From NCBI GenBank assembly GCA_016199985.1, contig JACQFQ010000004.1, positions 62,001-126,000 on the forward strand: 64,000 nt of DNA, read 5' to 3'. The notes beneath the pieces were generated by a model. It had not been told where the DNA came from. It made no database searches and was given only the letters and a program-made list of their open reading frames with translations. This DNA is from Verrucomicrobiota bacterium. Lineage in GTDB: Bacteria > Verrucomicrobiota > Verrucomicrobiia > Limisphaerales > UBA11320. Positions within the stretch are counted from its first letter, which is position 1. Every line of letters starts with the position of its first letter. Below are positions 1 through 64,000 of this stretch, piece after piece. A program made the position numbers and the translations under genes.

Positions 1-1359
1 AAGACCGGAAAGAACGGTTCACAACGGGCTTTCCCCGCCGACCGTCAGCATTTGCGCTGGTCGCATTTTCGCAATGAGAGTGGCGACAAAATGATTGCTA
101 TCGTGCGCGACGAATTGTTCCCGTTCTTCCGCGAGGAAGTGAGCAAGCGCACGGCCCTCGGCAAATATCTGGAAGGTGCTCAATGTCTCGTGCCCAAGGC
201 CAGCCTGATGGTGACGGCGGTGAACCTGATTGAGGAACTCCCGCTCACCCAGGGCGACGTGAAGGGCGACCTTTACGAATACATGCTCGGCAAACTCAGC
301 ACCGCCGGAATTGCCGGGCAGTTCCGAACTCCCCGCCACATCATTGCGGCGATGGTGCAAATGCTCGACCCGAAACCCACTGAGATTGTCGGCGACCCGG
401 CATGCGGCACGGCGGGCTTCCTCGTGGAGGTCATGCTCTATCTGCTCAAGAAATACACGTCGGAGAAGATGGTGTGGGCGGATGAGGAAGGGCAGAAGCA
501 CTACCCCGGTGATCTGCTTGAGCCGCACCGCGACCACATCCAGAACCGAATGTTCAACGGGTTCGATTTCGACCAGACCATGCTCCGCATCGCGGCGATG
601 AACCTACTGCTGCACGACATCGAGTCGCCCTGCATCAACTACCAGGACACCTTGAGCAACAGCTTCGTCGAGAAGTATCCCGCCGAAGCGGAGGACTATT
701 TCGATGTCATTCTCGCCAACCCACCGCTCAAGGGCAGCATTGATGGCGACAGCGTTCATGCCAGCCTCCGCAGCAAGGTCAAGACGACCAAGACGGAACT
801 CCTGTTTCTCGCGCTCATCGTTCGCATGTTGAAGATGGGCGGACGCGCGGCAGTGATTGTGCCAGACGGCGTGCTGTTTGGTTCGAGCAACGCACATACC
901 GGCATCCGCCAGATGTTGGTGGATGAAAACCAGCTTGAGGCTGTTATCTCGCTGCCGTCCGGAGTTTTCAAACCTTACGCCGGTGTTTCCACTGCCATCC
1001 TGGTGTTCAGCAAAGGCGGACGCACCGACAACGTCTGGTTCTACAAGGTGGAACGCGATGGTTACTCGCTCGACGACAAACGCACCAAACTGCCCGAGGA
1101 CCAGAGCGACTTGCCCGACCTCGTCCAGCATTGGGCCGAGCGCGATGCGAAGAACAAGAGTGACCGGAGTGCCCGACATTTCTTTGTGCCGGTGAAAGAA
1201 ATCCGAGATAACAAATACGACCTTTCCGTAAACCGCTATCGCGAAGTTGCTCACGAAGAGATTGATCATATTCCACCAACCGAATTGGTCGCCGACCTCA
1301 AGCAATTGGAGCAGGAGATTGAGTCAGGACTTGATGAACTCGAAGGAATGCTGACGTGA
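1..1359 (+). CDS. hsdM: Type I restriction-modification DNA methylase subunit (HsdM), 5' end outside window
   Basis: N6-adenine methyltransferase subunit of a type I restriction-modification complex; it modifies the site chosen by HsdS using S-adenosylmethionine. The frame is open from base 1 with no stop, so the gene starts before the window; a TTG at 52 is in frame but is not the true start. 452 codons are visible. The SAM-binding motif DPACGTAGFL lies at about codons 132-141 and the catalytic motif NPPL at about 240-243 (NPPF or NPPY is more usual). The C-terminal part ends in an acidic helix, as is common in HsdM. Its stop overlaps the hsdS start by 4 bases. HsdR is not seen and is probably upstream, as in the common hsdR-hsdM-hsdS order. 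Confidence 0.93.
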   Translation, partial: KTGKNGSQRAFPADRQHLRWSHFRNESGDKMIAIVRDELFPFFREEVSKRTALGKYLEGAQCLVPKASLMVTAVNLIEELPLTQGDVKGDLYEYMLGKLSTAGIAGQFRTPRHIIAAMVQMLDPKPTEIVGDPACGTAGFLVEVMLYLLKKYTSEKMVWADEEGQKHYPGDLLEPHRDHIQNRMFNGFDFDQTMLRIAAMNLLLHDIESPCINYQDTLSNSFVEKYPAEAEDYFDVILANPPLKGSIDGDSVHASLRSKVKTTKTELLFLALIVRMLKMGGRAAVIVPDGVLFGSSNAHTGIRQMLVDENQLEAVISLPSGVFKPYAGVSTAILVFSKGGRTDNVWFYKVERDGYSLDDKRTKLPEDQSDLPDLVQHWAERDAKNKSDRSARHFFVPVKEIRDNKYDLSVNRYREVAHEEIDHIPPTELVADLKQLEQEIESGLDELEGMLT

Positions 1360-2531
1360 GTGTGAATGCCAGCCAACAAGTAAAACGTCTTGCCGACCTC
1401 GCCACCATTGAGCGTGATGGCATCGCACCTGGATCAATAAAATCCGGCACTCTGTCTGTTGGATTAGAGAACATAACCGGGGATGGAGAATTTTTTGGAG
1501 TTGGCCCAGTAGAGGCGGGACAACTTGCCAGCACAAAATTTTCGTTCTCCTCGAAGCATTTGCTCTACGGAAAACTCCGCCCTTACCTGCGAAAGATAGC
1601 ACGTCCAGATTTTGATGGCATTTGCAGCACGGACATTCTTCCAATTCTACCAAGTCCAGAGATCGACCGTAATTTCCTGTTCCACTACCTCCGCCAGGAC
1701 GTCATGATCGCAAGAGCGAACTCGCTGACCTCGGGGGCAAATCTCCCGCGACTCAGTCCAAGGTCGCTTGCAGAGTTTCCAATTCCGCTTTTGCCCATTG
1801 CAGAGCAACAGCGGATCGCGGCCATCCTGGACAGAGCCGAGTCTTTGAGGGCCAAGCGCCGCCAAGCCCTCGCCAAACTCGACTCCCTTACCCAATCCAT
1901 CTTTGTCGACGTCTTCGGCGATCTGAATACCAATCCGAAATCTTGGCCGATGAGAGACATCGGATGGGCCGTTCGCGTTGAAGGAGGTTTTGCCTTCAAG
2001 TCAGAAGACTTTGCCAGTGTAGGCAGCGGGATTATTCGAATCTCCAACTTGGTGCAGGGGAAGGTTGATCTCGCCGACATTGCGCGCATGCCAGCCGACA
2101 AAATTGACAAAGGCGGACGATTCAGGGTTTTGGCGGGTGATATTCTGATGGCGATGTCTGGAGCAACCACTGGCAAGATCGGAGTAATGCCGTCGGATCT
2201 GACCGAACCACTCTACCAAAACCAACGTGTCGGGAGCTTTCGAATCACAGACCCGACGAGGATGCGTCGTGAGTTCCTGTTAGCATTACTCGGAAGTCGC
2301 TTTTATCAAAAGAGCCTGTGGCAAGCCGCAGCGGGCGTGGCTCAGCCAAATGTAAGCTCGGGTCAACTAGAGTCGATCTCGGTGTTCTTTCCTCCCATTG
2401 AACTCCAAGACGCCTTCGCCTCCCAGATCAAAGTCATCGAGCAGCTAAAATCAAGACAGCAAACTTCGCTGTGCAAATTGGACCAACTGTTTGCCTCGCT
2501 GCAGCACCGCGGGTTCGAAGGAAAGCTATGA
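1356..2531 (+). CDS. hsdS: Type I restriction-modification specificity subunit (HsdS)
   Basis: Specificity subunit that recognises a bipartite DNA target and bridges HsdM and HsdR. It starts at GTG 1356 inside the hsdM stop (GTGA overlap), which indicates translational coupling. The 391 residues show the normal two-half plan: a first target-recognition domain to about residue 140, a conserved central helix beginning LPIAEQQRIAAILDRAE at about residue 146, a second recognition domain that again reads as VEGGFAFKS...GIIRISNL, and a C-terminal helix with PPIELQDAFASQ. Both halves look intact. The recognition sequence cannot be predicted from this. It is followed by 207 bases without a convincing gene. 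Confidence 0.93.
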   Translation: MSVNASQQVKRLADLATIERDGIAPGSIKSGTLSVGLENITGDGEFFGVGPVEAGQLASTKFSFSSKHLLYGKLRPYLRKIARPDFDGICSTDILPILPSPEIDRNFLFHYLRQDVMIARANSLTSGANLPRLSPRSLAEFPIPLLPIAEQQRIAAILDRAESLRAKRRQALAKLDSLTQSIFVDVFGDLNTNPKSWPMRDIGWAVRVEGGFAFKSEDFASVGSGIIRISNLVQGKVDLADIARMPADKIDKGGRFRVLAGDILMAMSGATTGKIGVMPSDLTEPLYQNQRVGSFRITDPTRMRREFLLALLGSRFYQKSLWQAAAGVAQPNVSSGQLESISVFFPPIELQDAFASQIKVIEQLKSRQQTSLCKLDQLFASLQHRGFEGKL

Positions 2532-2738
2532 GAGGAACACATCTATATTCATCACGCATCAGCAGCCGCCAACAAAACGACAACTACATAGTGCGTTGCT
2601 CCAGGCTGAGACCCAGGGTGACGAATGGTGAATGCGCGCCCCAGGGAGACGCTTTGAACCAAATCTCAGCAACACTTGAGCTATTGGTAACGAGACTGGA
2701 ATTCTTCTAAGGGATCGGTTTCTCCCATCGACCCACCA

Positions 2739-3473
2739 ATGCCTGATCTCTCAACCACGATGCTGAGCAATATCTCCAGTTGGCATGAGGATGATCCAAA
2801 CGCTCACCTAGCGCTTGGGGACATCTCGTGTGTTTCGTCTCGAGCCTTAAGCCTGGTGTACCGCCATCGGGCTCATCGTCTGTTAAGTGAACACTTTCTT
2901 GCATTCAGAGGAGCAGTCGAAATGATGGCCGGCATGGACTATCACCATGAGAACTTCTGTTCATTGGTGAACCAACTCGCGCAATTGCCGTTCCGCAGTG
3001 CAGAGTGTCGTCAGTTGGAGAGGAGAGCGCACCACGAGGTTGTTGCCTACCTCAACCGTGTCGGGCAGTTCTACTACTTTGGGAAGTCAGTCCTAGTTCG
3101 TGGCCTTCTCCGCGCGGGGAAAAGAGAACTGAAGGATCAAATCCCGTCATTAATCTCCAGTCTGCCATTTCGTCATAAAATCACGGCCCATCGTTCGATA
3201 GATTTTCCCAAGGAATGTGACACGGGCCGGCTTCAAGAAATCCATGCCATTTCCATTGGGCCGTTGGGAGGCCAGATGTTTGTGCCCAGACAGTCAACAA
3301 TCGGGGTAAGGCCTGAGGAATTGATGTTCTACCCAGACCGGTTTTATTATCGGGCATACCAACTCATCCTCAAACATGATCCAAATGTGGAACCAGCCTC
3401 TTTTGTTCCGGAGAGAGACCACCACAAATACATTCTTGAGTGCTACAACCTGATCGAACTACTCCTTCAATGA
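2739..3473 (+). CDS. Hypothetical protein with a HEPN-like R-x5-H motif
   Basis: A 244-residue soluble protein with no signal peptide or membrane segment and no family I can name. It is helix-rich, with many His residues. Around residues 142-152 it reads FRHKITAHRSI. An Arg separated by five residues from His, followed by a basic or polar patch, resembles the catalytic R-x4-6-H motif of HEPN ribonucleases and the RNK..AH pattern of AbiU2-like proteins. That link is inference from one short motif. Base composition looks more AT-rich than the housekeeping genes of this window. It sits between hsdS and an ATPase/PLD-like pair, a usual position for an accessory defence or toxin gene. The start ATG at 2739 has no strong Shine-Dalgarno sequence. 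Confidence 0.6.
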   Translation: MPDLSTTMLSNISSWHEDDPNAHLALGDISCVSSRALSLVYRHRAHRLLSEHFLAFRGAVEMMAGMDYHHENFCSLVNQLAQLPFRSAECRQLERRAHHEVVAYLNRVGQFYYFGKSVLVRGLLRAGKRELKDQIPSLISSLPFRHKITAHRSIDFPKECDTGRLQEIHAISIGPLGGQMFVPRQSTIGVRPEELMFYPDRFYYRAYQLILKHDPNVEPASFVPERDHHKYILECYNLIELLLQ

Positions 3474-3522
3474 TCATGGAGATTCCACCAAACACCCGCC
3501 GCGCGGCCCAGAGCTAACTGTC

Positions 3523-5334
3523 ATGAGCGAACCATCGCAATCTACCCGTCGTCAAACCGGCATCACCTCGGTGACGATTGAGAACTTCAAGGGCATCGGC
3601 GCGCCGGTGACTATCCCGCTTCGCCCAATCACGCTCCTTTTCGGCGCCAACAGCGCCGGCAAGAGCACCATGATCCAGGCCTTCCACTATGCTCGCGAAA
3701 TCCTGGAACGTGACAACGCGAACGCAGACGTGCCGGCGGCCGGTGGAAACGCCATCGATCTCGGAGGCTTCCACAACATGGTTCACAAGCACGACCTCAC
3801 TCGCAACATCCGTATCGGATTCGAGATCACTCCCGACGACGATGGCTTGCCCGATCTTGCCGAGGTGGAAGGAGTCGATTTTGAGGGCGACCGGAGTTAC
3901 TGGAATGCACAGTTCAGCAAACGCCTTGCGGCAGAGGTCGTCGAATGGATGAAGCAGAACAAAGGACCAGCAACCGAATGGGACTATAAACAAGGTAGCG
4001 AGCTTTTTGAACGATCGCAGAGCGAAGCGAATCTCATCCGCTCTTCTAGACCCAATGCGAACCGCGTCATGCGGACAGTTGGCCTGCAACTCTCAATCGC
4101 CTGGGATGGCCAGAGGATGAGACCGTGGGTGAATTCGGCCCGCTACCTCCTCAACGGTCAATCGCTCCTTGTCATCTCTCAGGAACAGATCCACGGGCTC
4201 GTGGCTATTGGTGAGATGGACGCCAAGCATCCCGCGCTTGTTGAACTGTTGAATCCGATTGCCGAGGGAGATGACAACGATCGTGCCGGATCCGCCGAAA
4301 GAGACTTGTCGGCATTCTTCGAGCTGCGTTCAGATGCTCGCGGATGGGTGGTGCTTCGCGAGCAAACCCGTGTCCTTCCTCAGCTCTCCCGCCTAAACCC
4401 ATTAGGATTGCCCTTGACCCACGAGGAGGGAAGCACCGCGCGGGACTTCTTCATCGCAACGATCGTCAATCAGATCATTCTCGGGACCACTACACTCCTG
4501 AAGAGAGAGCTGGCGCGGTTTCGTTACGTCGGCCCCATCAGGGAGCGCCCGGCGCGCGACCACAAGGCCCCTGCGGTGATCGAGGAGGCACGCTGGGCCG
4601 ACGGCTCGGCCGCGTGGGATCTCATCGTTCAGAGCTACGATCCAGTCGCCCAAAGAGGCAACGCCTTCGTGCAGGAACTCAGCCTGTGGACGAGCGGGAC
4701 GGATAAACTGGATCTGGGCTACGCCCTTGACGTTCACGCGCAGCGAAGGATTCCCGTCGACAGCATGCTGATGGCGAACCTGAAGCTGCTTCGCGACAAT
4801 TACGAAGAGAGGGACCAGGAGTTTTATCAGAAGGCGATATGGCCGGCCCTCCAGAACACGGAAACTCAGGCGGCGCTAAGGTTCTCGGACCTGGCGAACC
4901 AGGTGCAGGTGGGGCCGTCAGACATCGGAGTGGGTGTGATCCAAGTCGTTCCTGTGGTTGCAGCGAGCCTCGCGGCGGACAAAAGGATTGTCGCGTTGGA
5001 ACAGCCGGAACTGCATCTCCATCCCTCAGCGCAAGCAAAGCTCGGGGACCTTTTCATTTCTCAGATCAAGCGGGAAAAGCTCTTCCTGCTTGAGACCCAC
5101 AGTGAATTGCTGATACTCCGACTCCTCAAGCGCATCAGGCAGACAACAGACAATGAGTTGCCTGGCGGCGAACTTGCGCTGAAGCCCGAGGATCTTGGGG
5201 TTCTCTACGTCGAGAGATCCGCGGAAGGCGCCAGAATCACTATTCTGGAATTGGATCAACAGGGTGAGTTCCTCGGTCGTTGGCCGGGTCAAAATGGATT
5301 CTTCGAAGAACGAGCCAAGGAGCTTTTTGAATAA
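3523..5334 (+). CDS. AAA/ABC-type ATPase with DUF3696-like C-terminus
   Basis: A 603-residue SMC/OLD-like ATPase of the AAA_15/AAA_21 group. The Walker A motif GANSAGKST is at residues 41-49. An ABC-signature-like stretch (SDIGVGVIQVVPV) is followed by a Walker B segment RIVALEQPELHLHP at about 488-501, and the switch His is in LETHSELL at about 524. The end (GEFLGRWPGQNGFFEE) matches the DUF3696 tail, which typically reads dWP.GFFdE. No TOPRIM domain is seen, so this is not a typical OLD nuclease. In defence systems such ATPases usually sense or gate a separate effector. The next gene begins within its stop codon (TAATG), so the two products are probably made together as one module. There is no clear homology to a named system from sequence alone. 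Confidence 0.85.
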   Translation: MSEPSQSTRRQTGITSVTIENFKGIGAPVTIPLRPITLLFGANSAGKSTMIQAFHYAREILERDNANADVPAAGGNAIDLGGFHNMVHKHDLTRNIRIGFEITPDDDGLPDLAEVEGVDFEGDRSYWNAQFSKRLAAEVVEWMKQNKGPATEWDYKQGSELFERSQSEANLIRSSRPNANRVMRTVGLQLSIAWDGQRMRPWVNSARYLLNGQSLLVISQEQIHGLVAIGEMDAKHPALVELLNPIAEGDDNDRAGSAERDLSAFFELRSDARGWVVLREQTRVLPQLSRLNPLGLPLTHEEGSTARDFFIATIVNQIILGTTTLLKRELARFRYVGPIRERPARDHKAPAVIEEARWADGSAAWDLIVQSYDPVAQRGNAFVQELSLWTSGTDKLDLGYALDVHAQRRIPVDSMLMANLKLLRDNYEERDQEFYQKAIWPALQNTETQAALRFSDLANQVQVGPSDIGVGVIQVVPVVAASLAADKRIVALEQPELHLHPSAQAKLGDLFISQIKREKLFLLETHSELLILRLLKRIRQTTDNELPGGELALKPEDLGVLYVERSAEGARITILELDQQGEFLGRWPGQNGFFEERAKELFE

Positions 5335-6260
5335 TGCACAAAGAAGTCGCCATCGAACCCGCGTATCTATCCAGCTGGGAACGCATCCGCTTCGTGATGG
5401 GCCAGTGCGGATTCGATCACGGAAGACTGATTAGCGAGTTCCCGAAGCAGACTTGGAAGAAGCAGGTCATGCAGGCCGTTTCACGCTGTGCAGACGTGGA
5501 GAAGAAGAAGGTCGAAGAATACCTCAACCAGGCAAAAGAGCGCGTCATCCGAACAGGTCGGCATTTTGAGGAAGGAGAAACTTGGACGCGGAACGCGAAG
5601 CGAGAACATAACCACCGACCCTTTCACGCTATCGTGACCAATGGGCAGCCTGACCTCGGAGAGGGATTCATCGATGGAGATGATATACATGCCGAGCATC
5701 CCACCTGGAAGGTGAATACCGATTGCAGGATCACGCGCACCACAGCGGAAATGGGGGCGTGTGCGGTTGTGCTTTTGAGGCAGGCCAGTAGTGTGCAGTT
5801 CATAGATCCCTACTTCGACCTCAAGCCCACATACGTCAGGCCTCTCTGTAAATTCATTGAGCTCGCCTGGGATGGAAGGCCCATCAGCCAAATGTCGTAT
5901 CATTTCAAGGAGACGCGTGAAGCCAGTTGGAATCCGGCATTGTTCGAAACTAAGCTGCTGGAGGATTTCCATCCCCGCGTGAAGCAGCACAGGGGGCTCA
6001 AGCTCTCCTTCTTCAAGTGGCGGGCTCGATCAGATCAGGTCAGTGAAGGCCTGCACGCCAGGTACATTCTGACAGACGTAGGTGGGTTGTCCTTTGAGCA
6101 CGGCTTGGACGAGGGATCGGACATGACCGATGTCAAAATCCTCGCCAAGTCCGGCGGCGTGTACCCGAGCCAATGGCTCAGGTTTTCGGCTCCGCCAGCT
6201 CCGACGGAGCTGGCGGGCGCTTGGGGACTGAGCAGCGAAGGAGTGAAGAAGTTACATTGA
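5334..6260 (+). CDS. PLD-like (MIT_C-like) protein coupled to the ATPase
   Basis: A 308-residue protein whose ATG shares one base with the ATPase stop. The N-terminal third is charged and probably helical (KKKVEEYLNQAKERV at about 59-73). Two motifs in the C-terminal half are spaced as in MIT_C phospholipase-D-like domains: IDPYF at about residue 155 and GLHARYILTDVGGLSF..GLDEG from about residue 239. MIT_C proteins typically read DPY and then HDR.I..dnGW.I..GrGLD. The canonical PLD HxK is replaced by HxR, so it may bind rather than cut a phosphodiester, or act as an unusual nuclease. The assignment is inference from motif spacing. Together with the upstream ATPase it forms a compact two-gene candidate defence module. 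Confidence 0.6.
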   Translation: MHKEVAIEPAYLSSWERIRFVMGQCGFDHGRLISEFPKQTWKKQVMQAVSRCADVEKKKVEEYLNQAKERVIRTGRHFEEGETWTRNAKREHNHRPFHAIVTNGQPDLGEGFIDGDDIHAEHPTWKVNTDCRITRTTAEMGACAVVLLRQASSVQFIDPYFDLKPTYVRPLCKFIELAWDGRPISQMSYHFKETREASWNPALFETKLLEDFHPRVKQHRGLKLSFFKWRARSDQVSEGLHARYILTDVGGLSFEHGLDEGSDMTDVKILAKSGGVYPSQWLRFSAPPAPTELAGAWGLSSEGVKKLH

Positions 6261-6444
6261 CCTGTTGGGTGGGGCAGACAGCGAAGACCGACAGCGGTCA
6301 TCACATTGCCTGCCTCCCCGGTTGCGAATCGGAACGCGATGGATGACGATGCTCGGAAAGCAAGGCTGTCCGAGCAAATAACGCAGAGGGTTGGGTATCC
6401 ACCAACCGCGGTGTCTGAATGAATCTCAACTGCGGAGCTGAGGT

Positions 6445-7140
6445 ATGAAAAGCTACAATCCGAAAATTGAAAACGGATATCGGGTCTTCGATGACCAAAC
6501 AGAGGCGATTCGATGGAAGCACAAGCTTGCCCGGCCCCCTGGTCGTATGCTCACCAAATGCCCGTTTTGCAACGAAGGATTCATGAGCAAGGACATTGCT
6601 GAGCATCGCGTAACCTGCAAGCACCGACGGCCGGCCCCGGTGAAATCCAAACCAGTCATGCAGTCCGCGACCCCACCCCCAACGTCGCCCAAGTATAATC
6701 TCTGCACCGGAAGGCTGATGCTCCCGGTCGATGTAGGAACACCAGATGCCGCAGGGAGGAGCGCCCCCAAGACGCCAGCGCCTGTGCCGAGCCGGACGAC
6801 TTCTTCTGGAGTCGCCCGCCCTGAGAGCCCCGGCGCCGTCACCAAGTGCGATGTTGGGAGCAGAACTATTCAGAGACTGACTGTGCTCGCTGCGGAGCGG
6901 GAAAAGTGGGTTGCTGAAGAGATCGAGCGCATCGCCGGTGAAGCTTGGGCTGCGACCGTGGGGGTTTTTCTGACCCAAGACCAGGCTTTACGGATGGCCA
7001 AACAGGAGGTGCTCAGGCAACTGCCCAGGCTCTCCCCAAAAATCCGCAAGCAGGTCGAGGCACTCTTCATAGCAGAAGGGTGGCGGACTTTGCTGAAGAA
7101 CGCGCCTCCCGGGCTGTTCCCTCCCGGCACTGGGCCATGA
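6445..7140 (+). CDS. Hypothetical zinc-finger protein with proline-rich linker
   Basis: A 231-residue protein of unknown function. A single zinc-finger-like motif, CPFC followed by H and then TCKH, lies at about residues 35-56 (C-x2-C...H-x4-C-x-H). It is followed by a low-complexity Pro/Ser/Thr linker to about residue 135 and a charged helical C-terminal half (LAAEREKWVAEEIERIAGEA, then a hydrophobic helix). A good Shine-Dalgarno stretch, GGAGCTGAGG, ends just before the ATG. It is separated by 184 bases from the PLD-like gene and may be transcribed with it or independently. The finger suggests nucleic-acid or protein binding; nothing indicates catalysis. It is the last gene of the accessory block before the housekeeping genes. 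Confidence 0.55.
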   Translation: MKSYNPKIENGYRVFDDQTEAIRWKHKLARPPGRMLTKCPFCNEGFMSKDIAEHRVTCKHRRPAPVKSKPVMQSATPPPTSPKYNLCTGRLMLPVDVGTPDAAGRSAPKTPAPVPSRTTSSGVARPESPGAVTKCDVGSRTIQRLTVLAAEREKWVAEEIERIAGEAWAATVGVFLTQDQALRMAKQEVLRQLPRLSPKIRKQVEALFIAEGWRTLLKNAPPGLFPPGTGP

Positions 7141-7199
7141 AAAGGTTGCCCCGAGCGGCAGATAGCCCCCCGGCTTCGCAGTCCCTAGTCTCTGCTGGA

Positions 7200-8310
7200 T
7201 CACACCTTGTGGCCGAGTTTCTCCCGCTTGGTTTTCAGATAGCGCTCGTTGTGCGGGTTCGGCTTGATCCGGATCGGGACCTGCTCCGCAATCTCAAGCC
7301 CATAGGCGTCCAGGCCCACGACTTTCTTTGGATTGTTGGTGAGGAGCCGGATGCTCTTCAGCCCAAGATCCACCAGAATCTGCGCGCCCAACCCGTATTC
7401 CCGAAGATCCATCTTGAAGCCCAGCTTCAGGTTCGCCTCGACGGTGTCGTAGCCTTGCTCCTGGAGCTTGTAGGCCTTGATCTTCCCCGAGAGACCGATC
7501 CCCCGCCCTCCCTGTCGCACGTAGACGATCACTCCGCGACCCTCGTCGCCGAACAAGCACGCGCTTGTGCCCCGCCACCTCGCCCTTCACCAGCGCGAGA
7601 TGGTGCTGGTGATCGACGTTCGACTGATAGAGGTGAAGCTGGAACTCCCCGAACTCCGTGGGCATCCGCACCGATTCCACCCGCTCGATCAAGCGCTCCC
7701 GCGTGCGGCGGAATTTGATGAGATCCTCGATCGAACAGATGCGCAGCTTGTGCTTGCGAGCGAACTTGAGCAACTCGGGCAGCCGGGCCATGCCGCCGTC
7801 GTCGTTCATGATTTCGCAGATGACGCCGATGGGACGACAGCCCGAAAGCCTCGCCAGATCGACCGCCGCCTCGGTGTGCCCCGCTCGTCGCAACACCCCT
7901 CCGGCCTTGGCGCGAAGCGGGAAAACGTGGCCCGGCTGGACCAGGTCCTCCCGGACGGCTGTGGGGTTCGCGAGCACCTGAATCGTGCGGGCCCGATCGG
8001 CCGCGCTGATCCCCGTGCTAATGCCCTGGGCGGCGTCCACGCTGACCTGAAAGTCGGTCTTAAAAGTGTCCCGGTTCTGCGCGACCATCTGTTCGATGCC
8101 CAATTGGGTCAAACGCTCCGACGTCGTCGGGACGCAGATCAGGCCCCGTCCAAATCGGGCCATGAAGTTGACGGATTCAGGGGTGGCCTTTTCTGCCGCC
8201 ATGATCAAATCCCCTTCATTCTCGCGGTCCGCGTCGTCCACCACGATCACCATGCGGCCTTGCCGCAGATCCTGGAGAGCCGACTCAATGGAATCAAAAG
8301 AGCGTGTCAT
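7200..8310 (-). pseudogene. ribBA: ribBA, broken: internal deletion and frameshift in the GTP cyclohydrolase II half
   Basis: Bifunctional riboflavin enzyme: 3,4-dihydroxy-2-butanone 4-phosphate synthase (RibB) followed by GTP cyclohydrolase II (RibA). From ATG 8310 the RibB half is complete, with DDADRENEGDL, a GHVFPL and GHTEAAVDL pattern and the ICEIMNDDG motif. The RibA half starts normally ([14 protein letters not shown]) and then the frame breaks near 7555. The sequence resumes in another frame as [20 protein letters not shown] and runs to the usual end at 7200. The piece that should carry the zinc ligands (HSECLTGD...RCDCG) and the following helix is absent, roughly 90 bases. RibB activity could survive in a truncated product; RibA activity could not. 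Either a real lesion or an assembly error. Confidence 0.85.
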
Positions 8311-8477
8311 TTGAGGCCGCCAAGCTACGGGACCGCGGGTCAGCATCAAGAAATATCAAAAAACCGCTTGCCAGAGGGAGTGGCGTTTTCTTTCACTTTG
8401 GTTTGCTGGCGCTTTCGCCAGTTCCGCTTTTCAGACCCGGCTGGCCGCCGATTCGAGAGGCATCGGTTTTTTCGGAA

Positions 8478-9527
8478 ATGAGCACCAAAAGTTTTTCGTC
8501 ACGGAAGGGCGTTCTAGCGGGTGGCAACTGGATCATTGACCAGGTCAAGATCGTGGATGTCTTCCCGCAGCGCGAATCGTTGGCCAACATCCTGAGCCAG
8601 TCCGCCGGCACAGGAGGAGCGCCTTACAACGTGCTCGTGGACCTCGCAAAGCTCGGCGTCGACTTCCCTCTCTGGGGCGCCGGCCTCGTCGGCAAGGACC
8701 CCCTCGGCGCCTCCATCCTGGAGGATTGCTCCCGCAACAAGATCGATACCCGGTTCCTGAAAAGCACCGCCGAGGCGCCGACGTCCTACACCGACGTGAT
8801 GACCGAGAAGGCCGACGGCAAGCGCACCTTCTTCCACCTTCGCGGCGCGAACGCTCTCTGGAAGGGGGCCGACATCGACTTCTCGAAAACGAAGGCCCGG
8901 CTCTTCCATCTCGGCTACCTCCTGCTGCTCGACGCGCTCGACGAGCCCGACGTCAAGTTCGGCTCGAAGGCCGCCCGACTTCTCGCGGCCGCGCAGGACG
9001 CGGGCCTGAAGACCAGCGTCGATGTTGTCAGCGAGGACAGCGACCGATTCAGCAAGGTGGTCTCGCCCGCGCTCAAGTACGTCGACTTCTGCATCCTGAA
9101 CGAAATCGAGGCCGGAAAGACGGCGGGATTCAAGATCCGCCAGCCGGATGGACAGCTCGACACCGTGTCGCTGCGTCACGCGGCGGGGGCGTTGCTTCAG
9201 AAGGGCGTTCGTGAGCTTGTCGTCATCCACTTCCCCGAAGGAGCGTTCGCCCGGACCCGAAAGGGCGAGGATGTCTGGCAACCCAGCCTCAAGCTCCCCG
9301 CGAAATACATCGCCGGAGCGGCCGGAGCGGGCGATGCCTTCTGCGCCGGGGCCTTGCTCGGCTTCCACGAAGATTGGGAGTTGAAGAAGTGTGTCCAGAC
9401 CGGCGTCGCCGCGGCCGCCGCATCCCTCTCGGACCCCACCTGCACGCAAGGAATGAAGCCTCTTGCGGCCTGCGAAGCCCTCGTGAAGAAGTACGGATAC
9501 CGTGCCGCGCTGGAACCCGAGGACTGA
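8478..9527 (+). CDS. PfkB-family carbohydrate/nucleoside kinase
   Basis: Ribokinase-like sugar kinase of 349 residues, transferring phosphate from ATP to a sugar or nucleoside. It has the N-terminal glycine pair (GTGGAPYNVLVDLAKLG) and the C-terminal PfkB signature AGAAGAGDAFCAGALLG with the catalytic Asp of GAGD. The usual DTxGAGD Thr position is altered to A-A-G-A-G-D. I chose ATG 8478 because the family N-terminus (VLAGGNWIIDQVK) begins directly after it; a longer reading from 8304 would overlap ribBA and encodes unconvincing sequence. The substrate is not predictable from the sequence. It lies tail to tail with nadA, 3 bases apart. Confidence 0.88.
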   Translation: MSTKSFSSRKGVLAGGNWIIDQVKIVDVFPQRESLANILSQSAGTGGAPYNVLVDLAKLGVDFPLWGAGLVGKDPLGASILEDCSRNKIDTRFLKSTAEAPTSYTDVMTEKADGKRTFFHLRGANALWKGADIDFSKTKARLFHLGYLLLLDALDEPDVKFGSKAARLLAAAQDAGLKTSVDVVSEDSDRFSKVVSPALKYVDFCILNEIEAGKTAGFKIRQPDGQLDTVSLRHAAGALLQKGVRELVVIHFPEGAFARTRKGEDVWQPSLKLPAKYIAGAAGAGDAFCAGALLGFHEDWELKKCVQTGVAAAAASLSDPTCTQGMKPLAACEALVKKYGYRAALEPED

Positions 9528-9530
9528 GGG

Positions 9531-10526
9531 CTAGCGCGAGATCTCGAGCATCCGCTCAATGGGGCGGCGGGCCCTTTCGATGATCTCGGACGAGAGTTCC
9601 ACTCGGGGATGAAGCTTCGCCATGCAATCGTGGAGCTTCTCAAGGGTGTTCATCTTCATGAACCGGCATTCGTTGCACCGGCAGCGGTCCGTCGGCGCGG
9701 GGATGAAGGTCTTGCCCGGACATTCCCGTCGCAACCGGTGAAGCATGCCGGCCTCGGTGGCGATGACAAACTCGCGCGCCGCGGAGGCTTTGCAATACGC
9801 GACCATCCGCTCGGTGGAGCAGACCTCGTCCGCAAGCATCCGAACCGCGCGGGTGCACTCCGGATGGGCCACGACAGGCGCGCCGGGATACTGCTGTCGG
9901 ATCCGCGTGATGCTCGAGTGCGTCCACTCGACGTGGACATAGCAGTTCCCCTTCCAAAGCCGCATCGGCCGACCGGTCTGCTCCGTCACCCACGCGCCGA
10001 GGTTCTCGTCCGGAACGAACAGGAGATCCCGGTCCTTGGGCGCCGCGTTCACAATTCTCACCGCGTTGCCGCTGGTGCAGATCACATCGCTCAGCGCCTT
10101 CACCTCCGCGCTGCAGTTGATGTAGGCGATCGTGTAGAAGTTCGGGTTTGTGTCCTGCAGGGCCTTGAGCTTGGGCCCGGGACAGCTCTCCTCCAACGAA
10201 CAGCCTGCGTCGCGGTCGGGAAGAACCACGATCTTGTTCGGGTTCAGGATTTTTGCGGTCTCCGCCATGAAGTGAACGCCGCAGAACACAATCACCTCCG
10301 CGGATGTCTTGGCCGCCTGCTGCGCCAGCCCGAGGGAATCGCCAACGTAGTCCGCCACGTCCTGGATCTCCGCCACCTGGTAATTGTGCGCGAGAATGAT
10401 TGCGTTGAGGCGGCGCTTCAGGTCGACGATCTCCCGGGAGAGCGCGTCCAACCGAGCGGGAGGCAGTGTCGGACGCGCCTCCGTGATGGAAGGGGCTAAC
10501 GACGGGTTCTCGGTCAAATCGAGCAT
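9531..10526 (-). CDS. nadA: Quinolinate synthase NadA
   Basis: Condenses iminoaspartate with dihydroxyacetone phosphate to quinolinate in de novo NAD synthesis; cytosolic 4Fe-4S enzyme. The 331 residues carry the family motifs in order: AIILAHNYQ, VDYVGDSLGLAQQAA, FCGVHFMAETAKIL, AYINCSAEVKALSD, VVAHPEC and CRCNECRFMKMNTLEKL. The cysteines of NCS, HPEC and CxCxxC supply candidate cluster ligands. The length is normal for the family. Neither nadB nor nadC is adjacent. The start at 10526 gives a short N-terminal extension before the conserved region. Confidence 0.95.
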   Translation of the reverse strand: MLDLTENPSLAPSITEARPTLPPARLDALSREIVDLKRRLNAIILAHNYQVAEIQDVADYVGDSLGLAQQAAKTSAEVIVFCGVHFMAETAKILNPNKIVVLPDRDAGCSLEESCPGPKLKALQDTNPNFYTIAYINCSAEVKALSDVICTSGNAVRIVNAAPKDRDLLFVPDENLGAWVTEQTGRPMRLWKGNCYVHVEWTHSSITRIRQQYPGAPVVAHPECTRAVRMLADEVCSTERMVAYCKASAAREFVIATEAGMLHRLRRECPGKTFIPAPTDRCRCNECRFMKMNTLEKLHDCMAKLHPRVELSSEIIERARRPIERMLEISR

Positions 10527-10900
10527 GGGCGCAACCTAGGTGGCGCGAGCGAACGCGTCAAACGTTCCGCGGCGCCCTGTCGGCCGCGCGGTTCCGCCCG
10601 ATGCCTTGGAGAGCGGGCCTGGAAGGGAATCGGAGCGCCCGGCCCTCATCCATCAGCAGGGCTCCGCCCTTGGAGCCCGATACAGAACAACCTCAGGCCC
10701 AGCGGCGGTTTGCCGGGTCTTACGCGCCGTGAGACGGAATGAAGAGGGAAGCTTCACGCTTCCTCAGCATTGTGAATCCCAACCCGCATGGCGGGCCATA
10801 TTCCCCGCAGACCGGTCCCCTCCGGAAAAAGTCTCATCAGAATCTTTCAAAATCCCCTTGTCTTTCGAGCCCCGATTGGTACGTTTCCCCGCCTTGCTTT
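10527..10900. other. Intergenic region between divergent nadA and rpmE
   Basis: About 370 bases that must hold the promoters of nadA (-) and rpmE (+). An open frame through most of it has no family features and is rejected as a gene. An imperfect hairpin (GAGGGAAGC ... CGCTTCCTC) lies near 10743-10764. No confident promoter or riboswitch was recognised. Confidence 0.4.
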
Positions 10901-11152
10901 ATGAAAGCTGATATTCATCCCAAGTATTTGGAATCGGAGATCCGTTGCGCCTGCGGCAACGTGATCCATACCCGTTCCACCCGCCCCAGCATCATCGTCG
11001 GCATTTGCAACGCCTGCCATCCGTTTTACACCGGGCAGCAGAAGTTCGTCGACACCGCCGGACGCGTGGACAAGTTCCAGCAGCGCATGGCGAAGACCCA
11101 GGCGGCCCAGGAGGCCGCCGCGGCGTCCGCGACCAAGAAAAAGAAGAAGTAG
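10901..11152 (+). CDS. rpmE: 50S ribosomal protein L31, zinc-binding type
   Basis: An 83-residue L31 of the large ribosomal subunit. It begins MKADIHPKY and has both cysteine pairs (CAC near residue 15 and CNAC near 36), so it is the zinc-containing C+ form, followed by [20 protein letters not shown], the L31 signature. The Lys-rich tail (KKKKK) follows an Ala-rich stretch. ATG 10901 is chosen because L31 sequence starts there; the frame is open further upstream but without L31 character. A Rho-independent terminator follows, then prfA, a frequent rpmE-prfA pairing. Confidence 0.96.
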
Positions 11153-11168
11153 CCCGCTTTCGACCCTC

Positions 11169-11207
11169 CGCCCGCAAGAGCTCCGCTTTTGCGGGCGGAT
11201 TCTTTTT
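11169..11207 (+). terminator. Rho-independent terminator after rpmE
   Basis: Perfect 9-base stem CGCCCGCAA / TTGCGGGCG (11169-11177 and 11189-11197) with an 11-base loop and a T-rich tail (ATTCTTTTT). It lies between rpmE and prfA, and its tail ends only 6 bases before the prfA ATG, so it may attenuate rather than fully stop transcription into prfA. Confidence 0.75.
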
Positions 11208-11212
11208 ATCCC

Positions 11213-12298
11213 ATGGATCTCCGCCACCACATCGAGAACCTCCGGGCGCGTTTTCGGGAGGTGGAGCATCTGCTGAGCGATCCCAGCGCGTTCAGCCAGG
11301 CGCAGAAGTTCCAGGAGCTTTCCCGGGAATACGCGCGGCTCAAGGATCTGGTCGGCGTCGGGGACGAGTATCTCAAGGCGGCGAAGGAGCTTGGGGAGAA
11401 TCGCGAGCTCGCGGCGTCCGAGCCCGCCAGCGGCGAGCTGGGACAGATGGCGCGCGAGGAGGTGATCCGGCTGGAGGCGGCGGTCGCCGGGCTGACAAAG
11501 TCGGTGCAGCGCGGGCTGGTGCCGCCAGACCCCACCGACTCGCGCAACACCATCATCGAAATTCGCGCCGGCGCCGGCGGGGCGGAGTCCGCCTTGTTCG
11601 CCGCCGACCTGCTGCGGATGTACAGCCGATACGCCGAGGCGCGCGGATGGAAGATCGAGCCCATGGACGCCAGCCCCTCCGACCTTGGCGGGTTCCGCGA
11701 GGTGATCTTCATGGTCAAGGGCGACGAGGCGTTCCGGCGGCTGAAGCAGGAGAGCGGCGTTCACCGCGTGCAACGAGTGCCCGCGACGGAGGCCCAGGGA
11801 CGCGTCCACACGAGCACGGCCACTGTCGCCGTTCTGCCTGAAGCCGAGGAAGTCGACGTCCAGATCAAGCCCGAGGAGCTCGACATCACCGTCTGCCGCG
11901 CCAGCGGCCCGGGCGGACAAGGCGTCAACACCACGGACAGCGCGGTCCAGATCATCCACAAGCCCACGGGGCTCACCGTGCGCTGCGCCGACGAACGATC
12001 GCAGCTGAAGAACAAGGACAAGGCGCTGAAGGTGCTTCGGTCCCGCCTGCTGGAGAGAAAGATCGCCGAGGAGAACGCCAAATACGCCGCGAATCGGAAA
12101 GCGCAGGTCGGCAGCGGCGAGCGCAACGAGAAGATCCGCACCTACAACTTCCCGCAAAACCGCGTCACCGACCATCGCATCGAGCTCACGATCTACAATC
12201 TGGCCGCCGTTATGGAGGGCGACATCGATTGTCTGTTGAATCCCCTCCTCGACACGGAGCTGGAGGAGAAGCTGAAGGCGCTGCAGGCCGCGCGCTGA
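11213..12298 (+). CDS. prfA: Peptide chain release factor 1
   Basis: RF1, 361 residues, recognises UAA and UAG stop codons and triggers peptide release. The decoding tripeptide is PAT (RVPATEAQGR), which marks RF1 rather than RF2 (SPF). The catalytic GGQ is in SGPGGQGVNTTDSAV. The domain order is normal: an N-terminal helical bundle, then the anticodon and GGQ domains. Start ATG 11213 gives MDLRHHIENLRARF, a typical RF1 beginning; an upstream in-frame start at 11189 lies inside the terminator. prmC, often next, is not present here. Confidence 0.97.
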   Translation: MDLRHHIENLRARFREVEHLLSDPSAFSQAQKFQELSREYARLKDLVGVGDEYLKAAKELGENRELAASEPASGELGQMAREEVIRLEAAVAGLTKSVQRGLVPPDPTDSRNTIIEIRAGAGGAESALFAADLLRMYSRYAEARGWKIEPMDASPSDLGGFREVIFMVKGDEAFRRLKQESGVHRVQRVPATEAQGRVHTSTATVAVLPEAEEVDVQIKPEELDITVCRASGPGGQGVNTTDSAVQIIHKPTGLTVRCADERSQLKNKDKALKVLRSRLLERKIAEENAKYAANRKAQVGSGERNEKIRTYNFPQNRVTDHRIELTIYNLAAVMEGDIDCLLNPLLDTELEEKLKALQAAR

Positions 12299-12310
12299 CG
12301 GAAGGCGGGG

Positions 12311-13669
12311 TCAGGAAGCGCTGAAGAGCTCGCGAACAGGCTGCCCGCGATCCGTGATCGGCACGGGCCGATCGTCGTCGTGCAGGAACTTGTCGGGCTT
12401 GATGCCGAGAGCGCAGTGAATCGTGGCGTGAAGATCCGGCACGCTGACGGGCCTCGAAACAATCGTCCGGCCCAGCTCATCCGTCTCCCCAATCGCCTGC
12501 CCCAGCCGCAACCCGCCGCCGGCCAGGGCCACGCTGAACGCCTTCGACTGATGCCCTCGTCCGCCGCCGTTGTCGAAGTCGGGCGGACGCCCAAACTCGG
12601 TCGCAACCACGATGAGCGTTCGGTCCAGCATCCGATGCGCCTCCAGATCGTCCACGAGCGCGGCCAGTGATCGATCGAGGTCGCGGATGAGCAGGTGCTG
12701 GTTCTTATGCCCCTCGTTGTGGGTGTCCCAGCCTGTGCCGTTGATGAAGTTCAGGTTGAACGACACCTCCAGGAATCGCACGCCGCGCTGGGCAAGCCGG
12801 CGCGCGAGGAGACAACGCTGGCCGAACTCGCTTCCGTACTTCGCCCTCAGGGAATCAGGCTCCTCAGCGAGGTTGAAAGCTTTCATGAAATCCCCGCGGG
12901 CGAGCCGCTGGCTCTCGCCGACGGAAGCGTCATAATCGATCAGGATCCGTTCATCAGGATGGCGAGAGAGGAACCCGGCGCGCGCCTCCGCGAGCAACGC
13001 TTCGCGGCGGGCCTGCCGCTCCAGCGAGATGAAGTCGGGACGCCGCAATCCCGCCGGGCCTGCCTGGGTGTCGGTGAGATACACATAGCCATGACGCGCG
13101 CCCAGGAAGCCGGGTCCGCGGGTGACATTCGGATATCCCATCACCACATACGGCGGAATGCCCGGTTCCAGGCTGCCGCGCTGATGCGACACGATGGACC
13201 CAATCGATGGATAGATCACGGTGCCGCTTGTGGGTCGGCCGGTGTGCAGGCGATTCGTCGCGGCGGCGTGTTCGTCCACCACGTCGTGGTGCATCCCGCG
13301 AAGGAGGGCAAACCGATCGAGCCGGCGCGCGCATTGGCTCAGAGGCTCCGCGACGCGAACTCCAGGCACGGCGGTCTCCACGGAGGGATACGCGGATCCC
13401 GGGACCTTCTTCCCATCGCCCAAGGTTTTGGGATCCCACATGTCCACATGGCTCGCGCCTCCCCCCAGCCAGACGAAGACGCAATGCTCCGCCTTCCCCT
13501 TCGGGTGGAGGATCTCCTCCTTGCGGGATTCATCGCCCGTCGCCGACACAAGCCCCGACGCGGCGGAAGCAAGCCAGGCGGACGCGCCCGCTGTCCGCGC
13601 AAGAAATTGGCGGCGCTTCATGAATCCGGGGTTTCCGGAGGATCCCGTGAAGTTCTTCAAGGAGCTCAT
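12311..13669 (-). CDS. DUF1501 secreted protein (sulfatase-like fold), Tat signal
   Basis: A 452-residue DUF1501 protein from ATG 13669, or 436 residues from MKRRQFLART at 13621, which begins directly with a twin-arginine signal (RRQFL) and an Ala-rich hydrophobic stretch. The export signal favours the inner start, while the outer one overlaps the upstream stop as ATGA and suggests coupling; both are possible. The body carries family features (VWLGGGASHVDMWDPK, HHDVVDEHAAATNRLHTG, WDTHNEGHKNQ, ATEFGRPPDFDNGGGRGH). DUF1501 proteins are common in Planctomycetes and Verrucomicrobia, nearly always next to a DUF1549/DUF1553 protein as here. The substrate is unknown; the fold resembles alkaline phosphatase/sulfatase enzymes. 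Confidence 0.9.
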   Translation of the reverse strand: MSSLKNFTGSSGNPGFMKRRQFLARTAGASAWLASAASGLVSATGDESRKEEILHPKGKAEHCVFVWLGGGASHVDMWDPKTLGDGKKVPGSAYPSVETAVPGVRVAEPLSQCARRLDRFALLRGMHHDVVDEHAAATNRLHTGRPTSGTVIYPSIGSIVSHQRGSLEPGIPPYVVMGYPNVTRGPGFLGARHGYVYLTDTQAGPAGLRRPDFISLERQARREALLAEARAGFLSRHPDERILIDYDASVGESQRLARGDFMKAFNLAEEPDSLRAKYGSEFGQRCLLARRLAQRGVRFLEVSFNLNFINGTGWDTHNEGHKNQHLLIRDLDRSLAALVDDLEAHRMLDRTLIVVATEFGRPPDFDNGGGRGHQSKAFSVALAGGGLRLGQAIGETDELGRTIVSRPVSVPDLHATIHCALGIKPDKFLHDDDRPVPITDRGQPVRELFSAS

Positions 13670-16308
13670 GGCACAAAAACGAACTCGGGGGAATTGATGA
13701 GGGCCCAGAGAAAATCCTCCATCCGCTCGCGCCAATCCGCCGTCAACTCGGGGGTGGCGACATCGCCGGCGCGCGCGCGGTTTTCCATCTCCTGCTTCAA
13801 TCGGGTGGCCTCGGGGTTCAAGTGATTCGACCAGGACACGGGTCGCAGCGGGGCGTCCGCGGCGCGGCGATCGCCCGGTGAAACCGCGACTCTGCGCTGG
13901 TCAAACCCGGGCGCAAGGAGACCCGCAAACATCGATCGCTCGCGGTCGGTGGGCTCGCGCGATAGCACTCGAACAAAGACCGAGTCGACCAGCCATTCCA
14001 CGTTGGCGGCGCTCAGGCAAAGCCGCGTGACGGCGTGATCATCGGACAGGCGGACGACGCGCCCGTTGGCGAGCAAACCGTTTGCAAGCACCGCGGGCTG
14101 GATGACGTTCGGCGATTCCTCGCGAACGGTGACGGCGCTCTGTCGTGACTCCCGCCACCCGAACGCCGTGAGAGCGTCGCAGATCTGCTGGGCGCGAGGC
14201 ATTGAGAGCGCGGGGCGGTCCCGCTCGTTGGATAGGGACGCAAACTGCCACGCTCGTTCCGGACGACCCAGGTTGTTGAACTCCTGCACCGGTCGACGGC
14301 CATCCACATCCATGTTCAGTTCCTCGGCCCCGAACGGCTCGCCGCAGATGGCGAACAGCGAGTCCACCACCTGCTCCGCTGTCATGCGTCGACGGCATTG
14401 GGAAGCGAACATCCGGTCCTCCGGCTTGGTCTCCCGGCTGCCCTCCGGCTTGGCTTCCCGCTGATAAGCGCGGGTGTTGAGGATGAGCCGAGCCGCGCGC
14501 TTGAGGTCGTAGCCTCCCATCATGAACTCGCGAGCGAGAAAATCCAGGAGCGCGGGATCCGAGGGCAAAGCGGTTTCCCAATCATCCACAGGCTCGACGA
14601 TCCCCCAGCCAAAAAAGCGCTTCCACATCCGATTCACGATCACGCGCGCGAACCTTTCGTTGCGCGGAGAGGTGATCAACGCGGCCAGCCGCTCCCTGGA
14701 GTCCGCAGGCTGGCGCAGGACGCCCTCGGGCAACGCGTCCTCCGTCAGCTCACGCAAAGGCCACCGAGGCTCGACCTTGCTCCCGGGCGCCAGGGTGACC
14801 TTCACCTTGCGCCCCACGATCACATTCGCGTTGGTGGGGATGGTGCTCGTGAGCGGCACGGGCTGGACATCGCGTTTCAACATCGCGGCCAGATGGAACA
14901 GGTCCTCCTGCTTGAAATGGTGATAGGGAGCGTCGTGGCACCGCGCGCACTGCATCTGCATGCCTAGAAAGGCCTGGGCCAAAACCTGGGCCTTCTGCGC
15001 CATGGGAACATCGTTGTCGGTGGCGATGGCGAACCCTGCGGGACCTCCGTAGTACGCGCTCCCTTGCATCATCACCAGATCGGTCGCGAATCGATCGAAG
15101 GGCTCGTTGTCGCTGAGCGCGTCGTGAATCCACCAACGAAAAGGCCCGGTGTTGTTCAGCATCGGCTTCACGATCCCCGGGTTTTCCGCCAGCACATCCT
15201 GCCAATAGCTGGTCCAATGATCCGCCCAAGCGGGATCGTCGAGCATCCGGTCGATCACGCGGGCGCGTCGATCCGGGCCAGCGTCCTTCTGAAAGGCGTC
15301 GATCTCCTCGGGAGTCGGGGGCACGCCGCGTATGTCGAGACTCAGCCGTCGTAAGAACGCGGAATCCGGGGCGACCCGCGCGGGCCTCACGTTGCGGGCT
15401 TGCATCCGAACGTCCAGGAATTGATCGATCGCGCTCTCGCCGTTCGAGGCGGGCGCGCTGCGGGTCGGCGGGCGCGCTTCGGCCCAGGCTCTTGCCTCTT
15501 CGTGCCGGGATCGCCAGTAGGCATCGTCGCGCGCCGCGAGACGACGCCGTTGGACCCGATCCTCGCGCCGCCAGTGATCCCTCCGCTCCGACTCCAGGGC
15601 GTCCCATCCCGCCTCCGTGAGGGGCCAGAGGGATCGACCCGATGGCGCCAGGACGAAAAACGACTCTCCCGCGGCCGCCACGCTGACGGACAGCTCGCCG
15701 GGCTCGGGACGCCGCGCCTTGTGCGCGATCAGGCCTTCGAGGGTCACCTCGTGGGGCTGCCCGTCGTTGGTCCAGGAAACCAGGGTCTCGAAATGCCCAG
15801 GCCGTAGGTATCGGGCGCCGGGCGCCAGCAGAGCCGGCGTCGCGGGCACTTCTTCATGTCCGTCGGCGGTAAGACTGGCGAAAGGAGTCGATGCCACGAT
15901 CCGGCCATCGACCTTGAGACGCGCGGCGCCGCGAGCTCTCAACAGCAGACGGTGCTCTCCCGCGGGCAGCTGAACAGCGGCGGTCCCTCGAATCAGGAAG
16001 GGCGGCTTGCGGTCTTGCCGAATGCCTTGATCGGAGTAGCGCGTGGGAAGCGCCGGGAACGCGAAGGCGGGTTCGGCATAGGTCTCGGAGACGATCGAAT
16101 TCGTGAAGTTCCAGTCGAGAATGTCCGGCAGGCCCTCGACGATCTGAACCTTGACCCTCCCCGCGGCGCCCGCGCCGACCGACGCCAAAGCCTCCCCCAA
16201 GGCCGCGGGAGGCAGCCCCAGGGCGCCGCACAGGGCCAGAATGACCACGCGACGCCCTACGCGGACCGGATCGAACGCCAGCGGCAGGCTGCGGGACGGA
16301 GGCGTCAT
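13666..16308 (-). CDS. DUF1549/DUF1553 secreted protein with a CxxCH motif
   Basis: A secreted protein of 880 residues. After the start at 16308 there is a basic patch and hydrophobic signal (RRVVILALCGALGLPPAALGEA). The middle has DUF1549 (IDQFLDVRMQARNVRPA...LRRLSLDIRGVPPTPEEIDAF and WADHWTSYWQDVL), a CARCH haem- or metal-binding type motif followed by DAPYHHF, and then DUF1553 (FARVIVNRMWKRFFGWGIVEP, DLKRAARLILNTRAYQR). Such proteins pair with DUF1501 genes; their function is unknown. An upstream in-frame start at 16383 would bury the signal peptide, so 16308 is preferred. The stop overlaps the DUF1501 start by 4 bases. Confidence 0.9.
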   Translation of the reverse strand: MTPPSRSLPLAFDPVRVGRRVVILALCGALGLPPAALGEALASVGAGAAGRVKVQIVEGLPDILDWNFTNSIVSETYAEPAFAFPALPTRYSDQGIRQDRKPPFLIRGTAAVQLPAGEHRLLLRARGAARLKVDGRIVASTPFASLTADGHEEVPATPALLAPGARYLRPGHFETLVSWTNDGQPHEVTLEGLIAHKARRPEPGELSVSVAAAGESFFVLAPSGRSLWPLTEAGWDALESERRDHWRREDRVQRRRLAARDDAYWRSRHEEARAWAEARPPTRSAPASNGESAIDQFLDVRMQARNVRPARVAPDSAFLRRLSLDIRGVPPTPEEIDAFQKDAGPDRRARVIDRMLDDPAWADHWTSYWQDVLAENPGIVKPMLNNTGPFRWWIHDALSDNEPFDRFATDLVMMQGSAYYGGPAGFAIATDNDVPMAQKAQVLAQAFLGMQMQCARCHDAPYHHFKQEDLFHLAAMLKRDVQPVPLTSTIPTNANVIVGRKVKVTLAPGSKVEPRWPLRELTEDALPEGVLRQPADSRERLAALITSPRNERFARVIVNRMWKRFFGWGIVEPVDDWETALPSDPALLDFLAREFMMGGYDLKRAARLILNTRAYQREAKPEGSRETKPEDRMFASQCRRRMTAEQVVDSLFAICGEPFGAEELNMDVDGRRPVQEFNNLGRPERAWQFASLSNERDRPALSMPRAQQICDALTAFGWRESRQSAVTVREESPNVIQPAVLANGLLANGRVVRLSDDHAVTRLCLSAANVEWLVDSVFVRVLSREPTDRERSMFAGLLAPGFDQRRVAVSPGDRRAADAPLRPVSWSNHLNPEATRLKQEMENRARAGDVATPELTADWRERMEDFLWALINSPEFVFVP

Positions 16309-16635
16309 GATGGCAACAAGACGTTCACGGGGAAATAGGAGGACAAGCTGACTGAACTGGAGATGAGAGGCAAGGCGCAACAACGCCGCTTTCCGCGGGC
16401 GTCCGAGCGAGCCACGAGCGCCTGTCCCTCCAAGCTCCGCTTGATTCGCGCGGGCCTGAACGAAGAACAGACTTTACTGATCGGGGCCAAAGAGCCAATA
16501 AATCCGGCCCGGACCGTTCCCTCGCGCCGCGCGTGGAATCGAGCGGGATACGCCCGGGTGATTTCAACTGAACTGGCCATGCCCTGCCAACCCGATCACA
16601 GTCAACAGCGCGCGCCCAGCGCGACCGAGTTAACA
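16309..16635. other. Intergenic region between divergent DUF1553 gene and aquaporin gene
   Basis: 327 bases between divergent starts. The frame upstream of the aquaporin is open but has no recognisable sequence. No clear promoter or RNA element was recognised. Confidence 0.35.
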
Positions 16636-17262
16636 ATGAACAAATACATCGTCGAGTTGATCGGAACCTTCTTTTTCGTGTTCACCATTGGCATGACGGT
16701 CATCAAGCCCGATGTGGGCAATTTCGCGCCGATCGCGATCGGCGCGGTTCTCATGGTGATGATTTACGCGGGCGGTCACATCTCCGGGGGGCACTACAAT
16801 CCCGCGGTCACCGTCGCGGTGTGGATCCGAGGCCGCTGCGCCACCTCCGATGTCCCCGCCTACCTGCTGGCCCAAATCGCCGGGGCCGCGTTGGCGGCGA
16901 CAGCCGCGCTCTTCCTCAAAGGCAACCCCGAGATCACGCCCGCCGCGTTGAAGACGGGTCCGGCCTTCATCGCGGAGTTTCTGGGGACCTTCGCCCTGGC
17001 GTGGGTGGTGCTCAACGTCGCCACCGCTAAAGGCACCGCCGGGAATTCCAACTACGGGCTCGCCATCGGCTTCACGGTGCTCGCGATGGCTTTCGCGGTC
17101 GGAGGCGTCTCGGGAGGCGCGTTCAACCCCGCGGTGGCCGTGGGCATCTCCATCATGCGCCTCATTCAAGGTTCCAGCGCCTGGATTCACATCTCCGCCG
17201 ACCTCGCGGGCGGCATCGCCGCGGCCCTTGCGTTCAAACTGGTGAACCCTAACGACCGCTAG
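16636..17262 (+). CDS. Aquaporin-family (MIP) channel with altered second NPA box
   Basis: A 208-residue, six-helix inner-membrane channel of the major intrinsic protein family. Both half-helix motifs are present: [11 protein letters not shown] in the first half and [10 protein letters not shown] in the second. Classical water and glycerol channels read NPAR in the second box, where the Arg forms the selectivity filter; here it is Val, so the pore may pass something other than plain water or glycerol. ATG 16636 starts right at the first helix ([19 protein letters not shown]). It stands alone, 61 bases before purH on the same strand. Confidence 0.88.
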
Positions 17263-17323
17263 CTCGCCGCGACGCTCCCGTTTTCCCGACCTCCACTCAA
17301 CGCTTTCGTATCCGCACTCGTCT

Positions 17324-18877
17324 ATGCCCAAAGTCACTCGCGCATTGTTGTCCGTGTCCGACAAGTCAGGCCTCGTGCCCTTCGCTCAAACGCTCGCGCA
17401 GTTGGGGATCGAGCTCATCTCCACCGGCGGCACCGCGCAGGCGTTGCGCGCGGCGGGACTCCAGGTGAAGGATCTCAGCGATCACACCGGGTTCCCCGAG
17501 ATGCTCGACGGCCGCGTGAAAACGCTCCATCCGAAGGTGCATGGCGGACTCCTCTACCTGCGAGGAAACGCGGTTCACGAGGAAACCGTCAAGGCCCATC
17601 AGATCGCGCCCATCGACCTCGTCGTGGTGAACCTCTATCCGTTCGAAAAAACGGTCGCCAAGCCTGACGTTCCGCTTCACGACGCGATTGAGAACATCGA
17701 TATCGGCGGCCCCTCCATGCTCCGCAGCGCGGCGAAGAACCACGAGAGCGTGACGGTCATCGTGGATCCCGCGGACTACGAGCTCATCGCGGCCGAGCTG
17801 AAGGCGTCCGGGGACACCACTCTCGCGACTCGCCGCCGTCTCGCGGCTAAAGTCTACGCGCGCACGGCGGCCTACGACGCCGCGATCGCCCAACACCTCA
17901 GCCGGGCGTTCGGCCTCGCGCCTTCCGGATCGGCCCCCGCCGCCCTGATCGTCCAGGCGCCGTTGTCGCAGCCCCTGCGCTACGGGGAAAACCCTCATCA
18001 GAAGGCGGCCCTCTACGGACGCTTCCCGGAGTACTTCGAGCAACTCCACGGGAAGGAGCTTTCGTATAACAACATCCTGGATCTCACAGCCGCCGCGGCC
18101 CTGATCGCGGACTTCCAGGGCGAGCCTCCCACCGTCGCGATCCTCAAGCACACCAATCCGTGCGGCGTGGGCCAGGGATCGTCGTTGAAGGAGGCGTGGG
18201 ACAAGGCTTTCGCCACCGACAAGCAAGCCCCGTTCGGAGGGATCATAGCGGTGAACGCGCCGCTCGATCTTCCCTGCGCCGAGGCCATCGCGGAGATCTT
18301 CAGCGAGGTGATCATCGCGCCGTCCTTCACCCCCGAGGCCCTTGCCCTGCTGCAGAAGAAGAAAAACCTCCGGCTCCTCCGCATCCTCAAGAATCCGCAT
18401 GAGGCGAACGCGATTGATGTCCGCAGCGTCGGGGCGGGATCGTTCCTTTGGCAGGAGCGCGACCTCCATCGCGCCGACTCCGGACTGCTGAAGGTGGTGA
18501 CGAAGCGCCAACCGACGGAGGCCGAGCTCCGCGCCGCGCTCTTTGGCTGGAAGGTGGCGAAGCATGTCAAATCCAACGCGATTGTTTACTCCGCCGCCGA
18601 CCGCACGCTGGGAGTGGGAGCGGGGCAGATGAGCCGCGTCGATTCGAGTCGCATCGCGGTTTGGAAAGCCGGCGAAGCCGGGCTGTCGCTGGCGGGCAGC
18701 GTGGTGTGCAGCGACGCCTTCTTTCCCTTCGCCGATGGCCTGATCGCGGCCGCCAAGGCCGGCGCGACGGCGGCGATCCAACCGGGCGGCTCCATGCGCG
18801 ACGCCGAGGTGATCGCCGCGGCCGACGCGCACAACGTGGCCATGGTGTTCACAGGCGTCCGGCATTTCAGGCATTGA
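17324..18877 (+). CDS. purH: Bifunctional AICAR formyltransferase/IMP cyclohydrolase
   Basis: Catalyses the last two steps of IMP synthesis: formylation of AICAR with 10-formyl-THF, and ring closure. The 517 residues match the normal length. The N-terminal cyclohydrolase domain has [20 protein letters not shown] and [14 protein letters not shown]. The transformylase domain has [13 protein letters not shown], the catalytic KHTNPCGVG at about residue 275 and DAFFPFADG, with the conserved end [18 protein letters not shown]. It is followed after 12 bases by a beta-CASP nuclease gene, probably co-transcribed. Confidence 0.98.
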
Positions 18878-18889
18878 CCCGCGGCCACC

Positions 18890-20287
18890 ATGAAAATCCA
18901 CTTCCTCGGCGCCACGCGGACGACCACCGGCTCGATGTATCTTCTGGAGGTCAACGGGCGGAGAATCCTTCTTGAGTGCGGGCTGTACCAGGGCCGCCGC
19001 GACGAGTCGATCGAGCGCAACCGCCATTTCCCGTTTGATCCCGCGGCCCTCGACGCCGCGATCCTCAGCCACGCGCACATCGACCACTGCGGCAACCTGC
19101 CGAACCTTTGCCGACAGGGCTTCAAGGGAAACATTCATTGCACCTTCGCCACCCGCGATCTGGCGAGCGTCATGCTGGAGGACTCCGCGCACATCCAAAT
19201 CGCCGACGCCGCCTTCGTGACGAAGCAACGCGCTCGGAAGGGCCTTCCCGCCGTCGAGCCGCTCTATTCGGTCAACGACGCCGAGATGGCGATCCGCCAG
19301 TTTGTCACGATCGGATACGACCGCCCCATGCCGGTTGCGGACGGAGTCACGGTCACCTTCAAGGACGCGGGACACATCCTCGGATCGGCGCAGGTGATTC
19401 TGGACGTCCGCGAAGGAGGGAAGAAGTTTCGTTATCTCTTCAGCGGCGACGTCGGACGCGGCAACGACACCATTCTGCGGAATCCGGAGCCCGTCGACCA
19501 GGTGGACTATCTTCAGATCGAAAGCACCTACGGCGATCGGGAGCACAGCGACCGCGCGAACTCCGAGGCCGAGATGCTCCGCCTGCTCCAGCAGACGCTG
19601 GAAGGAAGCGGCAAGGTCATCATCCCGGCCTTCGCGGTGGGACGCACTCAACAGATTGTTTACGCGCTCAACCAGCTCCATCTCGCGGGCCAGCTGCCGC
19701 GCGTGCCGATCTACGTGGACAGCCCGCTGAGCGTGAACGCGACCGAGATCTTCCGGCTGCACCCCGAGTGCTTCAATGACACGATCTATCGCTTCCTCCG
19801 CGAGAAGGCGAACCCCTTCGGAATGGAGAACCTCACCTACATCCGTGAGTTGGCGCATTCCAAGGCCCTGAACGAGCTGAAGACGCCGGCGATCATCATC
19901 AGCGCCTCGGGCATGTGCGAAGCGGGCCGGGTTCGGCATCATCTGGCCAACCACATCGGCGACGCGAAGAACCTCATCCTCTTCATTGGGTATTGCGCGC
20001 AGCACACCCTTGGCGCGCAAATCCGCGAAGGACGCAACCCGGTGAACATCTTCGGCGAGCCGCACGAGGTGCGCGCGAACATCGCCGCCTTCGATTCCTT
20101 CTCCGGCCACGCCGACCGCAGCGAGCTCATCGGTTACGTGAAGAACCTGCAGGGCGACATCAAGAAGATCGCGGTGATCCACGGCGAAGAGCCGCAGAGC
20201 CTGGCCTTCGCCCAAACGCTGAGAGAGCTGAAGCCGAACGCCGAGGTGATCGTGCCGGTGCGTCAGCAGGTCATGGAAGCGGACTGA
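18890..20287 (+). CDS. MBL-fold beta-CASP RNA-processing exonuclease-like protein
   Basis: A 465-residue metallo-beta-lactamase of the beta-CASP group (CPSF73/Ysh1-like). Metal-binding motifs are complete: [12 protein letters not shown] near residue 63, [21 protein letters not shown], and the beta-CASP elements [31 protein letters not shown] and [11 protein letters not shown] two-zinc RNA or DNA phosphodiesterase is expected; the exact substrate is not known. It starts 12 bases after purH with the N-terminus [15 protein letters not shown] typical of the family. A strong hairpin follows its stop. Confidence 0.93.
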
Positions 20288-20290
20288 CCC

Positions 20291-20337
20291 CTTTCGCGAG
20301 GCGGCCACGGACCGCCCGGCGTGGCGTCTCGCGAAAG
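20291..20337 (+). terminator. Strong hairpin between convergent beta-CASP and bioF genes
   Basis: A perfect 10-base inverted repeat CTTTCGCGAG / CTCGCGAAAG (20291-20300 and 20328-20337) with an inner GCCAC/GTGGC pairing. It starts 4 bases after the beta-CASP stop. There is no T tract on either side, so it could be an RNA-stabilising 3' end or an intrinsic terminator without a U tail. Confidence 0.5.
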
Positions 20338-20477
20338 CGCCCGCCGCTGTTCCCTCCTTGGCGTTGGCCGGATCGCGCGACGCGTTTCGCCCACCGAAAC
20401 TCGCGCGCCCGCTGTCCAAGCGCCAGAATGCCGACGCGTTCCATGACCAGGCGGAAGGGCCTAGCCCTTGGCTTCAA

Positions 20478-21683
20478 TTAGGCAACGCCCGGCCCCGCGC
20501 AGGAACGCAATGCGTCCCCCAATCGCTCGATTTGCTCCAGGGTGTGGGCGGCTGTGACCGTCAAACGCAGACGCGCTTCGCCGCGGGCGACGCTCGGATA
20601 CCGGATCGCCGGAACCCAAAGCCCGCGCTCCAGCAGACGCGCGGCAACCTTCAGCGCCTCCTCCTCTCCGCCGACGCGTAGAGGGAGGATCGCGCTTTGC
20701 GCGGCGGGCAGAGCCCAGCCCGATTCAATGACCTGCTCCTTTACCCGATTCACCCGCGACCATAGCACCTGCCTCAGGCGTTCGCCTTCCTCCGATTGGA
20801 CCAAGGCGACCGCTTCCTTCGCCGCCCAGGCCACCGCGGGCGGCGGCGCGGTGGAAAAAACGAAGCTGCGCGCCTTGTTCACAAGCCAATCAATCAGCGC
20901 GCGCGATCCGGCAATGTAGCCCCCCGACACTCCCAGCGCTTTCCCGAGCGTGCCCATCTGCGCTTCCACATGGCCGCCCATCTCCATGGCCTCAATGACG
21001 CCGCGCCGATGCTCGCCGTAAAGCCCGGTCCCGTGCGCCTCGTCCACCATGAGCCAGGCGCCGTAGCGCTCCTTCAACGCGACGATGTCGCGGAGGGGCG
21101 CGAGATCGCCGTCCATCGAGAAGACGCTTTCAGTGACAATGAGCGTTTGCGCCCGCGCGACGCCGCCCTGGGATCGGGCCTCGTTGGCCCACCGTAGATG
21201 GCTTTCCAACTGCCCCAGATCATTGTGATCGAAAACCCGCAGCGTCGCGCGGGACAGCCGCGCCGCGTCGATGAGGGACGCGTGCGCCAGCCGGTCGAGG
21301 ATCACGACGTCGTCCCTGGAGACCAGCGAGCAGATCGCGCCGATGGCCGTCGCGTAGCCCGTGGAGAACGAAAGCGCCGCCTCGGTTTGCTTGAACCGGG
21401 CGATCGCGTCGTCGAGATCGACATGAGGCCTGAGGTTGCCGGAGATCAGCCGCGACGCGCCCGCGCCAACGCCAAACCGTCGCGCGCCCTCGATCATCGC
21501 GTCGCGCAAACGCGAATGGTTGGCGAGCCCCAGATAGTCGTTGGACGAGAAGCTGAGAAGCTCGCGTCCGCCCACCGACACCTCCGGCGACTGCGGGGAA
21601 TCCACCTCGCGCAACCGACGCCGCAGCGCCCGGCTCTCGAGTTCCTCCAATCTTCGCGTCAGTTCAGCGTCCAGGGGGTTCAT
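20478..21683 (-). CDS. bioF: 8-amino-7-oxononanoate synthase (or related alpha-oxoamine synthase)
   Basis: PLP-dependent enzyme of 401 residues that joins alanine to pimeloyl thioester in biotin synthesis. Features include SFSSNDYLGLANH, GAGASRLISGN, FSTGYATAIGA, SVFSMDGDLAPL, VDEAHGTGLYG and the PLP lysine in GTLGKALGVSGGYIAG at about residue 247. The ATG at 21683 starts at MNPLDAELTRRLEELE; upstream sequence in the same frame is not family-like. The related 2-amino-3-ketobutyrate ligase is the main alternative, but the overall motif wording favours BioF. No other bio genes are adjacent; it lies 68 bases downstream of dxr on the same strand. Confidence 0.88.
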   Translation of the reverse strand: MNPLDAELTRRLEELESRALRRRLREVDSPQSPEVSVGGRELLSFSSNDYLGLANHSRLRDAMIEGARRFGVGAGASRLISGNLRPHVDLDDAIARFKQTEAALSFSTGYATAIGAICSLVSRDDVVILDRLAHASLIDAARLSRATLRVFDHNDLGQLESHLRWANEARSQGGVARAQTLIVTESVFSMDGDLAPLRDIVALKERYGAWLMVDEAHGTGLYGEHRRGVIEAMEMGGHVEAQMGTLGKALGVSGGYIAGSRALIDWLVNKARSFVFSTAPPPAVAWAAKEAVALVQSEEGERLRQVLWSRVNRVKEQVIESGWALPAAQSAILPLRVGGEEEALKVAARLLERGLWVPAIRYPSVARGEARLRLTVTAAHTLEQIERLGDALRSCAGPGVA

Positions 21684-21751
21684 GGGCTTGGATCCTTTTC
21701 GGTCGGGAGGTCCATGGGCCTGGGGGGGCGGCGAATCTTTCTCGCCTGTCC

Positions 21752-22891
21752 TCAACCGCGTCGGGCCTCCTCGCGGGCCCACGAGTCGGCGGCGAGAATC
21801 TGGTCCAGCGACGGATGCTCGACGACCTTGTGGCGATCCATCGTGCGGGCGACGGTCGCGCTGATTCCCACGAAGCTGAGCCGTCGATCGCAAAACGCCT
21901 CGACCGCGACCTCGTTCGCCGCGTTGAGCACCGCGGGCAGAGTGCCGCCGGTTTGGCCGGCCTTCCGCGCCAGGTCCAGCGCGGGGAAACGGGAGACATC
22001 GGGTTCTTCGAAGTCCAGCCGACCCAGCTTCGCAAGACTCGTCCGCACCCGATCGCTGGCCACGCGGTCGGGATACATCAGGGCATATTGAATCGGCAGG
22101 CACATGTCGGGAGTGGAGAGCTGGGCGAGGATCGAGCCGTCGACGAACTCCACCATCGAATGCACGACGCTCTGCGGATGAACCACCACTTGAACGCGCG
22201 GCATCTCCATGTCGAACAACCAGCGAGCCTCGATCATCTCGAGTCCCTTGTTGAACAAGGTGGCGGAATCAATGGTGATCTTGCGCCCCATGACCCACGA
22301 CGGATGTTTCAGGGCCTGCTCCACCGTGATGCGCCCAAACTCGGCTTGCGGCAGCTGCCGGAAAGGTCCGCCCGAGGCGGTCAGCCACAGATTCCGGACC
22401 GACGACGACGGCTTGCCATCGAGGCATTGGAAGATCGCCGAGTGCTCGCTGTCGACGGCGAGGACGCGAACGCCGTGCTTTCGCGCCTCGGTCATGACGG
22501 CCTCGCCGGCCATGACCAGAATCTCCTTGGAAGCGACAGCGATGTCCTTTCCCGCGCGGATCGCGGCGAGGGCGGGCTGCAACCCGGCGGTGCCTACAAT
22601 CGCGATCAGAACGATGTCGGCCTCGGGCAGCGTGGCGAGCGCCATCAATCCCTCCGCGCCGCAGTGAACCGTCGTTCCCTCGCCCAGGATCTGGCGGGCC
22701 TTGTTCGCCTTCGCGGGATCGGAGAGCGAGACCGCGGAGGGGCGATGTCGCCGGGCCTGTTCGACGAGCAAGTCGAGATTGTTCCCGGCCGCCAAGCCCA
22801 CCAATCGCAGGCGATCGGGTTGATCCTCGACCACCTTCAATGTGCTCGTGCCGATCGACCCGGTGCTGCCCAGCAAAACGACTTTCTTCAT
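21752..22891 (-). CDS. dxr: 1-deoxy-D-xylulose 5-phosphate reductoisomerase
   Basis: Second enzyme of the MEP isoprenoid pathway, NADPH-dependent. The 379 residues from ATG 22891 begin with the nucleotide-binding motif MKKVVLLGSTGSIGTSTL. Also present are ALASKEILVMAGE, AVDSEHSAIFQCL, LTASGGPFR, HPSWVMGRKITIDSATLFNKGLE and HPQSVVHSMVEFVDGS. A longer start at 22948 adds a hydrophobic leader not expected for a cytosolic enzyme. In many bacteria dxr is followed by rseP; here bioF follows instead. Confidence 0.96.
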   Translation of the reverse strand: MKKVVLLGSTGSIGTSTLKVVEDQPDRLRLVGLAAGNNLDLLVEQARRHRPSAVSLSDPAKANKARQILGEGTTVHCGAEGLMALATLPEADIVLIAIVGTAGLQPALAAIRAGKDIAVASKEILVMAGEAVMTEARKHGVRVLAVDSEHSAIFQCLDGKPSSSVRNLWLTASGGPFRQLPQAEFGRITVEQALKHPSWVMGRKITIDSATLFNKGLEMIEARWLFDMEMPRVQVVVHPQSVVHSMVEFVDGSILAQLSTPDMCLPIQYALMYPDRVASDRVRTSLAKLGRLDFEEPDVSRFPALDLARKAGQTGGTLPAVLNAANEVAVEAFCDRRLSFVGISATVARTMDRHKVVEHPSLDQILAADSWAREEARRG

Positions 22892-23107
22892 GCCTTTCAG
22901 GAAAAGAAGCGAAAGCGCGATCGTGGGCAGACTCGGGATCGTCGACAAGGCTGGATTTGCGCGGCGGCAACCGCGCCTGCGCCGGACAGCCCGGTCATGC
23001 GCGATTTTGAAGGTAAAACATCCTTCACGACGGCGTGCAAAACATTAAGGATTGCCCGTTTCACGCACCATGACTTGCGCCAGCGGCGCTGACAAATGAG
23101 CACGCGG

Positions 23108-23130
23108 AGGCGGCGCCGCAGCGCCGCCCT
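23108..23130. repeat. GC-rich palindrome at the left edge of the repeat-rich block
   Basis: Hairpin GGCGGCGC-CGCA-GCGCCGCC (23109-23128), perfect 8-base stem and 4-base loop, in the gap between dxr and the FecR fusion gene. It is the first of a series of palindromes found between here and 36.1 kb. Confidence 0.6.
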
Positions 23131-23169
23131 GCCAGCTTTATTGCCCTGTGTGTCAGCTGTAGAATCCCA

Positions 23170-26100
23170 CTAAAAATTAACACGAAGCATTGCCTCAAAC
23201 GTCCGCCCACGCGGTAGTTCCGCCGTCAGGTTCAGTGGATTTAGCCGGTAGTCGGTATCGAACAGATTTAGCAGGCCCAGACGTATTTCGGCTCGGCGGC
23301 GCGCGAAACGGTAGCCTAGCATCAGGTTGTGCTGCCAAAAGTCGTCGCTCGGCAGCGACGGGGTGTAGCCAAGATTTTCCTGATGATGCCATGCCGATTC
23401 CCATTGCGTGAAAAAGCCGGACGGCAGATGCAAATTGAGCGCGAAAGAAAGCTGGTGAGCCAGGGCGCGGTTGTTTTGTTCGAGACGGCCCAGGTTTTGC
23501 GCCCCTTTGGGGATGTCGGGAAATTCGCCGATGAGTTTCGCCTCGCTCAAGCGGTAACGCGCGCCGACGGAAAAAAAGTCGCCGAGCAGTTGTGAAGCAT
23601 AGACGGAAACATTTCTTTCCTGAAAAGCCAGGGTCTGTCGCGTGCTGCTGGGCGAATCGGGGCGCCTGAAAACGAACTGGTTGGTCAGCACGCCCACCGC
23701 GCGCGTGCCGTCGGAAGCGAGCCACTCGGCCTCGACGCCGAAAAAGGTTTTGCCATGCATCGACTGGTCAAACCCCACGCTGGCCGTTTCAAATCGCGCG
23801 GCGGGCAGCAGGCCCGCGACGCTTTCCGGGATCAGGCTGCGGAAGGCTTGGTTGAAGCCGCCGACCTGCGTTGGTTCGAGCCGGATGCTGTTGTCCGAGA
23901 AAAGCCCGCCGAGCGAACGCGTGTAGCTGGCGCGCAGCAGCCCGTGTTCCCACGGCGCGAGCAGAATTCCGGCCTTGGGCGAAATGCTTTCCCGCGACGT
24001 TTCGCGCGGCGACACCGGGGCGAAATCCGCGTTCTCGGGGAATTCCAGATGGTCGAACGCGACGCCGCCGATGAGGCTCAACGTGTCCAGCGCCTGCCAA
24101 GTGTAGTAGCCATAGGCGCTGGAGCGCGAAAAATCCCCGCCGCCGGATTGCCGCGTGACCACGCCTTCCAGCGCGCGGCTCAACGCATCAACGGAATCCA
24201 CGCGGCCAGATTGCGAGCGCCCGCCGAACACGAGCGAGTGACGCGCGGTCTTGAAAACCTGCTGCAATTCCAGCGAGGCAACCCGGAAGTGGCTGGAATA
24301 GTTGTTGGTGAACGGCGGGCCGACGGGCGGCGACTCAAGGCCAATCGTCTGGCCGCCGGATTGAAACAAAAAAATCTGGTCGCTGTTCGGATCTAGCAGG
24401 GTCAGCCGGTCATCGAGATGCGACGCGAGCAGCAGCGTGTGAATTCCCGGCGACCACTCTCGATGCCAGCCCGCGTAAATCGTCGGTTCCTGTTTCTCTT
24501 CCACGCGAAACCCGGGCGTCGCGCTGGCGGGGTTGTAAAGCCGTGAAATATCGCCGGCGTTGGAGTGAAAGTCCCCCGCTTGCAAATACAAATCGTCCTT
24601 CGGGCTGACGCGAAGCTTCATCGTCAGCGCAAAGTTGCGCTGCTCGTCGCGGTTGTTCACGCGCTGTCTGTTGAACTGCCGCAGCGCCGTGTCGAACGCG
24701 TAGCTGAAATTGTCTAACGCGCCGAACGCCGTCGCCGTCTCGCTCCAATCGCCACCGCTGCGATAGGTCGTCAGCGAACTTGCGCCGAACGGCCGCGCGT
24801 CGAAAAAGCGCAACCGGTCGGACTGCGACAAGACCTGCGACAAATTTCCCGCGCCCGGCGGCGCCAGCAGGTTCGCCACGAGCAGTTCGCTCTGCCGCGC
24901 CGTTTCAAGCCGCAGATCAAACCGATTCAAGCTCTGCTCCGCCGCGTAGCTGTTCGCGAGAAGCAGATGCCCGGAAAAATTCGCGTAGTCCTCGCCCACC
25001 GCGCGCCCGGCGACGTGGCGGCTCACGTCGCTGAGGCCGGCGTCGTCGTAGATCACCGCGAGGTTCGCGCTACGCACGGCCTTGTCGCTGTCGAGTTGCC
25101 CGCGCGAACGGAACGCGGCGCGGTTCTCGTTCTTGTCGTAGGACGTTTCGAGGTCGCGGACGGCGGCGTTCAACTTGTTTTCCTGCCAGAGACGCAGCGC
25201 GGAGTAGAGCCACGCGGTCGGGTCGTTCGCGTCGAGTTGCTTTGCGAGACGAAATTCCCTTTCAGCGGCCTGCGCGTCGCCGAGTTCGCTCGCGGCCTTG
25301 CCGAGATAGCTGCGGAACAAACCGCGCTGCGGTTCCAGGGCGGCGGCGGCCTGAAACGCGGCGCGAGCCTCGGTGAAATGTCTTTCCCGCAACAAACACA
25401 GACCGCGACCGAGCCACGCGGAGCCAAGGGCGGCGTCCATTTCTCTGGCGCGGTCGAACGAGTTTTGCGCGGCGGAAGTTTTCCCGTCATCGAGCAGCAC
25501 GAAACCCTGCAACGCGTGCGCGGCGGCGAGGCGCGGGGAAAGTTCCAACGCGCGTTTCAGTTCGCGCAGCGCGGCATCGCGGTTGCCAAAGGTGAATTCC
25601 AGTTCCCCCAGCCGCGCGTGGGCGAAACCAAAATCCGGAGCGAGTTCGGCGGCTTGTCTGGCGGCGATACGGGCGTTCGGCAAGTCCGCGACGGCCTGGA
25701 GCGACCAGCTTTGCGCGAGCAATGCGGCGGAGCGCCGGCCTCCGGCTCGGCTTGCCGCGGCTTTATCAACGAGTCCAGCCGGCGGCCGGCGCTCCGCTTC
25801 GCCGCGCGTCACGGCGATGAGTTCGCGCAACGCGGCCGAATCAGGATGTTCCGGCGCGCCGATCAGCAGACTTTCCGCTTCGCCCACACGGCCCACCGCG
25901 AGTTCAAGCTGCGCGCGGAAAAGTTTTGCGCTCCCGCTGTCGGGCCGCAGCGCGGCGGGCCAGCCGGCGAGCGCGGCGAGCAGATCGCCGGCGCGGTAAT
26001 TCTTCAGCACAGCGCCAAGCGCGACCTGTTCAGGCGGATCGAACGAAAGCTCCGCCGGATTGACGATGCCGGGATAGTAAAGCGCCCATTGGATTTTGGC

Positions 26101-26979
26101 CGTGGCGTTCACGAGCGCGGTGCGCCGCGCGGGCTGGCCGGCGACGAGCCGCAAATCCTCGCCGCGCGACAAATTGATTTCTTCCGTCGCGGACTTGAGT
26201 GAAACCAAACCGTCGATCAGAGCGAGGTGAACTTCGTTTTGCCCGCCGGCTTCGAGCAGAAACTCCGTGCCTCGAATTGCGCCGGCGGCCAACGGCGTGT
26301 CGAATTCCACGTCGGCGGGCTTCTCGCGGTTGAAAAAATAGACCGCGCCGCGCAGGAGTCCAAAGCGTTTTTTCTCCGCGTTGCGCGGCGGCAAGATCTC
26401 GATCGTCGTCAGCTCGTCGAGCCGCACGATGCTGCGGTCGGATAGCTGCACGGCGGCGCGGCTCCGGGCGCGCGTGCGGATTTTATCGCCGGCCTTGAGC
26501 GCGACGCCGACGGAAGCGACCTGCCAGTTTGTCGGAGCGGCTGAAGACAATTCCACCGTGCCCGCCGCCTCGATGAGCGTGCTGGCGGAATTCGTCTGCG
26601 CCAATGACGTGAGGACGCTGAGCAGCAGCGCAAACAAGGCGGCGCAGAATCTCAGAAAACTGATTCTTTGAGCAGCGGCTTGAAAGCAATCGGAGGCGTT
26701 TGCAATTACGGCGCGTTCTCCCTCGCCCTCAATCCCTCTCCCGCTGGGAGAGGGAAGCGGCAAACGACGCGCCTCGTGATTCGAATGCGCGTCGAGCCAA
26801 CGCCGCCGTGGATTTTCCGACAAAACGACCAACGGTTCTCCCTCTCCCAGCGGGAGAGGGTCGAGGTGAGAGAGAGCAGCGGTTGGAAGCCCCAACGCGG
26901 CCTTTCGCAAGGTGCGGCGGCGTGAACGCCGTGCGCCATCCGGCGGCAAACACTTCAATGATATTGGCTCGGCGGACAT
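23170..26979 (-). CDS. FecR-TPR-outer membrane beta-barrel fusion protein
   Basis: A very large envelope protein. Reading from 26979 (1269 residues), the first ~100 residues are unlike protein and overlap a palindromic repeat. A signal peptide (FLRFCAALFALLLSVLTSLAQ) sits at about 106-126, so the real start is probably near 26660, although no ATG is there. Next come a FecR-like domain (about 140-290: GDKIRTRARSRAAVQLSDRS, AAGAIRGTEFLLE), TPR-like repeats (about 325-605), and a TonB-receptor-like barrel to the C-terminal Phe (VNF). No TonB plug is evident. A palindromic element adds about 24 residues within the TPR part. It may couple periplasmic sensing or scaffolding to an outer-membrane pore; function unknown. 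Confidence 0.75.
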   Translation of the reverse strand: MSAEPISLKCLPPDGARRSRRRTLRKAALGLPTAALSHLDPLPLGEGEPLVVLSENPRRRWLDAHSNHEARRLPLPSPSGRGIEGEGERAVIANASDCFQAAAQRISFLRFCAALFALLLSVLTSLAQTNSASTLIEAAGTVELSSAAPTNWQVASVGVALKAGDKIRTRARSRAAVQLSDRSIVRLDELTTIEILPPRNAEKKRFGLLRGAVYFFNREKPADVEFDTPLAAGAIRGTEFLLEAGGQNEVHLALIDGLVSLKSATEEINLSRGEDLRLVAGQPARRTALVNATAKIQWALYYPGIVNPAELSFDPPEQVALGAVLKNYRAGDLLAALAGWPAALRPDSGSAKLFRAQLELAVGRVGEAESLLIGAPEHPDSAALRELIAVTRGEAERRPPAGLVDKAAASRAGGRRSAALLAQSWSLQAVADLPNARIAARQAAELAPDFGFAHARLGELEFTFGNRDAALRELKRALELSPRLAAAHALQGFVLLDDGKTSAAQNSFDRAREMDAALGSAWLGRGLCLLRERHFTEARAAFQAAAALEPQRGLFRSYLGKAASELGDAQAAEREFRLAKQLDANDPTAWLYSALRLWQENKLNAAVRDLETSYDKNENRAAFRSRGQLDSDKAVRSANLAVIYDDAGLSDVSRHVAGRAVGEDYANFSGHLLLANSYAAEQSLNRFDLRLETARQSELLVANLLAPPGAGNLSQVLSQSDRLRFFDARPFGASSLTTYRSGGDWSETATAFGALDNFSYAFDTALRQFNRQRVNNRDEQRNFALTMKLRVSPKDDLYLQAGDFHSNAGDISRLYNPASATPGFRVEEKQEPTIYAGWHREWSPGIHTLLLASHLDDRLTLLDPNSDQIFLFQSGGQTIGLESPPVGPPFTNNYSSHFRVASLELQQVFKTARHSLVFGGRSQSGRVDSVDALSRALEGVVTRQSGGGDFSRSSAYGYYTWQALDTLSLIGGVAFDHLEFPENADFAPVSPRETSRESISPKAGILLAPWEHGLLRASYTRSLGGLFSDNSIRLEPTQVGGFNQAFRSLIPESVAGLLPAARFETASVGFDQSMHGKTFFGVEAEWLASDGTRAVGVLTNQFVFRRPDSPSSTRQTLAFQERNVSVYASQLLGDFFSVGARYRLSEAKLIGEFPDIPKGAQNLGRLEQNNRALAHQLSFALNLHLPSGFFTQWESAWHHQENLGYTPSLPSDDFWQHNLMLGYRFARRRAEIRLGLLNLFDTDYRLNPLNLTAELPRGRTFEAMLRVNF
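25727..25797. repeat. Palindromic element inserted in frame in the TPR region
   Basis: 21-base inverted repeats (25727-25747 and 25777-25797, one mismatch; arms begin GCGGAGCGCCGGCC) around a 29-base spacer. It encodes about 24 Arg/Ala/Gly/Pro-rich residues within the FecR-TPR-barrel protein, at about residues 395-418, without breaking the frame. Confidence 0.8.
26724..26870. repeat. Paired palindromic arms at the 5' end of the FecR fusion gene
   Basis: Two oppositely oriented copies of a CCCTCTCCCGCTGGGAGAGGG hairpin arm (near 26733-26753 and 26839-26860), each with a CCTC-rich flank, separated by about 85 bases. Related CCCTCTCC hairpins occur at 34.5-34.6 kb. The element covers the apparent N-terminal leader of the FecR fusion gene. 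Confidence 0.75.
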
Positions 26980-27286
26980 CCGTAAGGGTTTTCCAGTTTG
27001 GGCGCGGCGGACTGACCGCGCGCCGCGATTTTAACAAGCTGTTTCATGGCCTTGGGGAACGCGGTGGCGTCTTCGGAAAATTCCACGGGCACTTTTCTCC
27101 TTATCGAAGGAATTGTGCTCTGCTTCTGGCTGGCACGCCGGTTTTCAAATTCATCAGGCATGACTGACTGTTAGCAACAGCCTTGCCAAAGCATGAAAAG
27201 CGAGCGGCGCGCTGAAAACGCCCTTGTTTTACGTGGCCAGAATTTCACGCAGAAGACTTTTGTTCCTCGTTCGGAACAGCGTGGTC
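26980..27286. other. Intergenic region upstream of the FecR fusion gene
   Basis: About 300 bases with no supportable gene, between the FecR fusion gene and a MITE-like element. It probably contains the promoter of the FecR fusion gene, but none was recognised with confidence. Confidence 0.4.
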
Positions 27287-27448
27287 GTGGCACGGGCGTC
27301 GGGTCCGTTCGGTTCTCAACAATTAAACAACGAAGAAACAAAGGAACAAAGTCCTGAATGATTTCTTTCTTCGTTGCCTTGTTGCTTCGTTGCTTCGTTG
27401 CTTCGTTGCAAGAACTGAAGCGAACAGGCGGGACGCCCTTGCGACCAC
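27287..27448. repeat. MITE-like element, copy 1, abutting a stop codon
   Basis: The outer arms are GTGGCACGGGCGTC (27287-27300) and the inverted GGCGGGACGCCCTTGCGACCAC (27427-27448). The interior contains AACAACGAAGAAACAA and a tandem of the 8-mer GTTGCTTC (27381-27404, three exact copies plus variants on both sides). The right arm ends 1 base before the stop codon of the Ig-like gene. The same arrangement recurs at 31514-31645. Confidence 0.75.
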
Positions 27449-27449
27449 A

Positions 27450-29213
27450 CTACTCAATCCGCACGCGGAAAAAGTTGGCGCCCGGCGGGGCGATGTTCGT
27501 GGAAAAATCTCCGCCGTCGCCGGTGAACGGCGCGGCCCATTGCGTCCACGGGCCGGCGGCGTTGGTGGCGCACAGGATGGTGTAGCGCAGGTCCGCCGCC
27601 GTCGGAAATGCGAAGTTCACCGTGCCCGCGCTTTTGGCTACGGTGCAGTTCATCGGCGTGACGACATGGACGATGTTGGTCACGTTGACAGCGCCAAGGT
27701 CGTTCGTGGTGGTGAGCGTGTAGGTGGCGGCGCCAGCGCTGGTGACGTTTTGCAGCGTAAGCACCGGCACGGTGACGTTGGGGATGTTGGCGCCGTTTTT
27801 CTTCCAGCGGTGAACCAGCACCGGCGCACCGCTGATGGCCGGCGCGAGCGTGAGATTGGCCCCGACGAAAATGGTCTGCGTGGCGACGAGGCTCGGCGTG
27901 GTGGGTGGCAGCGCGGGCTGATTGGTATTGAGGTTGTAATTGAGCCACGCGCTGCCGCGCGCACCGGCGACGCCGTCCACGACGACGACGTATTGGCGCG
28001 ATTTCACCGCCTGCACGCTGACGCGCGACGGGCCGCGCGCCGCGCCGAGGTCGTTGTTGCACGCGAGTGAAATGAGATTCGTGTAACTCGTGAGCGCGCC
28101 GTTGAAGGTATAGACTTCCATCACGGTGTCGTAGGAGCTGCCGATGGTGTCGAACGTCATCGTGCCGTTGGCGGGCGGCTGATACATGAGCCAGTAAGAC
28201 GCGCCGGGGGGGTTGCCGCAGTGCGCCGGCTCGGCGGGATCGGTCGTGGCGAATGTGGTGTTGAAGACCTGGCTGCCGTTGTAGCCCCGGACCACGCCAA
28301 TGAGGGAGCTCATCGAAATCATGGGCTGAATCCTTTTTGTCAGGCCGCCAAAACTCTTGGCGCTGCCGTCATCGCCGATCAAAGGGCTGTCGGGCGTGTC
28401 GAGGATCTTGGGGCGGGCCAGCGTGTTGGAAGCGCCCTCGGTGTTGATCTGGATTTCAACAGGCACTGAGTAGTAGGAAACGCCGCCACCGACGACGACC
28501 CGCAGCCGGTAAAACCCCACATCAGTGGCGGAAACATTTGTGACGACCAAGTTGGTCGCAAAGGCGTTGTCAATTTCCCTGCCGTTCATTTCCCACTTGT
28601 AGGCGCCGGCGGCGGCATTGGTGACAGTGAACGCGAGCGACAGGGTGTCGCCCAGCTTCACCGCGCGGTCGGCGAGTGAGGAGACGATGAGCGGCGGCGC
28701 GGCTGCAAGCGGCCGCGTCTCCCACTGGAAATCAATTTCGCCCACGGCCCCGCGATAGCCGTCCACGGCGATCTCATACTGTTGGCCCGCCTTCACGCCA
28801 AAGCGGATTTCGCTCTCGAATTCCAGCCCCTCAGCGTCATCCGAGCGCGCCACTTCTCGCAGGCCGACAAAGCTGACGTTGGTCGAGGTGAACTGATACG
28901 CCGACAGCAGCGTGTCGAAGCCGCTCGCCTCGGTCTTAAAGGTGACGATGCCATTGGTGACGGCGACCCAGGAAATCCACAGCGAATGTCCGCCCGGCTT
29001 GCCGCCGTGGCGGGGTTCACCGGCCTCCACCGTTGCGGCTCCATTGCTCTGAACGATCTGGCCGGCGAGGTTGGTGACCGTGATGCGGTTGGCGAACAAA
29101 TCCGACAGGGTCTGCGCCGGAGCGCGGAGGGCGGCGGTGGAAAACAGCACGGACCCAGCGATCACCCACGCAGCGATGAAGCGCGGGCGGCGGACGGTTC
29201 CGTTCGTTTTCAT
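27450..29213 (-). CDS. Secreted protein with Ig-like domains
   Basis: A 587-residue exported protein. The N-terminus has a signal peptide (RFIAAWVIAGSVLFSTAALRAPAQ). Two jelly-roll-like stretches of the pre-peptidase or DUF-type pattern (GGHSLWISWVAVTNGIVTFKTEASGFDTLLSAY, GQQYEIAVDGYRG, and a second copy with SYDTVMEVY and QYVVVVDG) alternate with Ig-like domains (YKWEMNGREI...VGFYRLRV and HRWKKNGANIPN...AATYTLT). The last ~60 residues form the terminal module seen in Verrucomicrobia secreted proteins (LRYTILCATNAAGPWTQW...FFRVRIE). It is probably surface-bound or secreted and mediates adhesion or binding; no catalytic site was seen. A repeat element directly follows the stop. Confidence 0.75.
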   Translation of the reverse strand: MKTNGTVRRPRFIAAWVIAGSVLFSTAALRAPAQTLSDLFANRITVTNLAGQIVQSNGAATVEAGEPRHGGKPGGHSLWISWVAVTNGIVTFKTEASGFDTLLSAYQFTSTNVSFVGLREVARSDDAEGLEFESEIRFGVKAGQQYEIAVDGYRGAVGEIDFQWETRPLAAAPPLIVSSLADRAVKLGDTLSLAFTVTNAAAGAYKWEMNGREIDNAFATNLVVTNVSATDVGFYRLRVVVGGGVSYYSVPVEIQINTEGASNTLARPKILDTPDSPLIGDDGSAKSFGGLTKRIQPMISMSSLIGVVRGYNGSQVFNTTFATTDPAEPAHCGNPPGASYWLMYQPPANGTMTFDTIGSSYDTVMEVYTFNGALTSYTNLISLACNNDLGAARGPSRVSVQAVKSRQYVVVVDGVAGARGSAWLNYNLNTNQPALPPTTPSLVATQTIFVGANLTLAPAISGAPVLVHRWKKNGANIPNVTVPVLTLQNVTSAGAATYTLTTTNDLGAVNVTNIVHVVTPMNCTVAKSAGTVNFAFPTAADLRYTILCATNAAGPWTQWAAPFTGDGGDFSTNIAPPGANFFRVRIE

Positions 29214-29421
29214 TTTTTCCAGGCTGCTAGACTAGACCGAGACCCGGTTTTGTTCAACCCCGCGATTTTCTCCGCCATGCGGCGGAAGCCCACACGCCGG
29301 CGAAGCTGGAACGGCCAACTCCGCCGGCGTCGGGACACGGCCAGGGCGCGGTTCGCAAAACCGGGATTGGCCCGGCGTCGCAGGAGCGGGAGCGACTCCC
29401 CGCGCTCCGGCCGTCCGATTG

Positions 29422-31209
29422 TTACGGCAGTGTCAGCCGGTAAAACTTCATGCCCGGACTCATGGGCAGCGTGACCTGCGCGTTCGTTCCCACCACGGAA
29501 ACCGCGCCGCCGGAACCCACCCAGTTGTTCGTCGAGCCGAAGCCGATGGACTCCTCCAGCACGCAGCCCGGCGTGTTGGTGGCCCAGCGGAGCGTGATGG
29601 AACTCAGCGTGTGTCCGTGAACTTCCAAATCCGGCGGGGCCTGGATGAAGTTCGCAACGAGCGAGCGGTTGAGCGAAACCGGGAACTGGTAACTCGCCGC
29701 CGTGCTCACGACCTTGTCGTTGTCCGTCCATTGCTTGAACCGGTAGCCGGTCTTGGCCGTGGCGGTGACGGTGCAGTGGAAGCCGTTCGTGTAAAGCCCG
29801 CTGCCGCCGGTGTCGCCTTTGTCGAGGGGATAGGCCACCGTGTCCACCGTGCTATGCGGCGGCAGCGCCTGGTTGGCGGCGGTGATGGCAAATGTGTAGG
29901 CGCGCTCGAGGCTGGCCTGATTCGTCGCGCTGACGCGCACAGTGAACGTGAACACGCCCGTTTGCGTCGGTGTGCCGGAAAACTCGCCCGTGGTCCGGTT
30001 GAACGTCATGCCCGTCGGCAGCGTGCCGGTGTTCGTGCAGGTGAACGGCACGCCCGCGATGACGATCGCTCTTGCCGGATACGCCACGTTCACCTTGCCG
30101 TCCGCGATGCGCTCGGTCAGGCCGATCGCGAGCTCATGATCGAACGCCGACATCTGCGCGCCAAGGTATTCGCCCACCACCACCACGACGGAATAATCCT
30201 TGCCCGCGCCCTCGTTCACGCCGTGAATGCCGTCGGCGGCAACCTGGGTGGCCAGCGCTTCCTGCGTCGCCAGGTCTTTCGGGCCGACATACTGGTAGAA
30301 TTCATAGCGCCGCGTGATGACCTCATCGCCATGGGGCAATTCTTCTTGCCCGCCTTGGATGCCGCCGCCACCGCCACCGCCGCCGCCACCGCCACCGCCA
30401 CGGCCACCATCGCCGCCGCCGTATTCTTGCTGGAGCAAATCCCATTCAGATTCCACTTCATCCGGCTCGCCGTTGCGCCAAGTCTTGTCATCGGGAAAAT
30501 CCAAGTCATCCGAGATCAGGTCGCGCAGCTTGATTTTGCGGTTCGTGTGCGACGTGGTGACGATGGATTTCGTCCAAGTGGCCGGGCCGAAGCCTTCCAG
30601 CGGCTCAACGCGCTCCGGCGGAGGCGGCAAGGCGGCCTGAACCTGCCCCAACAGGCCCGCCACCGGCGGATAATAATTGAAAACGGGCGTGGACACCTGC
30701 ACCGGCGGTCCGACCACCAGTTGGCCGGCGCCATCGTCCAGCAGCCAGTTGTATTTGATCGTCGTCGGCAGGCCGGAATAGCCGACGCCAAAATGCTCCC
30801 CGCCAAAATTGATCGAAGGATTCACGAACGAATGTCCCATGGTCGGCGCAATCGGGTTTGTGGGAATCGCCGTGTAGGCGGACCAGTGCCCGTTGGTATA
30901 AACGCCGGCGTAACGGATGAAACAATTCGTGTGGCCGGGCACGCTCGTCCGATCCTCGCGGATCGCCGGTGTGCCGTAATGATTGTAGCTGTAGCAATAG
31001 GTGATCTGCCGGCTGCCGCAGTCGTCAATTTCGATCTCGAAGCCGTAACAGATGTTGCTCGTGTCGTTCACGCAATCGAAGTTGTTCAGCGTGCCATAGG
31101 CGATGCTCGCCTGGACGGAACCGGCGGCGCAGGCCAGGGCCAGCGCGGCCACGGCGCCCGCCACGCGGAGCCTGCGGCCCGCGCGGTGCGTGGTTGGTTT
31201 ATGTTTCAT
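29422..31209 (-). CDS. Secreted protein with Gly-rich tract, putative-Ig and InlB-repeat-like modules
   Basis: A 595-residue exported protein; the signal peptide is RLRVAGAVAALALACAAGSVQA. The N-terminal part is rich in Cys, Tyr and Asn with no family recognised. A long glycine run follows at about residue 275-290 (encoded by CCGCCA-type repeats at 30360-30415). Next is a putative-Ig module (GTLPTGMTFNRTTGEFSGTPTQTGVFTFTVRVSATN), then a divergent InlB B-repeat (VTATAKTGYRFKQWTDN...LVANF), and a C-terminal module ending MKFYRLTLP. ATG 31209 is chosen because the signal peptide starts there. It probably acts at the cell surface; function unknown. Confidence 0.72.
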   Translation of the reverse strand: MKHKPTTHRAGRRLRVAGAVAALALACAAGSVQASIAYGTLNNFDCVNDTSNICYGFEIEIDDCGSRQITYCYSYNHYGTPAIREDRTSVPGHTNCFIRYAGVYTNGHWSAYTAIPTNPIAPTMGHSFVNPSINFGGEHFGVGYSGLPTTIKYNWLLDDGAGQLVVGPPVQVSTPVFNYYPPVAGLLGQVQAALPPPPERVEPLEGFGPATWTKSIVTTSHTNRKIKLRDLISDDLDFPDDKTWRNGEPDEVESEWDLLQQEYGGGDGGRGGGGGGGGGGGGGIQGGQEELPHGDEVITRRYEFYQYVGPKDLATQEALATQVAADGIHGVNEGAGKDYSVVVVVGEYLGAQMSAFDHELAIGLTERIADGKVNVAYPARAIVIAGVPFTCTNTGTLPTGMTFNRTTGEFSGTPTQTGVFTFTVRVSATNQASLERAYTFAITAANQALPPHSTVDTVAYPLDKGDTGGSGLYTNGFHCTVTATAKTGYRFKQWTDNDKVVSTAASYQFPVSLNRSLVANFIQAPPDLEVHGHTLSSITLRWATNTPGCVLEESIGFGSTNNWVGSGGAVSVVGTNAQVTLPMSPGMKFYRLTLP

Positions 31210-31513
31210 GTGAATCAGGTTTGGTTTCGGCCCGAAGCTCCCCGCGACGCATATCACGATTCAAGCCGGTTGTAGGAACGTTTAGCAAAGGCCATGCCAG
31301 CACCGGCCTGAGGAGCTGTGGAACCAACCGACTACCGGCCATCCGGCGCGTGAGCTGTCGGGGAACGACAACAATGCGGCAATTACAGGAGTTTGTCGCA
31401 GGCTTTGTTGGGCAAGCGCGTTGCGGTGAGATCCCGGCGAAGGCGGCGGACCGGCGCGACTCCGCTCAAACCCGGAACATGTTCCGCAAGCGGAACAGAG
31501 GGAACAAACTGTC
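31210..31513. other. Intergenic region upstream of the putative-Ig/InlB-type gene
   Basis: About 300 bases without a supportable gene, between the start of the secreted protein gene and the second MITE-like element. It includes a short palindrome GGAACATGTTCC (31475-31486), a possible protein-binding dyad; the evidence is only the symmetry. Confidence 0.35.
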
Positions 31514-31645
31514 GTGGCACAGGCGTCCCGCCCGCGAGTTTCCTTGGAATACGAACAACGAAGAAACAATGATTTCCAACTTTGTCGCGTTGTTTCTTGG
31601 TTGTGAAAAAAAGTCAGGGACGAACAGGCGGGACGCCTGCGCCAC
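31514..31645. repeat. MITE-like element, copy 2, abutting a stop codon
   Basis: Outer arms GTGGCACAGGCGTCCCGCC (31514-31532) and GGCGGGACGCCTGCGCCAC (31627-31645) match in 18 of 19 positions as an inverted repeat. An inner inverted pair AACGAAGAAACAA / TTGTTTCTTGG lies within. The right arm ends on the last base of the response-regulator stop codon. It shares CGAACAGGCGGGACGCC exactly with the copy at 27.4 kb. Confidence 0.82.
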
Positions 31646-33051
31646 TATTCTTTTTCCACACGCAGCTCCGGCCATTTTTCCAACCGGCGCAACAACGCCT
31701 GCGGGGACATTCCAAGCTTCGTCGCGGCGCGGCGGATGCCGCCGTTGCACTCGCGCAGCGTGTCGCGGATGAGCCGATACTCCTGCGTCTCGACGGGCGT
31801 GAGGTTTCGTTCCGCGGGCGGCGGCTCGTCGGACATTTTTAGCGCGCTTGCTGTCCCAGACCCCGGACCCGATCCGCCAGACCCCGCCCCTCGTCCGCTC
31901 CAGTTCGCGTCGAGCGTCAGCCACTTCGCGTCCTCGGAGGTCTTGAGCAATGAGCGTTCGAGAATGTTGCGCAGCTCGCGCACGTTGCCGGGAAAATCGT
32001 GCGCGGAAAGCTTCGCCATTTCTTCCGGCGTGATGAGCGGCTTGGCGCGACCGTATCTTTTTGCAAGCTGGCCGAGCAGCGTTTCCGCGATGCGGGGAAT
32101 GTCCGCGCGCCGCCGCCGCAGCGGCAGCAGTTCGATGTTGAACACATCGAAGCGATAGAGCAAATCTTCGCGGAATGCTCCGGCCTTCACCGCGTCCGCG
32201 AGATTTTTATTTGTAGCCGCGATGAAGCGTCCGTTGAAGGACTGCGCCTCGGTGCTGCCCAGCGCGCGGAATTCCCGCGCCTCGATGAGCCGCAGCAGTT
32301 TTGATTGCAGCGCAAGCGGCACCTCGGCGATTTCATCGAGAAACAAACTGCCGTTCGCCGCCGCCCGGACGAGGCCAGCGCGCTTGCGATCCGCGCCGGT
32401 GAACGCGCCGCGTTCCGCGCCGAACAGTTCCGATTCAAACATCTCGTCCGGCAGCGCGGCGCAGTTGACGGCGATGAAGGGCTTATCCCCATTGGGAAAG
32501 CTCAACTCGTGCAGCACGCGCGCGGCGAGGTCCTTGCCCGTGCCCGTCTCGCCGGTGAGCAGCACCGTGCTGGCGGCGTGCCTGGAAGCCTGCCCGAGCT
32601 GCCGCAGCACGTTCCCCATCGCGGAGGATCCGCCGAAACATTCGGCGGCGCTCTCCGGCACGGCGCGCGAGTTGAGCCGCAGCTTCGCGCGAGCGAGCAT
32701 CGCCGCGAGCGCGTCGGCGGAAACGGGCTTCGTGAGGTATTCAAACAGCCCGTTGCGTGTGAGCGCCACGGCCTCGCCCAGGTCGGGAACGCCCGTGATC
32801 ATTACGACGGGCGCGTCGGGATTGCGCCGTGAAATCGTCTCAAAAAGATCGTAGCCCTTGCCGTCGGGCAGGTGGTTGTCGAGCAGCACGAGGTCGAAAT
32901 TCTTCGCCGCGACGTGCTCGCGCGCGGCGGCGATAGTGTGCGCGAGCGTGACAAGTCCGCCGCCTTCGCGCACGACGCCGCCCACCACCGTGGCGAACGA
33001 CACGTCGTCGTCCACGATGAGGCAGGAAAAATTTTCAACGGATTGGCCCAC
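31645..33051 (-). CDS. Sigma-54-dependent response regulator (NtrC family)
   Basis: A 468-residue transcription activator. It has an N-terminal receiver domain (SCLIVDDDVSFATVV, phosphoacceptor in LVLLDNHLPDGKG), a central AAA+ domain with Walker A GETGTGKDLAARVLHELS, the sigma-54 contact loop GAFTGA (ERGAFTGADRKR), Walker B SLFLDEIAEVPL and sensor FIAATNKNL, and a C-terminal Fis-type helix-turn-helix (GGIRRAATKLGMSPQALLRRLEKW). It is expected to drive promoters with -24/-12 elements. It lies 32 bases downstream of a CHASE2 hybrid kinase, its likely partner. The C-terminus ends normally despite the repeat directly behind it. Confidence 0.94.
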   Translation of the reverse strand: MGQSVENFSCLIVDDDVSFATVVGGVVREGGGLVTLAHTIAAAREHVAAKNFDLVLLDNHLPDGKGYDLFETISRRNPDAPVVMITGVPDLGEAVALTRNGLFEYLTKPVSADALAAMLARAKLRLNSRAVPESAAECFGGSSAMGNVLRQLGQASRHAASTVLLTGETGTGKDLAARVLHELSFPNGDKPFIAVNCAALPDEMFESELFGAERGAFTGADRKRAGLVRAAANGSLFLDEIAEVPLALQSKLLRLIEAREFRALGSTEAQSFNGRFIAATNKNLADAVKAGAFREDLLYRFDVFNIELLPLRRRRADIPRIAETLLGQLAKRYGRAKPLITPEEMAKLSAHDFPGNVRELRNILERSLLKTSEDAKWLTLDANWSGRGAGSGGSGPGSGTASALKMSDEPPPAERNLTPVETQEYRLIRDTLRECNGGIRRAATKLGMSPQALLRRLEKWPELRVEKE

Positions 33052-33083
33052 GGTTGTGCGGCGAAATCTAGCCCAAGCGGCGG

Positions 33084-35951
33084 CTACTTCAAGCAGCGAC
33101 TCGCCGCCTCAAGCAGCTCCGCGAGCGCAAACGGCTTGGCCAGTTCGGTGACGCCGTGCAGTTTGGCTTCCGCATCCGCGCCAATGAGAATCACCGGCAG
33201 CGTGGCATTTGCTTTGCGGATTTCGGCGATGGCCTGCGGCCCGGTCATCACCGGCATCGAATTGTCCGTGACGAGCAGGCGGATTTCTTCCGCGTGCCGC
33301 TTGAACAGCGCGACGGCTTCCGCGCCGTTCACCGCTGTGAGCACGCGGTAGCCAAACTCGACCAGTTCCGCCCCGACGAGGTCGCACAGAGCCTGCTCGT
33401 CGTCGGCGAGCAGAATCAATTCGCCGTGGCCGCGGGGAAAACTTTCGACGGTCTTCGCTTTTTCCTCGGCGACAAATCCCAGCGCGCACGGCAGGAAAAC
33501 TTCAAAGCTTGCGCCTTGGCCCGGTTCGCTCTCCACGCGCAAAAATCCGCCGTGCGCCCGCACAATCCGCGCGACCGTCGTCAGCCCGATGCCGGTGCCC
33601 TGCTCCTCGCCCTTTGTCGTGAAGAACGGTTCAAACATCTTTGCCTTCACTTCCGGCGTCATGCCCGTCCCTGTGTCGGAGAGGAGCAGCGAAATGAATT
33701 TCGCATTTGGAGCGCCGAACAGCCGCTCGGCGCGTTGGTGGTGGTTCAAGCGAGCCGGGCCGGGGCTCGGCGTTCCGATGTCCGCCCGCAACGCTTCCAT
33801 TTCCGCCTCGTCGAACTCCACGTTGTCCGCCACGAAGGAAAGTTTGCCGCCGCTCGACATCGCGTCGCGCGCGTTCACGCAGAGGTTCAACAAAACCTGA
33901 TGAAGCTGTGTGAGGTTGCCCCGCACCGGCCACAGGTCTCGCGCCACGAAGGTCTCCACGAAAATGCTTTTGGGAAACGTCTCGCGCACCATTTTTTCGA
34001 AATCCTTGATGACCGGGCCGAGTTCGAGCCGCTCGAATTCGCCGCCGCGTCCGCGCGCGAACAGCAAAACCTGCCGCACCATGTCCGCGCCGCGGTTCGC
34101 GCTGTTCTCGATGAGCGAGAGCAGTGTTTTGTCCTCCTCGTTCGCGGCTTTCCGCCGCAGCAACTGCGCGCCGAGCAGCACGGGCGCGAGCGCGTTATTC
34201 AGGTCGTGCGCCATGCCGCCGGCCAGGGCGCCGATGGTGTTCATGCGCTGCGCGCGGAGAAACTGCTGCTCCAGATTCTTCTGCTCCGTGATGTCGCTGT
34301 TGATGAGCAGCAATGCGCTGGGCTGATTTGTCTCGTCGCGGATGAGCGTCCAGCGACTCGCGGCGATGACGATGCCGCGGGTGTTCGTCCGCAATCTGAT
34401 TTCGCCGTTCCACTCGCCGTCGCGGAGCGCGACGGCACGGGCCTCATCAGCGGTGAAGGGATCGGCGGAGAAAACGTCGGAAATTTCCCAACGCGCCGCT
34501 TCCGACTTCCCTTTCCCCTCCGAGGAGAGAGTGATGGAGGGCGAGGGGTGGGCGGGTTCGTTGGAGGCCATGCTTGCCTTCTGGTGTCCTTCAACAGTCG
34601 CGCCCCTCACTCCGGCCCTCTCCCCTTTCAGAGGAGAGGGAGAAACGTTCGCCGCGCCAAACAATCTCTCCGCGCTCGGATTCGCGTAAAGAATTCTTCC
34701 CTCAAGCGACTGCACCAAAATGGCATCCTGCGCCTTGTCAAGCAGCGCGGCCTGTTCGCGGATTTTGGCGTCGGTGATCCTTTTTGCGGCCTCTAGTTTT
34801 CGCCGCGTGAGAAACCATTCCTGAAACTGCCAGAGCCACGAGCCGAACAGCGCGGCGGGAATCTGCGCCGCGACGATGGCCAGCCACGGAAACCAGACGT
34901 TCGCAGAAAACACGGCGAGCGAAGCCGCCAGCACCGCCACCGCGCCGATGCCGGCCGCCACAGTGGCCGCCGCGGGCCGCAGCCACGGCAGACCGCCACC
35001 GAAGATCAACGCGGCAAGAAGCAGAAGCAGATTTTCGCCGGTGTTTGAATGGCGTTTCAACGCGTCGCCGCGCAGCCAGTTCAGCAGTTGCGTGGCGTGG
35101 ACTTCCACGCCCGGCATGAAAAATTCCTTGTTGGCCCACGAGTGGAACGGGTTGCGGAATTCATCCTGCTTGGCATCCATGAAGCCGACCGTGGGTCGCG
35201 CGCCGATGAAAACGATCTTGTCGCGGAAAAAACCCGACGGCAGCGCGGCGGGATCCAGCGCCTCGCTGTAACTGACGTGCGGCAGCGTGATGGCCGGGCC
35301 GTAGTAGCGCACCCAGAGTTCGCCGCCGCTCATATTCGTCGCGCCAAGGAAACGCGCGGCGGCGAGGCTCAAACTCGCCGTCCGTTCCCCGCCGAACGCG
35401 GGCAGATGACGGCGCACCACGAAACTGTCGTCGACTTCCAGCGCGGCCACGCCCCATGCGGCGGCGGCGTCCGCGAACAATTTCTCGGGCGGCCGGAGAG
35501 TGGCGATTCGCGCGCGCTCGGCGGCGGCGGATGTCGCGTGCGAATTCTTGTCGTTGTGCTCGGCCGCGAGGACGGCGCGGGAATTTTTTTTCAGCGCGTC
35601 GGCCAGCGCCGCGTCCGCCGCGGGATTATCGCCCGGTGAATCGAAGAGAATATCAAACACCGCGGCGCGGGCCCCGTCGGCGGTGAGGCGGTCCAGGAGT
35701 TGCGCGTGGAACTGGCGCGGCCAGCGGTCGGCGGGATTCTGTTTCGCCAGCAGGAACGACGCGAGATCGAGATAGATGATGACCACCCGGTCGTCGGAAA
35801 ATCTTCCCCCGCTGATTTGCGACAGCGAGTGCAGCAAGTCGTAGCTGGCGGCGGAAAATGTTTCCTTCAGCGCGACGCCGAGCAGCGTGACGCCCGCCGC
35901 CAGCAACAGAGCGACGAAGCAGCGGGCGCGGGTGGTCTGCGTCAGAGCCAT
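33084..35951 (-). CDS. CHASE2-PAS hybrid sensor histidine kinase with C-terminal receiver
   Basis: A 955-residue membrane sensor. An N-terminal transmembrane segment is followed by a CHASE2 extracytoplasmic domain (VVIIYLDLASFLL, AAVFDILF, FFRDKIVFIGARPTVGFMD), a cluster of transmembrane helices at about 320-390 and a PAS domain (DAILVQSLEGRILYANPSAERLFG). The kinase core has its H-box in GGMAHDLNNALAPV (near 583) and ATP-binding motifs NLCVNARDAM, LSDTGTGM and GTGIGLTTV. A receiver follows (LILLADDEQAL, LLVTDNSMPVMTG). About 50 residues within the PAS and 25 within the ATP-binding domain look like in-frame repeat insertions. Signals may pass to the adjacent NtrC-type regulator. Confidence 0.92.
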   Translation of the reverse strand: MALTQTTRARCFVALLLAAGVTLLGVALKETFSAASYDLLHSLSQISGGRFSDDRVVIIYLDLASFLLAKQNPADRWPRQFHAQLLDRLTADGARAAVFDILFDSPGDNPAADAALADALKKNSRAVLAAEHNDKNSHATSAAAERARIATLRPPEKLFADAAAAWGVAALEVDDSFVVRRHLPAFGGERTASLSLAAARFLGATNMSGGELWVRYYGPAITLPHVSYSEALDPAALPSGFFRDKIVFIGARPTVGFMDAKQDEFRNPFHSWANKEFFMPGVEVHATQLLNWLRGDALKRHSNTGENLLLLLAALIFGGGLPWLRPAAATVAAGIGAVAVLAASLAVFSANVWFPWLAIVAAQIPAALFGSWLWQFQEWFLTRRKLEAAKRITDAKIREQAALLDKAQDAILVQSLEGRILYANPSAERLFGAANVSPSPLKGERAGVRGATVEGHQKASMASNEPAHPSPSITLSSEGKGKSEAARWEISDVFSADPFTADEARAVALRDGEWNGEIRLRTNTRGIVIAASRWTLIRDETNQPSALLLINSDITEQKNLEQQFLRAQRMNTIGALAGGMAHDLNNALAPVLLGAQLLRRKAANEEDKTLLSLIENSANRGADMVRQVLLFARGRGGEFERLELGPVIKDFEKMVRETFPKSIFVETFVARDLWPVRGNLTQLHQVLLNLCVNARDAMSSGGKLSFVADNVEFDEAEMEALRADIGTPSPGPARLNHHQRAERLFGAPNAKFISLLLSDTGTGMTPEVKAKMFEPFFTTKGEEQGTGIGLTTVARIVRAHGGFLRVESEPGQGASFEVFLPCALGFVAEEKAKTVESFPRGHGELILLADDEQALCDLVGAELVEFGYRVLTAVNGAEAVALFKRHAEEIRLLVTDNSMPVMTGPQAIAEIRKANATLPVILIGADAEAKLHGVTELAKPFALAELLEAASRCLK
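33700..33775. repeat. Hairpin-rich insertion in the kinase ATP-binding domain
   Basis: Two adjacent hairpins, GCGCCGA/TCGGCGC (33712-33718, 33727-33733) and CGAGCC/GGCTCG (33751-33756, 33764-33769), lie between the N box and G1 box of the histidine kinase. The roughly 25 encoded residues are not expected in this family. Confidence 0.5.
34506..34645. repeat. Palindromic element inserted in frame in the PAS domain
   Basis: Two oppositely oriented CCTC-rich arms: near 34510-34550, and 34601-34645 with hairpin CCCTCTCC / GGAGAGGG (34616-34623, 34633-34640). They belong to the same family as the arms at 26.7-26.9 kb. The element encodes about 50 residues starting PSPLKGERAGVRGA and leaves the kinase frame intact. 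Confidence 0.8.
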
Positions 35952-36000
35952 GTGCCGACAAGCCTATTGGCGAAGGAAACTCATGGCGAGCGCGGAGTCG

Positions 36001-36078
36001 TGGAGCGCGGACAACCGGACAACCTTGTCCGCGCGTTGCGCGTGATTGGAACACGCGGACATGGCTGTCCACGCTCCG
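36001..36078. repeat. Palindromic element at the right edge of the repeat-rich block
   Basis: Inverted arms GGAGCGCGGACAAC...CTTGTCCGCGCG (from 36002) and CACGCGGACATGGCTGTCC followed by ACGCTCC (36052-36077). The left arm has an 8-base duplication (CGGACAAC). It lies upstream of the kinase gene and next to a truncated gene. Confidence 0.7.
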
Positions 36079-36113
36079 TGGGCAATCAACTTAATATACC
36101 GCCACCGTCACCG

Positions 36114-36335
36114 TCACGGACACGGATGCGAGCGATACAACCGCTGGGAAAAGCATCCCGCCTCCGTATCCACGAAGCCGTCCACCGCGCCGGCGGCGGT
36201 GCTGACAACGGCGTATTTCGCGGGAAGCAATTCCGCGAGCGCCTGGGCGTCAAGCGTCACGGGAAGCTCCCACCGTGGCTCATTATGGCGCAGGCGGTTT
36301 CTCGTGAAATGACGAATCCACCAGACGTCATTCAT
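36114..36335 (-). pseudogene. N-terminal fragment of a gene cut at the edge of the repeat-rich block
   Basis: A 73-residue frame starting with ATG 36335 inside the stop of the preceding gene (ATGA overlap), the same coupling as between the two genes upstream, so its start is probably genuine. It begins MNDVWWIRHFTRNRLRHNEP and reads as folded-protein sequence to about residue 65 before ending abruptly. I cannot name the family. The rest of the gene appears to be missing where the palindrome and the different-looking block begin. The alternative is a real short protein. Confidence 0.45.
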
Positions 36336-36661
36336 GGATCCTTTTCCGCTCCGGCGGCTGCCTGCGCTGGTCGACGCCCGCTCCCCAGACGCCGTTGGAG
36401 GAGAACCATGATGCCGGACGCTAGAGCAAAAACGGGAGCGACCAACGTGGCGCCGAAGTAGGCGGCCATGTGGGCCATCGCCTTCAGCGATGCCGCCCCC
36501 GGCGATTCATCGCCAGGCACGGTTCCCGTCAGGATGGTCGCGTTCTCGCGCCATCCCAGCGCATGGGTGACGCCGAATAGCGCCACGATCGCGCAGGTCC
36601 ACACAAGGAATCCGGCGGGGGACAGCGATGGAGATTTCAGGATTTGATAGATCGCCTTCAT
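36332..36661 (-). CDS. Small two-helix membrane protein
   Basis: A 109-residue protein with two hydrophobic segments (PAGFLVWTCAIVALFGVTHALGW near residues 14-35 and AAYFGATLVAPVFALASGIMVLL near 70-92) and a charged tail. No family recognised. Its ATG overlaps the stop of the upstream gene (ATGA), and its own stop overlaps the next start, so the three genes form one translationally coupled operon. It probably works with the membrane-anchored alpha/alpha-barrel protein upstream. Confidence 0.65.
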   Translation of the reverse strand: MKAIYQILKSPSLSPAGFLVWTCAIVALFGVTHALGWRENATILTGTVPGDESPGAASLKAMAHMAAYFGATLVAPVFALASGIMVLLQRRLGSGRRPAQAAAGAEKDP

Positions 36662-37863
36662 GGGGGGCCTTGCAACACCTTGTTCCACATCGGGCCCAGC
36701 ACGGTTGAATAGAGGATCACCGAATCCCCCACAGGGTTGCTCGCGCAGTATCTCAGGCCTCCCGACTTTCGAGCCGGGAAGGCCGCGAACTCGACCGTAG
36801 TGTGCAAGCGCTGAAGAAGCGCGGAATCCCCGAACGACGACGCGCCCACGAAGGCCAATCCGCTCGCCCCCGCGCCGATGTCCAGGATCGGGATCACGGC
36901 GCCGGAATCGATGTCCGTGGGCCCTTTCCAGGAGACGGGCCACTCGCGCGACCAGGCGAAGCCGCAAAAGTGGCGCTCCAACCATCGTCTCGCCAGATCG
37001 TATTGCTCCCGCGCCAGGGTTTCGTCCACCAGCCTGAGACAATGCGCGGAAAGCCAGAGGGACGACCCTTCCGGTCCATCGAGCGGACCCGCTTCGGTCG
37101 TATAGCTGGAGCAGAGCAAACCCGTTGGAGCGTGGATGAGGTTCTTGCGGGCGCGAGCGACCCAGTCGCGCATCAGGGCTCGATGATCCTCATGTTCGAG
37201 ATGGTCGGACAGACGGATGGCCGCAAGGGCCATCGCATGGTCAAACAGCCAACATTCATTCGGATAGCTCTCCGCGGCCATGAACGGGCTCCGTCTGAGG
37301 CGCGACTCGATAATCCGCACGCGCGACTTCAACTCAGTCCGATGGGACTCATTTTCCTCAACCATCCTCCTCGCCGCCGCCATGCACGCGATCTCGCCAT
37401 CGATGAACAGGCTTCTTTCCGGCTGCTCCCGAAAGGGAGCCGAGCGCGAGTAGGGCATCAGAAAGAAGTGCATCCCATGCTCCCGCTCAGCCCGGAGAGT
37501 TTCCTCAACAATGCGATCGATCACGGTAAGGTAGTCGCGGTTGAGCGCAGGATCGCGAAAGCACATCTCCGCGAGGGAAAGAACAAGGAAAGTGCGACCC
37601 ATAAAATCCCATTCGGCGTTGCTTCGTCTCATGGCGCGGACCTCCGCCGCCTGCGTCGAGGCGTCCTTCCATTGACCCAACTGGCTCTTCGCCATCTCCC
37701 TCGCCTTCAGCGGAACCCCTTTGCTCGAGGAGTAGGAAGTCGAAGCGCTCGCAAAGAGCAAATGAACCAAGGGAAGCCAGATCAGGGCGGCCAGGCCAAG
37801 GCTCAGGATCGCCAGAGCTTTGCGCCGCGGAGCGGAACCGGTGAATTCAGATAATGTCAACAT
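36658..37863 (-). CDS. Membrane-anchored alpha/alpha-barrel protein (linalool dehydratase-like, tentative)
   Basis: A 401-residue protein from ATG 37863. A single N-terminal transmembrane segment (KALAILSLGLAALIWLPLVHLLFA) leaves a large, mostly helical domain outside the cytoplasm. Features are NAEWDFMGRTFLVLSLAEM, ESYPNECWLFDHAMALAAIRL, GLLCSSYTTEAGPLDGPEGSSLWLSAHCL and DIGAGASGLAF. Paired helices with conserved aromatic and acidic residues resemble (alpha/alpha)6-barrel enzymes such as linalool dehydratase-isomerase or glycan-acting enzymes; this is a weak inference. An upstream in-frame start at 37923 adds 20 residues of poor character. First gene of a three-gene coupled operon. Confidence 0.6.
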   Translation of the reverse strand: MLTLSEFTGSAPRRKALAILSLGLAALIWLPLVHLLFASASTSYSSSKGVPLKAREMAKSQLGQWKDASTQAAEVRAMRRSNAEWDFMGRTFLVLSLAEMCFRDPALNRDYLTVIDRIVEETLRAEREHGMHFFLMPYSRSAPFREQPERSLFIDGEIACMAAARRMVEENESHRTELKSRVRIIESRLRRSPFMAAESYPNECWLFDHAMALAAIRLSDHLEHEDHRALMRDWVARARKNLIHAPTGLLCSSYTTEAGPLDGPEGSSLWLSAHCLRLVDETLAREQYDLARRWLERHFCGFAWSREWPVSWKGPTDIDSGAVIPILDIGAGASGLAFVGASSFGDSALLQRLHTTVEFAAFPARKSGGLRYCASNPVGDSVILYSTVLGPMWNKVLQGPP

Positions 37864-38062
37864 GTCGAATCCTGCGCACGTCCAGGGTTTGAACCAGCGT
37901 TCTAGGGGAAAGTCGCGCAGCACTGCGTCCGTCCGAGGTCAACCTCCTCAGGCTCACTCCCCGCATCATTCCACTTCGCCATACAAAGTGAATGACCACC
38001 CACCCTCTACAGCGTTCAAACTGGGAAGCAACGATCCGAGACTTCGGCGCGAAGCCGCACGA

Positions 38063-39232
38063 TCATTGTTTCAGCTGCGCCTCCAGCCAGGGGGCTACTT
38101 TCTCCGCCCAAAGCCGGCCGTGCTCTCGCAGTCCTTTTCCGCTGAAGTGAACGCCCTTGCCTCCGCTGTCGCGAAAGTCCCCGGTAAGCGCGTCGGTGTC
38201 GGGACCTGGAAGGGCGATGCCCGAAGTCCAGAGCGCGGCCTGCGCGGATCGGATATCGGCTGAGCCGGGATCATCGGGCGTGTGGTAGCTGGCCTGCGCG
38301 ACGAACCAAGGAAACTCCCAGCCCAGTTCGCTCCGGACCCGGCGGGCGAGTTGTAGAAAGAGTCGCTGATAATCATCGCCGGGGAGCGTGCGGCTCGTGT
38401 CCCGCTGATTCGCGTCCGATTCCCCCTGATGCCACAGCACGGCGCGAAAGCCGCGCCTGCCGAGCGGTTTCAAGCGCGCGATCGTGCTTTCATGGATGTC
38501 GCCCTTGCTCTCCCAATCGCCCTCGGCTCGATGGGTCACGTGTCCCGTCAGGGTGGGAGGGTTTGGGAAGCGACTGCCGCGAGGCAGCCACTCCCGAACG
38601 CTCGTCGCGCCCACAGCGCCCGCGACGACCCCGATGGGGACATGGAAGCGCCGGGCCATCTCGTCTCCGAACGCGGGAATGAAGCTGCCGCCCCCGCCGC
38701 TGGCGCCAGGCTGCGGATCCTCGGAGAGACGCCATCCTTGGTCTGAGAGCGCCGCGACGAGGCCGGTCGCCGTCTTCAGCTTCTCCTCCCCATGGTTCGC
38801 CGCGTTCGACTGCCCCAGAACGACAAACACCTCGCCGACTCCCACATGTTCCACGACCCCCGCGGCTAGGGCGCTTCCTTGTCTCGAAATCCGGACCTCC
38901 ACTCGATGCCATCCCCCGGCAGGCGCGTCCATCTCAGCCCGCCACTCGGACTGGGCGTCGGTGGAGCGAGCCAGCCTGGTCCAAGGCGGCGACTCCCCTG
39001 CCCTTGCGAACCGGACTTCGAGGGCGTCGGTGGCGCGCGCCGTCTCCGGAAGCGCGCCGCGAAACAGGATCTTCCCTTGAGCGCCGGTGGATCGCTGGAA
39101 GACCTGATAGTCCAACGGCGAGCTGAGCCGAAGCGCGGCGATTTCCGCGGAGAAAAGGGCTGGCGGGAGCAGAAACAGAAGCGTGCTCAGGCGAATCCAA
39201 CAGCGTCGAGGGTTCGTGATGGGAAGTGGCAT
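38063..39232 (-). CDS. Secreted sialate O-acetylesterase-like (SASA/SGNH) protein
   Basis: A 389-residue exported esterase of the SASA group. The signal peptide is LSTLLFLLPPALFSA. After a beta-rich N-terminal domain with sequence such as SPLDYQVFQRSTGAQGKI, the SGNH-type block I is VVLGQSNAANHGE, where the Ser is the nucleophile; further blocks are GVVAGAVGATSVREWLP and LWHQGESDAN. A His near the end (GVHFSGKGLREHG) could complete the triad. It probably removes acetyl groups from carbohydrates in the periplasm or outside. ATG 39232 is the start nearest the signal peptide. Confidence 0.85.
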   Translation of the reverse strand: MPLPITNPRRCWIRLSTLLFLLPPALFSAEIAALRLSSPLDYQVFQRSTGAQGKILFRGALPETARATDALEVRFARAGESPPWTRLARSTDAQSEWRAEMDAPAGGWHRVEVRISRQGSALAAGVVEHVGVGEVFVVLGQSNAANHGEEKLKTATGLVAALSDQGWRLSEDPQPGASGGGGSFIPAFGDEMARRFHVPIGVVAGAVGATSVREWLPRGSRFPNPPTLTGHVTHRAEGDWESKGDIHESTIARLKPLGRRGFRAVLWHQGESDANQRDTSRTLPGDDYQRLFLQLARRVRSELGWEFPWFVAQASYHTPDDPGSADIRSAQAALWTSGIALPGPDTDALTGDFRDSGGKGVHFSGKGLREHGRLWAEKVAPWLEAQLKQ

Positions 39233-39471
39233 GCCGCGACACCAGAGCAAAAAACAGGGCTCACGAACAACACAATTGGGATCCTGGGGCGGAGCGCGCT
39301 GGCGGCAACAGCTCCACCGCCCTAAAACGTTGCGCTCCCAGCTTTGCGGGAGCAGTCTTTTCCCGCGATGCATCGACGCCAACAGCCGAAGTCCATCGAC
39401 GACCGCCGCTCCTTGCCGCCGGAGGGAGGGATCTTTCGATCTCAACGCCAAACCTGTTCCATTCGCCGATC

Positions 39472-39939
39472 ATGAACAAACCCCAGAAGATCACCGCGAC
39501 CGCTTTGGCGGCGTTCATCGCTTCGCATTTCCTCAGGTCGTACGAGGAGGGTTCGGGATTCGCTTGCTTCCGCTTTTGTTGGGGAATGATGCTCGGCGAG
39601 AACGGGCAGGTGCTGAGCGGCGGGTGGTTCTACTATTCTGGGTTCGTCGTCGCCAACACCGCCTTCCCGATCCTGGCGCTGCTCCTCCTTCGCAGGCAGC
39701 GGACCTCGCGCGCGACCCGGGCGGCCGCCGTCGTTTGCTGGCTTCAGGTTTTCTCCTGGGGCGCCATCAACGCCGTCACAGCGATTCGATCGCCCTCGGA
39801 ATTCGCGAACCTGGGCGTCGGTTACTACGTATGGCTCGCGGCGTTCACGCTTCTCGCCGCGGCCCATTTCTTGAAAACGCCCACGAGCTCTGAAGCGCCC
39901 GCTCCCGAGCAGTCCGCCGAACTCCCGCAACACACCTGA
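39472..39939 (+). CDS. Hypothetical four-helix membrane protein
   Basis: A 155-residue integral membrane protein. Hydrophobic stretches lie near residues 8-22, 50-75 (WFYYSGFVVANTAFPILALLLL), 85-105 and 115-135 (YYVWLAAFTLLAAAHFL), followed by a polar Pro/Glu tail. ATG 39472 is chosen because upstream sequence in the frame is unlike protein. No family recognised. It lies divergent from the esterase gene, with the 239-base gap holding no other gene. Confidence 0.6.
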   Translation: MNKPQKITATALAAFIASHFLRSYEEGSGFACFRFCWGMMLGENGQVLSGGWFYYSGFVVANTAFPILALLLLRRQRTSRATRAAAVVCWLQVFSWGAINAVTAIRSPSEFANLGVGYYVWLAAFTLLAAAHFLKTPTSSEAPAPEQSAELPQHT

Positions 39940-40008
39940 AGTAGGAGGACGCGCCCGCGCAGCATACCTGAAGGACGCCATAGGCCTGAACGCACATCCA
40001 GACGCCCC

Positions 40009-40425
40009 ATGCCATCCGACAATATCGATTTTAGAGAAACGCGCGAGCTTCCGCCGGATCAGCTGCTCGCGCTCTATCGCGAGAACCACTGGTCTTCCGC
40101 CGAAAAACCCGCGCTCCTCCATAAAGCGCTGCTCGGTTCGCACTCGCTGATCACGGCGTGGGATGGGGACAAACTGGTCGGCCTGGGGAACGCGATCTCC
40201 GATGGCTGCCTCGTTGTGTATTATCCGCACCTCCTGATCCTCCCCGACTACCAGGGCCGCGGCATTGGGAGTCGGCTGCTGAAAGAGCTGATGTCGCGTT
40301 ACGCGGGCTTTCATCAGCATGTCCTTCTCGCCGACGGGCAAGCGATCGAGTTCTACAAGAAGTGCGGGTTTGAGCGAGCGGGCCAGACCGAGCCGATGTG
40401 GATCTACGCGGGTCATGACCACTGA
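40009..40425 (+). CDS. GNAT-family N-acetyltransferase
   Basis: A 138-residue acetyl-CoA-dependent acetyltransferase. The acetyl-CoA-binding motif is LLILPDYQGRGIGSRLLKELM (Q-x-x-G-x-G), and the late motif reads AIEFYKKCGFERAG, both standard for GNAT enzymes. The N-terminus is short, with an ELPPDQLLALYRENHW helix. The acceptor substrate is unknown. It overlaps the next gene by 11 bases. Confidence 0.92.
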   Translation: MPSDNIDFRETRELPPDQLLALYRENHWSSAEKPALLHKALLGSHSLITAWDGDKLVGLGNAISDGCLVVYYPHLLILPDYQGRGIGSRLLKELMSRYAGFHQHVLLADGQAIEFYKKCGFERAGQTEPMWIYAGHDH

Positions 40426-40903
40426 GAGAACAGAGTATTCCCTGCGCCTGCGGGTGATCTGCAAAGCGCCCCCCGACCCGGACGAGCACGGGGCGGAGTT
40501 CGGCGTTCAGGACAACACGACAACGAAGGACTGGGTCATCCACTCGTGCCAACGAAGGGAGAACGGCGACTTTGTCTTTGAATGCGAGTGCAAGGCGCGT
40601 CGAGGGACGGGTGGGAACCGAGCGCCGAATTTCCTGGGATCATTCACCCACGGCTCGCCCGCGGAGAGATTCCTTTACTTGAGTTGGCGACCGAAGGGAT
40701 GGCGGCCGGGTCAAGCCGACCCGGCCTGTCTCGCGTGGGTGAGACGCATCAAGGTGCATCTCCGGTCCATCACATGGGAACAAGTGGAAGCGGCGTCGCG
40801 ATCTGGCGGCGTCCTGGAAGCCCAAGTCCATGGCAAGGCCCGCGACGGCGGCCCGAACTGCGCGTCTGTTCCGCTGCTGGGCGGCGGCTGGAGGATTCCG
40901 TAG
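40415..40903 (+). CDS. DUF5990 family protein
   Basis: A 162-residue protein from ATG 40415. The sequence follows the DUF5990 pattern: LRLRVICKAPP near the start, NGDFVFECECKAR, PNFLGSFTHGSPAERFLYLSW, VRRIKVHLRSITWEQV and the end DGGPNCASVPLLGGGWRIP. The function of the family is unknown; it is a small cytosolic beta-rich protein. The start lies inside the end of the GNAT gene, so the two are probably co-expressed. Confidence 0.82.
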   Translation: MTTERTEYSLRLRVICKAPPDPDEHGAEFGVQDNTTTKDWVIHSCQRRENGDFVFECECKARRGTGGNRAPNFLGSFTHGSPAERFLYLSWRPKGWRPGQADPACLAWVRRIKVHLRSITWEQVEAASRSGGVLEAQVHGKARDGGPNCASVPLLGGGWRIP

Positions 40904-40982
40904 GAAGCGGGACGGCGAATCTTCCCATCAAAACCCTGCCACCGAGCCGGCGGCCCGGACCCAAGGCCGAGCGCACAACCAA

Positions 40983-41010
40983 AAGGAGCAGGCGTTCCCG
41001 CCTGCTCCTT
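40983..41010 (-). terminator. Perfect 12-base hairpin, probable terminator for - strand transcription
   Basis: Stem AAGGAGCAGGCG / CGCCTGCTCCTT (40983-40994, 40999-41010) with loop TTCC. On the - strand it is followed by TTTTGG, a short U tract; on the + strand no T tract follows. There is no well-supported - strand gene immediately upstream. Confidence 0.5.
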
Positions 41011-41158
41011 CGAGACCATCGTAGTTCAACGGCGTGAACGCGATCCCGCTGCCGTAACCGGCTTCGCCCTCCAGCCAGTCGTTGCTGCCCTGGTTGAAGC
41101 CCAAGTATCCGCCGCCGCCTCTGTCCGCAAGCGGGACAAAGACACCCGTAATTGACAC
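41011..41158 (-). other. Possible small - strand gene or gene remnant
   Basis: On the - strand a strong Shine-Dalgarno stretch (AAAGGAG, about 41169-41175) precedes GTG 41158. The frame reads VSITGVFVPLADRGGGGYLG and continues FNQGSNDWLEGEAGYGSGIAFTP before entering the hairpin at 41010 without a stop. It could be the surviving piece of a longer gene or a short peptide gene. No family recognised. Confidence 0.25.
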
Positions 41159-41189
41159 GGAGGATCTCCTTTGAGGAAGGTCCCGGGTC

Positions 41190-41603
41190 GTGAGCACCTC
41201 TGTGAGAAAACCCGACGCTGATCCGGGATCGGTCGTGCAAAGGCAGCTGGACGCGTTCAACGCGCGCGACATCGAAACCCTTTTGACCGTTTACGCGGAT
41301 GACGCGGAAATGTTCGAACACCCCTCGAACCTGCTCGCGCGCGGAAGCGATCAACTTCGGACGCGTTTCACCAGCCGCTTTCAAGAGCCAAACCTCCACG
41401 CCGCGCTCCTGAGCCGCGTGGTCCTGGGCGGCACGGTGATTGATCACGAGCGGGTTGACCGGACCTTTCCGGAAGGGCCCGGGACGATCGAGTTGGTGAT
41501 GATCTATGAAGTGAGGGACGGCCGCATCTCGCGGGCCTGGAGCATCGCCGGCCGGAAAACCCTCCATACGCCGAACCACCCAACGGCAGGCTCTTCCGCA
41601 TGA
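41190..41603 (+). CDS. SnoaL-like / NTF2-fold protein
   Basis: A 137-residue protein of the SnoaL or nuclear-transport-factor-2 fold: VQRQLDAFNARDIETLLTVYADDAEMFEHP, followed by the curved sheet and ending IELVMIYEVRDGRISRAWSIAGR. Members include steroid delta-isomerase-like enzymes and polyketide cyclases, but many have no known activity. The start is GTG 41190 with a good Shine-Dalgarno sequence (TTGAGGAAGG) 10 bases upstream. Single gene. Confidence 0.85.
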   Translation: MSTSVRKPDADPGSVVQRQLDAFNARDIETLLTVYADDAEMFEHPSNLLARGSDQLRTRFTSRFQEPNLHAALLSRVVLGGTVIDHERVDRTFPEGPGTIELVMIYEVRDGRISRAWSIAGRKTLHTPNHPTAGSSA

Positions 41604-41658
41604 TCTCGAACTCGATCGCCGATCCCTGGACACCTTTGACCAGAGGTCAGCGCGCGCC

Positions 41659-42354
41659 TTATTGGGACTTCGTTCGAATAGTGAGCTTCCCGTCGCGGAC
41701 CTCGATCGTCTCGAACTTCGCGAGCACGCTCTGGGCGTTGGGATCGTTGTTGTATTGCTCCGCGAGATTCAGGTTCTGGAATCCGGCGAGCAGCGCGGGC
41801 GGCAGGGGCTTATCCTTCAAGCGAAAGTCCTTCAACGTCACCAGCAGTCTCCCCTGCGCCATGGAGACGCGGAACCCCGCCTCGCCGTTCAGGAATCGGC
41901 CGTCGCCGTTGGGCAGGCCGAGCCGGCTCAACGGAATGCTGATCATGCCGGAGATCACATCCCCCTCGATCTTCACCCGCAAAGACCGGGAAAGGGCGCC
42001 GGAGCGGTCGACATCGCTCAACAGACCGTTCAGCTCATCGGCAGTCAACACGAGCTCGTGGGGAGTCGCGCTCGGAGTCGCGAGGGAACTCTTGAAGGCC
42101 TCGGAGCGTTTGCGAACGTCGGTGTACTGCTCCGGCGTGAGACGGAGCTCTGGCAGTTTCAGAGGCTCGGGCTGGGAGTACTCAGCCACGGCGCTTTTGA
42201 TTTTTCGCGCGACATAGAACCCGGTCAGCACGACGCCGACGCCGACGAGCACCGCCAGGATCGCCACGGTGACGCAGCCATAGAACCAACAGCCCTTGGC
42301 TTTCTTGGCGGGGGCGCCTGTGTTGGCGTCGGGGGTAAATTGGGGATCTGCCAT
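41659..42354 (-). CDS. Hypothetical membrane-anchored protein
   Basis: A 231-residue protein with a Pro/Ala/Lys-rich cytoplasmic start, one transmembrane helix (FYGCVTVAILAVLVGVGVVLTGFYV, about residues 24-48) and a beta-rich outer domain: ELVLTADELNGLL, RVKIEGDVISGMISIPLS, GRLLVTLKDFRLK and IEVRDGKLTIRTK. The pattern of alternating strands resembles lipid-binding tubular proteins, but I cannot assign a family. It is divergent from the downstream esterase gene. Confidence 0.65.
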   Translation of the reverse strand: MADPQFTPDANTGAPAKKAKGCWFYGCVTVAILAVLVGVGVVLTGFYVARKIKSAVAEYSQPEPLKLPELRLTPEQYTDVRKRSEAFKSSLATPSATPHELVLTADELNGLLSDVDRSGALSRSLRVKIEGDVISGMISIPLSRLGLPNGDGRFLNGEAGFRVSMAQGRLLVTLKDFRLKDKPLPPALLAGFQNLNLAEQYNNDPNAQSVLAKFETIEVRDGKLTIRTKSQ

Positions 42355-42462
42355 GGGCGGACAGTGGATCGTCCCTTCCGTCGAGGCAAGCCGAAGATCG
42401 GGCGCTCAAGCGCGTCGCCGATCCGTTGACGGAACCGCTCGGGCTGTCGCAGAATCGCGCTT

Positions 42463-44538
42463 ATGCGCCGCATATTGCGTCCTCTCTGCCTCCTGCTCGG
42501 CCCAGCGATCGCGCTGCGCGCCGCGGAGACCGCCCCGCCCTCCACCAACCTCTTTCTCAATTACGTCCGGACCCAAGCCGCCGCGCTCCGCGCCGACGAC
42601 AAGGCGCCGGCCTCTCAGGAGGCGTGGGAGAAATCGCGGGCCCTCTTGCGGAGCCAACTCCTCGGCGCCTGGGGAGGGTTCCCCAAAACGCCCGCGCCGC
42701 TCGCGGCGCGAAAGCTCGGCGAGCTGCCGCGCGAAGGCTACCGGGTGGAGAAGGTTGTTTTTCAAACATTCTCCAATGTCTGGATGACAGCCAACGCGTA
42801 CGTGCCGACGACGCCGGGCAGGCATCCGGCCCTCCTTCAGGTGCACGGACACTGGCCCGGCGCGAAACAGGACACGGTGGTGCAAAGTCGATGCATCGGA
42901 GCGGCGAGGCTCGGGTTCTTTTGCCTGGCCGTCGATGCCTTTGGCGCCGGGGAGCGCGGCGTTTCCAAGGGCCTGGGCGAGTATCATGGCGCGATGGCCG
43001 CGGCGACGCTGCTTCCCATCGGACGCCCGCTGTCGGGCATCCAGGTGTACGAGAACATGCGCGCCGTGGACTATCTGCTGTCGAGGCCCGAGGTCGACAG
43101 CCGACAGATCGGGATCACCGGCGCCAGCGGTGGAGGCAACCAGACAATGTACACGGCGGCATGGGACGAACGACTCCTGGCCGCGACGCCGGTTTGCTCC
43201 GTGGGCAATTACCAGGCCTATCTCGGGGCCGCGTGCTGCCTGTGCGAAGTGGTTCCCGGCGCGCTGCGGTTCACCGAGGAGTGGGGCGTCCTGGGCCTGA
43301 CGGCGCCGCGAGCCCTGATGGTGGTGAGCGCCGCGAACGACTCGATTCAGTTCTCCCCCGAGGCCGCCGCCCCATCTCTCGCGCTCGCCGAGGGCGTGTA
43401 TGCGTTGCGCGATCGAACGAACGCGCTCAGGCATCTTGTGGTGAACTCGGGGCACGCCTACAACCAGCCGATGCGGGAGGCGATGTATGGGTGGATGCGT
43501 CTGCACCTCGCGGGGCAGGGCAACGGCGAGTCCGTCAGCGAACCCGCGATCCAGACGGAACCGCCCGAATCGTTGCGGTGTTATCCCGGCGACTCGCGTC
43601 CCGACGACTGGGTCACCCTTCCCGCGTTCGCCGCCGCCGAGGCCCGCGAGTGGGTCGCGCGCAGGAGTGCTCCGGAATCCCTGTCGGCCTGGCGATCCAA
43701 TTCGGCCGCGACAAGGCAGGCCCTCCTCAAGAAAGTCCTCGGAGATTTTCCGCCGCACAGCCCGCTGGCTTTGAAAGCGACAAAGGCCGCCTCGGGCGAC
43801 GCGCGTTCCCTCGAGTTTCAATCCGAGCCCGGCGTTCCGCTCCGCGCCGCGCAGCAGGCGCCGAGCACCAACCGGCCAACGATGATCCTGCTCAACCTGG
43901 ACGGGGGAGCGGCCGCCGGGAACGACCCACTGGCCCAAGCGTCCCTCGCGGCGGGATGGAGCGTGATCACTCTCGACCTGCGAGCGACAGGCGCGTCCGC
44001 GTGGCCCTCGGACACAATCAACGAAGCGCCCGACCACAACACCGCGGAGTGGTCGCTGTGGCTGGGACGTCCTCTGCTCGGGCAATGGACCTGGGATGTG
44101 CGACGCGTGATCGACGCGCTGGTCTCCGCGGATCGACGGGCGCCCTCGAAGCTGGCGGTCATTGGCCGCGGTCCCGCCGGGGTTGTCGCTCTCTGCGCCG
44201 CGGCGCTGGATCCGCGCGTCACGCACGTGGCAACGCTCGACAGCCTTGCCAGTTTCATCACCCCCACGCCCTATCGGGGGCAACGCCTCGGCATCTTCGC
44301 GCCGGGGATCCTGAGGGAAGTGGGCGACATCGGGCATCTCGCGGCTCTCGCCGCGCCCAGGCGGCTCATCATCGCCGCTGGCGTTCTGGGCGATGGCGCC
44401 AGGATCAGCGGAGCGGAGCGTGGTTCGCTCTACGCGCCCGCGACACTGGCTTACGGTCTCATGTCCGCCGCGCCCCGGCTGAGTCTGTTGGATACCACCG
44501 ATCCGGCAGCCCTCATGGCCGCCTTGAAGGACAACTGA
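42463..44538 (+). CDS. Secreted two-domain alpha/beta-hydrolase (acetyl xylan esterase-like)
   Basis: A 691-residue exported protein with signal peptide RRILRPLCLLLGPAIALRA. The first domain (about 60-340) is an AXE1/dienelactone-hydrolase-type alpha/beta-hydrolase: LLQVHGHWPG as oxyanion strand, a nucleophile elbow GASGGG (Ser in GITGASGGGNQT), and a candidate His in VVNSGHAYNQP. The second domain (about 450-690) repeats the fold (MILLNLDGGAAAG, VITLDLRATGAS) but its elbow is GRGPAG, without Ser, so it is probably non-catalytic. It probably deacetylates or de-esterifies polysaccharides. Confidence 0.82.
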   Translation: MRRILRPLCLLLGPAIALRAAETAPPSTNLFLNYVRTQAAALRADDKAPASQEAWEKSRALLRSQLLGAWGGFPKTPAPLAARKLGELPREGYRVEKVVFQTFSNVWMTANAYVPTTPGRHPALLQVHGHWPGAKQDTVVQSRCIGAARLGFFCLAVDAFGAGERGVSKGLGEYHGAMAAATLLPIGRPLSGIQVYENMRAVDYLLSRPEVDSRQIGITGASGGGNQTMYTAAWDERLLAATPVCSVGNYQAYLGAACCLCEVVPGALRFTEEWGVLGLTAPRALMVVSAANDSIQFSPEAAAPSLALAEGVYALRDRTNALRHLVVNSGHAYNQPMREAMYGWMRLHLAGQGNGESVSEPAIQTEPPESLRCYPGDSRPDDWVTLPAFAAAEAREWVARRSAPESLSAWRSNSAATRQALLKKVLGDFPPHSPLALKATKAASGDARSLEFQSEPGVPLRAAQQAPSTNRPTMILLNLDGGAAAGNDPLAQASLAAGWSVITLDLRATGASAWPSDTINEAPDHNTAEWSLWLGRPLLGQWTWDVRRVIDALVSADRRAPSKLAVIGRGPAGVVALCAAALDPRVTHVATLDSLASFITPTPYRGQRLGIFAPGILREVGDIGHLAALAAPRRLIIAAGVLGDGARISGAERGSLYAPATLAYGLMSAAPRLSLLDTTDPAALMAALKDN

Positions 44539-44542
44539 GAGG

Positions 44543-45034
44543 TTACTCCGAGGGCTTCTTGGGAGTCTCAGGAGCGGAGACGGGAGGCGGGGCGTTGATG
44601 CTCGGCTTTTTTCTCCAAGGCGCGCTGGCCAGCTGGGAGGGCAGCTTCACGGGTGGAGGCTTGGGTTGCGACATCGCCAGCTCGGGATCTCCCTCCGGCG
44701 TCCCGCCCGGCGTCGCCATGTTGTCGCGCCATCCGGAGATGCGGGCCTGAAGGCCGTGATGTTCGGCGGTCTTTTTGTCGCCCGCCTTCATATAAAAGAG
44801 CGAGAGATTGGTGTGCACGAGCTGCTCCTTGGGACGCATCGCCTCGGCCTTCTTTCCCTCCTCGATGGCGCGGGCGAAATCGCCATTCCGATAAAAGCAC
44901 ATCGAGACCGCGCACTGGGCGTCGAAGTGAGCCGGGTCGTCGCGCAATAGCGCCCGCAGCTTTTCCACGGCACGGTGATACTCGCCCGTGCTGTAGTCAT
45001 ACATCGCGTCGTCGTACTGTTCTTCAGCTGTCAC
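44543..45034 (-). CDS. Tetratricopeptide-repeat protein
   Basis: A 163-residue protein from GTG 45034. It contains about three TPR-like helix pairs (EEQYDDAMYDYSTGEYHRAVEKLRALLRDDPAHFDAQ, AVSMCFYRNGDFARAIEEGKKAEAMRP, VHTNLSLFYMKAGDKKTAEHHG) and a Pro/Lys-rich tail. It has no clear signal peptide from this start. Longer starts reach into the divergent HAD gene; an ATG at 45006 would also be possible. Scaffold or chaperone-like role; the partner is unknown. Confidence 0.6.
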   Translation of the reverse strand: MTAEEQYDDAMYDYSTGEYHRAVEKLRALLRDDPAHFDAQCAVSMCFYRNGDFARAIEEGKKAEAMRPKEQLVHTNLSLFYMKAGDKKTAEHHGLQARISGWRDNMATPGGTPEGDPELAMSQPKPPPVKLPSQLASAPWRKKPSINAPPPVSAPETPKKPSE

Positions 45035-45078
45035 TTGACTTTGCCGGGTATGGCACGAATGTTCCGCGCGCGCAAGCG

Positions 45079-45873
45079 ATGTCATTGAAAGTCCAACTGA
45101 TTTCCACCGATTTCGACGGCACCCTTCACGCCGACTTCGAGAGCCCACCGGTGCCCCGGCGACTCGAGAACCAGATCGCGGAACTTCAAAGCCAGGGCGC
45201 GCGCTGGCTGATCAACACGGGCCGCGATCTCTCCAGCCTGATGGAGTCGCTGGCGCGCGCCCGGCTTTCGATCTGGCCTGACTTCCTGGGCCTCGTGGAG
45301 CGCGAGATCTACGCCCGGGTGGGCCACGAGTATCATCCGCTGGGAACCTGGAACGCCGATTGCGCCCGGGAGCACAGCCAACTCTTCGAGCGCATCATCC
45401 CGGACGTGCCTCGCCTCATCGAGTGGATCGACGCCCGATATCAGGCGACGCTTTACGAGGATCCCTTCAGCCCGCTCTGCCTGATCGCGTCGAACAACGA
45501 TGAGGCGGACCGCATCCTCGAGTATCTTCAGGCCTACTGCGACACGGTGGCCGACCTCACGGTGGTCCGGAACGATATCTACGCCCGGTTCAGCCACGCC
45601 CGCTACCACAAGGGGGCTGTGGTGGCGGAGGTGGCGAGGCGGCTCAACATTCCGCGGAGCGCGATTTTTGCGGCGGGCGATCATCTCAACGATCTTCCGA
45701 TGCTCGATGGATCCTGCGCCTCGATGATCGCGGCGCCCGGCAACGCGGTGCCTCAGGTCCGGGAGCTTCTGAAGAAAGCGGGCGGATTCCAGAGCGAGAA
45801 GCCCTGCGGTCATGGCGTCGCGGAGGCCTTGGAGTTTTTTCTTCAGGATAAGTCCTCGCGCCGGCCTGTCTGA
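45079..45873 (+). CDS. HAD-superfamily (Cof-type) hydrolase
   Basis: A 264-residue phosphatase of the haloacid dehalogenase superfamily, type IIB cap. Motif I is STDFDGTL (nucleophile Asp), motif II NTGRDL, a Lys in YHKGAVV, and motif IV GDHLNDLPML. The C-terminal sequence (SMIAAPGNAVPQVRELLKKAGG) is typical of the Cof group, whose substrates are sugar phosphates or other phosphorylated metabolites. ATG 45079 places motif I at residue 10. Confidence 0.88.
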   Translation: MSLKVQLISTDFDGTLHADFESPPVPRRLENQIAELQSQGARWLINTGRDLSSLMESLARARLSIWPDFLGLVEREIYARVGHEYHPLGTWNADCAREHSQLFERIIPDVPRLIEWIDARYQATLYEDPFSPLCLIASNNDEADRILEYLQAYCDTVADLTVVRNDIYARFSHARYHKGAVVAEVARRLNIPRSAIFAAGDHLNDLPMLDGSCASMIAAPGNAVPQVRELLKKAGGFQSEKPCGHGVAEALEFFLQDKSSRRPV

Positions 45874-46082
45874 ACGGACTCGGCCGCCCATGAGGGCAAA
45901 CCCGCAGTCCAGGCCCCCATCCAAACCTGGAGTCTCCGCTCGAGCCGTGATTGGCTTGGCGCCGTCCCCCGAATCCGATGAAGTCCAATTGTTCCAATCG
46001 CAGCTTCAAATGGCGCTGGCCCTCGCTCCGTCGGCATAGCGTTTATGTCAGATGCGGCTCCGCCCTCAACCGCTGCCCCCTC

Positions 46083-47006
46083 ATGAAATCCACCGCTCTC
46101 CAGAATCTCCAATCGCCCCTCCTCGCGCTGACGATCATGATGGCGCTCGTCGGCGCCGTCCCGTCGCTGAACGCGGCGACAACAACCCTGAGCGCGGTGG
46201 CTGATGTTTCGCTCATGGAGAACAACAAAGGAGAGCTGAACACAGGGGGCGACAGCCAGATCGCGGGCGGCGTCCTCGCAAACGGCGAGCGCACCCGGAT
46301 CCTTCTACGGTTTGACCTCTCCAGTTTGCCCGCCACGGCGGTCATCAAATCGGTCACGCTCACGACCACGGCCGTGAAGCAGAATTTCAGCGCCCCGGGG
46401 GCCTTGTTTATCGTCCATCGAATGCTCGTGGCTTGGCAGGAAGGCCGGGGGACGGGCTCGGTGGGGGAATCCGCGCTCCCAGGTGAAGCCGCCTGGCAAT
46501 GGCGCGCGGCCCCGTCCGACGTCTGGGCGACGCCCGGGGGAAAGCCAGGGACGGATTTCGTCACGGCCTCCTCATCCAGCGCGGAGATTCGGGCGATCGG
46601 CTCCGTCGTGTTTCAATCCTCCGCCCAACTGGTGGCGGACGCCCAGGCGTGGGTCTCCCAGCCCCAGTCCAACTTCGGGTGGGTGCTGAAAGCGGCCGAC
46701 GAGAAAACAGCCACAACGGCGCGTCGCTTTGCCTCGCGAGAAGCCGATGAGGGCGGGCCCTCCCTCGACATCGAATACGAATTGCCCATCCCGGAACTGA
46801 AAGTTTCCAGCCCCGTGTTGAGTCCTGGAAAACTGAGTTTCGGATGGTCAGCGACAACGCCCCCCTACCAGGTGCAGACAAGATCAGACATCTCAGCCCA
46901 GTGGGTGAATCTTGGCCCGCCGCAGCAGGGCGCCGAGGTCTCCGTCCCGACTGACGGATCGCAGGGCTACTTCAGGGTCATCGACGCGCGGCCGCAGGCG
47001 CGGTAG
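46083..47006 (+). CDS. Secreted DNRLRE-domain protein
   Basis: A 307-residue exported protein. After a signal peptide (LLALTIMMALVGAVPSLNA) comes a DNRLRE / CBM96-like beta-sandwich (TLSAVADVSLMENNKG...GGVLANGERTRILLRFDLSSLPATAVIKSVTLTT) that extends to about residue 230 (FGWVLKA..ARRFASREADEGGPSLDIEYE). A C-terminal ~70-residue module (YQVQTRSDISAQWVNLG...QGYFRVIDARP) is the Verrucomicrobial tail also seen in other secreted proteins of this window. Probably a binding or structural surface protein. Confidence 0.78.
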   Translation: MKSTALQNLQSPLLALTIMMALVGAVPSLNAATTTLSAVADVSLMENNKGELNTGGDSQIAGGVLANGERTRILLRFDLSSLPATAVIKSVTLTTTAVKQNFSAPGALFIVHRMLVAWQEGRGTGSVGESALPGEAAWQWRAAPSDVWATPGGKPGTDFVTASSSSAEIRAIGSVVFQSSAQLVADAQAWVSQPQSNFGWVLKAADEKTATTARRFASREADEGGPSLDIEYELPIPELKVSSPVLSPGKLSFGWSATTPPYQVQTRSDISAQWVNLGPPQQGAEVSVPTDGSQGYFRVIDARPQAR

Positions 47007-47043
47007 GCGTTTCCCATCGCTTCACCGGGGCGGCGCCACGCGC

Positions 47044-47373
47044 TCAAGCGACTGTCAGCGGGCCGTCGAAAACGGTCACGCTGATCACCTCGTTTTTGGC
47101 GACATGCGGGCCGTGCCTCTCTCCGCGAGGCGCGTAAAAGAAATCTCCGGGACCATACACAACGCCCGACTCCTCCCATTCCCCCGCCAGGATATACACC
47201 GACTCGTTGGCCAGCGGGTGCGTGTGGGCGGGAACGGTCACGCCCGCGCGGAATCGACGCAATACCGTGACGCCCCCCGTCGCGGAGTTCTTATGGAGGA
47301 TCTGGAGGTCAACGCCCGGATAAGGCCCGGGCTGCCAGGGCAGAGTCGAGGAGGCGACTGTGTAGGGAAACAT
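47044..47373 (-). CDS. Cupin-domain protein (ChrR-like)
   Basis: A 109-residue single-domain cupin. The first cupin motif reads PAHTHPLANESVYILAGEW and the second GPGDFFYAPRGERHGPH, giving a metal site of three His and Glu. Small ChrR-like cupins act as anti-sigma partners or as dioxygenases and isomerases; there is no adjacent sigma factor here, so the role is open. It lies divergent from the CotH-kinase gene. Confidence 0.87.
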   Translation of the reverse strand: MFPYTVASSTLPWQPGPYPGVDLQILHKNSATGGVTVLRRFRAGVTVPAHTHPLANESVYILAGEWEESGVVYGPGDFFYAPRGERHGPHVAKNEVISVTVFDGPLTVA

Positions 47374-47494
47374 GAGGCGGAGAGTAGGGTGAGAGCTCGT
47401 CCGTGGGCAATTGGCAATTGGACGATGGCGCCGCCTCCCTTGCCGACGCGCCGCGACGTTTGTCTTTAGTCCGCAACCACATTACATTGCCCCG

Positions 47495-49648
47495 ATGTTC
47501 TCGTCGAAGGCGCTGTTGATATCCTCGTTCATCCTGGGGGCGATGCCTCCCGGCTGCTGGGGCGTCTCGATCGACTTCGACCTTCCGCACGGGCTTCTGC
47601 CAGGACCAGCCGCCCTGACCCTCTCCTCCGACGCTCCAGGCGCCTCCATCTATTACACGCTCGACGGGAGCCTGCCGAGCGATGGCGCGGACGGCTCCCC
47701 GCCCGCAGGATCTCGCTACACGATCCCGATTCCGATTCAGGGCTCGGCCGTGGTGCGCGCGAAGGCGTTCGTCGCTCCGGGTGTCGCCTCCGTAGTGAAG
47801 ACCCGCACCTATCTCCTCGCGGAGAGCGTGCGATCGCAGCCCGCCACGCCGGAGGGGTTCCCCACGACGTGGGGTCGCGTGGGTTCGGACTACGCGATGG
47901 ACTCGCGCGTGGTTCACGATCCCCGGTATGACGCCCGGTTGCTCGACGACCTGCGAACCCTGCCCTGGATCAGCCTTGTGGCCAGTCCCGGCGATCTTTT
48001 TGGAACCAACGGCGTCTACTCGAACACGCTGGAACGAGGAAGCGCGTGGGAGCGGCCGGCGTCGATCGAGTGGATCGACCCGGACGTCGCGAATCCCGGC
48101 TTCCAGGTTGACGCGGGATTCCAAATCCTCGGCGACAGCTCGCGAATCCCCGAGGTTCCCAAGCACTCGTTCAGGATCCAGTTCAAGTCGAAGTACGGGC
48201 CCTCGAGGCTCGACTATCCCGCCTTCGCCAACACCCTTGTGACCCAGTTCGACACGATCGATCTGCTGTGCGGGTCGGTCGACGATGTGCCTCAGAATTT
48301 CATCGGCTCGGGGCTGGCCGTGCCGCTCCATTTGCGCGACGCGTTCCTGAAGCAATCGCAGATCGACATGGGCAGGCCGGGCGTGCACACCGGCTACGCG
48401 CACCTCTTCCTCAACGGCCTCTATTGGGGTCTTTACAGACTTTCCGAACGGCCGAACGACGGTTACGCCAGCGATTACTTCGGCGGCAAGAAATCGGACT
48501 ACGACGTGCTCAAGCATCTCGACTTCGCGCAGCTCGAAGTGGTTGACGGCGACCGCTTGGCTTGGGACGCGATGTATCAAATCGCCTCCTTGGGCCTCGC
48601 GGATCCCACGCGCTACGCCGCCATCCAGGACTACCTCGACCTCGATGAGTTTGCGGATTACATGATCGTGAACATGCATCTCGGCAACGGGGACTGGCCG
48701 CAAAAGAACTGGTACGCGCTGCGCAAGCGCTCCCCCCGCCAGAAATTCCACTTCTTCTGCTGGGACGGAGACGCCGTGCTGGGGCTGTTCGGAATCACGC
48801 TGAACAAGACAGACTTCGCCACTCCCAATACGCCGGCTTTCCTCTACGCGCAGCTTCGAGCCAACGCGGAGTTCCGCGTTCGCTTCGGCGACCGAGTTCA
48901 AAAGCACACGATGGGCGAGGGCGCGCTCTCGATCACGGCCAACCAGGCGCGACTGCAACGGATCGCCGCGACCATGGGTCGCGGCATGGTGGGGGAATCC
49001 GCGCGTTGGGGAGACGCCTACTTCGCGCGCCCCGGGAAAAACCTGTTCACGTTCGATGACCACTGGCTGCCCGAACTTCAGAGAGTCCTGACGGAGGTCA
49101 TCCCCGGGCGACACCCGATCTCGATCGCGCATTTTCGGGCGGCTCAGCTCTTTCCCACGATCGACGCTCCGCTCCTGTCGCCCGCCCCGGGACTGCTGGG
49201 AGCGGCAAACCTTCTCAGCCTTGGGACCTCCTCAGGCGCTGGCCTGATTTACTACACGGTCGATGGAACCGATCCGCGGCTCGAGGGAGGAGCCGTCTCC
49301 GCCGCCGCACAAGCGTTCAGCGCGCCAATCCCCCTCGCGCGCCCCGCTCTCGTCTCGGCTCGATCCCTCGAAAACTCCCAATGGAGCGCTCTCGTCTCGG
49401 GCATGTACTATCCCAGCCCGGCCCCGCAATGGACGCGCATTGAACGGGTGAAGGAAGGGGTTCGGCTCGAGTTTGTGGCCCGCCCCGGGTTCCGTTACGA
49501 GATCCTATCGCGCGACAAGCTGGGCCAGGGCCTCTGGCGCTCAGTCACAATCTTCAGCCCGCAGGACCAAGAGCTCCCCCTCGCCTTTATCGACGCCGCC
49601 GCCCCCAGCTCGCCTGGAACCCGCTACTACCGAATCGTCGGCTTCTAG
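47495..49648 (+). CDS. Secreted CotH-kinase protein with chitobiase-type C-terminal domains
   Basis: A 717-residue exported protein. The signal peptide is LLISSFILGAMPPGCWG. An N-terminal chitobiase/hexosaminidase C-type module (LTLSSDAPGASIYYTLDGSLPS) is followed by a CotH kinase domain (SFRIQFKSKYGPSRLDYP, AHLFLNGLYWGLYRLSERP, DYMIVNMHLGNGDWPQKNWY, FFCWDGDAVLG), a second chitobiase-like module (GAGLIYYTVDGTDPR) and the usual ~70-residue tail (YEILSRDKLGQGLWRSV...RYYRIVGF). CotH proteins phosphorylate secreted proteins in spore coats; in Verrucomicrobia their target is unknown. Confidence 0.85.
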   Translation: MFSSKALLISSFILGAMPPGCWGVSIDFDLPHGLLPGPAALTLSSDAPGASIYYTLDGSLPSDGADGSPPAGSRYTIPIPIQGSAVVRAKAFVAPGVASVVKTRTYLLAESVRSQPATPEGFPTTWGRVGSDYAMDSRVVHDPRYDARLLDDLRTLPWISLVASPGDLFGTNGVYSNTLERGSAWERPASIEWIDPDVANPGFQVDAGFQILGDSSRIPEVPKHSFRIQFKSKYGPSRLDYPAFANTLVTQFDTIDLLCGSVDDVPQNFIGSGLAVPLHLRDAFLKQSQIDMGRPGVHTGYAHLFLNGLYWGLYRLSERPNDGYASDYFGGKKSDYDVLKHLDFAQLEVVDGDRLAWDAMYQIASLGLADPTRYAAIQDYLDLDEFADYMIVNMHLGNGDWPQKNWYALRKRSPRQKFHFFCWDGDAVLGLFGITLNKTDFATPNTPAFLYAQLRANAEFRVRFGDRVQKHTMGEGALSITANQARLQRIAATMGRGMVGESARWGDAYFARPGKNLFTFDDHWLPELQRVLTEVIPGRHPISIAHFRAAQLFPTIDAPLLSPAPGLLGAANLLSLGTSSGAGLIYYTVDGTDPRLEGGAVSAAAQAFSAPIPLARPALVSARSLENSQWSALVSGMYYPSPAPQWTRIERVKEGVRLEFVARPGFRYEILSRDKLGQGLWRSVTIFSPQDQELPLAFIDAAAPSSPGTRYYRIVGF

Positions 49649-49795
49649 CCCGAACCATCCGATTCGGCGGTAAAGGCCCGTTCAAATCGAACCGATCATA
49701 GGCTGGATCGGCGAGCGCCGCATCGTATGCCCATCGAGACACGGAATAACGCGGCACAGCGCCCGTTGAAAATCCATTTGACCGCGTGACAGTCC

Positions 49796-49824
49796 TTGAT
49801 ATCTTCGCATCCTGATACGTTAAT
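49796..49824 (+). promoter_or_regulatory. Candidate sigma-70 promoter upstream of metK
   Basis: TTGATA (49796-49801), 17-base spacer and GTTAAT (49819-49824), 32 bases before the metK ATG. Five of six -35 and four of six -10 positions match consensus. No SAM-type riboswitch was recognised in the 208 bases between the CotH gene and metK. Confidence 0.35.
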
Positions 49825-49856
49825 ACGAACTGCTGTGAATCTCGAAACCATTTAAA

Positions 49857-51035
49857 ATGAGCAAGAACTACATCTTTTCTTCGGAGTCGGTCGGCGAAGG
49901 GCATCCCGACAAAGTATGCGACACGATTTCGGACGCGGTATTGGACGCCTGTTTGGAGCAGGACAAGCACAGCCGTGTGGCCTGCGAGACCTACGCGAAG
50001 AGCAATCTTGTGGTGGTGGGCGGGGAGATTACGACTGGGGCGAAGCTGGATTTCAACGCGATCGCGCGCCAGGCGATCCGCGAGATTGGTTACGTGAACG
50101 ACGATGATGTGTTCCACGCCGACAAGGTGCTCATCATGAACGCGATCACCTCGCAGAGCCCGGACATCGCGCAAGGCGTCGACGCGCGCAAGGCCGACGG
50201 CAAGGAGACCGCGGAGCAGGGAGCGGGCGACCAGGGGCTGATGTTCGGCTACGCTTCGAACGAGACCCCCGAGCTGATGCCGGCCCCGATCATGTATGCG
50301 CATCAGCTGGGCCGCGAGCTCACGCGCATCCGCAAAGCGGGCAACGTGCGCTGGCTGCGGCCCGACGCGAAGAGCCAGGTCTCCGTGCAATACGTCGACG
50401 ACCAGCCTGTTCGCATTGCCAACGTTGTCGTCTCCACGCAGCACTCCCACGACGTCAAGCACAAGACCATCCGGGAATTCATCATCGAGGAGGTCGTGAA
50501 GAAGGTTCTCCCGAAGCATCTGTTGGACAAGAAAACAGTTTATCTGATCAATCCGACGGGCCGGTTCGTGGTCGGGGGGCCGCAGGGCGACACCGGTTTG
50601 ACCGGCCGCAAGATCATCGTGGACAGCTATGGAGGCATGGGACGGCACGGCGGCGGCGCGTTCTCGGGCAAGGATCCTTCGAAGGTGGATCGCAGCGCGG
50701 CCTACATGGGGCGCTATGTCGCGAAGAACATCGTGGCGTCCGGCCTTGCGTCGAGCGCGGAGATCCAATTCGCCTACGCGATCGGCTATCCCGACCCGGT
50801 GAGCGTGTGCGTGAACACCTTTGGCACGGGAAAAGTCTCCGACGAAGCCATCGAGCGGGCGGTCTGCGAGGTGTTCAGCTTCAAGCCGGCGGACATCGTC
50901 AAGCAGCTGAATCTGCTGCGCCCGATCTACTCAAAAACAACGAACTACGGCCACTTCGGCAAGGTCGACGATCTCTCAAGCATCACCTGGGAGCGCACCG
51001 ACCGCGCCGCCGCGCTGAAGAAGGCGGCGAAGTAA
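49857..51035 (+). CDS. metK: S-adenosylmethionine synthetase
   Basis: Makes SAM from methionine and ATP. The 392 residues match the normal length and open with [24 protein letters not shown]. The ATP and methionine sites are intact: [33 protein letters not shown] and the loop [25 protein letters not shown]. It is followed after 72 bases by ahcY on the same strand, giving a SAM synthesis and recycling pair. Confidence 0.98.
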
Positions 51036-51107
51036 TCGCTCCAGCCGGACCCGAATCAGCCGAATCTCACTGCGGAACTAATAACGTCAAACCAAAGACC
51101 AGACTCT

Positions 51108-52514
51108 ATGTCGAACGACTTTAAAGTGAAGGATCTCAGCCTCGCCGACTGGGGGCGCAAAACGATCCAAATCTCCGAGCACGAGATGCCCGGACTGATG
51201 TCGATCCGCAGGCAGTACGCGCCTCAGAAGCCTCTCAAGGGCGTGCGCGTCACCGGATCGCTCCACATGACCATCGAAACCGCGGTGCTCATTGAGACCC
51301 TTGCGGATCTCGGAGCCTCGGTCCGATGGGCCAGCTGCAACATCTTCTCCACCCAAGACCAGGCCGCCGCCGCGATCGCCAAGGCCGGCATCCCTGTCTT
51401 CGCCTGGAAGGGCGAAACGCTGGAGGAGTATTGGGATTGCACTCTCGACGCGGTGACATTCCCCGGCAACAAGGGGCCCGAGCTTGTCGTGGACGATGGC
51501 GGGGATGTGACCCTGCTCATTCACAAGGGCTACGAGCTCGAGAAGGGCGACAAGTGGGTCGACTCCCCCTCGGGCAACCACGAGGAGCAGGTGATCAAGA
51601 ATCTGCTCAAGCGGGTCGCCAAGGAGCGCCCCGGATTCTGGACCGGAGTGGTTCAATCCTGGCGAGGCGTGTCGGAGGAAACCACCACAGGCGTGCATCG
51701 CTTGTATCAGATGCTCGAGGCGGGCCGGCTCCTCGTGCCCTCCATCAACGTCAACGACTCCGTCACCAAATCGAAGTTCGACAACCTCTACGGATGCCGC
51801 GAATCGCTGGCCGACGGCATCAAGCGCGCCACCGATGTCATGGTCGCGGGCAAGGTGGCCGTGGTCTGCGGCTACGGCGACGTCGGCAAAGGCAGCGCCC
51901 ACTCGCTCCGCGGCTTCGGGGCGCGCGTCATCGTCACCGAGATCGATCCGATCAACGCCTTGCAGGCCGCGATGGAGGGATTCGAGGTCACCACGCTTGA
52001 GGAGACGCTTGGACGCGCTGATATCTATGTCACCACGACGGGCAACCGCGATGTCATCACGCTCGAGCACATGGCGAGGATGAAGGATCAGGCGATCGTG
52101 TGTAACATCGGGCACTTTGACAACGAGATCCAGGTCGACCGGCTCAATGGATCGCCTGACGCGAAACGACTCAACATCAAACCGCAGGTCGACAAGTACA
52201 GTTTCAAAACCGGCAACAGCATCTATCTCCTGGCCGAGGGACGCCTGGTCAACCTGGGATGCGCCACGGGGCATCCGAGCTTCGTCATGTCGAACTCGTT
52301 TTCCAACCAGGTCCTCGCGCAGCTCGATCTGTGGCGGAACAAGGACAGCTACAAGGTGGGAGTCTATCGTCTCCCCAAGAAGCTCGACGAGGAAGTCGCG
52401 CGGCTGCATCTCGAGAAGATCGGCGTGAAGCTCACCCGCCTCACCAACGACCAGGCCAAGTATCTGGGCGTTTCGCCGGACGGTCCGTACAAGCCTGAAC
52501 ACTACCGCTACTGA
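51108..52514 (+). CDS. ahcY: S-adenosylhomocysteine hydrolase
   Basis: Splits S-adenosylhomocysteine into adenosine and homocysteine, relieving product inhibition of methyltransferases. The 468 residues have the family order: [83 protein letters not shown], the NAD motif [10 protein letters not shown] at about residue 255, and the C-terminal [28 protein letters not shown] ending in the NAD-contacting K..YRY. Follows metK; terminated by a strong hairpin. Confidence 0.98.
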
Positions 52515-52530
52515 GCCCCTTCTCCGTTGA

Positions 52531-52580
52531 AGCGGCCTGCCGCCCGATTCCAATCGACGCGGCAGGCCGCTTTCTGTTTC
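52531..52580 (+). terminator. Rho-independent terminator after ahcY
   Basis: Perfect 13-base stem AGCGGCCTGCCGC / GCGGCAGGCCGCT (52531-52543, 52559-52571), 15-base loop, followed by the T-rich tail TTCTGTTTC. It starts 17 bases after the ahcY stop. Confidence 0.85.
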
Positions 52581-52690
52581 CCGATGGCCAACAACCCGCC
52601 GCCCTGCCTTCCGACTTCATGTCTCCCCCGCTCCACACCCTTTCCGCCGCTGTCCGAACACGCTCCGCAACCATCGCCTTCCACCGGACT

Positions 52691-53941
52691 ATGCGGCGGT
52701 TGATCGCGCTCCTTGGATGCTGGACGACACTCGCCATTCCCGCTCAGGCGCAACTGCGGATCCCCGCGTCCACGGCCTATCTGGACCCCAACCCTGAAGG
52801 CGCGCGCGTTTCGGACAAAGGGATCTCCGGCTGGACCAATCGCGCTCTCCGCGTGAAGTGGTTTGGCGGCTTTCCAACTGTCGGCGAGCTTCGATGCCAG
52901 GTCGCGTTCCAACTGGCCTCCAACACGGCGGCCCGATTTCGACTTGCCCTGGGAGAGCAATCACGCGAGGGGAAGGCCATCGGACAGGGCACGAATATCG
53001 TAGTGGTGGATTTTGGCGCGTTCGAACTCGCCCGGCCCGGCTATCACGCGTTCACCCTCGAAAACCTGGGACCCGAGCTTCAAAGAGCCACGGTGGTCGA
53101 CGCCCTGATCCTCTCCGGCGCGGCGACCCACGGCGCTCATTTCAATCTCAAGCCTCGTCGCAACGCGGCCTCCGTCCACCTCGGATACCCCGTGGGACCG
53201 GGCACGAACGTCGCCGCCTTCTACTGTGAGATGACCGCCGTCCAGGATCCGCTCTACACGTACTACATGGCCTGCGGCTGGCATCGAGGTTACTTCGGAA
53301 TGCAGGTGAACAGCGCCACGGAACGCCGAATCATTTTCAGCGTGTGGGACAGCGGGACTGAGGCCGTGGATCGCAAGAAGGTGGACGCCGCCAACCGTGT
53401 GCGACTGGTGAGCAAGAGCACGGGGGTGGAGTCGGGGAGTTTCGGAAACGAGGGCACGGGAGGCCACAGCCATCTCGTCTACGATTGGAAGACCGGCGAG
53501 AAGCAGCGGTTCATCGTCACGGCCCAACCCGCCGAACCGGATCACACCGTCTACTCAGGCTATTACTTTCATCCCGAGAGACGGGAGTGGATGCTGATCT
53601 CGAGCTGGAACGCCCCGCACGAAGGCGGCTGGATGCGCGGCCTCTACAGCTTCAGCGAGAATTTTGGAGGCAGCAACGGGCACCTCCCTCGAAAGGCCCG
53701 CTACGGGAACCAGTGGATCCAGACCTCCGAAGGCCTGTGGAGGGAACTGACTGACGCAAGATTCTCGCACGATCCAACGGGCAAGTCGGATCGCCTGGAT
53801 CGATTCATGGGGCTCGAAGACGGGGAGTTCTTCCTCTCGCATGGAGGGTTTAGCGAAGGCTTCACCGCCTCCGGAGAGAAGTTCACTCGCCCCAAATCGA
53901 AAGGTCCTCCCGCCGACTGGAAGACGCCGGCATCGCCTTGA
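52691..53941 (+). CDS. Secreted DUF3472 (with DUF5077-like N-terminal) protein
   Basis: A 416-residue exported protein from ATG 52691 (MRRLIALLGCWTTLAIPAQA signal). An N-terminal beta-sandwich (about 25-140) resembles DUF5077, and the remainder fits DUF3472: AASVHLGYP, AFYCEMTAVQDPLYTYYMACGWHRGYFGMQV, IIFSVWDSG, GTGGHSHLVYDWKTGEKQRF and WMLISSWNAP. A longer start at 52619 would place extra residues before the signal. The function of the family is unknown; it is likely to bind or act on carbohydrate. Confidence 0.85.
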   Translation: MRRLIALLGCWTTLAIPAQAQLRIPASTAYLDPNPEGARVSDKGISGWTNRALRVKWFGGFPTVGELRCQVAFQLASNTAARFRLALGEQSREGKAIGQGTNIVVVDFGAFELARPGYHAFTLENLGPELQRATVVDALILSGAATHGAHFNLKPRRNAASVHLGYPVGPGTNVAAFYCEMTAVQDPLYTYYMACGWHRGYFGMQVNSATERRIIFSVWDSGTEAVDRKKVDAANRVRLVSKSTGVESGSFGNEGTGGHSHLVYDWKTGEKQRFIVTAQPAEPDHTVYSGYYFHPERREWMLISSWNAPHEGGWMRGLYSFSENFGGSNGHLPRKARYGNQWIQTSEGLWRELTDARFSHDPTGKSDRLDRFMGLEDGEFFLSHGGFSEGFTASGEKFTRPKSKGPPADWKTPASP

Positions 53942-53968
53942 GCCGTCCGCTGTCCGCTGAGCGACGCG

Positions 53969-54742
53969 TCACGGCCGACGCGCGATCAGCGCGCGGGCTT
54001 TCTCCTGACACAGATGGAAGGCGAAGCCCAACCCGCCGCCGAAGCCCAACCCGTAGCACACGCCCCACATCAACATCGCGGTCCGGACCTCGACCCGTTT
54101 CGAGACCTCCCATGCGCCATGGCTCAGCGGTTTCGCGGAAACGATCCACGCCTCCACCCCTCCTCCGCCGAAATAGCCGATGGCATTGAGCCCGAAGAGG
54201 GCCCCGGCCACGGGGAAGAAAACCTCTCGCGCATCGAACGCGCCCGTGAACATCGCCGCCATCGCCACCGATCCGAGGAGCAAACCGACAACGCTGCCCA
54301 GATGCCCCCTCAGCCCCATCCATGCCGCAATCCACGCGACGGAATAGACGAGAAACGCGGCTCCAAACAGTTTGTAGAACCGGCCCAAGGCGCCCGGGCC
54401 GAGGATCAGCCGATGGAGCAACGGACCGGAGAGAGCCAGAAAGACGATCAGGCAGGCCAGATACATTCCCAGTTCGCCCACGGCCGCCTGCAGCGATCGG
54501 CCCCATATCGCCCAGGGGCAAAACCCAGCGACGCTCACCACGGTGAAGCCCAACGCGCCTCGAGCGATGGTCCCCGCGCGGCCCGGGAGCCGCGGCGCTC
54601 CGCCGGCTGAAAGGACGCGATCGGCGATTTGAGACGGTCCAAGTTCGAGCGATCGCAGCATAGGCAAGTCCATCGAGGCCCATGGCGTACCAGCCAGAAC
54701 CGCATTGTTCAAGCCCGGCAGCCATCGATCTGCCCGCAACAT
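53969..54742 (-). CDS. Multi-span membrane protein of unknown function
   Basis: A 257-residue integral membrane protein with about seven hydrophobic segments, including LGMYLACLIVFLALSGPLL, FLVYSVAWIAAWMGL, VGLLLGSVAMAAMFTGAF and MLMWGVCYGLGFGGGLGFAF. A Gly-rich segment (YFGGGGVEAW) precedes the last ones. No family recognised. The first ~60 residues are less hydrophobic, and the true start could be further in. Convergent with the DUF3472 gene. Confidence 0.65.
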   Translation of the reverse strand: MLRADRWLPGLNNAVLAGTPWASMDLPMLRSLELGPSQIADRVLSAGGAPRLPGRAGTIARGALGFTVVSVAGFCPWAIWGRSLQAAVGELGMYLACLIVFLALSGPLLHRLILGPGALGRFYKLFGAAFLVYSVAWIAAWMGLRGHLGSVVGLLLGSVAMAAMFTGAFDAREVFFPVAGALFGLNAIGYFGGGGVEAWIVSAKPLSHGAWEVSKRVEVRTAMLMWGVCYGLGFGGGLGFAFHLCQEKARALIARRP

Positions 54743-54883
54743 CGCCCGCCGCCCCGCCCCGCCTTCGATCCTGAATGGTCTATCAGGCTCGGGATGAAGT
54801 CGCTCCTTGTCCGGATACGGGACACCCCCGCCTTTCCATTCCGGTCTAAACTTCGAGAGGAATGATTCCGATGGAAGGTGTTG

Positions 54884-55735
54884 GTGAAAACGAAATGGCT
54901 CGCGGGCTGGGTGAGTTTGATCGTAGCTGCTCTGATCGGCGCGGACGCGCGTGGAGAGACCGTGCTGTTCTCCACCAATCGAGCCACGTCGCTGGTTTTC
55001 GCGCGACTTACGGTAGGATCAAACACGTTCACAAATGTGACGATAGGCGCTCGAACGCCAACGGACGTCTTCCTGCGGCACCAGGGGGGCCTCGTGAACG
55101 TCAAGGTGGACGAGCTCTCGCACCCGCAGTTGGTGCAGCTGGGCTATGAGGAGGAGGCCAAGGAGTCGCGGGTGGGGAAGGCGACCGCCGAGGCGAAGAG
55201 CAAAGTCCAGGACGTGGTTTCGCGCACGATCACCGCCGCGGAAGGCAATGAGAAGATCGCCGCGTTCGCCCAACGCGTCAGGGCGAGGTTCGGCGGGCCT
55301 GGCGGGCTGCTGCCGGCCAAGGCTGGCTCAGAGACATCCGAATCCGCAGGCGCGCCAAACATGGCGGCCATGGCCCTCATCATGCAATCGGTCCCCAACA
55401 ACATGTCGGTCATCCTCTCGGTCCTCCTGGTCGCCTTCCCGATCCTGTATTTCTTCGGCTGCTACACGGCGAGAATGGTGTGCACCAAGGCGGGCGCGGA
55501 GCCGGGATTCCTGATCTGGCTTCCGATTCTGTCCATGATCCCCCTGATGCGGGCGGCGGGGCTTCCGGGGTGGATGTCTTTTTTGCTCTATGTGCCCGTC
55601 GTCAATCTCGTGTTGATGATCGTGTGGTGTTTCAAGATCTCGCAGGCCCGCGGCAAGAGCGGCTTGACCGCTCTCGCCTTGATCTTCCCCCTCACCAGCC
55701 CGTTCGCGTGGCTCTATCTCGCCTATTCGAAGTAG
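54884..55735 (+). CDS. DUF5684-like membrane protein with periplasmic N-terminal domain
   Basis: 283 residues from GTG 54884, which has GGAAGG 5 bases upstream; GTG 54878 is also possible. A signal peptide (WLAGWVSLIVAALIGADARG) leads into a ~130-residue polar domain that begins ETVLFSTNRATSLVFARLTVG, with a helical middle. The C-terminal ~110 residues have three to four membrane helices (ILSVLLVAFPILYFFGCYTARMVC, AGLPGWMSFLLYVPVVNLVLMIVW, FPLTSPFAWLYLAYSK), a layout like DUF5684. Function unknown. It precedes a DUF58 gene by 49 bases, so co-transcription is likely. Confidence 0.68.
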   Translation: MKTKWLAGWVSLIVAALIGADARGETVLFSTNRATSLVFARLTVGSNTFTNVTIGARTPTDVFLRHQGGLVNVKVDELSHPQLVQLGYEEEAKESRVGKATAEAKSKVQDVVSRTITAAEGNEKIAAFAQRVRARFGGPGGLLPAKAGSETSESAGAPNMAAMALIMQSVPNNMSVILSVLLVAFPILYFFGCYTARMVCTKAGAEPGFLIWLPILSMIPLMRAAGLPGWMSFLLYVPVVNLVLMIVWCFKISQARGKSGLTALALIFPLTSPFAWLYLAYSK

Positions 55736-55784
55736 GCCCAACTTGGAGCTTCTCCTCAGCGCGGCGTCGGACTAGCTTGGCCTC

Positions 55785-56720
55785 ATGGCTGCAACCTCAG
55801 TCGAAAGGCCCGCGTCATACGTCGATCCCAAGACCCTGATGGCCGTCCGCAACCTCGAGCTGCGCGCGCGCATTGTGGTGCAGGGATTCTGGAACGGGCT
55901 TCATCGGAGCCCCTATCACGGCTTCAGCGTCGAGTTCACCGAGTATCGCCAATACACGCCGGGCGACGATCCCCGCCACCTGGATTGGAAGCTCTACGCT
56001 CGAAGCGACCGCCATTACATCAAGAAGTTCGAGGACGAAACCAACCTCCGCTGCCACCTGCTGGTCGACAACAGCCGGTCGATGCGGTTCTCCACTGTGG
56101 GGCACACGAAGTCGGACTACGCGAACACCCTCGCGGCCACGCTCGCCTGGTTTCTTTTTCAGCAGGGCGACGCCACCGGGCTTCTCACCTTCGACGAGAC
56201 GATCCGGGACTATCTGCCGCCGCGCTCGCGCAAAACGCATCTCCGCCAGATCATGCTCGCGCTCGAGAAGCCGGCGAGCGGCGTGAGCACCGATCTTCTC
56301 GCTCCGCTCCGCAGGATCGCCGAGCTCGTGCGACGCCGCGGCGTTGTGGTGTTGATCTCCGACCTTCTCGCCCCGCTTGAAAACCTCGAACGGAACCTGG
56401 GGCTGCTCGCGGCCGCCGGTCACGAGCTGATCCTCTTTCAGGTTCTCGATCCCGCCGAGGTCTCCTTCAACTTCTCTGACGCGTCGATGTTCGAGGACAT
56501 GGAGACCCAGCGCGAGATGTACGTGGATCCCATCGACGCCCGCAAAGCTTACCAGCAGAAGCTGGAGGCCCACACCTCAGCGCTCAAGGCCCTCTGCGAC
56601 CGCTACGGCATCCAGTGGCATCGGCTCGCAACGGATCGCCCGCTGGAGCTGGCTTTGTTTGATTTCCTGCGCGGGCGCAGCCAGAGGAACCGCGTCGTCC
56701 GGCGAACTGTTCAGCGCTAA
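55785..56720 (+). CDS. DUF58 domain protein (vWA-like)
   Basis: A 311-residue protein of the DUF58 family, with a von Willebrand A-type fold. The conserved N-terminal part reads GFSVEFTEYRQYTPGDDPRHLDWKLYARSDR; the metal-site motif is LLVDNSRSMRF (D-x-S-x-S), with the following GVVVLISDLLAP. DUF58 proteins usually work with MoxR-type AAA ATPases in chaperone-like metal insertion or membrane processes, but no MoxR gene is in view. Cytosolic; no membrane segments. Confidence 0.92.
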   Translation: MAATSVERPASYVDPKTLMAVRNLELRARIVVQGFWNGLHRSPYHGFSVEFTEYRQYTPGDDPRHLDWKLYARSDRHYIKKFEDETNLRCHLLVDNSRSMRFSTVGHTKSDYANTLAATLAWFLFQQGDATGLLTFDETIRDYLPPRSRKTHLRQIMLALEKPASGVSTDLLAPLRRIAELVRRRGVVVLISDLLAPLENLERNLGLLAAAGHELILFQVLDPAEVSFNFSDASMFEDMETQREMYVDPIDARKAYQQKLEAHTSALKALCDRYGIQWHRLATDRPLELALFDFLRGRSQRNRVVRRTVQR

Positions 56721-56749
56721 TCGCGTCCTGGCCCTCCCCGCATTCATCC

Positions 56750-57634
56750 ATGTTGCGCGCGCTGTTCGTTCACGCCCACTACGACGACTACGAGTTCACG
56801 ACGGCGGGGACCTGGGAGCTGTGGCGGCGGCGGCTCGGGTCCGAATTCAAGGGCCGCGTGCTGGTGTGCACCGATGGCAGCGCCGGACACCACTTCCGAT
56901 CGCGCGCGGAGACGTCAGCCCTTCGGATGCGGGAGCAGGAGGCCTCGGCATTGCTCGGTCAATTTGAGTTTCGTCCTCTCCGCCTCCAAGACGGCCGGAT
57001 CCCCCGGGAAGCCTGCCTCCAGATCACGACTCCACTGCTTGCCGCGCTCTGGAAAGCCATCAGGGAATTCGAGCCCGACTATCTCTTCTGTCCCCCTTCG
57101 GTGACGGATCCGCTTGCCGGGCTGCACAATGATCACCAGGTGGTCGCGGACGCTGTCCGCCGCGTCGCCTACATGATCAATGTTCCTCACGCCTTTCTTG
57201 AAGAGTATCCCGCGGATGAAACCCGCTCCGTTCCTTGTCGGGCGCCGGTGATCGTCCACGTTTATGACGGCTATCAGTTTGGGGCGAACAGCTTCGATCT
57301 GGCCACCGACACCGAGAGCGCCTTCGATCTCGTGAGCGAGCTCACATGGCGCCATGCCTCCCAGGTCCGCGAGTGGTTGCCGTGGGTGGGGCGGCATCAG
57401 ATGGCGCCTCCGGAGGATCTGGAAGCGTGGAAGAAAACCCTCCGCGCTCGTTTTGTGCGCCGCAACCGCGAGCTCGGAATTCCGCCCGCGCGCTACACCG
57501 AGGTCTTTGGCGTGACCGCCTGGGGCGAAATCCCCACCTTGGAGCAACTCCAGCGCGACTGGCCGTCCCTGGACCCGGAATCGTCAAGACTCGAAGCCTT
57601 GGGACGCCGGCTGCGCCTGTGGCGAGGGGAGTGA
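56750..57634 (+). CDS. PIG-L (LmbE-like) deacetylase family protein
   Basis: A 294-residue zinc-dependent deacetylase of the PIG-L family, which act on N-acetylglucosaminyl groups of lipids and small molecules. The catalytic motif near the N-terminus is HAHYDDYEF (family H-P/A-H-x-DD-x-E), and the second metal ligand set is in LHNDHQVVADAV. Both are intact. The substrate is unknown. It follows DUF58 by 29 bases, suggesting a shared transcript. Confidence 0.88.
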   Translation: MLRALFVHAHYDDYEFTTAGTWELWRRRLGSEFKGRVLVCTDGSAGHHFRSRAETSALRMREQEASALLGQFEFRPLRLQDGRIPREACLQITTPLLAALWKAIREFEPDYLFCPPSVTDPLAGLHNDHQVVADAVRRVAYMINVPHAFLEEYPADETRSVPCRAPVIVHVYDGYQFGANSFDLATDTESAFDLVSELTWRHASQVREWLPWVGRHQMAPPEDLEAWKKTLRARFVRRNRELGIPPARYTEVFGVTAWGEIPTLEQLQRDWPSLDPESSRLEALGRRLRLWRGE

Positions 57635-57755
57635 TCCCGCCCAACCAATCGATGCCCCGTCCGCGCGCCCGCTTGCGCTCCGACGGGACGATGGGGTACA
57701 GAGGGGGCGGCAACGACTCGATCCAGGAAAGCGAATCCGAGCCGACATATCGAAT

Positions 57756-59420
57756 ATGAGCGAAGTCTTAGTGATCGGGCATCGGAACCCTGACACGGAT
57801 GCGATTTGTTCCGCGATCGGCTACGCCGAGTACAAGCGCCGGACAGGGATGCCCGAGGCCGTGGCCGCCCGATGCGGCGACACCAACGATCGGATCGACT
57901 TCGTTCTCCAGTCCTTCGGCGTCCCGCCTCCCCGATTTGTCCCCGATGTGTCCCCGAAGGTCCGCGACGTGATGGCGACAAACGTGGTCAGCGTGCCCAT
58001 CGGGACGACCGCGGCCGAGGCCATGTCCGTCCTGGAATCCAACAACATCCGGGTCCTGCCCGTCATGAACACCGACGGCTCCTGCGCGGGGCTGCTGTCG
58101 GTGTTCAAGTTGAACAAGTTTTTCTTTCCGGTGAAGAACCGGCTCTTTGACTCACGGCAAGTGCAGGCGAGCCTGAAAAACATCGCGGAGACGCTGACAG
58201 CGCGGGTGCTCGTGGGGAAGGAGATGGACCGCGAGGAGGATCTCGTGCTGATGGTGGGAGCGATGAACCTCGAATCGTTCGCGAAACGGCTCACCCAGTA
58301 TCCGGCCGATCGGCTGGTGGTGCTCGTCGGCGATCGCCTCGAGATCCAGGATCGAGCGATCCGGGAGAAGGTTCGAGCCGTCATCGTCACGGGCGACCTG
58401 GAGGTCTCCCATTCGATGGAGGACTACGCGCGGAAGAACGAGGTGACGATGATCATCTCGCCGCACGACTCCGTGACCTCGGCGATGCTCTGCCGCGCGG
58501 CCATCAACGTGCGTCACATGATGCACGAGAAGCTGCTGTTCCTCTATGAGGACGACCCTCTGGACAAAACCGCCAAGCGGGCGATGACGTCGAACTTTCT
58601 CGGATTCCCGGTGCTCAACGCCGAGCACAAGATGAGCGGCTTCCTCTCGAAGACCGACTTCCTGAAGCGCGTCGAGCGCAAGCTGATCCTGGTGGACCAC
58701 AACGAGCTGTCCCAGGCGGTGCCGGGCGCGGAGACGATCGAGATCATCGAGATCATCGATCATCACAGGATAGGAACGCACGTCACCGCGCAGCCCATCC
58801 TCTTTCGCAACGAGCCCGTCGGGTCCACGAGCACGATCGTCGCCGACTGCTTCTTCCGGGACGCGGTCCCGATGCCGAAGGAGATCGCCGGGCTGCTCCT
58901 GGCCGGCCTGGTGAGCGACACGCTGAACCTCACCTCCCCCACCACCACGGCCAAGGATCGCGAGATACTCGCGAGGCTTGAGGTCACCAGCGGCGTGAAG
59001 GCGAAACAGTTCACGGAAAAGCTGTTCACCGTCGGCTCGGTCCTGGTCTCCAAGCCCGCGCCGCAGGCCATCACCTCCGACTGCAAGGAATACAAGGAAG
59101 GCGGGAAAGTGTTCAGCGTGGCGCAGATCGAGGAGATCGGATTCGAGCAGTTTTGGAAGCGGAAGCTCGAGGTGCTTCACGCCCTCAGCGACTACCAGCT
59201 CCAGCGGGGATACTTCTTCGCGGCGCTGCTGGTCACGGACGTCGACCTGCAGACCTCGCTGCTGCTGGTGGCGGGCTCCAGCGAGTTCCTGAGCCTCATT
59301 CAATACGACGAGATCGACAAGTATCCGGAATTGGAGTGCGCCATCTACGAGCTGCCGGGCATTGTCTCGCGCAAGAAGCAGCTCCTGCCGTTCCTCGCGC
59401 ACTGCTTGAAGCAGTTATGA
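57756..59420 (+). CDS. ppaC: Manganese-dependent inorganic pyrophosphatase with CBS and DRTGG domains
   Basis: Family II pyrophosphatase, hydrolysing pyrophosphate to phosphate; 554 residues, the length of the regulated CBS form. The N-terminal DHH part starts VIGHRNPDTDAICSAIGYAEY. It is interrupted by a CBS pair (VRDVMATNVVSVPIGTTAAEAM and SNFLGFPVLNAEHKMSGFLSK) around a DRTGG-like region. It resumes with the DHH motif in EIIDHHRIGTH (near residue 336) and GSTSTIVADCF, and ends with DHHA2. CBS-PPases are usually controlled by adenine nucleotides; this is inferred from domain content. Confidence 0.94.
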   Translation: MSEVLVIGHRNPDTDAICSAIGYAEYKRRTGMPEAVAARCGDTNDRIDFVLQSFGVPPPRFVPDVSPKVRDVMATNVVSVPIGTTAAEAMSVLESNNIRVLPVMNTDGSCAGLLSVFKLNKFFFPVKNRLFDSRQVQASLKNIAETLTARVLVGKEMDREEDLVLMVGAMNLESFAKRLTQYPADRLVVLVGDRLEIQDRAIREKVRAVIVTGDLEVSHSMEDYARKNEVTMIISPHDSVTSAMLCRAAINVRHMMHEKLLFLYEDDPLDKTAKRAMTSNFLGFPVLNAEHKMSGFLSKTDFLKRVERKLILVDHNELSQAVPGAETIEIIEIIDHHRIGTHVTAQPILFRNEPVGSTSTIVADCFFRDAVPMPKEIAGLLLAGLVSDTLNLTSPTTTAKDREILARLEVTSGVKAKQFTEKLFTVGSVLVSKPAPQAITSDCKEYKEGGKVFSVAQIEEIGFEQFWKRKLEVLHALSDYQLQRGYFFAALLVTDVDLQTSLLLVAGSSEFLSLIQYDEIDKYPELECAIYELPGIVSRKKQLLPFLAHCLKQL

Positions 59421-59541
59421 CCGTCCGACGCCGACCCTTTCTTGCCTCATCGCGACGCCCCATTGTCGGGCGAAAGATTTTCTCCTCGCCTCGCAGCATG
59501 GAGGCTGGATTTTCCTGCAATCAACCCTCAATGATGTTTCC

Positions 59542-59895
59542 ATGAAATTCATTCTCACGACGCACAACGTCACCTACACCCAGGCGATCGAGGATCACAT
59601 CCTTGTCCGGATCGACAAGCTGGAGCATCTGGATCGATGGGCGATTGACGCGCGAGTGACTTTGGAGCATGACCACACCCGCACCCCGGAGAAGGCTTTC
59701 AGCTGCTCGATCCGGCTCGGCTTCCGCGGTCCCGACCTGTTCGCGACCGATTCCGACGCCGACCTCTACGCGGCGATCGACAAAGTCACCAAGAAGATCG
59801 AGCAACAGATTCGCAAGCGGCACAACAAGAACAAGGCCCGAAAGCACAAGGAAGCCTCTCGGACGAAGCGGGCCCGCCAGGTCGCGGATCTTTGA
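59542..59895 (+). CDS. hpf: Ribosome hibernation promoting factor (short HPF/RaiA type)
   Basis: A 117-residue protein of the HPF/RaiA family that binds the 30S decoding site and helps inactivate ribosomes in slow growth. It shows the beta-alpha-beta pattern of the family with LEHLDRWAIDARVTLEH, and D-A-D-L-Y-A-A-I-D-K after a conserved ATDSDAD. There is no long C-terminal dimerisation domain, so it is the short form. The tail is rich in Lys and Arg. Start ATG 59542 is supported by family sequence from residue 1. Confidence 0.9.
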   Translation: MKFILTTHNVTYTQAIEDHILVRIDKLEHLDRWAIDARVTLEHDHTRTPEKAFSCSIRLGFRGPDLFATDSDADLYAAIDKVTKKIEQQIRKRHNKNKARKHKEASRTKRARQVADL

Positions 59896-59994
59896 ATCGA
59901 ACTCGGCAAGAAAAGGGCCGCGCCCGGAAAGCAGTCTCGCTCGCGCGAGGCGTGTTGCCGGACCCTCAGACGGCGCCCCGGGTTGGTTTGATCC

Positions 59995-61245
59995 ATGCTT
60001 CTTCGATCGCGAATTGTTTATCCCGTCGCCACGCCGCCGATTGACAACGGCGCCGTCTGGATCGTGGACGGACGCATCCGCGCCATCGGATCTTTCCCGG
60101 ATCTCGCTTCACATATCGCCGAGCCCGTCGTCGATCTGGACGACTCCATCCTCATGCCGGGGCTCGTCAACGCGCACTGTCACCTCGATTACACAGGATT
60201 CGCGGGACAGATCCCGCCGCCCTTGGGATTCACGCACTGGGTCCAGCAGCTGATCACGCTCAAGTCGCAGTGGAGCTACACGGATTTCGCGGAGTCATGG
60301 CTTCTGGGGATGCGTCAGCTCGCCCAGGGCGGCGTCACGACCGTCGGAGACATTGAGGCCGTTCCGGAATTGCTGCCGGAGGTTCTTCCGGGCGCCCCCA
60401 TCCGCGTCGTCTCCTTCCGCGAGCTCATCACCATTCGCAGCCGCGCCCGCGGGCTTGAGATATTGGATGCGGCGATCGACGAGCTCGAGAAAACGAACAG
60501 GGGGCCGCATCGGCTGGGGTTGTCCCCGCACGCTCCTTACACCACGTCGCAGGAGCTCGCGCGCGAGTCGGCGAGGCGCAGCCGTGAGAAGGGATGGAAA
60601 TGGACGATCCATGTGGGCGAATCGAGCGAAGAATTCGAGATGTTCCGCCATAAGCGAGGAGCGATGCATGAATGGCTGCGATCCCAGCGCGACATGAGCG
60701 ATTGCGGCGTCGGCACTCCGTTCGCGTGGCTCGCGGACACGGGCGAGCTCGACGCCTCCTGCCTGATTGTTCACGCCAATTGCCTGGAGCCCGGGGAAAT
60801 CGAACGGCTGGCCGCCTCCGGCGCGTCGGTGGCCCACTGCCCTCGCAGCCACGGCTATTTCCGGCATCCCCGCTTCTCCGCCGACGCGATGAAGCGAGCC
60901 GGCGTCAACGTTTGCCTGGGAACGGACAGCCTGGCCAGCGCGCTGGCTCATCGTGGGGGTCCGCCCCGCCTGGACATGTTCTCGGAAATGCGCGCGTTCA
61001 TGCAGGCCCATCCTGATTTCGCGCCCGCGGAGGTCCTCGAGATGGCGACGGCGCGCGGAGCGAAAGCCCTGGGGCTCGAATTGGAGACGGGCGCGCTTCG
61101 ACCGGGGTTGAGCGCGGACCTCGCGGTCGTCCCATGGTCCGGAGCGTTGGAAGACGCCGCGAGCGCGCTCACCCAGCACTCGGGCGAGGTCCGGGCCGCG
61201 ATGTGTTTCGGGCGATGGACCGTCGGCCCTGAAATCCAGCGATGA
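59995..61245 (+). CDS. Amidohydrolase, cytosine/adenosine deaminase-like (possibly aminofutalosine deaminase)
   Basis: A 416-residue metal-dependent hydrolase of the ATZ/TRZ-Guanine deaminase group. Metal and catalytic motifs are LVNAHCHLDYTG, SPHAPYTTSQEL, WTIHVGESSEEFEMF, CLIVHANCLEPGEI, HCPRSHGYFRHP and LGTDSLAS. The HVGES segment and overall length fit aminofutalosine deaminases of the futalosine menaquinone route as well as methylthioadenosine/SAH deaminases; sequence alone does not decide. It overlaps the next gene by 4 bases (ATGA). Confidence 0.82.
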   Translation: MLLRSRIVYPVATPPIDNGAVWIVDGRIRAIGSFPDLASHIAEPVVDLDDSILMPGLVNAHCHLDYTGFAGQIPPPLGFTHWVQQLITLKSQWSYTDFAESWLLGMRQLAQGGVTTVGDIEAVPELLPEVLPGAPIRVVSFRELITIRSRARGLEILDAAIDELEKTNRGPHRLGLSPHAPYTTSQELARESARRSREKGWKWTIHVGESSEEFEMFRHKRGAMHEWLRSQRDMSDCGVGTPFAWLADTGELDASCLIVHANCLEPGEIERLAASGASVAHCPRSHGYFRHPRFSADAMKRAGVNVCLGTDSLASALAHRGGPPRLDMFSEMRAFMQAHPDFAPAEVLEMATARGAKALGLELETGALRPGLSADLAVVPWSGALEDAASALTQHSGEVRAAMCFGRWTVGPEIQR

Positions 61246-61961
61246 GCTCCGACGCGTCTCCCGTCGTTTGGATCACCGGGGCCGGCGGCGGACTCGGCAA
61301 ATGCCTGACGACCGCGTTCTCGGAGTCGGGACGGCAGGTCGTCGCCAGCTATCATCAGCATCCCGTCGAATCCTCCTCTCCCAACGTCCTGCCGATGCGC
61401 GTCGATGTGACTTCGGGCGAGGAGGTCGTTGCGGCGGCGCGGGAGATCCAGCGCCGATGGGGACGCCTGGATGTGCTGGTCAACAACGCGGGCGTCACCC
61501 GGGACAGCCTGATGGCGCAGATGACGGCCGACGACTGGGACGGGACGATGGACGTGAACCTGCGAGGGGCGTTCCTGTGTTCGCGCGAAGCCTCAAAGTT
61601 GATGCTTCGTCAGGGCTCGGGCCACATTGTGAACATGTCCAGCTTCGCGGCGAAACGAGGCCACGCGGGACAGGCGAATTACGTGGCGTCCAAGGCGGGC
61701 CTCATCGGATTGACTCAATCCCTGGCCCTCGAACTGGGATCGCGGAACATCCAGGTGAACGCCGTCATGCCGGGCGTCATGGCGACCCGGATGACGGCCG
61801 GCATGAGCGACTCGCAAAAAAAAGCGTTGGCCGAAGCCAACGCTCTGGGTCGATGGAACGACGCCGCGGAGGTCGCGCGCTTCGTTCAATTCCTCGCCAC
61901 AATGCGAAATGTGTCAGGCCAGGTGTTCCAACTCGACAGCCGCATCGGGGCTTGGACTTAG
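61242..61961 (+). CDS. Short-chain dehydrogenase/reductase (FabG-like)
   Basis: A 239-residue NAD(P)-dependent oxidoreductase. The Rossmann motif is TGAGGGLGK, with NNAGVTRDSLMAQM, a catalytic triad of Ser (NMSSFAAK), Tyr and Lys (YVASKAG), and the FabG-like end GQVFQLDSRIGAW. It could be a 3-oxoacyl-ACP reductase or another SDR. The start overlaps the amidohydrolase stop (ATGA). Its 3' coding region contains a terminator for the opposite strand, and its stop overlaps that of the convergent gene. Confidence 0.88.
   Translation: MSSDASPVVWITGAGGGLGKCLTTAFSESGRQVVASYHQHPVESSSPNVLPMRVDVTSGEEVVAAAREIQRRWGRLDVLVNNAGVTRDSLMAQMTADDWDGTMDVNLRGAFLCSREASKLMLRQGSGHIVNMSSFAAKRGHAGQANYVASKAGLIGLTQSLALELGSRNIQVNAVMPGVMATRMTAGMSDSQKKALAEANALGRWNDAAEVARFVQFLATMRNVSGQVFQLDSRIGAWT
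61816..61844 (-). terminator. Intrinsic terminator for the - strand, inside the SDR coding sequence
   Basis: Read on the - strand: a perfect 9-base stem AGCGTTGGC / GCCAACGCT with a TTCG loop, closed by C-G (cUUCGg tetraloop), directly followed by a run of eight T. It lies about 115 bases past the stop of the - strand gene at 61958-62686, within codons of the convergent SDR gene. Confidence 0.9.
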
Positions 61962-62686
61962 GAAATCTTTTTCTTCGCGTCTTCCGGGACCTCGACCTTG
62001 GTGGTCCCCACATCCTTCACTTCCACCGTGGTGGTGCGATCGACTTCACGGTCGTTGCCGTTGAAACTGACAGTGCCCTGGACCTTGAACTCGTACTTGG
62101 ACACGACGCCGTCCTTCACCCAGAACTTGGCGCTCCCTTTTGCGCCGGTGATGTTCGGGGCATCTGCGCCATCGCGTCGCGGTCCAAAGCTCAGCAGTTC
62201 CTTCGCCGCCTCTTCGCTCAGATCGCCGGAGTAGCTCTCATCGCCCTTCTTGAGCTCCTTCACTTTCTCCGCCAGGTCCGCGGCCTGCACCGCCGGCGCC
62301 TTGAAGCTTGCGACCATCCGGGTGATCATGCGGGCTGGATTGCGCCCCCCGCCGGCGGCGCCGGCGGCGTCCGAAACCTCTTTGGTGGACTGCCAGCCGT
62401 CCTGGAGCTTGATGGCCGCCTTCCCGTCCTTGATCACCGCCTCGATGGTGTTGTCTCCGCGAGTCATGGTGATCAGGCTGTAGCCCCCCTTCTCCGTTTT
62501 GCCCTCCGTGGGCCCGCCACCGGCGCGATTGTTTCCGGCGGCCTCAACGTTGCTTTTCCAGCTGTAGTTGGGCTTGTCGCCCAGCTTCTTGGCCGCGGCA
62601 ATGACGTCGTCTTTGGGTGTGGCGTCGGCTGCTATGAGGCAGCTGGCGGCGAAAGATATGGCGAGTGTGAGCAGATACGGTTTCAT
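61958..62686 (-). CDS. Secreted protein of unknown function
   Basis: A 242-residue exported protein with signal peptide LLTLAISFAASCLIA. After it comes DATPKDDVIAAAKKLGDKPNYSWKSN, a Gly/Asn-rich segment and a beta-rich body ending KVQGTVSFNGNDREVDRTTTVEVKDVGTTKVEVPEDAKKKIS. It reads like a Verrucomicrobia-specific secreted family; I cannot name it. ATG 62686 is the start of the signal peptide. Its stop overlaps the convergent SDR stop, and a strong terminator lies further on inside that gene. Confidence 0.7.
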   Translation of the reverse strand: MKPYLLTLAISFAASCLIAADATPKDDVIAAAKKLGDKPNYSWKSNVEAAGNNRAGGGPTEGKTEKGGYSLITMTRGDNTIEAVIKDGKAAIKLQDGWQSTKEVSDAAGAAGGGRNPARMITRMVASFKAPAVQAADLAEKVKELKKGDESYSGDLSEEAAKELLSFGPRRDGADAPNITGAKGSAKFWVKDGVVSKYEFKVQGTVSFNGNDREVDRTTTVEVKDVGTTKVEVPEDAKKKIS

Positions 62687-62796
62687 GGAATGTGGATGTT
62701 GTTGAGTGACTGTTGAGCGTTGAGACGCCAGCTGGATGTGACGCTTGCCGGGCCTCAAAGGTTTCGGGCCACCATGCTCCTTGGGGCAGGACCAGT

Positions 62797-63518
62797 TCAA
62801 TCCAGAACACGCGTGGCTTCCCAGTCTCGCTTGCGCAGCTCCCCACCGAAGTCTGCAGGTCGAATGACACCTCCCCCTTGTCGCACTTGCCGTTGGTGAT
62901 TTCGGTGTCCTGACCGAATGCGGTGATCTTGCCGGTCAACAGCTTACCGTCCCAAGCGAACGTCGCACGGTTCTCAAAACGGCCCCCGCCGCCTCCGCCT
63001 GGCCGCGCCCCTCCCGAAGTCGTCCCGCCCTGCCGATTGCCGCCGAACCCGGAAGGCCATTTCCATTTCCCGGCGGGAGTCGCGGGGACGCGTTTCGCCT
63101 CCCACGGGTACACGCTCCTCTGTCCGCCCCAATCCGACTGAATCTCCCCTCGGATCAAATCCCCATCGATCGCTCCGGAGTAGACCGTGGTCGCTTTGCG
63201 CCCATTTTCCTCGCGAACGACGGAGAAGCGGACCCGCTTGCCCTCGATCGATCCCTCGGATATCGGCGACTCCAGGCCCGCGCGCGGAATCGAAACGCCG
63301 GTGATCGCCTGGCCTTCCTGCTTCAGCTTCGCGCGAGGCTCCAGCTTGGAACCATCGGGCATCTCAAACGTCCAACGCCACCAACCCTCCGCCGGCTTCT
63401 CGGTCGCGGGTTCGGCGGTGGTGGCGGCCGCGGCGGCCGCGGCGATCACCACGGCGGGAAGGCAAAGCGCCGCCAGGGCGAGACGCAGGGAAATCATTCG
63501 ATGAGATGGCATTTTCAT
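62797..63518 (-). pseudogene. Secreted tandem-domain protein, frame broken in second domain
   Basis: From ATG 63518 a signal peptide (LALAALCLPAVVIAA) leads to two copies of one beta-rich domain. Copy 1 is MPDGSKLEPRAKLKQEGQA...KRVRFSVVREENGRKATTVYSG...YPWEAKRV. Copy 2 starts FAWDGKLLTGKITAF...NGKCDKGEVSFDL, then leaves the frame. The expected ending (GGELRKRDWEATRVLD, matching YPWEAKRV of copy 1) is found in another frame, closing at 62797. About 90 bases of the second copy appear to be missing. If read straight through, the frame would run on into the next gene with poor sequence. Function unknown; coupled to the PhoD-like gene. Confidence 0.7.
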
Positions 63519-64000
63519 GGAGGGGTTCCTTTCGTCAGCGATCTCCGTCGCGAGAGCTCCCATCCGGACGTGTCGGAGGGCGTGGAAAAGCGGAGCGCGA
63601 TCTTCTCCTCGTTCTTGTTATTGCGCCCGCTGAAACGGACCTCGATCTCGTGACCCAGGTCGGTGACGTCAATCCATCCGAACCCGCTCTCCCCGGTATG
63701 CATCCGGTAGACTCCCTGGCTGTAGGGTCCGCCCTTGATGCTGGGGCTTTGGTCCAACGGCGCCGCGCACATGACCGGCAGTCGCGCGCCTCCCAGTGTG
63801 GAATAGTCGCTGTTCCGGCCATCGTCCGCCGCGAGCATATGGGAATCCCCGTGAAGAATGGCGACGCCCCGGATGTGGTTGGACTGAATGAAATCGGCGA
63901 TCTCCCGACGCTCCGTCGCAAAGACGCTCCAGTGGTCCTCGCCGTTGGGATCCGCGGCGGCGGCGGCGGCGCGGTTTCGATTCGTGCGCTGGGTGGGCGA
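63515..64000 (-). CDS. PhoD-like phosphatase, C-terminal part, cut by window end
   Basis: The frame is open to base 64000, so only the last ~161 residues are visible. EDHWSVFATERREIADFI and GVAILHGDSHMLAADDG match the PhoD-like metallophosphatase end (W..F..ER...(L/I)sGD.H). The C-terminal beta domain includes LARFSTPSDT-like sequence. Its stop overlaps the start of the next gene (ATGA), making an operon of this gene, the broken tandem-domain gene and the secreted gene behind it. It probably acts in the periplasm on phosphodiesters or phosphomonoesters. Confidence 0.8.
   Translation of the reverse strand, partial: SPTQRTNRNRAAAAAADPNGEDHWSVFATERREIADFIQSNHIRGVAILHGDSHMLAADDGRNSDYSTLGGARLPVMCAAPLDQSPSIKGGPYSQGVYRMHTGESGFGWIDVTDLGHEIEVRFSGRNNKNEEKIALRFSTPSDTSGWELSRRRSLTKGTPP

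Follow-up and report, generated by a model that had tools for sequence, protein, structure and literature searches.

The window, that is, the whole 64,000-nt stretch of DNA analysed here, contains a hybrid sensor kinase gene in which a palindromic repeat element interrupts the region coding for the PAS domain without closing the reading frame (Table 1). The kinase ORF has no stop codon at any point, element included, and the Pfam PAS matches of its product end at residues 432-436, directly before the insert. The bounds of the element were set by BLAST against an independent copy in G541, a relative's genome (G000 denotes the genome of the window, the other G numbers those of relatives, and f2 the family of G541, which belongs to the same order), the two copies being 75.5% identical over 139 nt (E 1.6e-23). 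A preliminary description of this DNA had placed an in-frame repeat element within the PAS domain at 34506-34645 and had stated that the kinase frame remains open; the first claim is borne out by the match to the independent copy, which puts those coordinates right to within 3 bases, and the second by the absence of stops from 33084 to 35951.

Table 1. Features in and around the kinase gene, in positions of the window
Feature	Positions	Strand	Basis
Host kinase, CHASE2-PAS-HisKA-HATPase_c-REC hybrid sensor kinase, 955 aa	33084..35951	-	Pfam; homologues
In-frame palindromic element, 139 nt, about 46 codons, PSPLKGERAGVRG...SSEGKGKS	34504..34642	-	BLAST to G541 copy
First REP-like hairpin, on the 5′ side of the element as read on the coding strand	34616..34640	.	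CCCTCTCC N9 GGAGAGGG, exact
Second REP-like hairpin of the element, degenerate, inverted orientation	34509..34531	.	2 mismatches to hairpin pattern
Segment of the kinase HATPase domain in which about 23 residues are additional; repeat elements in relatives at the same site	33705..33785	-	Alignment
Sigma-54 response regulator, adjoins kinase, acquired block	31645..33051	-	76.6% to G541, 49.5% to congener G002; Pfam
Ig-domain protein, acquired block	27450..29213	-	62.4% to G541, 38.0% to G002; Pfam
FecR/TPR/TonB-barrel ORF, acquired block	23170..26979	-	71.1% to G541 from residue 109 on, 45.1% to G002; Pfam
Second copy of the family, inverted hairpin pair, upstream of the conserved part of the FecR/TPR/TonB ORF	26717..26874	.	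Pattern, BLAST, DNA fold z -9.0

The element is an imperfect palindrome in which two inverted REP-like hairpins flank a linker; its copies begin with CTCCCTC, end near AAGTC and bear the inner tag GGGGTGAGGGG. Exact CCTCTCC..GGAGAGG hairpins were located at 26735-26753, 26841-26859 and 34617-34639. The kinase element had been described as sharing its arms with an element at 26.7-26.9 kb, and the arms do match, but the linker of the 26.7 kb pair differs. A search of the genome for the arms recovered both window elements and almost nothing beyond those two, and BLAST with the 140-nt unit likewise found the element at these two places only. A looser own-genome pattern search with 2 mismatches returned noise (19/18 matches versus 23/23 in the reversed control), and further hairpins on C54 and C75 were rejected, being single hairpins without the remainder of the element.

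When folded as DNA, five other copies with the conserved linker form long hairpins (z -3.8 to -7.3) and four more distant copies also form hairpins (z -5.1 to -10.3), whereas the kinase copy of the window yields z -0.66 and no long hairpin. The palindrome of the window copy is largely decayed and its frame is still open; the decay is not complete, because the segment with its flanks remains more stable than shuffled sequences under RNA parameters (z -2.92). Covariation among six copies is weak, with 2 pairs changed on both sides, a count reached by 22 of 500 shuffles, and an Rfam search gave no match at the gathering score.

In an order-wide search for the kinase, 23 of 320 genomes had a match with E below 1e-120, and an alignment of 27 rows was assembled from 24 loci of this search, own gene included, and three congeners. 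At the PAS site, about 46 residues are missing from the three congeneric kinases, whose best segments are 48-51% identical. Among the 26 rows that cover the PAS region, the element is present in two (G000 and G541), other extra residues occur in two (G407 and G542), and nothing comparable was found in 22. Homologues thus side with the preliminary description, which had treated the segment as an insertion: G541 shares the element and, since 22 of the 26 homologues covering the region have no insert there, the segment is to be read as derived relative to them.

Relatives of the element in other genes and genomes

Six copies share the linker, and they lie in the kinase PAS domain (G000, G541), the kinase HATPase domain (G541, G542), TsaD (G542) and a TlyA-family methyltransferase (G541). 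All six are read on the same strand and in the same frame, with no internal indels over the 45-46 codons compared. This frame is open in 6/6 copies, and 5/6 also have one or more open frames on the reverse strand, so stop codons alone do not dictate the frame. TsaD is typically an essential protein encoded by a single-copy gene. Its insert is placed after the HHEAH motif and before SGGHT, between which a solved TsaD sequence, presumably of T. maritima type, has few residues; the TsaD of G550, 83% identical to that of G542, carries a shortened copy of the element at the same site.

Copies with other linkers were found in frame in a DUF1592-type protein (G434) and in FeoB (G495). The host genes recognised by Pfam/NCBIfam comprise TsaD, TlyA-family, DUF1592-type, FeoB, tyrosine recombinase (XerC/D-like), histone-deacetylase-like, glycosyltransferase, DUF2851 and 2-phosphosulfolactate-phosphatase-like genes. 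Single hairpins in genes use other reading frames, and near-full-length copies are not always coding, one in G195 (L111) having no spanning ORF and one in G554 (L223) only a short ORF. In G541, a gene for a di-haem cytochrome c peroxidase has another in-frame hairpin pair (L185:1157-1303), which is read in a different frame.

The intragenic location was quantified in a score-ranked sample of 16 copies from G541 and G542, defined by BLAST coordinates and excluding the three f2 kinase copies. Nine of the 16 lay inside an ORF running at least 40 codons on both sides, seven of these nine being Pfam-recognised genes, versus one of 20 copies in an ORF and none of 20 in Pfam-recognised genes in the G195 sample (Fisher p 0.0014 for 7/16 versus 0/20).

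The 140-nt unit was matched in 18 of the 25 genomes searched, with 2 matches in G000, 0 in each of four congeners, 47 in G541, 35 in G542, 43 in G466 and 69 in G195. A 20-base core pattern, with at most 1 mismatch allowed, is present in 60 of 384 genomes of the class, most places being found in G195 (77+47, 124), and its reversed control had 0 matches among the entries listed; the arms and core are not a chance match. The order-wide DNA search scored just 2 candidates per genome and is not a census. Viral contigs had no match to one 21-base pattern of the element.

Affinities of the kinase block

The kinase is 69% identical to that of G541 versus 44% to that of the congener G002, and the four block genes (23170-26979, 27450-29213, 31645-33051 and 33084-35951) are syntenic with their relatives in G541; block genes in other f2 and in f104 genomes fall in between, at 49-77% identity. 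The FecR/TPR/TonB ORF probably has its true start near 26655. A 618-aa ORF without a Pfam match (29419-31275) separates two genes that stand close together in G541.

In the kinase tree, built from 24 of the 27 rows after three of less than 850 aa were dropped, G000 is sister to G541 (support 98/98), and forcing G000 together with two congeners was rejected (p-AU 4e-111; G004 dropped, long branch). Another f2 row, G071, was placed elsewhere, together with congener G002, so the kinase gene has more than one line of descent. Of the flanking genes, BioF is 61-70% identical to congeners versus 56-58% to f2, and MetK 90-92% to congeners (three of four with a match) versus 76-79% to f2. By sequence comparison, the BioF and MetK flanks are best taken as native and the kinase operon as acquired horizontally. 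If the kinases of the congeners were paralogues, as they could be, the notion of a replacement would be weakened, but not the affinity to f2. The origin of the gene in another family, and the element as a recurrent coding insertion there, lay beyond the reach of the preliminary description.

Interpretation of the element and alternative explanations

The preferred reading, with a probability of about 0.8, is that a non-autonomous, REP-dimer-like palindromic element of ~140 nt was inserted into the kinase PAS domain in f2 and is carried as an open 46-codon stretch coding for a predicted loop. The insertion relative to homologues, the relatedness to copies in other genes, the shared frame and the affinity of the operon to f2 are the parts of it backed by sequence, together with a PAS fold that is modelled as intact around the insert. 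The element would have inserted once, within this other family of the same order, and would since have been kept as an open and presumably translated stretch. It may have spread as a hairpin mobilised in trans by some enzyme, and in-gene insertions would survive only if the frame is kept and a loop is hit, helped by a proline/glycine-rich, stop-free frame. The window copy is best read as a fossil, because its palindrome largely decayed while its frame stayed open; it would have arrived by horizontal transfer and been retained for doing little harm. Proteins appear to gain a flexible 46-residue peptide from the repeat and to stay intact, and a new function for this peptide is possible.

Rickettsia palindromic elements (RPE) are described in PMC10969869 as palindromic repeats of about 150 bp that have entered unrelated genes in frame and code for a conserved peptide. 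The present element has in common with them the in-frame conserved peptide in unrelated genes (here kinase, TsaD and TlyA-family), a likeness of layout, and differs in coming from another phylum, in being GC-rich and in being built of two inverted REP-like hairpins. PMC3733652 reports intragenic REP monomers and dimers of the GTAG/CGTC families in Opitutus terrae and others, also in Verrucomicrobiota, more than half of the intragenic inserts being dimers or groups, encoding 20-30 residues. The element likewise lies within ORFs, but no terminal unpaired GTAG/CGTC tag was seen in its copies, read by eye, and no RAYT link was found.

A broader proposal, put forward tentatively and at somewhat less than even odds, is that a Limisphaerales lineage hosts a palindromic mobile coding cassette unlinked to a transposase, which would have decorated proteins repeatedly in genes that then spread horizontally, as an independent parallel to the Rickettsia elements. 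Because the frame of such a cassette has no stops, even core enzymes could survive an insertion that keeps the frame. Most known examples of palindromic inserts read in frame come from Rickettsia, besides scattered REPs, and a 2024 review regards the same process in other prokaryotes as conceivable (PMC10969869). Here another phylum has recurrent cases (TsaD and TlyA-family genes among them), with insert-free kinase homologues for comparison, which makes the passage from selfish DNA to protein testable with natural replicates, and the insert peptide, if translated, would be moving between families inside a transferred operon. Literature searches on intragenic or Verrucomicrobia/Limisphaera REPs and palindromes, most subscription papers being outside their scope, brought up no description of the element family among the papers listed, and a search for the insert peptide found no paper.

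The element is unlikely to be a REPIN that is intragenic by accident, REPINs being REP dimers mobilised by a REP-associated tyrosine transposase (RAYT). A REPIN is an inverted REP doublet with a spacer forming one hairpin, proposed as the replicative unit and described in PMC3116915 as extragenic and RAYT-associated. The element resembles it in that two inverted REPs and a spacer fold as one hairpin in nine other copies, the window copy being decayed, and short Y1 transposases are present in f2 genomes, 70 Y1_Tnp matches having been found in 12 genomes (10 in G541, 8 in G195 and 3, all weak, in G000). However, the 25 Y1 loci examined out of these 70 had no good element match within 500 bp; one good match lay about 700 bp off, and three loci had 3-mismatch matches only. 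Many of the Y1 genes examined were flanked by inverted 14-mers of other kinds, several containing TAGC, and RAYT flanking was not found for the f2 copies examined, the intragenic proportion of which (9/16) also differs from the REPIN pattern, in contrast to that in G195 (1/20). The element does contain GGGGTGAG, fitting the motif GGGGWSAS that occurs in the inverted repeats (TIR elements) flanking TIRYT transposases according to PMC3733652, but this motif lies within 500 bp in only 5 of the 25 Y1 loci, some of the occurrences being intragenic. No signal of target-site duplication, a mark of MITEs, was detected, the shared flank word averaging 4.3 nt versus 4.16 in mismatched pairs (10 copies, most of them old-looking). 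The element thus behaves in the manner of an RPE or of a REPIN, but its membership in the RAYT-linked REPs is not supported.

An adaptive module, in which the peptide or an mRNA hairpin tunes kinase signalling or translation, is distinctly unlikely. The insert has been in frame since the split of G000 and G541, comparisons with G000 have a third-position excess, and inserts occur at two sites of the same kinase in several lineages. Against this stand relaxed constraint, a disordered model and the same unit in unrelated enzymes.

The pN/pS between G000 and G541 is 0.63 in the insert (45 codons), 0.33 in the rest of the kinase (910 codons) and 0.34 in the flanking codons, with similar pS in insert and rest (0.43 and 0.49); the value is high and not unique, since among 173 overlapping windows from other parts of the kinase the five highest are at 0.68-0.84. 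These values fit a constraint that is relaxed, not absent, and an insertion that predates the G000/G541 split.

For the PAS-to-HATPase part of the window kinase, an AlphaFold model (23 sequences; mean pLDDT 74.1) has confident PAS strands and helices and pLDDT <50 for the insert, at model residues 55-102, so that the insert is predicted as a disordered loop in an intact PAS fold. The repeat nature and the open frame given in the preliminary description are supported, as is a plausibly preserved fold, and the kinase may still signal, as that description suggested. Foldseek with the kinase model retrieved the expected histidine kinases, the TM-scores over the query being about 0.26-0.34, and was uninformative on the insert, as was a TsaD model from 2 sequences (mean pLDDT 33.9).

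A chimeric or misbinned contig, with an element foreign to the genome, is very improbable: the genome's only two copies do both lie inside the acquired block, but BioF and MetK, on either side of the block on the same contig, are closest to congeners, and positions 16-64 kb have no clear GC step in 2-kb windows. That the segment is an ordinary ancestral variable PAS loop, repeat-like by composition only, is scarcely credible, for although length variation is common in this region of PAS domains and G407 and G542 also have extra residues there, 22 of 26 homologues show no counterpart, the similarity of the DNA to copies in unrelated genes extends through all 139 nt and so takes in the linker, and the same-linker TsaD and TlyA-family copies largely refute it.

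Inserts at the two kinase sites

At the HATPase site, the element is present in two of the 27 rows (G541 and G542), other extra residues occur in two (G000 and G407) and none in 23. G407 (L079) carries an apparently unrelated, repeat-like 99-nt insert at both the PAS and the HATPase sites, the two resembling each other, and the PAS site of G542 has a 78-nt stretch with a weaker resemblance to them. More than one kind of insert has thus been accepted at these two sites. The extra segment at the HATPase site of the window kinase is not called a repeat, because it has no second copy within the window and phmmer aligns part of it with CckA. The sequence RAERLFGA in this segment partly resembles the PAS flank SAERLFGA.
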